Origin: Capnocytophaga sp. oral taxon 863 str. F0517
GTDB taxonomy: Bacteria; Bacteroidota; Bacteroidia; Flavobacteriales; Flavobacteriaceae
Direction: 5' to 3'
NCBI RefSeq assembly: GCF_000466425.1
Contig: NZ_KE992184.1
Span: 1-38,405 of the forward strand
DNA: 38,405 nt
Shown: positions 1 to 38,405 of the stretch, piece after piece
Layout of the letters: each line of letters starts with the position of its first letter
How positions within the stretch are numbered: the first letter of the stretch is position 1
Program-made: the position numbers and the translations under genes
Notes under the pieces: generated by a model
Database searches by the model: none
The model's input: the letters and a program-made list of their open reading frames with translations, nothing else
Told to the model about the DNA's origin: nothing

Positions 1-90
1 GGGGGTAGGGGGATGTAATAATATAATAGGGGGGTAGGGGGATGTAACAATATAATAGAAGGTTAGGGAGGATGTAACAATATATCTGCG
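1..90. repeat. Three tandem G-rich direct repeats, about 29-30 bp each
   Basis: The sequence GATGTAA recurs at 12, 41 and 71, each time after a G-rich block of the form GGGGGTAGGGGG and followed by an AATATA-like tail; the third copy is degenerate. The block matches the outer part of the terminal inverted repeat of the MITE-like element at 34737-34877 (GGGGGCTAGGGGGATGT). The array runs off the left edge, so its full extent is unknown. Confidence 0.75.
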
Positions 91-177
91 GCTAAATGTG
101 ATATAACAAAGGCATTGAGAGAGGTAACCATGTCAAAAAGGAGGTAGATCAATTAATAAAATAATTAACTAAAAAAT

Positions 178-221
178 TAACGATTAATCATTAATCATTA
201 ATGATTAAATTTGTACTTTTG
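178..221 (+). promoter_or_regulatory. Heptamer repeats and probable -7 element for the sensor kinase gene
   Basis: Tandem ATTAATC heptamers (about 182-207) lead into TACTTTTG at 214-221, which fits the Bacteroidetes -7 consensus TAnnTTTG. No clear -33 TTG lies at the usual distance, so the promoter call is moderate. The leader to the ATG at 275 would be about 50 nt. Confidence 0.45.
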
Positions 222-274
222 TCCATTCAATGATTTACAAATGAGTTTATTGGTAAATAGACAAATTAATTAGA

Positions 275-3214
275 ATGAAGTACTTATTCTCTATATACTT
301 GCTTTTTTATACCTCTCTTGTCCTTTCCCAACCATTGTGGGAGCATAGAGCCTTGCAGTATAACCAATATAGTATCGGTAGGGACTTCTTCAATATCAAC
401 CAGCCCTTACAGGTAAGCTCCGAAGGCGAATTACTCTTCTCTCCTGAGGAAAATGTCCTCTATGCGCTTCATAATACCGAAGTGGAAGAGTATTTCAAAG
501 GGGAGGAAGTGGGGGTTTTCCTTAAGAAATTCAAGATACAAGACCAACTCTTCTTCGGATTTAGCGAAAGTATCTACACCGGTAGTAGCTACGAGAAGCT
601 CCACCCCCAGAAAGTAGGCTATGTAGGGGCGCGTTACTCTCATTTTATACAAATCGACAAGCTCATTTACTTCACTGCCATTGCTCCTTCAGAGACAGCC
701 TATAAGCTCATGAGCTATGATGGGCGTTATTTCCAGGAATTGGAGGAACATAACTCCTTCGTCTATGCCCTTCCTATCAAGAGTGTCCCTTATCGCTGCC
801 TGCTGGGGGAGGATACCACCGATATCAAGTGCCTTGCCGCGGGGGGGGAGGCGCAGCTATTTCCTTGGGCTTTTATACCGCTCTACATGCGCTCCATAGG
901 GGATTTCTACTTTATCAGACCTGAAAATAACGGCTTGTTTCACTATGCGCGCACCCTTACCACTAAGGTGCTTCCGGCCAATAAAAATGAAAACAAGAAC
1001 TTTGGCCGCTATTACCTCTACAACGATGGGAATGAGCTGATATTGTACGACTTGGAAAAAAACTTGGAGCCAATAGCGGTGACCACGACCATCCGCTCGG
1101 CTTATTATAAGGCTTTTTCCGAGGACTCCCAAAGCCTCTATTTGGGAAGTAGCAACCAGCTTACCCGACTATTTACTTACCTGAAGACTTACCCGCGCCT
1201 TTACAACGATACCAATACCGATCGCCTCTTTGCCTTGGCTTTGACTCCTTCCGGGAAGTTATGGGCAGGAAGTTACAACGGAGGCTTCTCTGTTATTGAC
1301 GGAACGCAACTCTTCAAAAGTCCTCTCAAGAGCCTCCAAATGGACTACGGTGCCCTTCCTATAGGGGAAAAAGTACTCTTTAATACCTCTCATAAGGGCT
1401 TGTTCTTATTTCATTCGCCTACCGAGTATACTCAGGTGAACGATACCATCATCTCTCAGTTTAGCTTCCTCTCTTCCGACAAGATGGTCTACACCGCCAT
1501 TCAGGAATATGGACTGGCGGCCAAGAGCCTCGAACAGCTCGAACAAAAACACTTCCCTTGGAGACAAATCACTAAGAAACAAGGACTTACCCTGAACCAC
1601 TGTCAGGCTATAGCCGAAGATAGCAAAGGGTATATATGGACGATCTCCATGCAGGGAATAGCGCGCTACAACCCCAAAACAGATAAGGCACAGACCCTCT
1701 TGTTCGACAAGAAACAATCCCCCCTACGCGGCTACGCCTTACTCAGTGACTCCTATGGCACCCTTTGGCTCGGTGGGGAAAAGGGACAACTCTATTACCA
1801 CCAACCCACCGATAATCCACAGCTGGGAGCCAAAGACTTCCAACTGCTCCAGCATCCTTTGCTCCTGGGCAACGACCGTCCTATTGTCTTTCTACACCAG
1901 TGGCAGGATTACCTTATAGTAGGAATAACCAACAAACTGCTGGTAGTCTCCCTAAGCCAATTCAAAAAAGGAAAGGCCAATGTGCGCTACCTCAATCCCT
2001 ATGCTATGAACCTGCAAGACCCCTTGGAACGTACCTGTGTGGCCAGCAATCCCAAGGATGACCACCTTTGGTTTGCCTCTTCCAATATGCTCTTTCAGTG
2101 GAATATCGCCCAATGGCTCGCCCTGCCTTCCTATAAGGCCGAACCTACCCTGAGTATCAATACCGGTAAAAATAGCTATAAAACAAGGGTAAATGATCCG
2201 ATTTCCTTAGAGGTCAATGAGAACTCTTTTGAAATCAAAATCCATTACCAGACCCGGGACAACCTCCCCCGATACGTAATCCCTGCCCTCTATAGGGAAC
2301 ACCAGCAGGAGGCCATCGAGCAGGGAAGCCTTACTACCGATACCGATTATCGCTACCAAAACCTCTCTGCCGGGGATTATGTCTTCTCCCTGACCGTCTG
2401 CCAAAATGATGGCTCTTATACCATCTTTCAGTATCCTATCCATATCAAAAAATCTATTTGGCAGAATACTTACTTTTGGCTGGTGATGATCCTCATCCCG
2501 GCCTCTACCGGCTTCTACTTGCTCTATAATATGAGGCGTATGGATAAGCAGGATAGGGAAATCGCCTTGCTCACTATAGGAAACCTCGGCAAGCAATTCC
2601 GCCCACACTTTATGCTCAATGCGCTCAATAGCCTCGGGGCGGAGCTCTATGACAACCCTCATGCCGAGCGTATTATCTCTCATATAGGGGAAAATATCTC
2701 TATCATGCACCGCTATTCTCAGGATCAGACACCTTTTATTCCCTTCAGTCAGGAGTGGAAACTCACCGAGAATACCATCGCCATACAGCGGGAGATATTC
2801 CTGCCCGACTTACAGGTACAGATCGAAAATATCGAGGCCATCCCTCCCGATTATCGCATGCCTATGGGTATCATGCAGGTCATTGTCGAGAATTCCCTCC
2901 TCCATGGCCTCCGCCATAGGGATACCCCTCCGCAGCTGCTGCGCATCGCCTTTTGGGAGCGAGCCGATATCTATGGAATCAGTATCTCCGACAATGGGGT
3001 AGGGGTGGCCGCTTCCAAAAAATATGCCGGCGTACAGCGACATGGCACCGGACTGAAGAATATCCAGCGTATCCTTAAAATACTTGACAAGCATTTTGAT
3101 GATGCGATCACCATCTCTATGAGCGAAAAGGATAAAAATGACCCTAAATATCCCGGAACTATTACTATTATACAACTCAAAAAATCAATTAATTATGAAA
3201 AAATCAACCTTTAA
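275..3214 (+). CDS. LytS-type sensor histidine kinase with periplasmic propeller-like sensor
   Basis: This 979-aa protein begins with a signal peptide (residues 1 to about 18). About 700 residues of beta-propeller-like, presumably periplasmic sensor follow, with Reg_prop-like motifs such as TPSGKLWAGSYNG and DSYGTLWLGG, then a Y_Y_Y-like beta domain (about 640-720) and one membrane helix (about 725-750). The cytoplasmic part is a His_kinase (LytS/YehU) domain: phosphoacceptor His778 in QFRPHFMLNAL, N-box Asn873 in VENSLLHGL, and G-boxes DNGVG (906-910) and HGTGL (923-927). The response regulator gene overlaps its 3' end by 20 bp, so the two form a classic pair. The signal sensed cannot be read from the sequence; this architecture in Bacteroidetes often senses envelope or nutrient cues. 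The catalytic residues all look intact. Confidence 0.9.
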   Translation: MKYLFSIYLLFYTSLVLSQPLWEHRALQYNQYSIGRDFFNINQPLQVSSEGELLFSPEENVLYALHNTEVEEYFKGEEVGVFLKKFKIQDQLFFGFSESIYTGSSYEKLHPQKVGYVGARYSHFIQIDKLIYFTAIAPSETAYKLMSYDGRYFQELEEHNSFVYALPIKSVPYRCLLGEDTTDIKCLAAGGEAQLFPWAFIPLYMRSIGDFYFIRPENNGLFHYARTLTTKVLPANKNENKNFGRYYLYNDGNELILYDLEKNLEPIAVTTTIRSAYYKAFSEDSQSLYLGSSNQLTRLFTYLKTYPRLYNDTNTDRLFALALTPSGKLWAGSYNGGFSVIDGTQLFKSPLKSLQMDYGALPIGEKVLFNTSHKGLFLFHSPTEYTQVNDTIISQFSFLSSDKMVYTAIQEYGLAAKSLEQLEQKHFPWRQITKKQGLTLNHCQAIAEDSKGYIWTISMQGIARYNPKTDKAQTLLFDKKQSPLRGYALLSDSYGTLWLGGEKGQLYYHQPTDNPQLGAKDFQLLQHPLLLGNDRPIVFLHQWQDYLIVGITNKLLVVSLSQFKKGKANVRYLNPYAMNLQDPLERTCVASNPKDDHLWFASSNMLFQWNIAQWLALPSYKAEPTLSINTGKNSYKTRVNDPISLEVNENSFEIKIHYQTRDNLPRYVIPALYREHQQEAIEQGSLTTDTDYRYQNLSAGDYVFSLTVCQNDGSYTIFQYPIHIKKSIWQNTYFWLVMILIPASTGFYLLYNMRRMDKQDREIALLTIGNLGKQFRPHFMLNALNSLGAELYDNPHAERIISHIGENISIMHRYSQDQTPFIPFSQEWKLTENTIAIQREIFLPDLQVQIENIEAIPPDYRMPMGIMQVIVENSLLHGLRHRDTPPQLLRIAFWERADIYGISISDNGVGVAASKKYAGVQRHGTGLKNIQRILKILDKHFDDAITISMSEKDKNDPKYPGTITIIQLKKSINYEKINL

Positions 3215-3938
3215 GTATCTTGTCATTGAGGATGATAAGAGTATATGGAAGAATATCTCCGCTCGTATGCAGAAATTTATCCAGTGGAAACCGATCCCTT
3301 TCACCGATAGCCTTCAGGAGGCTATCTCCCTGATTGATGCCCACCACCCCGACCTGATCTTCTCCGACTGGAGTATCCGAGGGGGCAACGCCTATCCTAT
3401 CTTATCACATATACACCAAACCAACGGATATACACCCTATATCATATTCTTTACAGGCTACCAAGGGGAAAACCCTGAAATCCCCCAGATTGTGTTCAAT
3501 GAGTTTCCCTTAGTGAAAAAATACCTCGTAAAGCCTATATTTCAGCAACTGACCGAGAACCTCTCCCAGTATATCTTGGAGGCAGAGGCGCTCTCCGAAG
3601 GCGAGGACGAAACGCCTGTTTTTATCGAAAACTATCTCAAACAGCAGGTGCGCATCTTCCCCAAGCAGATCCTTTGCTTCCTTCAGGACGAAGAAAACCC
3701 CCGTCTGAAAGTACTACATGCCCTTTCAGGACAAAATATCCACCTGAAACAAACCTGGGAAGAAATCCACCGCTTCTGCGCCCAGCACCAGCTCTCTATC
3801 TTCGTAGCCAATACCCGAAAGGCCATCGTTAACCGAGAATATATCGTCCGAATGAACCGTCCTTTCCTTTGGCTCGAGGGGGGACTCCGTATCCAAGTAT
3901 CCCGCGAACAGTGGCCTTTGCTCACCCAAGAAGCCTAA
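3195..3938 (+). CDS. LytTR-family response regulator
   Basis: Start chosen at 3195 (MKKSTFKYLVIEDD), 20 bp inside the end of the kinase gene; an upstream in-frame start at 3138 would add 19 residues coded by the kinase C-terminus and is unlikely. The 247-aa protein has a receiver domain with the acidic pair in VIEDD, phosphoacceptor Asp58 (IFSDWS) and conserved Lys113 (LVKPI). A LytTR DNA-binding domain occupies about residues 135-245 (FCAQHQLSIFVANTRKAIVN region). It is the predicted partner of the kinase upstream. The pair is probably transcribed as one unit, but no target operator was recognised. Confidence 0.9.
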   Translation: MKKSTFKYLVIEDDKSIWKNISARMQKFIQWKPIPFTDSLQEAISLIDAHHPDLIFSDWSIRGGNAYPILSHIHQTNGYTPYIIFFTGYQGENPEIPQIVFNEFPLVKKYLVKPIFQQLTENLSQYILEAEALSEGEDETPVFIENYLKQQVRIFPKQILCFLQDEENPRLKVLHALSGQNIHLKQTWEEIHRFCAQHQLSIFVANTRKAIVNREYIVRMNRPFLWLEGGLRIQVSREQWPLLTQEA

Positions 3939-4005
3939 AAAAGCCCCCCTTTTTACCTTTCATGTACAAATACGAACACTTCATGCGCGATTTCGCACTT
4001 TTCTC

Positions 4006-4035
4006 TTGACATCTGCAAAAAAACTACTACCTTTG
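4006..4035 (+). promoter_or_regulatory. Bacteroidetes-type promoter facing a gene-free region
   Basis: TTGAC at 4006-4010 and TACCTTTG at 4028-4035 are separated by 19 bp between TTG and the -7 element. This is one of the best promoter matches in the window, yet no plausible ORF follows on the plus strand for about 2.7 kb. Transcription would start near 4042, immediately before a hairpin-rich stretch, suggesting a non-coding RNA. Confidence 0.6.
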
Positions 4036-4041
4036 CAACGT

Positions 4042-4333
4042 CAAACAGAGGGAACGACTTCTGATACAGTAATTAACAGAAGCCCCTCGCAGTCCTAAAG
4101 AATAGATTTTTTTGCGTTTTTTATTTTAGACAGTAAGGAATAAAGCACCTTACAAAAAACTAAACCCAAAACTATACTTGTAGCAAGGTGCTTAGTTCTT
4201 TACTGAACAACAGGACAATTGAAAAGAAAGTTTTCATCTCTTTATATAGTAATTAGATTTTTTGTGTTTTTATTTTAGATTAGAGTAAGGAGATAAGTCT
4301 CCCTAAAAGAGGCTTATCTCTCTCCTCTCTAAT
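4042..4333 (+). ncRNA. Putative structured non-coding RNA region with two paralogous hairpin units
   Basis: After the promoter at 4006-4035 come three hairpins. The first pairs GAGGG/CCCTC and CTTCTG/CAGAAG (about 4048-4089). Unit 1 has a T-rich tract (4103-4130) followed by a 20-bp helix (4131-4151 with 4185-4205, one A-A mismatch, 33-nt loop). Unit 2 has a near-identical T-rich tract (4254-4279) followed by a helix of 7 bp (4279-4285 with 4327-4333) and 13 bp (4289-4301 with 4309-4321). The 5' arms share an AGTAAGGA-ATAAG motif but otherwise differ, while pairing is kept. Neither hairpin is followed by a T-run, so they do not look like terminators. Known candidates (6S-Flavo, tmRNA, SRP RNA) were considered; none could be matched by eye. 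Confidence 0.4.
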
Positions 4334-4661
4334 TTAAGAAGAAGTGATGAGACAATTTAATATTCGGCAATTCTTAAATAAACCAATACCAGTAGAATGA
4401 ATTAGTGATCATTACCTTTTATTTATAGTCTTTTGAAATGTGATGTCCGCCTAAGCAAGGATTTTCGTGAAACAGACAACTATTTTTTATCCCTAAACTT
4501 TCATAAGACAACTAAACAAACATTATATCATATATCATTGCATAGCTAAAGGTTATAAGTAAAAGGTAAGTAATTCACTAAAGAAGTAAGTATTTTAAAA
4601 TTAAGTGCATTTTTTCATACAAGAAAGGGGAAAGGGCTGTTTCGTGGTAAGCAGTCTTTTC
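4334..4661. other. Gene-free spacer downstream of dut
   Basis: AT-rich sequence between the hairpin units and the 3' end of dut. No ORF with a recognisable product, no clear promoter, and no strong palindrome was seen. The plus-strand open frame that begins here runs antisense through dut and is discounted. Confidence 0.6.
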
Positions 4662-5096
4662 TTATTTTTTTCCAGTACTGCCATAGCCGCCTGCCCCTCG
4701 TGCAGTCTGGCTGAGTTCCTCTACAAGAACAAATTCGGCTACTTCATGCCGAGCTATTACCATTTGGGCGATACGCTCCCCATTGGCTACTTCAAATGCT
4801 TCATCTGACAGATTGATTAGCAATACCGATATTTCACCTCTGTAATCGGCATCGATAGTCCCTGGAGTATTCAGCACCGTGATCCCATGCTTGAGTGCTA
4901 AGCCACTGCGCGGACGTACCTGCGCCTCGTACCCCAAGGGTAGCTCTATATATAGGCCAGTAGGAATGAGCTTGCGCTCCATAGGCCTAAGAATAACAGT
5001 CTGCTCAAGGTGCGCCCTTAGGTCTACACCTGCGGACCCTTCAGTCTGATACGCCGGCAACGCATGTCCCGAACGATTGATGATTTTTATTTCCAT
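4662..5096 (-). CDS. dut: Deoxyuridine 5'-triphosphate nucleotidohydrolase (dUTPase)
   Basis: Hydrolyses dUTP to dUMP and diphosphate, keeping uracil out of DNA and feeding dTMP synthesis; active as a cytosolic trimer. The 144-aa length is typical. Family motifs are all present in order: AGVDLRA (about 22-28), [13 protein letters not shown] (about 62-74), [14 protein letters not shown] (about 76-89), GERIAQMVI and the C-terminal GGYGSTG. It lies 26 bp downstream of the flippase gene on the same strand and is probably cotranscribed from the promoter at 6581-6613. The spacer between them holds heptamer repeats (TTAGTCG, TTAGTGA). Confidence 0.97.
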
Positions 5097-5122
5097 ACTT
5101 TATAGTTGTTAGTCGTTAGTGA

Positions 5123-6559
5123 TTACCTTCCACGTTTTACCTTTAGCACAGCTACAATGGCATAGGAGAGAAAGAACCCACTTCCTACCCATATATTCCT
5201 ATCCAATACATAGAAATATAGCAGCGAGAGCCCTGTGGAAAGCCCCAAAAATCCTCCAATAGCCTCCCACCGATAGGGGATAGGGTATTTGTGCTGACCG
5301 ATCCACCATGAGAGTCCCATCATCCCTCCATAGGCCAAAAAGGTCGCAACAGCAGCACCCATATACCCCCACAAGGGAATAAGGCTGAGGTTGGCCACTA
5401 CGGTAATCACCCCACCTACCACCGAGATAAGGGCGCCCCAATGGGTGCGATCACTTACCTTATACCATACCGACATGCTGTGGTATAACCCCAAGCAGAG
5501 ATTGGCCATCAGTACAAAAGGTACAATCTTTAGCCCTTCCCAATAGGCCTTATTAGGAATGAGCAACCACTTGAGCTGGTCGATATACACACAGACAAAT
5601 AGCAGGATACCACCGGCAAAGATGCTGAAATATTCCGTGACCTTCGCATAGGTCTCTGGGGCTTTCTTGTCCCCAGAACTGGAGAAAAAGAAGGGCTCCA
5701 CCCCCAGCTTGTAAGCGGTGATAAATAGGGTCATGAACACGCCCATCTTATAGCAACCCGCATACAGCCCCACCACCGCATCGGCTTCCCCTGCTGGGTA
5801 GAGCATACGGATAAAAACCCGGTCAAAGGCCTCATTCACCGAAAAAGCCACCCCTGCGATCAGAATAGGAAAGGCATAGCGAAGCATCGTCCTCCATAGC
5901 TTCGGATCCCACCGAAGGCCTATCCGCTTGTATAGGGGCAACATATACACGAAGGTCAGTAGGCTGGCGATGAGGTTGGCCATGAAGATATATTGGGTCT
6001 TGTCTTCTATAAAAGTGAAGGTAGGTAGCTCATAGCCTGAGCGTTCCAGATAAGGAAAGTAAAGCAGAAAAAGCAAGTTCAGCCCTAAGTTAATACTCAC
6101 ATTCCCTATTTTGATCAGCGAATAGTGTAGTGAGTGCCCTGCATTCCGCTGCCAGGCAAAGGGAATGGCCACCAGTGTATCCAATACCAAAATCCAAACG
6201 GCATAGCGAATATAGATCGCGGGGTACCCCAGCCAATAGCCGATATAGGTGCTGCCAAGTAGGCCAATGACCAAAAAGGCAAGCGAACTCACCGCCAGTG
6301 AGCGAAGGCTCGTCGAGGCAACCCTCGAGGGATCTTTCTCCTTATTCATAAAGCGGAAAAAGGCCGTCTCCATCCCATAGGTCAGCAGCACATTGCCCAA
6401 GATCATATAGGCAAAAAGCCCCTGATAGAGCCCGTATTGTGCCTGAGTAAGCGTCTGCGCACTGGTGTGCAAGGGGGTTAGCACCAAGTTCAGCACCCGT
6501 GGCATTACCGTAGCCAACCCATAGATGGCCGTATGCTTAAATAATTGCTTTATACTCAA
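5123..6559 (-). CDS. Polysaccharide/lipid flippase of the MOP superfamily (Wzx/MurJ-like)
   Basis: A 478-aa integral membrane protein with about 12-14 hydrophobic segments and a short polar C-terminus (KVKRGR). The N-terminus (FKHTAIYGLATVMPRVLNL) is typical of the polysaccharide biosynthesis protein / oligosaccharide flippase family, which moves undecaprenyl-linked glycans across the inner membrane. The substrate cannot be told from the sequence. The ORF begins with TTG at 6559, 16 nt below the predicted transcription start; the next ATG, 18 codons in, would cut into the first helix, so TTG is preferred. No capsule or O-antigen cluster surrounds it, and dut follows. Confidence 0.85.
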   Translation of the reverse strand: MSIKQLFKHTAIYGLATVMPRVLNLVLTPLHTSAQTLTQAQYGLYQGLFAYMILGNVLLTYGMETAFFRFMNKEKDPSRVASTSLRSLAVSSLAFLVIGLLGSTYIGYWLGYPAIYIRYAVWILVLDTLVAIPFAWQRNAGHSLHYSLIKIGNVSINLGLNLLFLLYFPYLERSGYELPTFTFIEDKTQYIFMANLIASLLTFVYMLPLYKRIGLRWDPKLWRTMLRYAFPILIAGVAFSVNEAFDRVFIRMLYPAGEADAVVGLYAGCYKMGVFMTLFITAYKLGVEPFFFSSSGDKKAPETYAKVTEYFSIFAGGILLFVCVYIDQLKWLLIPNKAYWEGLKIVPFVLMANLCLGLYHSMSVWYKVSDRTHWGALISVVGGVITVVANLSLIPLWGYMGAAVATFLAYGGMMGLSWWIGQHKYPIPYRWEAIGGFLGLSTGLSLLYFYVLDRNIWVGSGFFLSYAIVAVLKVKRGR

Positions 6560-6580
6560 GTGAATTTGTTTTTAACCGCG

Positions 6581-6613
6581 CAAAGGTACGAATTTAATTT
6601 GATAATTTGCCAA
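6581..6613 (-). promoter_or_regulatory. Promoter for flippase-dut
   Basis: On the minus strand, TTG (complement of 6611-6613) is followed after 22 bp by TACCTTTG (complement of 6581-6588). It faces away from the mscS promoter, making 6560-6778 a divergent promoter region. Confidence 0.65.
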
Positions 6614-6690
6614 TGAGCTAATGAGCTAATGAGCCAATAAGTCAATTGGCAAATTGACAAATTGACAAATTGACAAATTGGCAAATTAAA
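6600..6690. repeat. Octamer tandem repeats (CTAATGAG and AAATTGAC types)
   Basis: Two short-period arrays follow each other: CTAATGAG-type units, then CAAATTGA-type units, both with 8-bp period. They sit between the divergent promoters of the flippase and mscS genes. They differ from the 7-bp arrays found elsewhere in the window. Confidence 0.8.
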
Positions 6691-6698
6691 TTATTTTC

Positions 6699-6729
6699 TT
6701 GACTTTTCCTTCAAAATGTTGTATCTTTG
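6699..6729 (+). promoter_or_regulatory. Promoter for mscS-nfu
   Basis: TTGAC at 6699-6703 and TATCTTTG at 6722-6729, 20 bp between TTG and the -7 element. The leader to the ATG at 6779 contains TATTCAC/TGTTCAC heptamers. Confidence 0.75.
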
Positions 6730-6778
6730 CCCCCATTAGTTATTGTTCACTATTCACTGTTCACTATTCACTTAAAAG

Positions 6779-7288
6779 ATGGTTATCGTTGATTTCGCCT
6801 TCGAAAAATATCCTTTCATTGTAGCCACAGTCTTGGCTATCATTATCTATTTTATAGTAAAGCGCTTTACCGACTCCTTAGTAACGAAAATGGGAGCCAA
6901 GTCCGAATTCCCAAAGGCACGTACCCAGCTGGTCAAAAAGTATATCGATGTCCTACTGGGGGCTTTGCTCCTTTTGGTGCTTATCTCCATTTGGGGGGTA
7001 AAGCCCGACCAGATATTCCTTTTTATCTCTTCTATCCTAACCTTAGTGGGCGTAGGTTTCTTTGCCCAATGGTCTATTTTGAGCAATGTCACCGCTGGGA
7101 TCATCCTTTTCTTCTCTTTTCCCTTCAAAATAGGCGACCGTATCCGTATTATGGATAAGGATTTTCCGATAGAGGCCGAGATCAAGGACATCAGTTCCTT
7201 CTATACGCTACTCAAAACCGATTCAGGAGAACAGATTTCCATACCTAACAACCTTTTATTACAGAAAGCTATTGAAATTATAAAATGA
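6779..7288 (+). CDS. Small MscS-family mechanosensitive channel
   Basis: A 169-aa inner-membrane protein with three hydrophobic segments (about residues 10-28, 57-75 and 78-113). The last contains the pore-lining MscS signature region (GVGFFAQWSILSNVTAGIIL), followed by the start of the beta domain (PFKIGDRI, then about 45 residues). It is much shorter than E. coli MscS (286 aa) and lacks most of the C-terminal cytoplasmic cage; short MscS forms are known in Bacteroidetes, and nothing here suggests truncation by mutation. Family role: release of osmolytes on hypo-osmotic shock. The stop overlaps the start of the nfu gene (ATGA), implying translational coupling. Confidence 0.85.
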   Translation: MVIVDFAFEKYPFIVATVLAIIIYFIVKRFTDSLVTKMGAKSEFPKARTQLVKKYIDVLLGALLLLVLISIWGVKPDQIFLFISSILTLVGVGFFAQWSILSNVTAGIILFFSFPFKIGDRIRIMDKDFPIEAEIKDISSFYTLLKTDSGEQISIPNNLLLQKAIEIIK

Positions 7289-8178
7289 AACTACAGATAC
7301 AATACACGGCCAACCCTGCCATTATCAAGCTCGAAGCTCCCGAAGTCTTAGTCAAGGGCAATTACCAATATGAGCGTGATACACCTGTTACAGACTCGCC
7401 TTTGGCGCAGCAACTGCTCCAACTGCCCTTTGTCAAAACGGTCTATTTCTCGGCCAATTTTATTGCCTTGGAGGCCTTGCCTATTGTCAAGTGGGAAGAG
7501 GTGGCCAAGGAAGTAGCTCAGCAGGTGGAGCACTACCTCACGGCAGGCCAACCTATCATCGCCCAAGTGACAGCTCCCCAAGAGGAGGCACCAGCTCCTA
7601 AGCGCATTCCTGTTACTATCTATGTGGAGAGTACGCCCAACCCTATGGCGATGAAGTTTGTGGCCAACAAAAAGCTCGTCAGCCGTGTCTATGAATATAA
7701 ATCTGCCGAAGAGGCGGTAGAGTCTCCTTTGGCGACCGAACTCTTCAAGCTACCTTATATCAAGGAAGTCTTCTTCGATAGCAATTATATTTCTATCATC
7801 CGACAGCCCAGAGTATTATGGGAAGATATCATGATGGAGCTCCGCGAGTTCCTCCGTCTCTACCTCATGGAGGGGAAACAAGTGGTCAAAGTCTCTGTAA
7901 CCGAGCAGGATAGGCCAAAAGGCTTACCCTCCTTGGGAGATGTGTATTCGAGAAAGATTGTCGCTATTTTAGACCAATACGTAAAGCCTGCGGTCTCCAG
8001 TGATGGCGGTAATATACAGTTTGTCAGTTATGACAAAGCCACCCAAGTAGTTAAGGTACTCCTCCAAGGCGCCTGCAATGGCTGTCCTTCCTCCAAGCGT
8101 ACCCTAAAGCAAGGTATCGAGACCATCCTGCGCGAGATGATGAAAAACGAGCAGATTACCGTCGAAGCAGTTAATTAG
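7285..8178 (+). CDS. NifU/Nfu-type iron-sulfur cluster carrier with duplicated N-domain
   Basis: Probable Fe-S scaffold or carrier delivering clusters to apoproteins. The 297-aa protein has two Nfu_N-like domains (about 1-95 and 108-205; the second carries ESTPNPMAMKFVANK), then a NifU C-terminal domain (about 220-290) with the cluster-binding pair Cys264 and Cys267 (CNGCPSS). The first Nfu_N copy is more divergent and lacks the TPNPMAMKF consensus (it has TANPAIIKL). The gene starts four bases before the mscS stop. Duplicated Nfu_N domains are seen in Bacteroidetes homologues. The stop codon lies at the edge of a long heptamer array. Confidence 0.9.
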   Translation: MKLQIQYTANPAIIKLEAPEVLVKGNYQYERDTPVTDSPLAQQLLQLPFVKTVYFSANFIALEALPIVKWEEVAKEVAQQVEHYLTAGQPIIAQVTAPQEEAPAPKRIPVTIYVESTPNPMAMKFVANKKLVSRVYEYKSAEEAVESPLATELFKLPYIKEVFFDSNYISIIRQPRVLWEDIMMELREFLRLYLMEGKQVVKVSVTEQDRPKGLPSLGDVYSRKIVAILDQYVKPAVSSDGGNIQFVSYDKATQVVKVLLQGACNGCPSSKRTLKQGIETILREMMKNEQITVEAVN

Positions 8179-8305
8179 TCACTAATGACAAGTGATAAGT
8201 GACAAGTGATAAGTGACAAGTGACTAACGACTAATCCATTATGGTATTAATCATTAGTCACTTGTCATTAGTCATTTGTCACTAGTCACTAGTAGTTAGT
8301 CACTA
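8178..8305. repeat. Self-complementary heptamer array between convergent genes
   Basis: AGTGACA/AGTGATA units (8187-8227) are followed by the complementary orientation, TCATTAGTCACTTGTCATTAG (8251 on). The stretch can fold into a long imperfect hairpin. Lying between the convergent nfu and aldolase genes, it may act as a bidirectional terminator. Every unit fits the heptamer TCAYTNN or its complement. Confidence 0.8.
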
Positions 8306-9190
8306 TTTAATGGATGCCTCATAGATACTTTCTATAGAGTCAGCAAGGGTTTTGTTGAACTCAGCATCGGATTGTTGGGCAGAAAGGCCTTCAGAAAGGG
8401 CACGAGAGAAGCTGGCGATCACGCCGTGGTTTTGTGCCAATATTTCGTTGGATTTTTCGCGGGAATAACCACCTGAGAGGGCTACTACACGCACCACTCT
8501 TGGGTGCTTGGTAAGCGGTTCATAGAAGTTAGCTACAGTAGGGAGGGTGAGCTTAAGCATCACATCGGAAGTAGCAGGAAGTTTGTCTAAGTGTTTGAGG
8601 ATTTCCTCACGGAGAATAGCCTCTGCTTCAGCTTTGTCAGCAATATTGATATCTACTTCAGGCTCAATGATAGGAATAAGGCCAGCAGCAATGATCTGGG
8701 CAGCTACTTCGAACTGTTGGTCTACGATACGGGCGATACCTGCCTTAGAGGCTTTCTTTACTACCGAACGCATCTTAGTACCGAATACATGGTGTTCGTT
8801 GGCTCTTTTGAGTAGATCAGCAAGGTTGGAGATAGGTTTCATTAGCTGTACGCCATCTTCATCCAAGTTTTCAAGTCCTTTATCTACTTTTAGGAAAGGG
8901 AGGATACGTTTTTCTTCCCAAAGATATTCAGCGGTATATTTGCCGTCAATCTTGTTATCCATAGTTTGTTCAAAAAGGATAGCTCCAAGAATTTTGTGCT
9001 CATTGAAGGCAGGACTTTTGATAATGCGGGTACGCATCTGGTGGATAAGGTCAAACATTTCGGCATCGTTCTTGTAGGCGCTTTCCTCCACACCATACAG
9101 TTTCAAGGCTTTAGGAGTACTTCCTCCACTTTGGTCAAGGGCAGCGATGAAGCCTTTGCCGTTTCTCATTTTTTCTATTTTTTCTTTCAT
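8303..9190 (-). CDS. fda: Class I fructose-bisphosphate aldolase
   Basis: Cleaves fructose 1,6-bisphosphate to dihydroxyacetone phosphate and glyceraldehyde 3-phosphate through a Schiff base. Start taken at the ATG at 9190 ([14 protein letters not shown]), 295 aa; the open frame extends upstream only to a TTG. Diagnostic features: [13 protein letters not shown] (17-29), [10 protein letters not shown] (172-181), Schiff-base Lys213 in MLKLTLPT, and ALSGGYSR (237-244). This is the short bacterial class I type like the Staphylococcus enzyme, not the metal-dependent class II. It is monocistronic: promoter at 9256-9286, heptamer array at its 3' end. Confidence 0.95.
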
Positions 9191-9255
9191 GATAAGTAAA
9201 TATTTAAAAGAACCCATGGGCACCAACCCATAAAGTTATTACATTTATGATGTCA

Positions 9256-9286
9256 CAAAAATACGATTTTTTTCGCTAAAAACCAA
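9256..9286 (-). promoter_or_regulatory. Promoter for fda
   Basis: On the minus strand TTG (complement of 9284-9286), 20 bp, then TATTTTTG (complement of 9256-9263). The transcript would start near 9249, giving a leader of about 60 nt. Confidence 0.7.
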
Positions 9287-9350
9287 AGAATTTTTCACTT
9301 TTCACCCACATACCCAGCTCCAAGTATTCGCGGGCTTTACTCTTCACTTT

Positions 9351-10913
9351 TCACTCTTCATTTTTCACTGTATTGCATACGTCCTTCTCTTCGCTGACAA
9401 GCGAGAGCTTCTTATCTGTATATTTATAGCAGTACTTCCGATTTTTGTCCTTGAAGTAGTAATAGGTAGGAGCTGCTTTGTAGGAGAGGTATAGGTTCAT
9501 ATCCATAGTATTGCCAATATAGCTAAGGCTTTGGTAGTCCGTGAGGTTCCTGATACAATGCCGACCTAAGATAAGCCAATCCTGAGTAACATATCCTACC
9601 CCTATATCCCTCACAGGGGAGCTAAGGGGTAGCTCGCGAGTGACTTTAATAGGGCAAAAAGGGTGGTTTTTGAACCCTTTTATGTCTTCTATCCACCGAA
9701 GGTAATAGAAAACCATTTTACCATCTATAAGAACAAACTCTTCGCCCGGATGAGTGGTGTTATACCTTTCACTCTCTGAGAGTATCTTTTCCTGTAACGG
9801 ACTGATTTCCATAGGAAAAAACCGATTCTCATAGACTACATAATAGGCAAGACCATCGTAATAAAAGAGATATTTGGACAAGAAGGAGTCTTTAGGCATC
9901 TCAATAATACGCAATTGCTGAGGATTCTTTACGGTTGAGAGGTCTATCGGACGATTATAACCATCAAGGTCTCGGTGGTAATAATGGGAATAGTCTCTGT
10001 AGTACTTCCCGTCCTTTTGGAGCAAATCCAGCGACACCTCGTAGGTTATATCTTCTCTGGGAATGATAGCAAAGCCTTCACAGAACCACAAGCGCCCCTC
10101 ATGGAAATCCCAAAAAGCGCCTTTATTGTGTGTCTTCTGTCCATAACGAACAAGCGTTCCTTCGGTGAATTTTCGGGTGAATCCTTCGCTAGTAAATTTC
10201 TCTGTATAATCATTTAACCGAGGAAAGTCATACTTAGTTATATAGAAAGTATCCTCATCATATAGATAATCACATAGGTAACCATAAGAGCCATAACCGC
10301 CCTCTACCCAACATACCTTTTGAGCATCCAATCCCTCTACAACCTCAATACTTCTCTCCATATAGCTCTCTTCTCGGTACATATATACCTTATGGGTGTC
10401 CTTTAGGAGTGTTTTTGTCTCAGAGGTATGTAGGACAACCACATCTTGGGTAGGAAAGTCGGTGAGGACTTCTTTAGTAATCTCAATAGGATCTTCGTAT
10501 GATGAGCGCTTAGCATAGTCAAGATAATACCAAGTTCCTTGGGTGAAATAGATGTGTCCTCTCGCGATTACCTCACTCACTTCTTGGGTGGGAAATAGCG
10601 GGATTACTTTCGCTTCCTCACTATGGTATCCCCAGATGTAGTAGTGATAATCCTCATTGGCAACTATAAGCCAATCTCCATCATAGTTAATCATTTGTAC
10701 CCCACTAGGACTGATAGGTACCAATGTCTTAGTACAAGATAAAGAGGTAACCCCATCACCTATGGTATATTGAGTAATCAGATATACCTTTTCTCCCTCC
10801 ACCTCCACCGAGGCTTCCCAAAAGAGCGGAGGACTTTCTCCCCCTACCTCCACAAGGGGCTTTCCATATACCCATCCAATGGTGAGGAAGCTAAGAAAAT
10901 AAAAGAATTTCAT
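9351..10913 (-). CDS. Secreted tyrosine-rich protein of unknown function, DKNYY-like
   Basis: A 520-aa protein with an N-terminal signal peptide (residues 1-17, ending VYG) and no later membrane segment, so periplasmic or outer-membrane associated. It is rich in Tyr, Trp and Asp/Glu, with short recurring beta-type motifs (HIYFTQGTWYYLDYA, KYYRDYSHYYHRDLDG, YYYFKDKNRKYCYKY). These resemble the DKNYY family of Bacteroidetes and Fusobacteria, whose function is unknown; the assignment is tentative. The next gene, another envelope protein, lies 39 bp upstream on the same strand and the two may be cotranscribed. Heptamer repeats of the TTTTCAC type overlap the 3' end. Confidence 0.7.
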   Translation of the reverse strand: MKFFYFLSFLTIGWVYGKPLVEVGGESPPLFWEASVEVEGEKVYLITQYTIGDGVTSLSCTKTLVPISPSGVQMINYDGDWLIVANEDYHYYIWGYHSEEAKVIPLFPTQEVSEVIARGHIYFTQGTWYYLDYAKRSSYEDPIEITKEVLTDFPTQDVVVLHTSETKTLLKDTHKVYMYREESYMERSIEVVEGLDAQKVCWVEGGYGSYGYLCDYLYDEDTFYITKYDFPRLNDYTEKFTSEGFTRKFTEGTLVRYGQKTHNKGAFWDFHEGRLWFCEGFAIIPREDITYEVSLDLLQKDGKYYRDYSHYYHRDLDGYNRPIDLSTVKNPQQLRIIEMPKDSFLSKYLFYYDGLAYYVVYENRFFPMEISPLQEKILSESERYNTTHPGEEFVLIDGKMVFYYLRWIEDIKGFKNHPFCPIKVTRELPLSSPVRDIGVGYVTQDWLILGRHCIRNLTDYQSLSYIGNTMDMNLYLSYKAAPTYYYFKDKNRKYCYKYTDKKLSLVSEEKDVCNTVKNEE

Positions 10914-10952
10914 ATCAATGATTAATATACCGGCAGGGGATTTGTAATATAG

Positions 10953-11477
10953 TTACAGACTTCTTTGTAGGCCTGATTCTTCCCACTTAAATAGCGTGGT
11001 TTTATGAAATAGGGTCGTATCAATACTTTGAAAATGAAAGCATTTTGATGCTGAATTTTCTGACTTTATGGTATAAATGTACTCGTCATAGGTGCTAAAA
11101 ATCTCATCTTTATGCTGTGCAAAATCGTCTTCTTCGAAATCATTATTCCAACAACAACTTGTACTCACTATCAATTCAACTTTTTGAAGCAGACTATCCT
11201 TAAATAGAAATCTTTTTTGAGATAATATTTTTATAAAACCTTCTTTTTCTTCAATCTTAGTGATATAAAGACTATCATTATTGGGAAAAATTTCTAAATC
11301 TTTGTAAGCATTGAATCCTTTTTGAATATCTTTAATCGTAGATGCACCTAATACAAACGATTTTTCATGGATAAATCCCTTACATAAGCCTTTATGATGC
11401 ATTCTTATACATGATAAAAATGTAAATGGAATCAATATACATATAGCTATAATTATTTTTCTATTTGAAATCTCCAT
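10953..11477 (-). CDS. Putative lipoprotein, unknown function
   Basis: A 174-aa ORF starting at an ATG. The N-terminus is basic and hydrophobic (IIIAICILIPFTFLSC) with a plausible lipobox ending in Cys23, so the product is probably a lipoprotein. The mature part contains a CCW motif and is Asp/Glu/Phe-rich; no family was recognised. The base composition is visibly more AT-rich than the gene downstream and resembles the STAND NTPase gene upstream, so it may belong to the same acquired segment. Confidence 0.6.
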   Translation of the reverse strand: MEISNRKIIIAICILIPFTFLSCIRMHHKGLCKGFIHEKSFVLGASTIKDIQKGFNAYKDLEIFPNNDSLYITKIEEKEGFIKILSQKRFLFKDSLLQKVELIVSTSCCWNNDFEEDDFAQHKDEIFSTYDEYIYTIKSENSASKCFHFQSIDTTLFHKTTLFKWEESGLQRSL

Positions 11478-11538
11478 TATATGTTTTTTTGGGTAGCACC
11501 CTCCGCCAGCGCAAACTTTTCACGCTTCACTATTATAT

Positions 11539-11606
11539 CTTGTAGCTCCCATAAAGAGCCAAAGGCTCTACTAATAGTAGGCACGAGCTGCAAGAAATGC
11601 GCCAGC
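11539..11606 (-). repeat. Left copy of an inverted dispersed repeat flanking the STAND gene
   Basis: Read on the minus strand this 68-bp segment matches 15594-15662 with about five mismatches and one 1-bp gap. It contains an internal palindrome (AGAGCC-AAA-GGCTCT) and the core CTTGCAGCTCGTGCC (complement of 11580-11594), which also occurs twice inside the terminase gene at 37787 and 37850. On the plus strand a T-run (11615-11620) follows. Confidence 0.85.
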
Positions 11607-11703
11607 AAGGGGCCTTTTTTCTCAAACACAAAATTACTAATTTTCGGAATTTTTACTTTATTATAGGAAAAAGTTTAAAACTCCATTGCTAATATGATTG
11701 TTC

Positions 11704-14700
11704 TCAATCATTTCCAATAAATTTTCTCTTTCTCTCCCAATCTGCATATTTTAATCCATTTTGAATTTGTGTATTAAGATATCTTTTTATTGGTATTAAT
11801 TTTATTCCTAAATCTGATTTTTTCACAATAGAAAGTATATTTAGCCAATCAGAAGCTCTTAAATAGCCAAAATTAACATCTCCAACAACTGTTCTGCCAT
11901 TTCCTCTCCAATATATTTTAGAAAACAAATCAACATCTTGTGTTAAGGATATAAACAATAATAACACATCTTCAAATATTTCCTTCATTGAGTGTCTTGC
12001 TATATCCACAATAAAATTCATTTTGTTGTGGCTTTCATAATTTTCTTTACAATAATCTAATAGGAAGCTTTTAGCTCGTATGCTCGCTTCTTGTGACAAA
12101 TCCCCAAAGAAAGAATTACAAAAATGTTCTCCAATTCCTAAATAGACTTCTTTTTTATCAATCAAATCAAAAACAGTTTTCAGTATAGGTTCAATTTTAT
12201 TAGATTCCCAAATCACGTTCAAAAATATATCTTCATGCAAATAATGTTGATTTTGGTTTTTTGAATATAAATTATTAATATACTCTATAAGAAAGTTTTC
12301 ATCTCGCTGAATAATCTTTGCAAAGCCTCTTCGAGTTAAGTCAAAATGACTGTCTATTAAATCTTGTTGCAAGTATAGTTTCTTTATCAAATTAATGTCA
12401 TTCCCTAATTCCTCAAAGGAGTCTTCTGTGATATCAAATTGCACAAAAATCGTTTCGTCTTTTTTTTCGTTTTTGTCAATAATAATTTGGAGTAATTCTT
12501 GGAACAAATTTGGTGCAATATTCAAATATCGCTTTAATCCTTCAAGCCATATGGAAGCTCTATTCGGTAATTTTTTTACAGTCTCTTTAATTTTCTCAAT
12601 ATGCTTCTCATTGATTAGATTCTCTGCCAAATAATCATAAAAAGACAACTCCCAAAAATATTTATTGTTAAAATTATTTTTCTGTAAAATATTCCAAATA
12701 TATTGTGATTTTTCTTTTGTTGTTAGCTGATTTCTGAAGACTGTTCTTGGGGTATAACCAATTTGATTGTTTGTAATTATTACTTCGGTTAAAAACTGAC
12801 AACCTAACTCGAAATTTTTAGAACAATTTTCATCAACTATTAAATCAAACGAGTTATTATAGCTCCAATAATTTTTTGCAATGCTTTTTAAGTAAACAAA
12901 AGTGTCATAAAATGATTTAACGTCTTTAATATTGTTGCAAACAAAAGATTTCCTTATTTCTTCTTCTTTCAGTTTTTCGTATTCTTCATGATTCTCAAAA
13001 TCATAGCTTTCTTTGTATCTAAATCTATCCCAATCTAAAATGAGATACTTCTCATAAGTTGTGTTTGTGAATTTTTGAGATAAAGAAGGAAATTCAGGAA
13101 GTTCTATTTCGTTTCTTTTACACCTTCTAATCTGTTCTTGAACGTAAAGACAATGTTCAAATGAGTTGGGGTTTAAATGATTTTTGATAATGGATATTAA
13201 GAATTGAATGTCATATTCCATTATCTCTTTTATTACACCTGGACTAACATTTGCATAACTCTGTAATAATTCGAGGGATTTCTCAGGATAAAGACTAAAG
13301 TAGTTGTTTACATTATCCCAAATGTTTTTTCGAAATGCTCTAATAGATTGATTATTGGGAATAGGATATTGATAAATAGATATTGCATAGTGCCTTTCAC
13401 TTTTTGTTTGTTGGTATTTAAAAGCAAGAAATGTTTTTGACAATTCATAGAATGCTTTTGAATACAAAATATCTTTTTTTGCTAATCCTTCAATTAAAAT
13501 TTGAAAAAGTATGTTTTGCCTTTCAAAACCAAAGCGTTCATCAGTCCAGTCAAATATCAGGATTTCTCTGATTTTGTGTATTAGTTCGGGTAAGTGTTCT
13601 GGTTTCTTTCTGATAAACTCAAAAATTAATTCAATCGCATCTTTGAGTTTGTTTTGAAAACGGAAAAAATTACTAAGTAGTTCAATAACTTCATTTCGGC
13701 TATAAGCAAAATCATTTGTTTCATATTTAACTTCGTAATTAACATTATGAGGTAAAGGTAGTTGATTTATTCTATTGTAAATATACTGCAATGTTTCTTC
13801 TTGCAGATAGAACCAAAATATTTCCAAGAATGCAAACGTTCTTTCTTCTTCGTTTTCAATTGATTTTAAATAGTTTTGAAGAATAGGTTGAAGCTTCTGC
13901 ATCACATTTTCAAAACCAAAAGTATTGTTTGCAGGAATAACACAATCTTTAAACCGACTTTTATTTTCATTGAAATACCTCTTTAAAAGTGTTTCAAATT
14001 CGAGCAAATTATCCTTAATAAACGCTTTATAGAAAAAGAAAGTTGCTAAATTTTGTTCGGGAATTTTTACATAATCATATTGTATTTCCACTAACTCCAA
14101 TCTATCTAATTTTTCTATTGCATCAATGAATAATGGATAGTCAATACCAAAATTTTGTAAAATAGGTTCGGTTATGTTTTTGTCTTTATAGGGTATAGCA
14201 TTGAAAAAAGCAATTATTCCCAAGCATTTGATATTGAATTGATTGGAAAATTCTCCATCATCATTTATAAATGTTGAGAAATATTTCTCAAACAAATCCG
14301 ATACATCTGCTAAAGCATAAATATTTTGCTTTTGTTTTGCAAGTAACGCCGTCATAATTGCAAGCCGAGGATTACCGTCTGCAATACGAACAATTTCTTT
14401 ATGAAATTGCCAATTTGAAATATTAAAAGGTTCTGCCTTAATAATATCAGTAATTTGTTCATCAGAGAACTTTTTTAAAACATATTGCTTGTGTTCAAAT
14501 CCAAAGCAAAATTTTTCAACTATTGGCAAAGCATAATCTCTTGCAGTAAGAATAATTTTCAAATTACCTGTTCTTTGCGACTTGTAAAAGCCTGTAATTT
14601 GACTGAAAATGTCTATTCTATTGGCATCATCAACGAAAAAGATATAGTCTTTTTTATCATCAAAATGGTGAGATAAATCACTTAACAAGTTACAATTTTT

Positions 14701-15432
14701 ATATGAAAGGCAAAATGCATTGTATGATAAATTTTCTGCCAAAAAACTATTAATTGCTTCTATTGCGATTTTTGTTTTCCCAACGCCTGCAACACCAGTG
14801 ATTATTAAGAAATCGTTTCGCTTAATAATTTGTTTGATGTTTTCTAATTCCTCCTCTCTGTGCAGAAAAGTATTATTCAAAGGTGTCGCAATACCCTTAG
14901 ACGCTTTATTGTATTCCTCAACAAAGGTGTTAATAGAAACAATTTGTCCTGTATCCAAGGGGAACCCCAAATATTTGTGAACTAAATTTCTATGTTGAAA
15001 ATGTAATTCTAATGACAGACAATCGAGTGTATAAATGGTTAATATGAGTTCTGCTTTACCTAGAAGATTCTTCAAAGATTGAAATTCTTCTGTATTTAAG
15101 TTGAAATTTATACAAAGTATTATTTCTGCAATTTGATTTATCGGAATTTTTGTCTTTGTCGTGTCAAGACATTTTTCTATATCTTCTTGCAGTTTTGATA
15201 CTCCTTTTGTAATGTTGGTTGAGTATTCTACAAATACATATTTACCACTAGGCAATAAGTAAAAAGTGTCAGGTGTTCCCTTTGTTGTTTTTTGTTTTCC
15301 ACTTTGACTTCCAACTCTCGAAAAAGTTCGGTAATTATCGTTTTTAAGAATTAAAAAGCTATCACATAATTCCTGAAAAACAGTTTCATTTATACTTGAA
15401 AGAGCATTTTCTATGGTTTGTAATCTACTCAT
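11704..15432 (-). CDS. STAND NTPase with N-terminal PD-(D/E)xK-like domain; candidate anti-phage protein
   Basis: A 1242-aa protein in three parts. Residues 1 to about 165 look like a restriction-endonuclease fold: a KGTPDTFYL strand with Asp55, then YVFVEYS with Glu69; the usual ExK lysine is replaced (E-Y-S), with nearby lysines as possible substitutes. Residues about 185-480 are a STAND P-loop NTPase: Walker A GVAGVGKT (213-220), Walker B FFVDDAN (265-271), ILTARDY (294-300) and GNPRLA (353-358), equivalent to the GxP motif. The rest is long, helix-rich and TPR-like, a typical STAND sensor region. The layout resembles Avs-type antiviral STANDs, where target binding by the C-terminus triggers oligomerisation and nuclease action. 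No partner gene adjoins it. It is far more AT-rich than its neighbours and flanked by inverted repeats, suggesting transfer. Defence function is inference. Confidence 0.8.
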   Translation of the reverse strand: MSRLQTIENALSSINETVFQELCDSFLILKNDNYRTFSRVGSQSGKQKTTKGTPDTFYLLPSGKYVFVEYSTNITKGVSKLQEDIEKCLDTTKTKIPINQIAEIILCINFNLNTEEFQSLKNLLGKAELILTIYTLDCLSLELHFQHRNLVHKYLGFPLDTGQIVSINTFVEEYNKASKGIATPLNNTFLHREEELENIKQIIKRNDFLIITGVAGVGKTKIAIEAINSFLAENLSYNAFCLSYKNCNLLSDLSHHFDDKKDYIFFVDDANRIDIFSQITGFYKSQRTGNLKIILTARDYALPIVEKFCFGFEHKQYVLKKFSDEQITDIIKAEPFNISNWQFHKEIVRIADGNPRLAIMTALLAKQKQNIYALADVSDLFEKYFSTFINDDGEFSNQFNIKCLGIIAFFNAIPYKDKNITEPILQNFGIDYPLFIDAIEKLDRLELVEIQYDYVKIPEQNLATFFFYKAFIKDNLLEFETLLKRYFNENKSRFKDCVIPANNTFGFENVMQKLQPILQNYLKSIENEEERTFAFLEIFWFYLQEETLQYIYNRINQLPLPHNVNYEVKYETNDFAYSRNEVIELLSNFFRFQNKLKDAIELIFEFIRKKPEHLPELIHKIREILIFDWTDERFGFERQNILFQILIEGLAKKDILYSKAFYELSKTFLAFKYQQTKSERHYAISIYQYPIPNNQSIRAFRKNIWDNVNNYFSLYPEKSLELLQSYANVSPGVIKEIMEYDIQFLISIIKNHLNPNSFEHCLYVQEQIRRCKRNEIELPEFPSLSQKFTNTTYEKYLILDWDRFRYKESYDFENHEEYEKLKEEEIRKSFVCNNIKDVKSFYDTFVYLKSIAKNYWSYNNSFDLIVDENCSKNFELGCQFLTEVIITNNQIGYTPRTVFRNQLTTKEKSQYIWNILQKNNFNNKYFWELSFYDYLAENLINEKHIEKIKETVKKLPNRASIWLEGLKRYLNIAPNLFQELLQIIIDKNEKKDETIFVQFDITEDSFEELGNDINLIKKLYLQQDLIDSHFDLTRRGFAKIIQRDENFLIEYINNLYSKNQNQHYLHEDIFLNVIWESNKIEPILKTVFDLIDKKEVYLGIGEHFCNSFFGDLSQEASIRAKSFLLDYCKENYESHNKMNFIVDIARHSMKEIFEDVLLLFISLTQDVDLFSKIYWRGNGRTVVGDVNFGYLRASDWLNILSIVKKSDLGIKLIPIKRYLNTQIQNGLKYADWERKRKFIGND

Positions 15433-15593
15433 TTTCTTTTATTTAATTTTATGCAGTTGTGCCCGAGCATTGTCTACAACGCTATAATATGCACAATCTT
15501 ATTATGATTAGCCAAGTTGGTATATATTCCACAATGAAATTACATTTGCAAATTTTTAAAATGATCTTTTGCTTTTAAATTTTTAGTTTCCCC

Positions 15594-15702
15594 GCTGGCG
15601 CGTTTCTTGCAGTCTGTGCCTACTATTAAGTAGAGCCTTTGGCTCTTTATGGGAGCTATAAGTTCCATAGTTGTAGGTATGAGCCGTAAGAAACGCACCA
15701 GC
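15594..15702 (+). repeat. Right copy of the dispersed repeat, a near-palindrome
   Basis: GCTGGCGCGTTTCTTGC (15594-15610) pairs with GTAAGAAACGCACCAGC (15686-15702) with two mismatches, so the element can form a hairpin of about 109 bp. An inner palindrome AGAGCC-TTT-GGCTCT lies at its centre-left. Its left part is the inverted partner of 11539-11606. It lies 15 bp beyond the end of the fabB remnant and about 160 bp upstream of the STAND gene. Confidence 0.85.
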
Positions 15703-15716
15703 AAGGAGGCATGGCA

Positions 15717-16053
15717 TTAATCATTAATGGCATTAACCATTATAATGGCTGAATTTGTTCTGCCAAAGCCAAAGGAATTAGACAGAAAAGTGCGTATGGA
15801 CTTTGGGTGGTTTGGGTGATGATATGGAGCTTTTGGGAGTTTTCATCAAGGGCTTCTATATTGATGTTCGGGGCGATAAAGTCGTGTTGCATCATCAGGA
15901 TAGAATACACTAGTCACTAGTTCACTGGCACCCGCCATTCAGCATTCATGCCCTGTAATGGACTTGTAGCGCTTACGCAGGTATGACTGCCTCCAAAGAG
16001 GTGCCTATACAGGGATATATCCCCATACCAGCAACCACAACACGATGACTCAT
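15717..16053 (-). pseudogene. fabB: Remnant of a FabB-type beta-ketoacyl-ACP synthase gene with large internal deletion
   Basis: Translating the minus strand from ATG at 16053 gives MSHRVVVAGMGIYPCIGTSL, the N-terminus of FabB-type synthases, then a stop at about 15975. From 15907 down, another frame gives LMMQHDFIAPNINIEALDE and KLHIITQTTQ, the conserved C-terminal region; after a 1-nt frameshift near 15802 the next frame gives TFLSNSFGFGRTNSAIIMV, the FabB C-terminal signature (normally SNSFGFGGTN), ending at a TAA at 15717-15719. So only about 30 N-terminal and 65 C-terminal residues of a roughly 415-aa protein remain, with frameshifts and a GG-to-GR change. Heptamer repeats lie at the deletion junction (about 15911-15925). 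The product would be non-functional. Confidence 0.88.
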
Positions 16054-16106
16054 AATAAGTGAAAAGTGAATAGTAGGAGAGTTATTCACTTTTCACTATT
16101 CACTTT
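16054..16106. repeat. Inverted heptamer repeats forming a hairpin
   Basis: AGTGAAAAGTGAATAGT is followed after about 9 bp by TATTCACTTTTCACTATTCAC, giving a stable stem of at least 14 bp. It separates the 3' end of the dehydrogenase gene from the fabB remnant and could terminate transcription. Confidence 0.75.
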
Positions 16107-17036
16107 TCATTTAATAAATTCTTCTATTTGGCTCTTTACCTTTTTCCATAGTTTGTCGAGGGCATATTCGCTAGCCCAGGCCACATGGGGGGTATAGAGT
16201 ACCCTGGGGTGGGAGGCCAATTTCAGTAGGGGATCACCAGCTACAGGAGGTTCTCTCTCGAATACATCGGAGGCAAAGCCCTCTAATTGTCCGGCCTCCA
16301 AGGCTTCGTATACGGCTTGTGGATCCACTACCGCACCGCGGGCTACATTGATGACCAAGGGCTTGCGCTTCATCTTGGCAATGGTACGAGCCGAGATAAG
16401 GTGGCGGGTCTCTTCAGTTAAGGGGGTGTTCAGCGAAATAACATCACTCTGAGCCAAGACAGTGTCAAAGTCAGTATATTCACTGCTGCGGGGTGTTCTA
16501 CCCTCACGTTCTGCCCAAAGGACACGCATGCCAAAGGCCTTAGCGCGCTCAGTAATAGCTTTGCCTATGTTTCCTATTCCTATAATCCCCAAGGTGCGGG
16601 TGTGTAGGTCTAAGATAGAGGGTTCGGTGAGGCAAAAGCGCCCATCAGCCTGCCAAGAGCCGTCGGCTACGGCGGTATGGTAGGGCTTTAGCCCGCGCAT
16701 AGCAGCCAAAAGAAGCATAAAGAAGTGCTCGGCTACACTCTCGGTGGAATAGCCCACTACGTTCTTGACTTCTATACCATGTTCCCCAGCGGCGACCTTG
16801 TCTATGTTGTCGGTACCGGTGGCTGTAAGTTGGATAAGCTTTAGCTGTGGGAGCTTGTCCATATGTTCCTTGCCTATTTTCACCTTGTTGGTGATGGCAA
16901 TATCCGCCCCTTCCAAGTGGCTTACCACTTGGTCGGGACGAGTACTTTCATAAACTACCCATTGGGTAATCCCCTCCGGAACGGTTAGTTCCATTTGAGA
17001 GGAGAGTGTATTTCTATCTAATATAACGGCTTTCAT
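16107..17036 (-). CDS. D-2-hydroxyacid dehydrogenase, probable glycerate dehydrogenase (HprA-like)
   Basis: NAD(P)-dependent reduction of a 2-keto acid (hydroxypyruvate or glyoxylate are the usual substrates of the nearest types) to the D-hydroxy acid. The 309-aa protein has the catalytic domain split around a Rossmann domain with GIGNIG (153-158). Catalytic residues are recognisable: Arg in NVARGA (about 233), Glu in FEREPP (about 262) and His in TPHVAWAS (about 284). The start codon shares one base with the stop of the porin gene upstream (TGATG), so the two are translationally coupled. The exact substrate is not determined by sequence. Confidence 0.9.
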   Translation of the reverse strand: MKAVILDRNTLSSQMELTVPEGITQWVVYESTRPDQVVSHLEGADIAITNKVKIGKEHMDKLPQLKLIQLTATGTDNIDKVAAGEHGIEVKNVVGYSTESVAEHFFMLLLAAMRGLKPYHTAVADGSWQADGRFCLTEPSILDLHTRTLGIIGIGNIGKAITERAKAFGMRVLWAEREGRTPRSSEYTDFDTVLAQSDVISLNTPLTEETRHLISARTIAKMKRKPLVINVARGAVVDPQAVYEALEAGQLEGFASDVFEREPPVAGDPLLKLASHPRVLYTPHVAWASEYALDKLWKKVKSQIEEFIK

Positions 17037-18289
17037 CAGTTCAATACAATATGATATTGTACAATAAAGACACCCTTACGGCTATCTACTTCTTTTTGGA
17101 GGTTATACACAGGGCGGTTTTGGTAGCAGAAGCTAAGTTTGTTGCTGTGTCCTTTGAGGAAGAGGTTCACCCCAAGGTCATAAGCGATCATAGGGTCTTT
17201 CAAGCCGTCAAACTTGGAGTACTGAATACCGAAATTAGGCTGTACACGAGGGGCAAATTTCTCATTTTTGCCCAAGAGATATCCCCCTAATAGGCAGAAA
17301 GTACTTCCTGTCCCCATCATAGGATAGGCATTACCTCCTCCGTTGAAATATCCAGTAGCACCAGAATCGGCTACGTTGTTATTGCCGACATTTCTTACGT
17401 AGTCACGACCAAAATCGGTGTAATAGTAACCCGCATTGAGGGTGATCGCATCGTTGCGCTCAGAAAGAGGGGTATCCAAGAACACTTCAGCAGAGAAGTT
17501 TTTGTAATCATAATACTTAGGGACACCACCTTTAAGTTCGCTCATCATGTCTTTCTGATATACCCCACCTAAGGAGAGGTTCAATACTTTTTTAGCGCCT
17601 ACATAAGTGCCTGCTGTATAAGGCGTTTTGTTGCTTTCGCGTTCCCAAAAGTCGTATTTGAGATGACCAGAATATTGTTTGTGAGGAGCATTTTTGGCAT
17701 AGCCGACTACCCCTTCTTTCTCAGCGGTGGTAACCGCATAGGGACTTTTAATGGTAAATACATAGCTCAAGTTTTCGATTTGTCCTTTAGCAAAGGCACC
17801 AAAGCTACGTACCGCATCGTCGTTCATATTCACGGTGAAGAGAGGAAAGGCAGGCCCGTCCAAGCCCATCATGCTACCGCTGGCTTTCATGGTATTACGG
17901 CTACCATTCCAACCGAATTTTCCCAAACCGAGGGTGAACTCTGGGGCAAATTGGTAATCCGCATAGAGGTCAAGGATGCCGATTTTGTCTTTGGCTTTGC
18001 TGGTAAAGTTGTAGTTATTACCTCCGAAAAGTCCATAAACATAGATTTTTGGGGTGAGTTGGCCTTGTACCCCTATACGCAAGCGGCGGATAGAGACATC
18101 GGTAATACGGCTTACCCCAGATCCATTGACCATGGTGTTGGGGTTGGCATCTATGTATCTTGCCCAAAGGGTTGTAGATACATTGGCTTTGATGTAGGTC
18201 TTGCCATCCTCACTGAGGTTTTTTCTAAGGTTCTCTTGGCTCCACATCATCGTGGGCGCAAGTGCTAAAAGTAGGAATAATCTTTTCAT
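17036..18289 (-). CDS. Outer-membrane porin, OprO/OprP-like beta-barrel
   Basis: A 417-aa protein with a cleavable signal peptide (residues 1-17, MWSQ end) and amphipathic beta-strand alternation throughout. It ends in the aromatic-type strand VFIVQYHIVLN, as outer-membrane barrels do. Motifs such as ITDVSIRRLRIGVQGQLTPKIYVY and LGKFGWNGSRN resemble the phosphate-selective porin O/P family of Bacteroidetes. The solute is not known; OprO/P-like proteins in this phylum are often simply annotated porins. It lies 114 bp after the two-domain lipoprotein gene, with a long intercistronic hairpin between, and overlaps the dehydrogenase gene by one base. Confidence 0.8.
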   Translation of the reverse strand: MKRLFLLLALAPTMMWSQENLRKNLSEDGKTYIKANVSTTLWARYIDANPNTMVNGSGVSRITDVSIRRLRIGVQGQLTPKIYVYGLFGGNNYNFTSKAKDKIGILDLYADYQFAPEFTLGLGKFGWNGSRNTMKASGSMMGLDGPAFPLFTVNMNDDAVRSFGAFAKGQIENLSYVFTIKSPYAVTTAEKEGVVGYAKNAPHKQYSGHLKYDFWERESNKTPYTAGTYVGAKKVLNLSLGGVYQKDMMSELKGGVPKYYDYKNFSAEVFLDTPLSERNDAITLNAGYYYTDFGRDYVRNVGNNNVADSGATGYFNGGGNAYPMMGTGSTFCLLGGYLLGKNEKFAPRVQPNFGIQYSKFDGLKDPMIAYDLGVNLFLKGHSNKLSFCYQNRPVYNLQKEVDSRKGVFIVQYHIVLN

Positions 18290-18322
18290 GGTTTTTAAGG
18301 GATTTAGGGTTATCAGTATTTA

Positions 18323-18396
18323 GAAATGAAGGCTTATAGGAATATAGCGTTTTAGCTAAACCCAAAAATCCTTATAATCCTATAGCTCTTCATTTC
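18323..18396. promoter_or_regulatory. Long intercistronic hairpin between lipoprotein and porin genes
   Basis: GAAATGAAG (18323-18331) pairs with CTTCATTTC (18388-18396); inside it CTTATAGGA pairs with TCCTATAG-type sequence, extending the stem to about 18 bp with one mismatch. On the minus strand no T-run follows, so it looks like an mRNA-processing or attenuating structure rather than a simple terminator of the upstream genes. Confidence 0.5.
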
Positions 18397-18403
18397 TTTA
18401 TTT

Positions 18404-19147
18404 TTAGTTAAAAGTAAGATCCGATGCGCTTTCGTATGTAATTTGTTTAGTACCCTGATAAGTGCCAAATTTACCTTTTACAGTAACTTCTTTGCCATTT
18501 ACTTTTAGGTTGTCTTTTTGTTCCTTAGAAAGTGTCTTAAGGATATTTTTATGGGCAAAGATTTGGATAAGCGTATCATCAGAGAATTTGAAATAAGCTT
18601 TGCTTCCTTGTACAGTGATATTTCCATGGATTTTGACAGCTTTTCCGTCTTGGAAATCACTCACAGTGGCACGAGCCGCTTCCAATTCTACTACCGCAGG
18701 GGCTGGAGGAGTAGGCTGTACATTAGGGGTAGCACCAAAAGTTAGGTCAGCTTCACTTTCATAAATAATTTCCTTAACGATGGAACCATCTTTGGCTTTG
18801 AAATCAGTGAAAGTACCTACCACGGTGAGTTCTTGCCCCACGACCTTGAGCTTATCGGAGACCTCCTTGGGGAGTTCTTTGAACTTGTGGGAGAAGATTT
18901 GCACCAAAGTTCCATCACTGAACTTAAAGTAAGATCTACCATGGGTTACTTCCGCAATTTCTCCATGAAGTCTTACCTTTTCCTTTTTGTCTCGGTAGTT
19001 CTCATAGTCAGCTACTTTTAGGTTTTTTACCTCTAAGACAGTTGCTGGCTTGTCTTTAGGATCCACAGGAGGAATCCCATTGTTGTCGTCCTTGCTACAG
19101 GATATTAATAGCCCAAAAGAGAGGGCTAAAAAAAGTAACTTTTTCAT
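18404..19147 (-). CDS. Two-domain lipoprotein with repeated OB-fold-like modules, likely surface exposed
   Basis: Start taken at the ATG at 19147 (MKKLLFLALSFGLLISCSKDD); the frame extends nine bases to a TTG only. The 247-aa protein is a lipoprotein (LISC lipobox). The mature N-terminus CSKDDN resembles the Capnocytophaga lipoprotein export signal (Lys-Asp-Asp after Cys), which would send it to the cell surface. Two homologous modules follow (about 40-135 and 150-245); each has KVRLHGEI or AVKIHGNI, then S/KAYFKFSD-TL-QIF, then LTVVGTF or VTVKGKF, and ends YESxxDLTF. The pattern suits a small OB-fold-like beta barrel. No function is known; it lies between the receptor/DUF5689 pair and the porin. 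Confidence 0.75.
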   Translation of the reverse strand: MKKLLFLALSFGLLISCSKDDNNGIPPVDPKDKPATVLEVKNLKVADYENYRDKKEKVRLHGEIAEVTHGRSYFKFSDGTLVQIFSHKFKELPKEVSDKLKVVGQELTVVGTFTDFKAKDGSIVKEIIYESEADLTFGATPNVQPTPPAPAVVELEAARATVSDFQDGKAVKIHGNITVQGSKAYFKFSDDTLIQIFAHKNILKTLSKEQKDNLKVNGKEVTVKGKFGTYQGTKQITYESASDLTFN

Positions 19148-19172
19148 ATTGTTCAAAGTATTTAATTAGTTT

Positions 19173-19222
19173 TAAGTCACTAGTCATTAGTTATTAGTCA
19201 TTGGTCATTGGTTACTGGTTGT
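19173..19222. repeat. Heptamer array (TCACTAG/TCATTAG/TCATTGG)
   Basis: Seven-bp period units of the TCAYTNN type run between the two lipoprotein genes; the 3' end of the DUF5689 gene, including its stop codon at 19205-19207, lies inside the array. Confidence 0.8.
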
Positions 19223-20038
19223 TATATCACTGATGTTGTTGATATAGAACTGTGGATTGTTTCCGTACATAGTCAGCACTCCGGTGATACGCAAGCGCCC
19301 CGCAGGTACATGGTCTTTGATGTGGGCAGCATAGCTACTGGTGAGGAAGGGGAGGCTACCTCCTGCTCTGTCAGTGAGCTGATAGGTGGTATTGTACTGA
19401 TTGTCAGAGGTGTGAAAGGTCTTTCCTACATCTTCGGATTTGAAGTACACCCCATCGAGTATCAGGAGCTTATTGGCCTGTGCCGTTTTGTTGAAGCGCA
19501 AGAAGGTGAAGGTTGTGGCAATCTCACTTAAGAGGGCTTTCTCTCCGGTGGCTACCAGTACTTCAGGGTACATAGCTGGGATGAGGTGGCCTATCTTTTC
19601 ATTGCCTCCAGCGGTAACTCCATGGCCATAGCCTACTTCCAAGAGGGAGTAGCGGCTGGAATACCATACGGTGGTACCCTTGAGCCTTACTTGTACTTTT
19701 GTCCCGACGGGATATTCCTCAAAAAGGCCTTTCTTCTCTATGGAAACACCTATGGTACCCGATTTGTCAAGGGCTTGTACATATATTTTCTTATAGAAAT
19801 TACCTCCCTCATCACTGGAGATGATATAGCCCTCAAAGGCTTCATCTTCCCCATAAGTGGTAAAGGTGTTGCCTACCTTGGCCTTTAGAGCTGTATAGCT
19901 GATAGTAGAGCCTTGGAAAGCCCTCGCCTTGGCAGCTTGTTCATTTTTGAGTGAGCTAATATCTGGGGTATCAAAGCCGGATACCTTGCTACAGGAGGCT
20001 ACTAAGGGAAGCAGTAGTATATAGAGTATTTTTTTCAT
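19205..20038 (-). CDS. DUF5689-type lipoprotein
   Basis: A 277-aa protein with a short signal peptide and lipobox (LVASC, Cys16). The pattern TFTTYGEDEAFEGYIISSDE, then GNFYKKIYVQ, and a C-terminal half ending in RLRITGVLTMYGNNPQFYIN matches the DUF5689 family, seen in Bacteroidetes next to TonB-dependent receptors. The C-terminal segment also looks OB-fold-like. It begins 12 bp after the receptor gene, so the two are surely cotranscribed and probably form an outer-membrane uptake pair. Mature residues after Cys (SKVSGFD) lack the acidic export signal, so the surface location is less certain than for the next lipoprotein. Ligand unknown. Confidence 0.85.
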   Translation of the reverse strand: MKKILYILLLPLVASCSKVSGFDTPDISSLKNEQAAKARAFQGSTISYTALKAKVGNTFTTYGEDEAFEGYIISSDEGGNFYKKIYVQALDKSGTIGVSIEKKGLFEEYPVGTKVQVRLKGTTVWYSSRYSLLEVGYGHGVTAGGNEKIGHLIPAMYPEVLVATGEKALLSEIATTFTFLRFNKTAQANKLLILDGVYFKSEDVGKTFHTSDNQYNTTYQLTDRAGGSLPFLTSSYAAHIKDHVPAGRLRITGVLTMYGNNPQFYINNISDITTSNQ

Positions 20039-20050
20039 GTCATTATTTTT

Positions 20051-22795
20051 TTAGAGACTTAAGGCTACATTAAGGTAAAATGAAGTACCATAGCCGGTGA
20101 AATATTTGTTACCAAAGGTAGGATAGCCACTCTTGTATTCTTTGATCATGGCCTTATAATCACCTTTGCGAGCTTGTTCGAAACCATTGCTTTTGTACTG
20201 GGTATTTAGCAGGTTATTGACACTGACAAAGACATTGAGGAAGTTACCCTTGATACGCCAGGACTTACCTGCGGTGGCATTGAGCAGGAAGATACTGGGC
20301 AGCTGTTCTTGGCGAAGAAGGTGGCGTACGGTATCTTCGTCTATATCGGTATAGCGACTACCACTGTTGGGGTCAAGGTAAATGTTCTCCGTACGCAAGC
20401 TGGGGGCGATACCGATGTAATTCTTATCAAAGTAATTGGCCGTAATAGCTACCCACCAGTAGCGTGGACTTTGATACTCTATGCCTAATGAATACACATG
20501 CTCGGGGGCTTGGCCTGAATGATAGTCTTTTAGATAACTTACGATAGGGTTGCTGATTAAGTATTTGTCGGAGGACTGGAACAAAAGCGGGTTGTTCGTA
20601 TAGGTATATTGATTAAGCGATACCACCGCAGAGGCTTTCCAAGAGGCGGTAAGGTCGTATTCAGCGCCCAATTCCATGCCAAAGTGTAACTTCTCGGCAT
20701 CAAGCATCGTTTGGGTCAAAAAGCCCGCAGACTCATCCCCTAAGCGGGATTGGGTAAAGAAATAACTCTTCTCGCTGCTGTGTTTGATTTGGGTAGCATA
20801 GCCCGTAAGGCGCGCCTTGAACGAAGGAATACGGATGATATAGCTACCGTCCCAGCTGAGTTGCTGCTCTGGCTGTATGCGGGCAGGGAGTATTGAGTTG
20901 GAGTTACGGATATTTATATAAACGTTGTTCAGCGGCTGGGCTTCCTCAAAGTAACCGGTATTGAATTGGAGGATATGCCTACCGGTGATGCGGTAGGTAA
21001 GCCCTGCTTTGGTGCTGATGGTGTTGAAGTAGCGTAGTCCGCTCTCGCCTTTGGAATCGGTATAAACGGAGTTGTTGGCAAACATACCCTCGCGCTCATA
21101 GTCGGTATGGGCGACACGACCAGCAACATAGAAGTCGCTGCGGCCATACTTAAAGCGCAATTGTCCGAAAGCATGGGCACGCTGGCTACGGATTTTATAG
21201 TAGTATTGGTACTTGTCGCCCTCTCTCAAGCGGAGGTTTTCGGCCGTATCATAGTTTTCTCCTGAAAAATAACTTTTGTTCAGGAAATATTGTCCTCCTA
21301 AGAGGTCATTGATCTTTGCATAGTTTTCGGTACCTATATGTTGGTAAGAGATACCTCCACTAAGGGTAATGTTGGGTAGGAGCTTGGTAGTACCCAATAG
21401 ATTGGCTGTAAGGGTTTTAGTGTCAATGATATCTTCACTGATAGCATAGATACTTTCTCCTCCGGTAAGGTGGTTAGCTAAAAAGAGTTTGTCCCATTCT
21501 AATTGCTTGTGGGATTTGAAATAGTCAATTTGTTGGGCAGTCTTTTCCAAAGCCAATGGGTCTCCCTCCCCAGTCTGTGCATCATACATATTGTAGTAAT
21601 AGGTAGGCATATTGGTATAGAAGGTAGGGTCGGGGTTTTGGGATTTTACATATTGGAGATGTGTATCTCCTACCTCTCCAAATTGATAGCCTAAGTGAGC
21701 AGTGAGCTTGGTGTCTCCCTTTTGATAGGTATTGGAGAGTACAAAGAGCGGCTCGGCGATGCGCTTCATCTTAGCATTGCGCAACTGTCCTGCCTGATAG
21801 CCCCAGTTAGGATTGTAGTTCCTGCCCCCCAAGGCGATAGCCTCTTGGGTGAGTGGAGCAGACTTACCGTGGTTGTTATAGGAGAAAATCCCCATCAGAT
21901 TGGTGGTAAAGTAAGGGCTGGCTTTGTATTCTACCGCTGCTGTGGCACCATAAGCCTGATAGACCATACCTTCGGTATTGGGGAGAAGCCATGTTTTTCC
22001 ATTCCCTCCACGATAAGAGGCGGAGACCATATAGCCCCAGCCACTGGGGAGGGTTCCTGTATTATAGGTGACCATTCCTCGCCCAAAGTAATTGCGGTTG
22101 GTGGTCGTACCGGTGATACGTAGGCCGTTGCGCAATTGGGAAGGGGCAATGGTAAAGGAAGTATTACCGAATACCCCTCCGAAATCCTCCTGGCTGGCAC
22201 CTATTCCGGTGGTGACCACTTGGCTGCGAGTGGCATCATTCAGCCCGCCCCAGTTGCTCCACTGTGGGCGACCGGTCTCTATCTTGTTCATAGTGACCCC
22301 ATTGACCAAGACGGTAGCTGCATTGTTCTGATAGCCTCGAGGGTGGTAGAATACCGAGCTAAAGTCGTAAGCCGCACGGCGAAAATAGAGGTCTTGGGAG
22401 GACTGCAGAAAGCCTGACACCATCTCAAGCGAACCTTCATCGTCGTCCAATTGTTCGTCGGAAATACTAATAGTGTTACCTATCTGTTGTGCCTCACTAT
22501 GAGGGTCTTTTTCTAATACAATGGCAGGCAGCAGGGTAGAGGAGTGTAGCTCTACCGTGAGCTGCTTGGGCAGATAACCCTTTGCCGCTACCTGTAGGAT
22601 ATAGCTTCCTTCAGCAAGGGAAAACTCGAAGTAGCCCTCTGCATTGCTTGTGCTATGGAGTGCTTGCCCCTCTATTGAGAGATGCGCATCGGACAAGGGC
22701 GCCTTTCCGTTGCTTACATGTCCCTTAAGAGAAATATTCTGAGAATATCCCCAACTCACCATTAGGGCAAAGAATGTATAAATCAGTGTTTTCAT
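20051..22795 (-). CDS. TonB-dependent outer-membrane receptor with carboxypeptidase-regulatory-like N-domain
   Basis: A 914-aa receptor. A signal peptide (1-18, ending GYSQ) is followed by a CarboxypepD_reg-like domain (about 20-95, ISLKGHVSNGKAPLSDAHL), a plug domain (about 120-230, containing VLVNGVTMN) and a 22-strand-type barrel with many aromatic girdle residues, ending FYLNVALSL. It imports a substrate too large for porins using TonB/ExbBD energy. The DUF5689 lipoprotein gene follows directly. The substrate is not readable; this receptor class is not a SusC of a polysaccharide locus because no SusD is present. A -7-like element lies at 22848-22855. Confidence 0.9.
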   Translation of the reverse strand: MKTLIYTFFALMVSWGYSQNISLKGHVSNGKAPLSDAHLSIEGQALHSTSNAEGYFEFSLAEGSYILQVAAKGYLPKQLTVELHSSTLLPAIVLEKDPHSEAQQIGNTISISDEQLDDDEGSLEMVSGFLQSSQDLYFRRAAYDFSSVFYHPRGYQNNAATVLVNGVTMNKIETGRPQWSNWGGLNDATRSQVVTTGIGASQEDFGGVFGNTSFTIAPSQLRNGLRITGTTTNRNYFGRGMVTYNTGTLPSGWGYMVSASYRGGNGKTWLLPNTEGMVYQAYGATAAVEYKASPYFTTNLMGIFSYNNHGKSAPLTQEAIALGGRNYNPNWGYQAGQLRNAKMKRIAEPLFVLSNTYQKGDTKLTAHLGYQFGEVGDTHLQYVKSQNPDPTFYTNMPTYYYNMYDAQTGEGDPLALEKTAQQIDYFKSHKQLEWDKLFLANHLTGGESIYAISEDIIDTKTLTANLLGTTKLLPNITLSGGISYQHIGTENYAKINDLLGGQYFLNKSYFSGENYDTAENLRLREGDKYQYYYKIRSQRAHAFGQLRFKYGRSDFYVAGRVAHTDYEREGMFANNSVYTDSKGESGLRYFNTISTKAGLTYRITGRHILQFNTGYFEEAQPLNNVYINIRNSNSILPARIQPEQQLSWDGSYIIRIPSFKARLTGYATQIKHSSEKSYFFTQSRLGDESAGFLTQTMLDAEKLHFGMELGAEYDLTASWKASAVVSLNQYTYTNNPLLFQSSDKYLISNPIVSYLKDYHSGQAPEHVYSLGIEYQSPRYWWVAITANYFDKNYIGIAPSLRTENIYLDPNSGSRYTDIDEDTVRHLLRQEQLPSIFLLNATAGKSWRIKGNFLNVFVSVNNLLNTQYKSNGFEQARKGDYKAMIKEYKSGYPTFGNKYFTGYGTSFYLNVALSL

Positions 22796-22847
22796 TACGT
22801 TTTTTATTGAAAAATAAGGGTATTAAACTGGTGCATAATTCCTTGTA

Positions 22848-22855
22848 CAAAATTA
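22848..22855 (-). promoter_or_regulatory. Probable -7 element for the TonB receptor operon
   Basis: Complement of 22848-22855 reads TAATTTTG, fitting TAnnTTTG. The -33 position has TTT rather than TTG. It would start the receptor operon about 45 nt before the ATG. Confidence 0.5.
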
Positions 22856-22913
22856 CTATTTTTTTTGCATAAAGCCTATTTTAAAATGTTAAAAAATCAA
22901 AGGTTTTTTATTG

Positions 22914-23873
22914 TTATAAATCAATAAGGGTAAAGCCAACGCCCACAACGGTTTGCTTGTAGTTATAGTCAATCAAAGAATCTCCATAACCATGGGAGGC
23001 CTGGAGTATTAGGCGTAGGTCTCGGCTGATGGGCATCACCCAAGAGGCTTCGATATGAGCGCGGTTGTGCTTGAAATTGAGGTTGTTGCGCAGGTTAATA
23101 GAAAGGACATTTTTGCCAACAGGGATAATGGTCATAAGTCGGCAACGGCCTATATAGTCCTCTATTTGAGGATTGTCGTCCTCCATACTGGTTTCAGTGA
23201 ATCGTTTCCAAAGATGAAGACTGAAAGTTACCTTGTCCCACTTACCCAAGGCCATGAGTATAAAGCGGTTCCAGCTACGGGAGAGTGCGGCCTCCTTACC
23301 ATTGGACTGGTGATTGACCGAGAGGCCAAGCATCTTGAGCTTAAGGCTGCCAGCGGAGAAATTGGTCGGATAGGTGAAGATTAGTTCTGGTTCGTAGTTC
23401 AGCTCTCTAAAAGGGCGGGAAAGGCCTCCGTTGTACATCTGCCAATGAGCTTGCTGGGTAAAGGCCACCCATACATCCCCCTTTCCGAAGGCATCTTGTA
23501 GTATTTTGGCCTTGAGGCTCACTTGGAATTTGACCTCTACATTTTGGTAATCGCGGTGTTTAGGGATAGGGCGTTCCGTATTGAGACTTCGCGGCTGCTC
23601 AGTAGGTCGGTCAGTAAAGCGCATAGGCATGATATACATGGGTTGGTACTCCATTAGGTGGAAAGTACCTTGCTGGTCTTCGCGATCAAGCTCCCATATC
23701 TTGGATATAACCCGTTCCAGATCTACTTCCTTAGGAACATTTGTAGTTGCTAGGGCAGGGAGCGCAATAGTATCTGCAATAGTCTCTTGAGATAGTCCTA
23801 TAAGAGGGAAAAAGCAAAAGATAATAGGTAAAAGATAGGGGTTAAAGGTTAGGGAATAGGTTTTAGTTTTCAT
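22914..23873 (-). CDS. pldA: Outer-membrane phospholipase A (OMPLA family)
   Basis: Predicted outer-membrane phospholipase A1, hydrolysing acyl ester bonds of phospholipids in a calcium-dependent dimer. The 319-aa protein has a signal peptide (about 1-29, ending LSQ). The family signature is clear: SVNHQSNG (186-192) with catalytic His188 and Ser190, and LSRSWNR (198-204) with Asn202 completing the triad, followed by FILMALGKW. The C-terminus YKQTVVGVGFTLIDL is a terminal barrel strand. It is monocistronic, between the receptor operon and the tRNA. In Gram-negatives this enzyme removes mislocalised phospholipid from the outer leaflet and can aid lysis of host cells; which applies here is unknown. 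Confidence 0.93.
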   Translation of the reverse strand: MKTKTYSLTFNPYLLPIIFCFFPLIGLSQETIADTIALPALATTNVPKEVDLERVISKIWELDREDQQGTFHLMEYQPMYIMPMRFTDRPTEQPRSLNTERPIPKHRDYQNVEVKFQVSLKAKILQDAFGKGDVWVAFTQQAHWQMYNGGLSRPFRELNYEPELIFTYPTNFSAGSLKLKMLGLSVNHQSNGKEAALSRSWNRFILMALGKWDKVTFSLHLWKRFTETSMEDDNPQIEDYIGRCRLMTIIPVGKNVLSINLRNNLNFKHNRAHIEASWVMPISRDLRLILQASHGYGDSLIDYNYKQTVVGVGFTLIDL

Positions 23874-23924
23874 GTTGAATAATTACAAATCAGTTAGTCA
23901 CTTGTCATTGGTCAATAAAAAGTT

Positions 23925-23955
23925 TTGTCAGTTCGAAAAAAAAATCGTATCTTTG
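23925..23955 (+). promoter_or_regulatory. Promoter for tRNA-Gln
   Basis: TTG at 23925-23927, 20 bp, then TATCTTTG at 23948-23955; the tRNA begins 18 bp further on. Confidence 0.8.
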
Positions 23956-23972
23956 CCCCTGCAAAAAAGCAA

Positions 23973-24043
23973 TGGTCTATGGTGTAATGGTAACACGACA
24001 GATTCTGGCTCTGTAATTCAAGGTTCGAGTCCTTGTAGACCAA
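23973..24043 (+). tRNA. tRNA-Gln, anticodon CTG
   Basis: A full cloverleaf: acceptor TGGTCTA (23973-23979) with TAGACCA (24036-24042), D arm around GTGTAATGGTAACAC, anticodon stem ACAGA/TCTGT with loop TTCTGGC giving anticodon CTG (reads CAG), and T arm with GGTTCGAGTCC. The U1-A72 pair is typical of bacterial tRNA-Gln. CCA is not encoded. Its own promoter and terminator flank it. It sits next to a glutaminase gene, probably by chance. Confidence 0.97.
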
Positions 24044-24054
24044 CAAATTAAGTG

Positions 24055-24093
24055 AAGAGCGAATAGTGAAAAGCTATTCGCTCTTTGTTTTTT
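24055..24093 (+). terminator. Rho-independent terminator after tRNA-Gln
   Basis: GAGCGAATAG (24057-24066) pairs with CTATTCGCTC (24074-24083) around a 7-nt loop, followed by TTTGTTTTTT (24084-24093). Confidence 0.9.
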
Positions 24094-24099
24094 ACTTGT

Positions 24100-25026
24100 T
24101 TAGAATACTGATATTTGCGTTTGCATAGTAAAACCTTCTAAGAATTTTACTCCTCGGTAGGAGTTGCCTTTTTCATTCAGGCGTGGGCTCCATACAGCTA
24201 TGGCGTAGTGTCCTGGCATGATAGCGACAATACCTCCACCGACCCCACTCTTACCAGGGAGGCCTACACGGAAGGCAAATTCCCCTGATTCATCATAGAA
24301 TCCGCAGGTCTGCATAATGGCATTGATACGCTTGGTATAGACATGGGGGAGGATACGCTGTTGGTCGTGTAGGGTGATGCCGTCATTGGCCAGAAAAGTA
24401 AACACATAGGCCAAGGACTCACAAGTAAGCTCGATAGAACAGAGCTTAAAGTAGAAATCCAACACTCGCTCTGGTTCATTCTCTATATTCCCTAAAGACT
24501 TGATATAATAACAAAGGGCAAAATTGCGGTAACCAACTTCCTTCTCGGAGGTGGCTATCTGCTCGGAATAGCTGATGGTGGGGTCATTGGCTAATTGGCG
24601 AACAAACTTGATAAACTCCTCTTCTGCATTCTTGAAGTGGGAGAGCAGTATATCACAAATCACAATTGCCCCAGCGTTGATCAGTGGGTTACGAGGGATT
24701 CCATTGTTGGCCTCCAGCTGCAAAAGTGAGTTAAACGAAGTCCCCGAAGGCTCTACCGATACGCGTTCCCAGATACTGTCCCCAAAGATATCGTAGGCCA
24801 TAGAAAGGGATAATACTTTGGCAATACTCTGAATGGAGAATTTCTCTTGATAATCCCCGATACCGAAGGTTTTCCCGCTGAGGGTATGGATGGCGATACC
24901 GAACTTATCAGGGCTTACGTTGAGTAATTCGGGGATATAGGTAGGTATTTTACCTATATTTTTGCCTTGATATACTTTGTTGTAGATACCTGTAATGGTT
25001 TTGGCGTAGGCAGTTTGTTCGTTCAT
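24100..25026 (-). CDS. glsA: Glutaminase
   Basis: Hydrolyses L-glutamine to glutamate and ammonia in the cytosol. The 308-aa length and motifs match the serine-dependent glutaminase family (beta-lactamase-like fold): FSIQSIAKV with SxxK pair Ser67 and Lys70, EANNGIPRNPLINAGAI (about 105-121), and the C-terminal LPGKSGVGGGIVAIMPG, which includes the oxyanion-side Ser. All appear intact. It is convergent with the tRNA and ends close to its terminator. kdsA lies 22 bp upstream on the same strand, so the two may share a transcript. Confidence 0.95.
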   Translation of the reverse strand: MNEQTAYAKTITGIYNKVYQGKNIGKIPTYIPELLNVSPDKFGIAIHTLSGKTFGIGDYQEKFSIQSIAKVLSLSMAYDIFGDSIWERVSVEPSGTSFNSLLQLEANNGIPRNPLINAGAIVICDILLSHFKNAEEEFIKFVRQLANDPTISYSEQIATSEKEVGYRNFALCYYIKSLGNIENEPERVLDFYFKLCSIELTCESLAYVFTFLANDGITLHDQQRILPHVYTKRINAIMQTCGFYDESGEFAFRVGLPGKSGVGGGIVAIMPGHYAIAVWSPRLNEKGNSYRGVKFLEGFTMQTQISVF

Positions 25027-25048
25027 AGTAATTAGTGTGTTTTGTTAT

Positions 25049-25831
25049 TTAGAAAGTGTTGATGGTCTGTCGGATAGCTACCAATCGGGTAAGTAGGCCT
25101 TCGAGTAGGTCGAGGTGGAGCATATTGGCTCCGTCGCTTTTGGCATTGGCAGGGTCAAAATGGGTCTCTATGAAGATACCATCTACCCCATTGACCACTC
25201 CGGCACGGGCGATGGTCTCAATCATTTCTGGGCGTCCTCCTGTTACTCCTGAACTTTGGTTGGGTTGTTGCAAAGAGTGGGTAACATCCAGAATAACAGG
25301 GGCATACTGCTTCATAGTAGGGATACCGCGAAAATCCACGATCATGTCCTGATAGCCGAACATGGTACCTCTGTCGGTGATATATACCTTGTCGTTGCCA
25401 CTATCCAAGACCTTTTGCACGGCATGCTTCATACTCTCAGGGCTCATAAACTGCCCCTTTTTGAGGTTGACAGTCTTGCCTGTTTTGGCAGCGGCCACCA
25501 CGAGGTCGGTTTGGCGCACTAAGAAAGCCGGAATTTGGAGCACATCCACATACTCGGCAGCCATAGCAGCATCACTCACCTCGTGAATATCGGTTACGGT
25601 AGGCACCCCAAAGGTTTGGGAGACCTTTTGGAGGATCTTCAGTGCCTTTTCATCACCAATACCGGTAAAGGAGTCGATACGGCTGCGATTGGCTTTTTTG
25701 AAACTCCCCTTGAAGATATAGGGAATCTCCAGTTTTTGGGTAATATTTACGATTTTATCGGCTATACGCATAGCCATTTCCTCACCTTCTATGGCACAAG
25801 GGCCAGCCATGAGGAGAAAATTATTGCTCAT
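25049..25831 (-). CDS. kdsA: 3-deoxy-8-phosphooctulonate (KDO-8-P) synthase
   Basis: Condenses phosphoenolpyruvate with arabinose 5-phosphate to KDO-8-phosphate for the inner core of lipopolysaccharide. At 260 aa it is slightly shorter than E. coli KdsA (284). Signature motifs: AGPCAIEGEE (9-18), FKGSFKKANRSR (about 40-51), PTVTDIHE, LKKGQFMSPE, and DVTHSLQQPNQSSGVTGGRPE (in two parts, about 178-200). The presence of Asn at FKGSFKKANRS and the lack of the metal-binding Cys suggest the metal-independent class, as in E. coli. glsA follows on the same strand. Confidence 0.95.
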   Translation of the reverse strand: MSNNFLLMAGPCAIEGEEMAMRIADKIVNITQKLEIPYIFKGSFKKANRSRIDSFTGIGDEKALKILQKVSQTFGVPTVTDIHEVSDAAMAAEYVDVLQIPAFLVRQTDLVVAAAKTGKTVNLKKGQFMSPESMKHAVQKVLDSGNDKVYITDRGTMFGYQDMIVDFRGIPTMKQYAPVILDVTHSLQQPNQSSGVTGGRPEMIETIARAGVVNGVDGIFIETHFDPANAKSDGANMLHLDLLEGLLTRLVAIRQTINTF

Positions 25832-25834
25832 AGT

Positions 25835-25925
25835 TTTGAGTCGTTAGTCGTTAGTGATTAGTTGTTAGTCGTTAGTCGTTAGTGGTTAGTGGTTAGTGGT
25901 TAGCTTCTAACCACTAATCACTAAC
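25835..25925. repeat. Heptamer array with terminal hairpin
   Basis: TTAGTCG/TTAGTGG/TTAGTGA units repeat with 7-bp period, ending in a hairpin AGTGGTTAG (25895-25903), loop CTT, CTAACCACT (25907-25915). It separates the YugP-like gene from kdsA and may terminate or process the upstream transcript. Confidence 0.8.
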
Positions 25926-25931
25926 TACTCT

Positions 25932-26627
25932 TTATTCGTCTCTGTTGCTTCCCATGAGTCTGTAGACCCAGTAGAGGAGTTGGGCGAGGGAACCAAGGGC
26001 GGCTACCACATAGGTACGGGCTGCCCACTTGAGGGAGTCTTCTGCCCCAGCATATTCTTCACGAGTGACGATATTTTTGTTCTTAAGCCAAGCCAAAGCG
26101 CGATTGCTGGCATCATACTCCACAGGGAGGGTAATAAAGGCAAAGGCTGTAGTAATAGCGAAAAGGGCTACCCCAGCTACAGCAATCCAATAACCAAAGC
26201 CCATCTTTTGGGCAGCTCCTAATACAAAACCGGCCATAATGAGGATATTGGAGAGCGTGGAGGCGATATTGACTGCCGGAACGATTTGGGAGCGTAGGGT
26301 AAGCCAGCGATAGGCATGGGCATGCTGTATGGCATGGCCACACTCATGCGCTGCAACGGCAGCCGCAGCCGCATTGCGTTGGTTATATACCGCTTCGCTT
26401 AAGTTTACAGTTTTGTCCAAAGGATTATAATGGTCAGTCAGGCGCCCAGGGATAGAGGTGACCCTTGCATCAATGCCGTTGTCACGGAGCATCTTCTCGG
26501 CAATCTCCTTACCACTCATGCCATTGCGTAGTTGTACATGGGAATAGTGTTCGAACTTACGTTTTAAGCGATTGCTTACTAGCCAACTTACCAAAAAGAT
26601 GGCGCCTAAAATCAAGTAGTATGACAT
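25932..26627 (-). CDS. YugP-like zinc metallopeptidase, membrane-bound
   Basis: Start taken at the ATG at 26627 (MSYYLILGAIFLVSW), 231 aa; an upstream GTG at 26654 would add nine residues. Membrane segments: about 3-18, a pair around 125-185, and one near the C-terminus. The zinc site HECGH lies in AAVAAHECGHAIQHA, with the motif GSxVxxRL replaced here by ARVTSIPGRLTDHYNPLDK preceding it, as in the Peptidase_M_neutral family of YugP type (PF04298). Substrate and role are unknown in this family; membrane protein quality control is a guess. Gene order gives no further hint. Confidence 0.88.
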   Translation of the reverse strand: MSYYLILGAIFLVSWLVSNRLKRKFEHYSHVQLRNGMSGKEIAEKMLRDNGIDARVTSIPGRLTDHYNPLDKTVNLSEAVYNQRNAAAAAVAAHECGHAIQHAHAYRWLTLRSQIVPAVNIASTLSNILIMAGFVLGAAQKMGFGYWIAVAGVALFAITTAFAFITLPVEYDASNRALAWLKNKNIVTREEYAGAEDSLKWAARTYVVAALGSLAQLLYWVYRLMGSNRDE

Positions 26628-26674
26628 TTCTTTTAAAATTAAATAGTATAACACACTTTTTTAATGGTTAATTG

Positions 26675-26899
26675 TCAATTGTTAATTGTTAGCTTTTTAA
26701 ATAGATATTCTTTATCAAAAAATGTGCCTAAATCCTCTGTTTTTACAGAAATCACAAACCCTACGAAAGGATTGTCTTCTATCTCAGTTACTACACCTTT
26801 GATCCACTGCTTTCCGTTAGTAACTTGTGGTGAGATAAGCACTTCCTCTCCTACTTTAAAAATAGAAGAGGCTGTTTTGGTCTTTGTCCTTTCTTCCAT
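26675..26899 (-). CDS. Small conserved-looking protein, unknown function
   Basis: A 74-aa ORF from an ATG. It has no signal or membrane segment. The sequence FKVGEEVLISPQVTNGKQWIKGVVTEIEDN looks like a short SH3-like or KOW-like beta barrel, in which a protein or nucleic acid could bind, but no family was recognised with certainty. It lies downstream of the toxin-antitoxin genes on the same strand and is preceded by a 32-codon ORF (26909-27007); its 3' end lies in ATTGTTAATTG repeats. Confidence 0.5.
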   Translation of the reverse strand: MEERTKTKTASSIFKVGEEVLISPQVTNGKQWIKGVVTEIEDNPFVGFVISVKTEDLGTFFDKEYLFKKLTINN

Positions 26900-26908
26900 A
26901 ATGATTTT

Positions 26909-27007
26909 CTAATCTATTGTTTTTGATATGGAGATATCTTTGAAAGTCTCTTTCTTATGGATAGAGGAAACTTTCGCTTTCTTCAGCAGTATTAATGTGG
27001 TAGGCAT
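26909..27007 (-). CDS. Possible 32-aa small ORF
   Basis: ATG at 27007 to TAG at 26909-26911, reading MPTTLILLKKAKVSSIHKKE and a further 12 residues, basic overall. It falls 11 bp after the ancestral end of the toxin gene and 9 bp before the 74-aa gene, so it fills the gap in a tight polycistron. Nothing else supports coding; it could be a leader peptide or chance. Confidence 0.25.
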   Translation of the reverse strand: MPTTLILLKKAKVSSIHKKETFKDISISKTID

Positions 27008-27018
27008 AAGATAATTGT

Positions 27019-27336
27019 TTAATAGCTTAAATCCAGTTTATTGGGATCATTTCTGTTGTCCCAAAAGGTGATGATTTGTATTTCATGATAATCTTCTACC
27101 TATCTGTAAAAAATAGAATAATTGCGAAGTATAGTTACTCTCCTAACTTCTTCGTTAGTATTCTCTACAATACGTCCTATTCTTGGAGAAAATTTGAGTA
27201 TTTCTAAAACTCTTTGGACATCTTCCCTAATTTTTCGGACATAACTTACAGATTCGAGTTTTTCAGCCCAATAAGTAATAATTTCATGGAATTGTATTCG
27301 AGCTTGAGGTAGCCAAACTATTTTTAAAGTATCCAT
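27019..27336 (-). pseudogene. RelE/ParE-type toxin gene interrupted by an in-frame nonsense codon
   Basis: From ATG at 27336 the frame gives a ParE/RelE-family toxin (DTLKIVWLPQARIQFHEIITYW, FSPRIGRIVENTNEEVRRV, NYSIFYR) and stops at a TAG (27100-27102) after 78 codons. The same frame continues without a shift as VEDYHEIQIITFWDNRNDP, the typical C-terminal strand of this family (IxxFWDNRxxP), to a TAA at 27019-27021. A complete toxin would be about 106 aa, a normal length. Thus a single substitution has truncated it, removing the last strand and the conserved Arg. The start overlaps the antitoxin gene by 13 bp, the standard operon layout. Either the toxin is dead, or this is a sequencing error; readthrough is unlikely. 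Confidence 0.85.
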
Positions 27337-27578
27337 TTTTTCGCTAATGCTTCTATTAATTGGTCTGTTTCTTCTAATACTTGGTCGTTGTCTATAAAGA
27401 TACCTTTTTTAGCCTCTTCCAATCCTGAATTAATAGCTTCTAAGGCCTTTTGAGAAACTTTTACAGAGGGTTGTTCTCCTATTTCAATTATTTCATAATT
27501 GAGTTTTTTTAGCTCTGCCTTGGCATTTTCTCTTGAAGTGCCCTTAGGAATTCTAATGGTAAGTATTTCTGCTTGCAT
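27324..27578 (-). CDS. Antitoxin of a ParDE/RelBE-type module
   Basis: An 84-aa protein directly upstream of and overlapping the toxin gene. The N-terminus (AEILTIRIPKGTSRENAKAELKKLNYEIIE) forms a strand-helix unit, followed by helices (SQKALEAINSGLEEAKKGIFIDNDQVLEE) typical of Bacteroidetes antitoxins of this kind. The N-terminus does not read as a clear ribbon-helix-helix, so the DNA-binding role is inferred. The gene looks intact although its toxin is broken, as expected if the toxin was lost first. Confidence 0.75.
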   Translation of the reverse strand: MQAEILTIRIPKGTSRENAKAELKKLNYEIIEIGEQPSVKVSQKALEAINSGLEEAKKGIFIDNDQVLEETDQLIEALAKKWIL

Positions 27579-27604
27579 AGTTATCGGTTTTTAGTAATTA
27601 ATCA

Positions 27605-28498
27605 TTAGAAATAGCCTCCTTTTTTCCTATCTTCCATAGCAGCTTCGGTAACGCGGTCGTCAATGCGGGTTTCGCCACGTTCGGAGATACGCGAGGCGGA
27701 TATCTCCCTTACCACTTCTTCAAGGGTAGCGGCGTTGCTCTCCACGGCTGCTGTACAAGTCATATCCCCTACGGTGCGGTAGCGGACACGTTTGTTGAGG
27801 ATTTGGTCGTTTTCGTCTATCTGGATAAAGGGAGAAACGGCAATCAGGCGGCCTTCATGCTCAATTACGTCCCTATTGTGGGCAAAGTAGATAGAAGGTA
27901 GCGCTATGTTTTCCTGTTGGATATAGCTCCATACGTCCAGCTCTGTCCAGTTGGAGATAGGGAATACACGTACATTTTCGCCCTTGTGGATACGTCCGTT
28001 GTAGATGTTCCACAGTTCGGGTCGTTGGAGCTTTGGATCCCATTGGCCAAACTCGTCACGTACCGAGAAGAAGCGTTCTTTGGCGCGTGCTTTTTCCTCA
28101 TCACGGCGGGCACCTCCTATGCAGGCATCGAATTGGAACTCCTCAATGGTGTCCAAAAGGGTATGGGTCTGTAGCCAGTTGCGAGAGGCAAACTTACCCT
28201 TAGGTTCGGTCAGCCCCTTCGCCTTGATGGTATCTTCCACTTGGCGAACGATCAGTTCTGCCCCGATGCGCTCGGCTAAGGCATCACGGTAGGCAATGGC
28301 TTCAGGAAAGTTGTGACCTGTGTCGATATGCACCAAAGGAAAAGGAATCTTCATAGGGGCAAAGGCCTTGATAGCCAAATGTACCAAGGTAATAGAGTCC
28401 TTCCCGCCACTAAATAGGAGGGCAGGACGCTCAAACTGCGCAGCTACTTCGCGCATGATATAAATACTTTCCGCTTCTAATTGCTTGAGATGATTCAT
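27605..28498 (-). CDS. cysD: Sulfate adenylyltransferase subunit 2 (CysD)
   Basis: ATP sulfurylase small subunit; with the GTPase subunit CysN it makes adenosine 5'-phosphosulfate from ATP and sulfate. The 297-aa protein has the PP-loop SGGKDS (30-35), HIDTGHNFPE (about 57-66), CIGGARRDEEKARAKERFFS, the NWTELDVWSYI motif (about 182-192) and the C-terminal Arg/Gly-rich region ending in KKGGYF. It looks fully functional. No cysN, cysC or cysH adjoins it: the toxin-antitoxin pair lies downstream and a TonB-domain gene upstream. Its heptameric spacer (AATGATT) precedes the ATG. Confidence 0.95.
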   Translation of the reverse strand: MNHLKQLEAESIYIMREVAAQFERPALLFSGGKDSITLVHLAIKAFAPMKIPFPLVHIDTGHNFPEAIAYRDALAERIGAELIVRQVEDTIKAKGLTEPKGKFASRNWLQTHTLLDTIEEFQFDACIGGARRDEEKARAKERFFSVRDEFGQWDPKLQRPELWNIYNGRIHKGENVRVFPISNWTELDVWSYIQQENIALPSIYFAHNRDVIEHEGRLIAVSPFIQIDENDQILNKRVRYRTVGDMTCTAAVESNAATLEEVVREISASRISERGETRIDDRVTEAAMEDRKKGGYF

Positions 28499-28555
28499 TG
28501 TTAATGATCAATGATTAATGATTAATGACAAGAGATATATTCTTTATCTTTTACT

Positions 28556-28984
28556 CTATGGAATGATTCTAAATATGATAGGATAGTTATAGACAACATT
28601 TACAGGCTTGCCTCTTACTAAGCCTGGGGAGAGCTGAGGGAATCCGTCAAATATCCTACAGGCTTCTTCTTCTAAGAGGGGATTACGTCCTTTAACTTCT
28701 TTTATAGATAGATGCCCTTCTTTATCTATCCTGAGGGTTACTATTACTCTGCCTTCTATCTTTTTTTCTAAAGCCTCCTGAGGGTACCTATAATTCTCTA
28801 TTACCCATTGGTCTAAAAAATATTTGAAAGGTATTTCTTCTGTTTCTCCTGTAAGGGTGTCTGTTTGTACGTAATAAGGGTGTTTCTCTATCCGGAAAAA
28901 AGGAACCTCCTCCTCTTCTTGGGCATATAAGGAGAAAGCCCCCAAGAGCATTCCTATAAGAAATAAGTTCCTAATAGCTATCAT
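28556..28984 (-). CDS. Periplasmic TonB C-terminal-domain protein
   Basis: Start set at the ATG at 28984 (MIAIRNLFLIGMLLG), giving 142 aa; the frame upstream offers only a TTG. A signal peptide (1 to about 22, ending LYAQ) precedes a TonB_C domain: YPQEALEKKIEGRVIVTLRID, then KEVKGRNPLLEEEA and FPQLSPGLVRGKPV-NVVY. There is no transmembrane anchor and no proline-rich linker, so it is not a full TonB; short secreted proteins with this domain are common in Bacteroidetes and their role is uncertain. It is probably monocistronic. Confidence 0.8.
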   Translation of the reverse strand: MIAIRNLFLIGMLLGAFSLYAQEEEEVPFFRIEKHPYYVQTDTLTGETEEIPFKYFLDQWVIENYRYPQEALEKKIEGRVIVTLRIDKEGHLSIKEVKGRNPLLEEEACRIFDGFPQLSPGLVRGKPVNVVYNYPIIFRIIP

Positions 28985-29076
28985 ATTTTCTGTATTGAAA
29001 GGCAAAAGTACAATTTATTTTCTACATACACAAGAGAGTGGTTAGTTGTTAGTTGTTAGTCACTGGTCACTAGTCG

Positions 29077-30030
29077 TTAGCTTGCGTATTTCCCTTTCTT
29101 GGAGAGTTCCCAGGAGTTGATGATATTCTGCCATAGGATATAGCAGCCTGGCCCTACGGTGGAAAGGGGGTGGAGGTAGGTGGCGGCAATCCATATGGCA
29201 AAGGCGGTGTTCTTCTGTCCTAAGGACTGTCCTGCCTCAATGGTACAGCCGAGATAGCGACCTATCTTCCAGCCCACTGCATATTGTAACAAGCATAATA
29301 CCAAGCCTGATAATCCGATAACCACCAAGAAGCCAAGGCTCGTCTGGGCATTCATGATGTTCTTCAGGGTGGTGCCTGTTACAATCATCAGCGAACAACC
29401 CCATAGGTAAAAGGACAGGTCGGGGATATGGATAAGCCATTGGTGGAACCTCCTTAGCGGGGGTAGGCTCTTGGTGAGTAACGCCAGCAGCATAGGGACG
29501 ACCAATACGAGGAATACCTTGTTGAGTATCAGTAGGAAAGCACTCCAAAAGGTAATACCCGAGGCGGGTTCTATCAGTGGGAAACAGATAGGAATCAGTA
29601 GCACACACACGAGGTTGGAAAGGAAGGTGTAGGTAGTCATCTGCTCGAGATTGCCACCGAGCTTGAGCGTCACCACCGCAGCAGCTGCCGCACAAGGGCT
29701 GATCGCACAGACCAATACACTCTCCGAGAGGATTAGTGCATCTCCCGTGAGTTTTAAAAGTAAGATGATGCCCATGAACAAGCCTACAAAAAGGAACTGA
29801 AAAGCACTTGTCCAAATATGCCACCTGACCACCGCGATTTTTCTAAAATCTACCTTACAAAAAGTAACATAGAGAATTAAAAACATAAACAGCGGTAGGA
29901 TGGCCTCAAAAATAGGCGCCAACTGCTGCGAAAGCCCATCCAAGGCTTCCACATAATAAAAGATGAGATATACGATAGCCCCTATCCCCATGGAGACAGG
30001 TAGCGTCCATTCTTTGATAAAACGAAGCAA
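29077..30030 (-). CDS. SBF-family transporter (bile acid:sodium symporter fold)
   Basis: A 317-aa inner-membrane protein with about nine to ten helices. ESVLVCAISPCAAAAAVVTLKLGGN and GRYLGCTIEAGQSLGQKNTAFAIW match the paired crossover motifs of the SBF/BASS fold, in which bile acids, pyruvate, pantothenate or arsenite are carried with sodium; the substrate here cannot be assigned. The C-terminus is short and basic (KKGKYAS). The frame begins with a TTG at 30030; the first ATG, 13 codons in, would remove LRFIKEWTLPVS, which looks like the genuine N-terminus. A TACATTTG -7 element lies at 30076-30083. Confidence 0.8.
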   Translation of the reverse strand: MLRFIKEWTLPVSMGIGAIVYLIFYYVEALDGLSQQLAPIFEAILPLFMFLILYVTFCKVDFRKIAVVRWHIWTSAFQFLFVGLFMGIILLLKLTGDALILSESVLVCAISPCAAAAAVVTLKLGGNLEQMTTYTFLSNLVCVLLIPICFPLIEPASGITFWSAFLLILNKVFLVLVVPMLLALLTKSLPPLRRFHQWLIHIPDLSFYLWGCSLMIVTGTTLKNIMNAQTSLGFLVVIGLSGLVLCLLQYAVGWKIGRYLGCTIEAGQSLGQKNTAFAIWIAATYLHPLSTVGPGCYILWQNIINSWELSKKGKYAS

Positions 30031-30075
30031 GATTCTAATGTTTAATGTTTAATGATTCTTCACTGATTTAGGGTA

Positions 30076-30083
30076 CAAATGTA
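30076..30083 (-). promoter_or_regulatory. Probable -7 element for the SBF transporter
   Basis: Complement of 30076-30083 reads TACATTTG. No good -33 TTG at 17-23 bp, so moderate. Confidence 0.5.
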
Positions 30084-30095
30084 CGAAATTTTTAT

Positions 30096-30152
30096 CACTA
30101 ATCATTGTTGGCATTAATCATTAATCATTGATCATTGCTGGCATTAATCATT
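30096..30152. repeat. Heptamer array (ATTAATC/ATTGATC type)
   Basis: TCATTAA and TCATTGN units with insertions of TTGGCATTAA lie between the divergent SBF and guaB genes. Confidence 0.7.
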
Positions 30153-30197
30153 AAATAAAAGTATTGTTAAAAATGGGTGACTTTGCTATTAAAAATG

Positions 30198-30205
30198 TAA
30201 CTTTG
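30198..30205 (+). promoter_or_regulatory. Probable -7 element for guaB
   Basis: TAACTTTG at 30198-30205, 26 bp before the guaB start; no TTG at the usual -33 distance. No guanine riboswitch was recognised. Confidence 0.5.
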
Positions 30206-30230
30206 TGTCCTTATTCCAAAACGTATCTTT

Positions 30231-31709
30231 ATGACTACCAACAACCCCAAAATTATCAGTGAAGGGCTTACCTATGATGATGTGCTTTTGGTGCCACATT
30301 ACTCGGAGGTGTTGCCACGAGAAGTCTCCATACAATCCTATTTTAGTAGAAATATCCCGCTGAATGTGCCCATTGTCTCTGCGGCAATGGATACGGTGAC
30401 CGAATCGGCTATGGCTATAGCGATTGCTCGCGAGGGCGGTATAGGAGTGCTCCACAAGAATATGACCATAGAGGAGCAAGCCTTCCAAGTGAGAAAGGTC
30501 AAACGTGCCGAAAGCGGTATGATCATAGACCCGGTGACCCTTTCGCTCTCCTCTACCGTAGGAGATGCCAAGCTCTGTATGAAGGAACACAGCATAGGGG
30601 GGATCCCTATCGTGGATGACAAGGGGATCCTCAAGGGGATCGTAACCAATCGCGATTTGCGCTTCGAGCGAGACAAACACCGCTCTATCACCGAGGTGAT
30701 GACCGGGGAAAACCTTATCACCGCTCCCGAAGGGATTTCTATGAAGGAGGCCGAAAAGATATTGGAAAGCCATAAGATAGAGAAACTTCCGGTAGTGAAT
30801 AAGGACTACAAATTGGTAGGACTGATTACCTTCCGCGATATAGCTAACTTGCAAAGCAAATCGGTATCCAACAAAGATAATATCGGTCGCCTACGTGTAG
30901 CCGCTGCCCTTGGGGTAACGGTCGATGCGGTAGAACGCGCCGAAGCCCTCGTACATGCAGGGGTGGATGCCGTAGTCATTGATACGGCTCATGGGCATAC
31001 CCGTGGGGTGGTATCGGTACTTAAGAAAGTCAAAGAACGTTTTCCACAACTCGATGTGGTGGTAGGTAATATCGCTACGGCTGAAGCAGCCCTATACCTA
31101 GCTGAGGCGGGTGCCGATGCGGTAAAAGTAGGAATAGGGCCAGGCTCTATCTGTACCACTCGTGTGGTGGCAGGGGTAGGCTATCCACAGCTATCGGCAG
31201 TGATGCAAGTGGCGGCAGCACTCAAAGAAAAGAACATCCGTATTCCGGTGATTGCCGACGGGGGTATTCGCTATACAGGGGATATTGTCAAGGCTATTGC
31301 CGCTGGGGCTGACTGTGTGATGCTCGGTTCGCTCTTGGCCGGTATCAAGGAATCCCCAGGGGAGACGATCATCTTCGAGGGTAGGAAGTTCAAGTCCTAC
31401 CGCGGTATGGGCTCCGTGGAGGCGATGCAACATGGTAGCAAAGACCGTTATTTCCAAGATGTAGAAGATGATATCAAAAAGCTCGTTCCCGAAGGTATCG
31501 TAGGGCGTGTGCCTTACAAAGGTGAACTACAAGAAAGTATGCACCAGTTTATCGGGGGTCTTCGCGCAGGTATGGGCTATTGTGGTGCCAAGGACATAGA
31601 GACCCTCAAGGAGACCGGTCGCTTTGTTCGTATCACCACCAGTGGTATCGCTGAAAGTCACCCACATAATGTCACCATTACCAAAGAAGCACCGAATTAT
31701 TCAAGATAA
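30231..31709 (+). CDS. guaB: Inosine-5'-monophosphate dehydrogenase
   Basis: Oxidises IMP to XMP with NAD, the first committed step to GMP. The 492-aa protein has the (beta/alpha)8 catalytic core interrupted by two CBS domains (about 95-215). The catalytic loop [13 protein letters not shown] contains Cys308; downstream [20 protein letters not shown] (flap start) and RVPYKGEL are all present. Length is standard. It has its own promoter and ends in a strong hairpin shared with the convergent lipoprotein gene. Confidence 0.97.
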
Positions 31710-31798
31710 TGAATAGTGACAAGTGACGAGTGACAAATGACTAATAGAGAGTGAAAAGTGAAGAGTGTCTTTCGCTTTTCACTCTTCACTTTTCGTTA
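31710..31798. terminator. Bidirectional hairpin between guaB and the lipoprotein pseudogene
   Basis: GAAAAGTGAAGAGTG (31753-31767) pairs perfectly with CACTCTTCACTTTTC (31780-31794) across a 12-nt loop. AT-rich tails lie on both sides, and the genes converge. Heptamer units (AGTGACA) fill 31710-31740. Confidence 0.75.
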
Positions 31799-31807
31799 TT
31801 TATTTAA

Positions 31808-32723
31808 TTAGTATTTGTACTCGGTAATTTCTTTAAGTTCTTTTCTATTATTCTCTTCTTTGAACTCTCTAACAGTAGTAGGATAGTCGCCATCATAGAT
31901 ATATTCGTAAGAGCCTCTTCTAATTTCGGTATTCCCCTCTTCTTCAATAGTTTCAGTAACAGTTAGTAAGTTATTTTTACTTGCTTTAGGGACTATGAAA
32001 TAATTAGGGCTTAACATCTTAGAAAGATTATTTGAAAGAGGATTTTTCTTGCCATCATAAGTATATACAACAGTTCTTTTATAAGAACCACTTACACTTT
32101 CTTCTTTGGTCACATTTCCGTTTTCTACAGTGTAGATTGTTGTTTTTACATCTTCATCTATTTTAGATTTGTCGGCTACTATCTCTGTATAGTTTTTTTC
32201 ATTAACAGTAATACGATTTCCGTTGTAGATAAAGCTACTCTCCTCATATCTGATAGCATCTAAAAAAGTTCCTTCTCTATAGGTTTGTGTAGAAAATTTG
32301 TAGACAGTTTTGGAAAGGTTGTTCCCATCATAAGTATAAGTAAATCCATATTTATTATTAGTTACACGTTTCACAACTTTGTTACCCTCATAGGTATAAG
32401 TGGTTGATTCTTTTGAAGATTCTATTTTTTCAAGAAGGGCTCCTTTGTAGGTATAAATAGAATTTGTAGTACGTTTCGGATTTCCATTTTCGTAATCAGT
32501 GTCTGAGGTTCCAACTACTTTCCCTCCTTCTATTTGGTAGATAGTCTTACTTGTAATCTTCCCATTCTTATATAGTTTCTTCCTTAGGGAAAGCCCCTTG
32601 TTCAATAGTAGGATCTCCATTGTTGTTGAACTCACCATTACCATTGGAATTATCATTACCATTGTCTTTACTGCAAGCCGCAAGGGCTGCAATGGCCACT
32701 AGGCCGAGAATTACTTTTTTCAT
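31808..32723 (-). pseudogene. YD-repeat-like lipoprotein gene with a frameshift
   Basis: From ATG at 32723 the frame gives a clear lipoprotein N-terminus (MKKVILGLVAIAALAACSKD, Cys17) and stops at 32568 after 51 codons. The rest of the protein lies in another frame (to 31808). Removing one G from the run complementary to 32594-32597 joins them as EQGLSLRKKLYKNG, giving a 304-aa lipoprotein. The body has recurring YTYEGNKVV, YTYDGNNLSK and VYTYDGKKN motifs, resembling DUF4595-like or YD-repeat beta proteins of Bacteroidetes. The mature start CSKDNGNDN is Asn/Asp rich. The upstream ATG at 32692 in the body frame gives no signal peptide and is not a likely start. Function unknown; the frameshift may be a real mutation or a sequencing error. 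Confidence 0.8.
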
Positions 32724-32773
32724 TTCTATTTAATTTTAAAATTTTACTTAGTTGTTAGTCACTAGTCATTATC

Positions 32774-33418
32774 TTAGAATTTCACCCCAAGACCTAAGGC
32801 TAAAACTGCGTTCTTGAAGTTGTTTTTATTGCTGATTTGTAGGTTCTTCAAAGAGTTGTTGTTAGGGTCAAAGGCATTGGTAAGTGAATGGGTATAGCGG
32901 GCTTCTACAAAGAAGTGTTCACTCAAATTGATACCCAAGCCGGCGCCTACGCCAAAGTCAAAGGCAGCATAGGCATCCTTGTCCAACTCCTTGCTGATGC
33001 GGTTTCCAAGAGCAGAAACGCTTATCTCAGGGTTATTAACTAAGAAGCCAAACTGTACTCCTCCTTGTAGGAAAAGCGGGCCAAGATTGACCTTGGCCAT
33101 TACGGGGATATTCAGGTAGTCGAGTCTGAGATCGCTCTTGATTACTCCCTTTCCTAATAAGAGTACATCGTATTCATATTCCCAAGCAGCCCCTTGTCGG
33201 GAATAGATGATTTCAGGCTGTAGGGCAAGGACATCGCCCATAGGCAGTTCCATAAGCGCTCCTACATAGAAGCCATTGAGTCCCTTCAAAGTGCTGTTCT
33301 GAGCTACTTCACCGTTGAGGCTGCTATAGTTGTACCCTCCCTTGAAACCAAACTTTTGGGCATGAGCCTGTGTAAACCCTAAGATAGACAAAGCTATTAA
33401 AAATACAATTTTTCTCAT
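32774..33418 (-). CDS. Outer-membrane beta-barrel protein (OMP_b-brl / PorT-like)
   Basis: A 214-aa protein with a signal peptide (1-21, ending AHAQ) and a short outer-membrane barrel: KFGFKGGYNYSSLNG at the start, ALQPEIIYSRQG, YLNIPVMAKVNL, LFLQGGVQFGFLVN, GVGAGLGINLSEHFFVEARYTHSL and a C-terminal ALGLGVKF ending in Phe. This is the pattern of the small OMP_b-brl_2 family found across Bacteroidetes; no ligand or activity is known. It stands alone between two lipoprotein-type genes on the same strand. Confidence 0.85.
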   Translation of the reverse strand: MRKIVFLIALSILGFTQAHAQKFGFKGGYNYSSLNGEVAQNSTLKGLNGFYVGALMELPMGDVLALQPEIIYSRQGAAWEYEYDVLLLGKGVIKSDLRLDYLNIPVMAKVNLGPLFLQGGVQFGFLVNNPEISVSALGNRISKELDKDAYAAFDFGVGAGLGINLSEHFFVEARYTHSLTNAFDPNNNSLKNLQISNKNNFKNAVLALGLGVKF

Positions 33419-33497
33419 TTTTTAATCATTTTATCCCCTATATAATAGGGAGCTTGTTAATTTGTTGAGGGTATTACAAGAATCATGCCATTCTTTT

Positions 33498-33540
33498 AGT
33501 CACTAGTCATTGGTCACTAGTCATTAGTTATTGGCCACTA
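33498..33540. repeat. Heptamer array overlapping the TlpA-like stop codon
   Basis: TCACTAGTCATTGGTCACTAGTCATTAG runs into the 3' end of the preceding gene; the 7-bp register continues through the last codons. Confidence 0.8.
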
Positions 33541-34559
33541 ATTGCTGACTTGAGTTCTTCTACATGTATAGCCCGCTTTAGGATTTTTCCATTCTCGTCC
33601 AAGAGGATAAGGGTGGGGATCCAGCGAAGGGCATAGGTTTGGGCAGCATTGGACTGCCAAAGGCCTTGGGCTAAGGCTTGTGGCCAGGTATATTGGTCTT
33701 TGGCGATGGCCGCTTGCCAAGCATCGAGGTTTTCATCCATGGAGACACTGAGAATCTCCAAGCCTTTGTCCTTGTATTCCTTGTATAGGGCAACGAGTTC
33801 GGGGCTTGCCTTACGGCAGTCGGGACACCAGGAAGCCCAAAAATCGATTAGGAGTTTCTTACCACGGAAGTCCTTGAGGGACACTTTCTTACCTTGGGCA
33901 TCTACGATGTCTATTTCAGGAGCCTCTGCCCCGGGTTGTATCTTAGCGAGCTGGGCGATGGCCGCATCAAGTTCTTTTAGATAGACGTTTTCATTCAGCG
34001 AAGTATCCAGCCCTTTGCGAAGGCTAACCAAGGTCTCGTAGTCGTATTTGTAAGCATTGCGGGCTAAGAAATAAGCCAGGTGAGCAGAGGTGGGTGCTTC
34101 TTTGATTTCCTTAGCCAAATCCAGCATGTGATTGATATTCATGCGATTGTAGCGCTCGAAAAGCTGTGCCTCTTCGCTGGAGCGGAAGAATTCAAAAAAC
34201 CAATTGGGGTGGAGGGTCAGCTTCACCGGAGCGTTTTCCAAGTACAGATGGGCTTTGGGGCCACTACCATTCAGTTGGAGTGCATAGACCAATGGCTGAG
34301 GCGTTTTCCCCTCAAAGCGGAAATTTCCTTGGGCATCGATAGCGGTGGAATCCACCGGCGTATAGACTCTATCTTTGTATTGGTAGAGGAAGACACGCGC
34401 CCCTTCCGGATGTACGGGCGTTCTTCCTTCGATTACATAATGGTCACCTACCGCAAAGGTAGTGGTATCTCCGGCACCATTGGCGGAAGTACCTGCTTGT
34501 TGTACCGTATTTTGGCACCCTATCAGCCCTAAGGCTACAAGACTAATGATTTTCTTCAT
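33528..34559 (-). CDS. TlpA-like thiol:disulfide interchange lipoprotein with DUF4369-like N-domain
   Basis: Start at the ATG at 34559 (MKKIISLVALGLIGCQ), 343 aa. A lipobox (LIGC, Cys15) without the acidic export signal suggests a periplasmic lipoprotein. Residues about 45-200 resemble the DUF4369 domain that precedes many Bacteroidetes thioredoxin-like proteins. The AhpC/TSA/TlpA thioredoxin domain (about 210-343) has the active site WCPDC (Cys245, Cys248) in LIDFWASWCPDCRKASPEL and cis-Pro in RWIPTL. Role: reduction or isomerisation of envelope disulfides, perhaps in cytochrome c maturation. The last codons and the TAA stop (33528-33530) lie inside a heptamer array, so the C-terminal residues ISGQ are repeat-encoded. 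Confidence 0.9.
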   Translation of the reverse strand: MKKIISLVALGLIGCQNTVQQAGTSANGAGDTTTFAVGDHYVIEGRTPVHPEGARVFLYQYKDRVYTPVDSTAIDAQGNFRFEGKTPQPLVYALQLNGSGPKAHLYLENAPVKLTLHPNWFFEFFRSSEEAQLFERYNRMNINHMLDLAKEIKEAPTSAHLAYFLARNAYKYDYETLVSLRKGLDTSLNENVYLKELDAAIAQLAKIQPGAEAPEIDIVDAQGKKVSLKDFRGKKLLIDFWASWCPDCRKASPELVALYKEYKDKGLEILSVSMDENLDAWQAAIAKDQYTWPQALAQGLWQSNAAQTYALRWIPTLILLDENGKILKRAIHVEELKSAISGQ

Positions 34560-34580
34560 GAGTTGTTTTTTGTTAGGGCA

Positions 34581-34588
34581 CAAAAATA
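34581..34588 (-). promoter_or_regulatory. Probable -7 element for the TlpA-like gene
   Basis: Complement of 34581-34588 reads TATTTTTG, 21 bp before the ATG; the -33 region is A/T-rich without a clear TTG. Confidence 0.4.
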
Positions 34589-34736
34589 GAAAAAAATGAT
34601 AATATAAAAATGAATTTTAGGATATTTTTTTGTTTTTATCGTTCATTAGTCACTAATTCAAATCAATAGTTAAAGAACTAGAAATATTAGGTATCTATAA
34701 AAGTTGTAAATGAATCATTATCAATCATTTATTGTT

Positions 34737-34877
34737 ACATCCCCCTAGCCCCCCTCAAGGGGGGAATAGTATGCTGGTGTCAAACAGGGTAGTAAAGATT
34801 CGATCTAAGTATACTGATAACCAGCATGATAGTTCGCCTGAATGCAATTCCCCCCTTGAGGGGGGCTAGGGGGATGT
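34737..34877. mobile_element. 141-bp MITE-like element with perfect 31-bp terminal inverted repeats
   Basis: ACATCCCCCTAGCCCCCC at 34737 begins a 31-bp arm (34737-34767) whose exact reverse complement is 34847-34877. Each arm also contains its own palindrome (CCCCCCTCAAGGGGGG). A further inner pair is ATGCTGGT (34771-34778) with ACCAGCAT (34820-34827). There is no ORF inside and no obvious target-site duplication at the ends. It could be a non-autonomous transposon or a REP-like element. The surrounding spacer 34589-34736 and 34878-34942 shows nothing else; heptamer repeats fill 34943-34985. Confidence 0.8.
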
Positions 34878-34980
34878 GTAAAAACATGTTGAATATCAGT
34901 GAATTACTATATAAGGGGTATTGTTTTAACTGTTGAATTGCATCACTAGTCATTGGTCACTAGTCACTAGTTGTTGGTTA

Positions 34981-35565
34981 TTAATCACTAAAAATAGCAT
35001 TGGTATCTATGCTTAGGTCAGGGAAGGTAGCCGAGCGCACCCATTCGCCTTCCACTACAGGACGGGAGGAACTATAGAGACCATCCTTGAGAACATATAG
35101 GGTAATAGAGCGTTCTTCGGGGCGGACGATCCAGTACTCAGGTACTTTCGCTTCTTGATAGATTTCGTATTTGTCCTTTAGGTCTCGGTTGGAATTGCTC
35201 GGAGAGAGGATCTCTATGACCAAGTCAGGCGCGCCGAGGCAACCCCGACTGTCCAATTTCTCAGGATCACAGACCACACAGATGTCCGGTTGTAAGACGG
35301 TATATATCTGCCCGTCCTCCTTTCCCTTCTGTGGCAAACGTACATCAAAGGGAGCCGCGAATAGACGACACTTCTTATCTCTAAAGGCTACATATAACTC
35401 TCCAAAGAGTCTGCCTGATATACTTTGATGACGCATATTTGGAGCAGGACTCATTTTGAATATTTTCCCACGGAGCAATTCCACTCGCTCGGAAAACTGC
35501 CAAAGCAGATAATCAGCATAAGTGTATAACTTGTTTAGATTCAGTTGATTGATATCCGTAACCAT
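34981..35565 (-). CDS. Uma2-family (DUF820) restriction-endonuclease-fold protein
   Basis: A 194-aa protein of the Uma2/DUF820 family, which has a PD-(D/E)xK nuclease fold. Motifs: YTYADYLLWQ and VELLRGKIFKMSPAPNMRHQ (about 14-50), VLQPDICVVCDP (about 89-100, with the catalytic-type Asp), LGAPDLVIEILSPSN (about 109-123, Asp and Glu), then DLKDKYEIYQEAKVPEYWIV with the family Lys/Tyr. The family is very expanded in cyanobacteria and present in Bacteroidetes; biological roles are unclear and nuclease activity is inferred. It lies downstream of gpsA, probably in the hemJ-gpsA transcript. Confidence 0.85.
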   Translation of the reverse strand: MVTDINQLNLNKLYTYADYLLWQFSERVELLRGKIFKMSPAPNMRHQSISGRLFGELYVAFRDKKCRLFAAPFDVRLPQKGKEDGQIYTVLQPDICVVCDPEKLDSRGCLGAPDLVIEILSPSNSNRDLKDKYEIYQEAKVPEYWIVRPEERSITLYVLKDGLYSSSRPVVEGEWVRSATFPDLSIDTNAIFSD

Positions 35566-35594
35566 AAAAGAGAATTAATCATTAGTCATTAGTT

Positions 35595-36584
35595 TTAGTC
35601 CATCTCCTCTGTTAGCTTTTCAAAAGTACTTCGGGTAGGGTAGTGCAGGTAGAGCACTTGATAGACGGCATTGAGGATAGGAGTATAGGCCGGAGCGGCT
35701 TGTCGTTGGTTAATTTTGTAAGCATTTTCCACAGCATAGTAGCCCTCGGCGACCATATTCATTTCCATAAAGGCACTTCTAACGGAATAGCCCTTACCTA
35801 TCATGCTACCGAAGAGGCGGTTACGGCTGAAGGCCGAGTAGCCCGTTACGAGCAAGTCACCCAAGTAGGCAGATTGGTTGATGTCGCGCGCGATAGGATG
35901 AACGGCATCCAAGTAGCGCTGCATCTCGCGGATAGCGTTACTCATTAGCACACTTTGGAAGTTGTCCCCATAGCCCAATCCGTGGGCGATTCCCGCGGCG
36001 ATGGCATAGATGTTCTTGAGCATGGCACCATATTCGACCCCAATGATGTCTTCGCTGATCTTGGCACGGATAAAGGGGCCACGCAAGGCCTGTGCCATCT
36101 GCTCCGCCTTAGGCAGATCCTCGCAAGCCACTGTCAGGTAAGAGAGGCGCTCCAGGGCTACCTCCTCGGCATGGCAAGGGCCGGTAATCACCCCTATATT
36201 CAGCGGGTTAAGACCATAAGCCTCCATCAGATGTTCGCCTACCACCAAGCCCGTTTCAGGGACAATCCCTTTGATAGCCGAGAAGACCACCTTATCCTTA
36301 AGCGAGACCGTTAGCTTGGAAAGCTCCGAGACCAAGAAGGCCGAAGGAATGACAAAGATCACATAATCCGCCTTCTCGATAGCCTCATTGATATCACTCG
36401 TCAGGCGAATTTTCTCCGTATGCAGCTCCACCGAGGAGAGGTAATTGGGATTGTGTTTGTATTTTTTGATATGCGAGATTGCCAATTCGTTGCGCATATA
36501 CCAAGTAATCTCAGGGAGGTTCTCACTGAGAATCTTTACGATAGCTGTCGCCCAGCTACCGCCACCAAGTACTGTATAGTTCAT
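35595..36584 (-). CDS. gpsA: Glycerol-3-phosphate dehydrogenase [NAD(P)+]
   Basis: Reduces dihydroxyacetone phosphate to sn-glycerol 3-phosphate for phospholipid synthesis. The 329-aa protein has the Rossmann motif GGGSWATA (7-14), VSELSK, VFSAIKGIVPETG, GPCHAEEVA (about 137-145) and the catalytic region GAMLKNIYAIAAGIAHGLGYGDN. Standard length and intact. Located 45 bp after hemJ on the same strand, so probably cotranscribed; the spacer contains repeats of the ATTTGTCAATTAG type. Confidence 0.95.
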   Translation of the reverse strand: MNYTVLGGGSWATAIVKILSENLPEITWYMRNELAISHIKKYKHNPNYLSSVELHTEKIRLTSDINEAIEKADYVIFVIPSAFLVSELSKLTVSLKDKVVFSAIKGIVPETGLVVGEHLMEAYGLNPLNIGVITGPCHAEEVALERLSYLTVACEDLPKAEQMAQALRGPFIRAKISEDIIGVEYGAMLKNIYAIAAGIAHGLGYGDNFQSVLMSNAIREMQRYLDAVHPIARDINQSAYLGDLLVTGYSAFSRNRLFGSMIGKGYSVRSAFMEMNMVAEGYYAVENAYKINQRQAAPAYTPILNAVYQVLYLHYPTRSTFEKLTEEMD

Positions 36585-36629
36585 GTTGCTAATTTGTCAA
36601 TTAGTTAATTTGTCAATGAGACAAATAGG

Positions 36630-37172
36630 CTAATTATCTTTTTTCTTGTTAACAATTTTCACTACTCCCATGATCAGCGCCCCCATTGCTACAAAACTCA
36701 GGAGGGTAGCCCACCAGTATTGTAAGAATAAGTCCTTGAGTATCACGGCGAAGACGATAGCAAAGAGCAGCAAGGTCGCCACCTCATTGGCCATACGCAG
36801 TCTCACGGAGCTATAGCGAGTAATTCCACTTTGTAATTCCTTGATCGTACGCCAGCTCCAATAGTGATAAGCCAAAAGCAGCCCAATACCCAAGAGCTTG
36901 ATATGCATCCACCCCAAAGAGAGGTATGCCCATTGGAAAGCCCACAGCATGTAAATACCCGAAAGCAAGACAATCACCAAGGCCGGTACGGTGATAATAT
37001 TCCACAAGCGTTCCTCCATAAAGCTGTATTGCTTATGTAGCACGTCTTTCTCAATTCCTTCCTTGCCCTGCAAGGCCTCCGTATGATAAATCAGCAGGCG
37101 CACTATATAGAAGATACCCGCAAAATAACTCACCACAAAGATGATGTGAATGGATTTGATAATAAGGTACAA
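36630..37172 (-). CDS. hemJ: Protoporphyrinogen IX oxidase HemJ
   Basis: A 180-aa inner-membrane protein of the HemJ/UPF0093 family, oxidising protoporphyrinogen IX to protoporphyrin IX in haem synthesis. The hallmark N-terminus is present (KSIHIIFVVSYFAGIFYIVR, with the His that binds haem), as are YHTEA, MEERLWNIIT and WMHIKLLGIGLLLAYH with the second His, and NEVATLLLF. Four or five membrane helices. The frame begins with TTG at 37172, four codons after an in-frame stop, and no ATG is available upstream; the family N-terminus starts at about this point, so TTG is the probable start. Promoter at 37237-37267. Confidence 0.88.
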   Translation of the reverse strand: MYLIIKSIHIIFVVSYFAGIFYIVRLLIYHTEALQGKEGIEKDVLHKQYSFMEERLWNIITVPALVIVLLSGIYMLWAFQWAYLSLGWMHIKLLGIGLLLAYHYWSWRTIKELQSGITRYSSVRLRMANEVATLLLFAIVFAVILKDLFLQYWWATLLSFVAMGALIMGVVKIVNKKKDN

Positions 37173-37236
37173 AATATATCAGTTTTAAGTTGTTGTAGGC
37201 TGTTAGTATTCCTTATATTCTATTTACTTCAGCGTG

Positions 37237-37267
37237 CAAATTTACGAAATTATCAATCAAAAGTCAA
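37237..37267 (-). promoter_or_regulatory. Promoter for hemJ-gpsA-uma2
   Basis: On the minus strand TTG (complement of 37265-37267, in TTGACT), 20 bp, then TAAATTTG (complement of 37237-37244). Confidence 0.75.
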
Positions 37268-37372
37268 TTATTAATTGTTAATTGTCTATGATCAGGGGGC
37301 AAAACACTCAAGAATAGATCCATTAACAAATCTTTTTCTCATACAAATTCTTACTTCTCCCACCTCTTTTCC

Positions 37373-37404
37373 TTGACTTCACCCCCTCGAATGTTGTAAT
37401 TTTG
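37373..37404 (+). promoter_or_regulatory. Promoter upstream of the terminase gene
   Basis: TTGAC at 37373-37377, 21 bp from TTG, then TAATTTTG at 37397-37404. The transcript would start near 37411 and carry a leader of about 180 nt made almost wholly of heptamer repeats. Confidence 0.65.
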
Positions 37405-37410
37405 CAGAGT

Positions 37411-37582
37411 CAGTTATTAGTGATTAGTGGTTAGTTATTAGTGGTTAGTTTTTAGTGGTCATCATTAATCATTAATCATTAATCATTAATCATTAACCAT
37501 TAACCATTAACCATTAATCATTAATCATTAATCATTAATCATTGACCATTAATTTTTCACTTTTCACTATTCATTTTTCACT
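37411..37582. repeat. Composite heptamer array in the terminase leader
   Basis: Three heptamer subfamilies follow in one register: TTAGTGN (37411-37460), CATTAAT/CATTAAC (about 37463-37550, about 12 units) and TTTTCAC/TATTCAT (to about 37582). The array ends six bases before the terminase ATG. Confidence 0.85.
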
Positions 37583-37588
37583 TTAATC

Positions 37589-38405
37589 ATGGAAGAGGCA
37601 ATAGAAATACTTTGGAGCTACGCGCGCCGCGAGCCCTTGGATAGCAACGGAGAGACTATCGTCCCTACCGTCAATAATAGTATTGCCGCTATCCGTATCC
37701 TCTCCCGCTTGGAAGGATGGGAGAAGGAAAGTGAAAAGAGAATAGGGAAGAATGAAAAGCGAAATGCCGCTCCATGCTGGCGTGAGCTTGCAGCTCGTGC
37801 CGAAGATACCGAAGCTAACAAAGTAGAAAATACCCCATACTGCCGCGAGCTTGCAGCTCGTGCCGAAGATACTGAAGTTTTCAAATTAGAAGATACAACT
37901 TCCCCACAAGATCCCCCTTCGAGGGAAAGGGAGACACTCCTCTCCTTCACCCGTAGTACGCTCCCCACTTTTACCCCTGCCCCCTTCCATGAAGTCTATT
38001 ACGACCAACTTACCCAATTTGCCTATGGACATATCAAAAAGTTGATGATTACCATGCCGCCCCAACATGGAAAAAGTGAGGGAGCTACCCGTCGTCTCCC
38101 CGCCTTTATCTTAGGCCACCAACCAGACAAGCGCATCGCGATTGTCTCTTACAACGCCATTAAGGCAAGAAAATTCAACCGCGAACTCCAACGTATCATC
38201 GATGATGATACCTATCATAGGCTGTTTCCACAAACGCTCCTCGCTGGGCAAACTTCCTCAAGTTCTAATTCCATAACCTCTAAAAGCCGCAACTACGCCC
38301 GCAATGCGGACGAATGTGAGATTGTCGGCTACCAAGGTAGCTTTAAGACCATCGGGGTAGGTGGTTCCCTCACCGGCGAGCCGGTCGATGTCTTGATTAT
38401 GGATG
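37589..38405 (+). CDS. Phage-type terminase large subunit, partial (runs off the right edge)
   Basis: ATG at 37589, open to the window end (272 codons seen). Residues about 150-270 match the ATPase part of terminase large subunits: Walker A-like MPPQHGKSEG (about 154-163), HQPDKRIAIVSYNAIKARKF, and the Walker B region ending VDVLIMD at the edge. The gene would open a prophage or phage-like element to the right. Residues 65-106 hold a 21-aa tandem duplication: RELAARAEDTE recurs at about 65 and 86, coded by a 63-bp repeat (37781-37843, 37844-37906). The core CTTGCAGCTCGTGCC is shared with the intergenic repeats that flank the STAND gene. No integrase or attachment site is visible within the window. 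Confidence 0.85.
   Translation, partial: MEEAIEILWSYARREPLDSNGETIVPTVNNSIAAIRILSRLEGWEKESEKRIGKNEKRNAAPCWRELAARAEDTEANKVENTPYCRELAARAEDTEVFKLEDTTSPQDPPSRERETLLSFTRSTLPTFTPAPFHEVYYDQLTQFAYGHIKKLMITMPPQHGKSEGATRRLPAFILGHQPDKRIAIVSYNAIKARKFNRELQRIIDDDTYHRLFPQTLLAGQTSSSSNSITSKSRNYARNADECEIVGYQGSFKTIGVGGSLTGEPVDVLIMD

Follow-up and report, generated by a model that had tools for sequence, protein, structure and literature searches.

The window analysed here, a stretch of 38,405 nucleotides, carries a long gene at 11704..15432 that had been predicted from the letters alone to be an Avs-like anti-phage gene of an unassigned class. Does it encode an immune receptor, and if so, does it belong to a known type? 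Our results favor the reading, which we consider probable, that it encodes a one-gene immune receptor on the Avs/NLR plan, which moves horizontally, represents an undescribed family, and putatively acts by abortive infection.

The ORF is real. It has an ATG start and no interruption, lies on the minus strand (the original prediction gave no strand), and is under purifying selection. The AT bias also held, with a GC content of 0.286 in the gene and 0.441 in the remaining window. The product has a three-part architecture, and its features are as follows.

11704..15432, minus strand: candidate single-gene STAND receptor, 1242 aa (ORF; nSTAND3 match; relatives)
14938..15432, minus strand: N-domain, residues 1-165, nuclease-like putative effector with no Pfam family above cut-off (conservation, predicted secondary structure)
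15268..15270, minus strand: D55 of G-T-P-D (17/17 sequences)
15226..15228, minus strand: E69 of E-x-S/T (17/17 sequences)
15193..15195, minus strand: K80, candidate relocated lysine in predicted helix 77-88 (17/17; predicted secondary structure)
14023..14937, minus strand: nSTAND3 NTPase with helical and winged-helix parts, residues 166-470 (Pfam; fold match)
14773..14796, minus strand: Walker A, residues 213-220, G213-VAGVGKT220 (sequence, alignment)
14626..14646, minus strand: Walker B, residues 263-269, FFVDD with D268 and D269 (sequence, alignment)
14539..14547, minus strand: T296-A-R298 sensor motif, LTARD (sequence, alignment)
14359..14376, minus strand: GNPRLA, residues 353-358 (sequence, alignment)
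11707..14022, minus strand: C-terminal alpha-solenoid, residues 471-1242, presumed sensor (AlphaFold)

Pfam nSTAND3 (PF20720), a model that spans only the P-loop core, matched residues 194-302 above its cut-off (E 8.2e-9; 35.8 bits vs. 27.2). The relative L042 scored 36.6 bits, and L037, with 25.6 bits, fell slightly under the cut-off. All four predicted motifs (Walker A, Walker B, LTARD, and GNPRLA) were present in STAND order and conserved in the relatives; residues G213, G216, G218, K219, D268, D269, R298, N354, and R356 occurred in 16 of 16 members. Computation on these sequences showed an intact NTPase site.

The fold search revealed an NLR-type NBD-HD-WHD fold: residues ~165-480 matched apoptosome proteins (CED-4), plant NLRs, and EfAvs5, the last over residues 160-478. 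In the same search, archaeal ATPases, ORC2, clamp loaders, and ClpA reached scores similar to those of the immune receptors, and the clamp-loader and ClpA matches spanned mostly ~190-210 residues. APAF-1, CED-4, and plant NLRs have the same NBD-helical-winged-helix arrangement, but they are eukaryotic, 13-18% identical, and carry other effectors; the resemblance is in working, not membership.

Comparison with known defence systems

The PADLOC library, which we take to include AVAST models, gave no AVAST family among its matches for 16 members (E 0.01) or for the window protein (E 1), and NCBIfam gave none for the window protein (E 0.1). The families that did match among the 16 members at E 0.01 were mad8 (15/16, best 1.1e-5), MkoA (4/16), and PD-Lambda-4_A, PDC-S73, and IetA (1/16 each). 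In the window protein, the match to mad8 of MADS covered residues 185-266 only (E 3.2e-4), with no whole-protein match.

PD-Lambda-4_A deserves separate mention. On a Leptospira plasmid, a large protein that matches this PADLOC model (E 2e-273) directly adjoins a family member. Its region showed a weak match to the window-family profile over 197-391 (E 1.4e-7), and the one family member that matches the PD-Lambda-4_A model does so at E 1.8e-4. In contrast, the large protein had no Pfam match, and the window protein does not match the model. The excerpts of PMC9519451 do not mention PD-lambda-4 under that spelling.

The original Avs classification is reportedly that of Gao et al. in 2022. Avs5 (Sir2-nSTAND3-repeat, AVAST type 5) is also of the nSTAND3 family and, like the window protein with its presumed effector, joins an N-terminal effector to a STAND and a helical C-terminus. 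Unlike Avs5, the window family has a nuclease-like N-domain; a Pfam search of 16 N-domains at E 10, whose filters remove most very weak matches, listed nine families, Sir2 not among them. In Avs1-Avs4, a STAND is joined to a nuclease-type effector and to a large sensor at the C-terminus, and the window family presumably has such an effector and sensor too; this family differs from them in having E-x-S/T with an invariant K80, not ExK. Antiviral STANDs with a nuclease-type effector appear in the excerpts of PMC12931631. A literature search on Avs6, Avs7, and type VI gave nothing on defence among the matches listed.

A rival reading is a divergent Avs1-Avs5 member that the model libraries overlooked, with the usual nuclease effector and terminase or portal sensing. 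We regard such membership as unlikely, given the lack of AVAST and Sir2 matches. Most likely, the protein fits no named defence family found, the AVAST types being set apart here by model libraries. The prediction of an unassigned class is thus supported, because no AVAST model matches and the N-domain has no family above cut-off; the missing lysine per se, from which the class had been argued, lends it no support.

The N-terminal domain

For the N-domain, no Pfam family scored above cut-off in the window protein or in 16 N-domains, and no solved structure matched it by sequence. A search with Pfam L_protein_N in 13 genomes listed a family member in one (E 0.038), with nothing above cut-off; the better-scoring matches were other proteins, and weak matches also occurred in 2 of 14 control genomes.

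P54-D55 and E69-Y-S were found as predicted, and P54, D55, and E69 are invariant in the 17 aligned family sequences. D55 and E69 adjoin predicted strands 56-59 and 65-71, and the order of elements, taken from secondary-structure prediction only, fits the PD-(D/E)XK alpha-beta-beta-beta-alpha-beta core. All 17 have S or T at position 71, so that the ExK lysine is absent from every aligned member. The N-domain looks like a PD-(D/E)XK nuclease variant with ExS/T replacing ExK, in which K80 (17/17) or K48 (16/17) could substitute for the lost lysine.

A domain of this fold might instead bind DNA or a partner and make the protein a defence scaffold or regulator with no nuclease, as the lysine-free ExK place and the lack of a family match above cut-off would allow. 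However, D55, E69, K80, and D84 are invariant in 17/17 sequences although N-domain identity drops to 29-33% among them, which suggests an active site over a binding surface. We rate the scaffold as somewhat less likely even than an overlooked Avs protein, and regard the N-domain as a putative nuclease.

The N-domain was found in 6 of 390 Bacteroidota genomes, the same six that encode the whole protein, and each time one long frame of 640 to 1261 aa held both it and the NTPase; its use in other contexts was rejected for this sample.

In G767, a genome outside the sample, the N-domain has a frame of its own, immediately upstream of the one for the NTPase, either by a frame-shift or as a natural split.

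The insertion and the spread of the gene

The gene lies in an insertion with these features.

9227..15737 (approximate limits), no strand: AT-rich insertion, ~6.5 kb, from FabF-like remnant to fructose-bisphosphate aldolase, missing from sister species G003
15738..16053, minus strand: decayed FabF/beta-ketoacyl-synthase-like remnant at the insertion edge (tblastn pieces with stops between)
11536..11610, plus strand: left copy of a ~70-bp dispersed repeat (repeat search)
15594..15662, minus strand: right, inverted copy, 91% identical (repeat search)

The name FabF for the remnant at 15738..16053 is our assumption, based on its sequence. In the sister species, the 2-hydroxyacid dehydrogenase, FabF-like, and aldolase genes are contiguous without the insertion. 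The ~70-bp inverted repeat brackets the gene and occurs at eight places in the genome. It was rejected as a pair of transposon ends because several of the eight copies are unpaired and no transposase was recognised beside the gene. Among the other two ORFs of the insertion, the one match to a defence family was a weak one of the 174-aa ORF to MTase_III (E 6.9e-4).

The gene is not core to the genus: it was absent from 19 of 19 other species, and among 395 Bacteroidota genomes it occurred in six, the source genome counted. A Bacteroides gene has 86% DNA identity to the window gene, with the similarity stopping at the ORF, and such a stop was seen in two independent pairs. Computation on these sequences showed what appear to be single-gene transfers of a horizontally mobile gene that spread between unrelated bacteria. 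No recurring second gene was seen beside family members in the ORF lists, which were read by eye. For this reason and because the DNA similarity stops at the ORF, a cognate second gene was rejected and a one-gene system assumed.

Defence or restriction-family genes lay near 4 of 16 relatives' loci, in a scan of 19 of 163 neighbouring ORFs that were chosen by eye with no enrichment control; 8 of the 19 had no match. Thirteen Leptospira plasmid records matched the L037 and L041 queries alike, and one (L037) and four (L041) further records matched mainly over the NTPase. The match came in pieces in 3 of the 13, and in two of these an IS3-like transposase lay between the pieces. None of 50,697 phage records matched, no viral contig was found with the L041 protein, and a literature search with the accessions of three Leptospira homologues gave none.

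Some relatives are on plasmids or a prophage-like contig, as would suit a guard by which one mobile element shuts out another (plasmid or prophage exclusion), and not a guard of the host against lytic phages. However, others are on long contigs or chromosomes, and the design would be the same under either reading; we give the mobile-element guard a slightly smaller chance than the scaffold. STAND proteins also comprise transcription regulators, but a regulator or housekeeping protein with no phage role is very improbable here in view of the patchy distribution, the single-gene transfers, the plasmid, prophage-like, and defence-type neighbours, and the Pfam matches of the window protein, which include no DNA-binding family of the helix-turn-helix kind.

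The C-terminal solenoid and the proposed mechanism

For an immune receptor of Avs/NLR design, the steps would be these. The solenoid would hold the protein off until it bound an invader protein, most likely of a phage. The nSTAND3 module would then exchange or bind ATP, and oligomerisation would follow through the NBD-HD-WHD. The oligomer would gather the N-terminal PD-(D/E)XK-like domains and cleave DNA, so that the infected cell would die or phage replication would stop. As for the prediction of an Avs-like defence gene, the architecture (STAND fold, solenoid) and the defence-type lifestyle (a sporadic mobile gene, some defence or mobile neighbours, and a C-terminal mosaic) bear it out; defence itself we infer.

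A helix-rich C-terminus of about 750 residues had been proposed, and AlphaFold gave nearly all helix for the C-terminal 773 residues (pLDDT 83.5). The solenoid matched generic helical repeats only, and it is the least conserved region of the family; the C-termini of L037, L042, and L054 showed 16-18% identity. Unrelated sensor domains in outer relatives, suspected from these low values, were rejected for the two tested by profile comparison: L037 (E 1.5e-24, 733 columns) and L054 (E 1.8e-10, 639 columns) both align over most of the length. It seems that the solenoid is a single domain that diverges fast.

C-terminal mosaicism was found in one pair only. L040 and L051 are near-identical genes in different bacterial families; their first 840 residues are almost exactly common, and the C-terminal third diverges sharply, which looks like a sensor exchange. 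If the main reading is right, the pair is a natural experiment: swapping the C-termini should swap the phage range and so locate the part with which an antiviral STAND recognises its target.

More tentatively, and short of an even chance in our judgement, this may be a new antiviral STAND type. Its PD-(D/E)XK-derived effector with a moved lysine would so far occur only with one nSTAND3 receptor, in a single-gene cassette that has spread through Bacteroidota, Bacillota, and Spirochaetota and whose phage specificity is changed by recombination of solenoid alleles between bacterial families. If true, the bacterial NLR-like immune proteins would gain a family of receptors that has an effector to itself, and the gene would be a further case of a single-gene defence cassette moving between bacteria of different orders.

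In G133, also outside the 390-genome sample, the C-terminal part is seemingly a separate frame, again by a frame-shift or a natural split.

A putative one-protein immune receptor

The gene is an open frame of 1,242 codons:

15432 down to 11704, minus strand, STAND gene

All the motifs named in the original prediction (Walker A, Walker B, ILTARD, GNPRLA and the N-terminal PD and E69) were recovered when the protein sequence was checked, and the AT bias noted there was borne out by a GC content of 0.286, against 0.441 in the remainder of the window. Pfam nSTAND3 exceeded its curated cut-off (residues 194-302, E 8.2e-9) and was the only Pfam family to do so. The sole PADLOC match was mad8, in the P-loop part (E 3.2e-4); NCBIfam and PHROGs gave weak matches only, chiefly to the P-loop, and against PDB sequences the matches were confined to UvrA P-loops, none better than E 0.08.

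The family has an N-domain (residues 1-165), an nSTAND3 NTPase part and a C-terminal alpha-solenoid, the presumed sensor. The best-supported reading is a one-protein immune receptor of Avs/NLR design, which would sense a target, oligomerise and cut through a PD-(D/E)XK-like effector, giving protection by abortive infection. What the analysis itself shows is the architecture, its conservation, the mobility and a single instance of mosaicism. Antiviral STANDs are already known as a kind. The family would work like Avs, yet it is not placed in Avs1-5, since PADLOC, a library that includes AVAST models, gave no match to any of them for 16 members. Neither the domain combination nor the effector domain is named in the family libraries consulted or among the papers listed by the literature searches, and among 390 genomes the N-domain was seen solely with this receptor. 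Many STAND defence proteins exist, but this one is compact, occurs across three phyla and lends itself to a clean test by sensor swapping.

The putative N-domain effector

In an alignment of 17 members, including the window protein, the N-domain positions with at most one exception each were F19, G41, G45, K48, G52-T-P-D55, E69-x-S/T, K80, D84 and C88; D55, E69, K80 and D84 were exception-free in all 17. An AlphaFold model of residues 1-480 (pLDDT 83.7) predicted a helix (16-30), two strands (56-59 and 65-71), a helix (77-88), a strand (101-108), a helix (114-122) and a strand (130-134). This predicted order fits a PD-(D/E)XK core: D55 and E69 would then lie at the pair of catalytic strands, and the helix behind them would carry K80/D84. 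Residues 38-47, the expected place of a further core strand, were modelled with low confidence. The N-domain differs from a canonical PD-(D/E)XK nuclease in lacking ExK and for that reason is not filed as one, though its function is probably alike.

Sub-threshold matches to Pfam L_protein_N, a viral PD-(D/E)XK endonuclease domain, were found in 5 of 16 N-domains (best E 3.1e-4), in keeping with this element order. Across 13 host genomes the profile gave eight weak matches, four of them within the C-terminal ~110 residues of UvrD-type helicases, the location of RecB/AddA-type nuclease domains. Three of these four helicases also matched PDDEXK_1, one exceeding the cut-off. Because the search listed the family member itself for just one of these 13 genomes, and weak matches also came from 2 of 14 control genomes, this evidence is a pointer and not proof.

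Distribution, mobility and one mosaic case

None of 19 other species of the genus carried a full-length copy, and a kinship search found a full-length relative (55% identity) in 1 of 59 other genomes. A single genome-collection scan yielded copies at 85% identity in Bacteroides faecalis and at 53% in Paenibacillus psychroresistens. Profile searches were positive in 6 of 395 Bacteroidota genomes (own genome counted) and, with the centre genome counted in each case, in 5 of 301 genomes from the Bacteroides family and 2 of 398 from the Paenibacillus phylum. One viral contig matched the profile, and phage records gave no match. Fourteen plasmid records matched: 13 from Leptospira, at ~41% identity over nearly the whole length, and one from Haloarcula, limited to the NTPase. 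Three of the Leptospira matches were fragmented, two with an IS3-like transposase between the pieces. Two members (L041 6277-10069 and L055 7240-9642) are divided over two frames, as a natural two-gene form or by frame-shift.

The sister species G003 has the genes for a 2-hydroxyacid dehydrogenase, a FabF-like synthase of 406 aa and fructose-bisphosphate aldolase directly next to one another. In a second sister, G012, the synthase is followed instead by other window genes (MATE-like, dUTPase). In the window, ~6.5 kb containing the STAND gene and two further ORFs lies between a synthase remnant and the aldolase:

9351-10913, 520-aa ORF of the insert
10953-11477, 174-aa ORF of the insert
15738-16053, small decayed remnant of the FabF-like beta-ketoacyl synthase, intact in G003 and G012

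The 520-aa ORF has a signal-like N-terminus by reading of its sequence, and matched no family in Pfam, PADLOC, NCBIfam or PHROGs. The 174-aa ORF has relatives (85-87% DNA identity) at other places in 4 of 19 sister genomes; no Pfam family exceeded the cut-off, and PADLOC gave a weak MTase_III match (E 6.9e-4).

Similarity to Bacteroides faecalis DNA (86%) is confined to 11703-15451, and that between L040, from the window's order, and L051, from the Bacteroides family (87%), to the ORF, which argues that the mobile cassette is a single gene. Compared with the Bacteroides copy, the window gene has a dN/dS of 0.08-0.19, which indicates that it has been kept functional.

The L040/L051 pair is also a mosaic. 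DNA identity is 90-99% over residues 1 to ~840, 76-78% beyond and 59-67% from ~1045, and dS climbs from 0.1 to 1.8 along the gene. Since the step is visible at third positions too, it reflects a change of ancestry and not constraint alone; the C-terminal third was probably exchanged. In four other pairs (window-L003, L005-L006, L039-L038 and window-L052) identity fluctuates with no comparable step.

A ~70-bp dispersed repeat occurs at eight places in the genome. Copies at 11536-11610 and 15594-15662 flank the STAND gene in inverted orientation; those at L056 4153-4225 and 9937-9996 (contig C35), in direct orientation, flank seven AT-rich ORFs (GC 0.20-0.36). Possibly the repeat marks points of uptake of AT-rich foreign DNA.

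Neighbours of family members

Around 16 members there were 163 ORFs of at least 100 aa, of which 19 were chosen by eye and scanned, some against one of two libraries only. Five of the 19, in four loci, belonged to defence or restriction families and six were of mobile-element or related type; eight had no match.

L006 (Leptospira copy), adjoining: PD-Lambda-4_A
L004 (Paenibacillus copy), near: two GmrSD_N proteins
L054, directly adjoining: PDDEXK_13/REase-ARP protein
L053, ~5 kb away: type I methylase
L014: large terminase and portal
L039 and L051: integrases
L003: DUF5712
L004: HNH/phage-integrase-type protein

The L005 copy adjoins plasmid partition genes. Directly downstream of the member at L042 lies a 1418-aa protein (2299-6555), for which neither Pfam nor PADLOC gave a match at E 0.001. 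Homologous proteins of 361/370 aa and no known family (31% identity, E 4e-53) lie at L006 18888-19973, near the PD-Lambda-4_A gene of the Leptospira plasmid, and at L037 10039-11151, divergent from a family member; they are possibly a defence partner.
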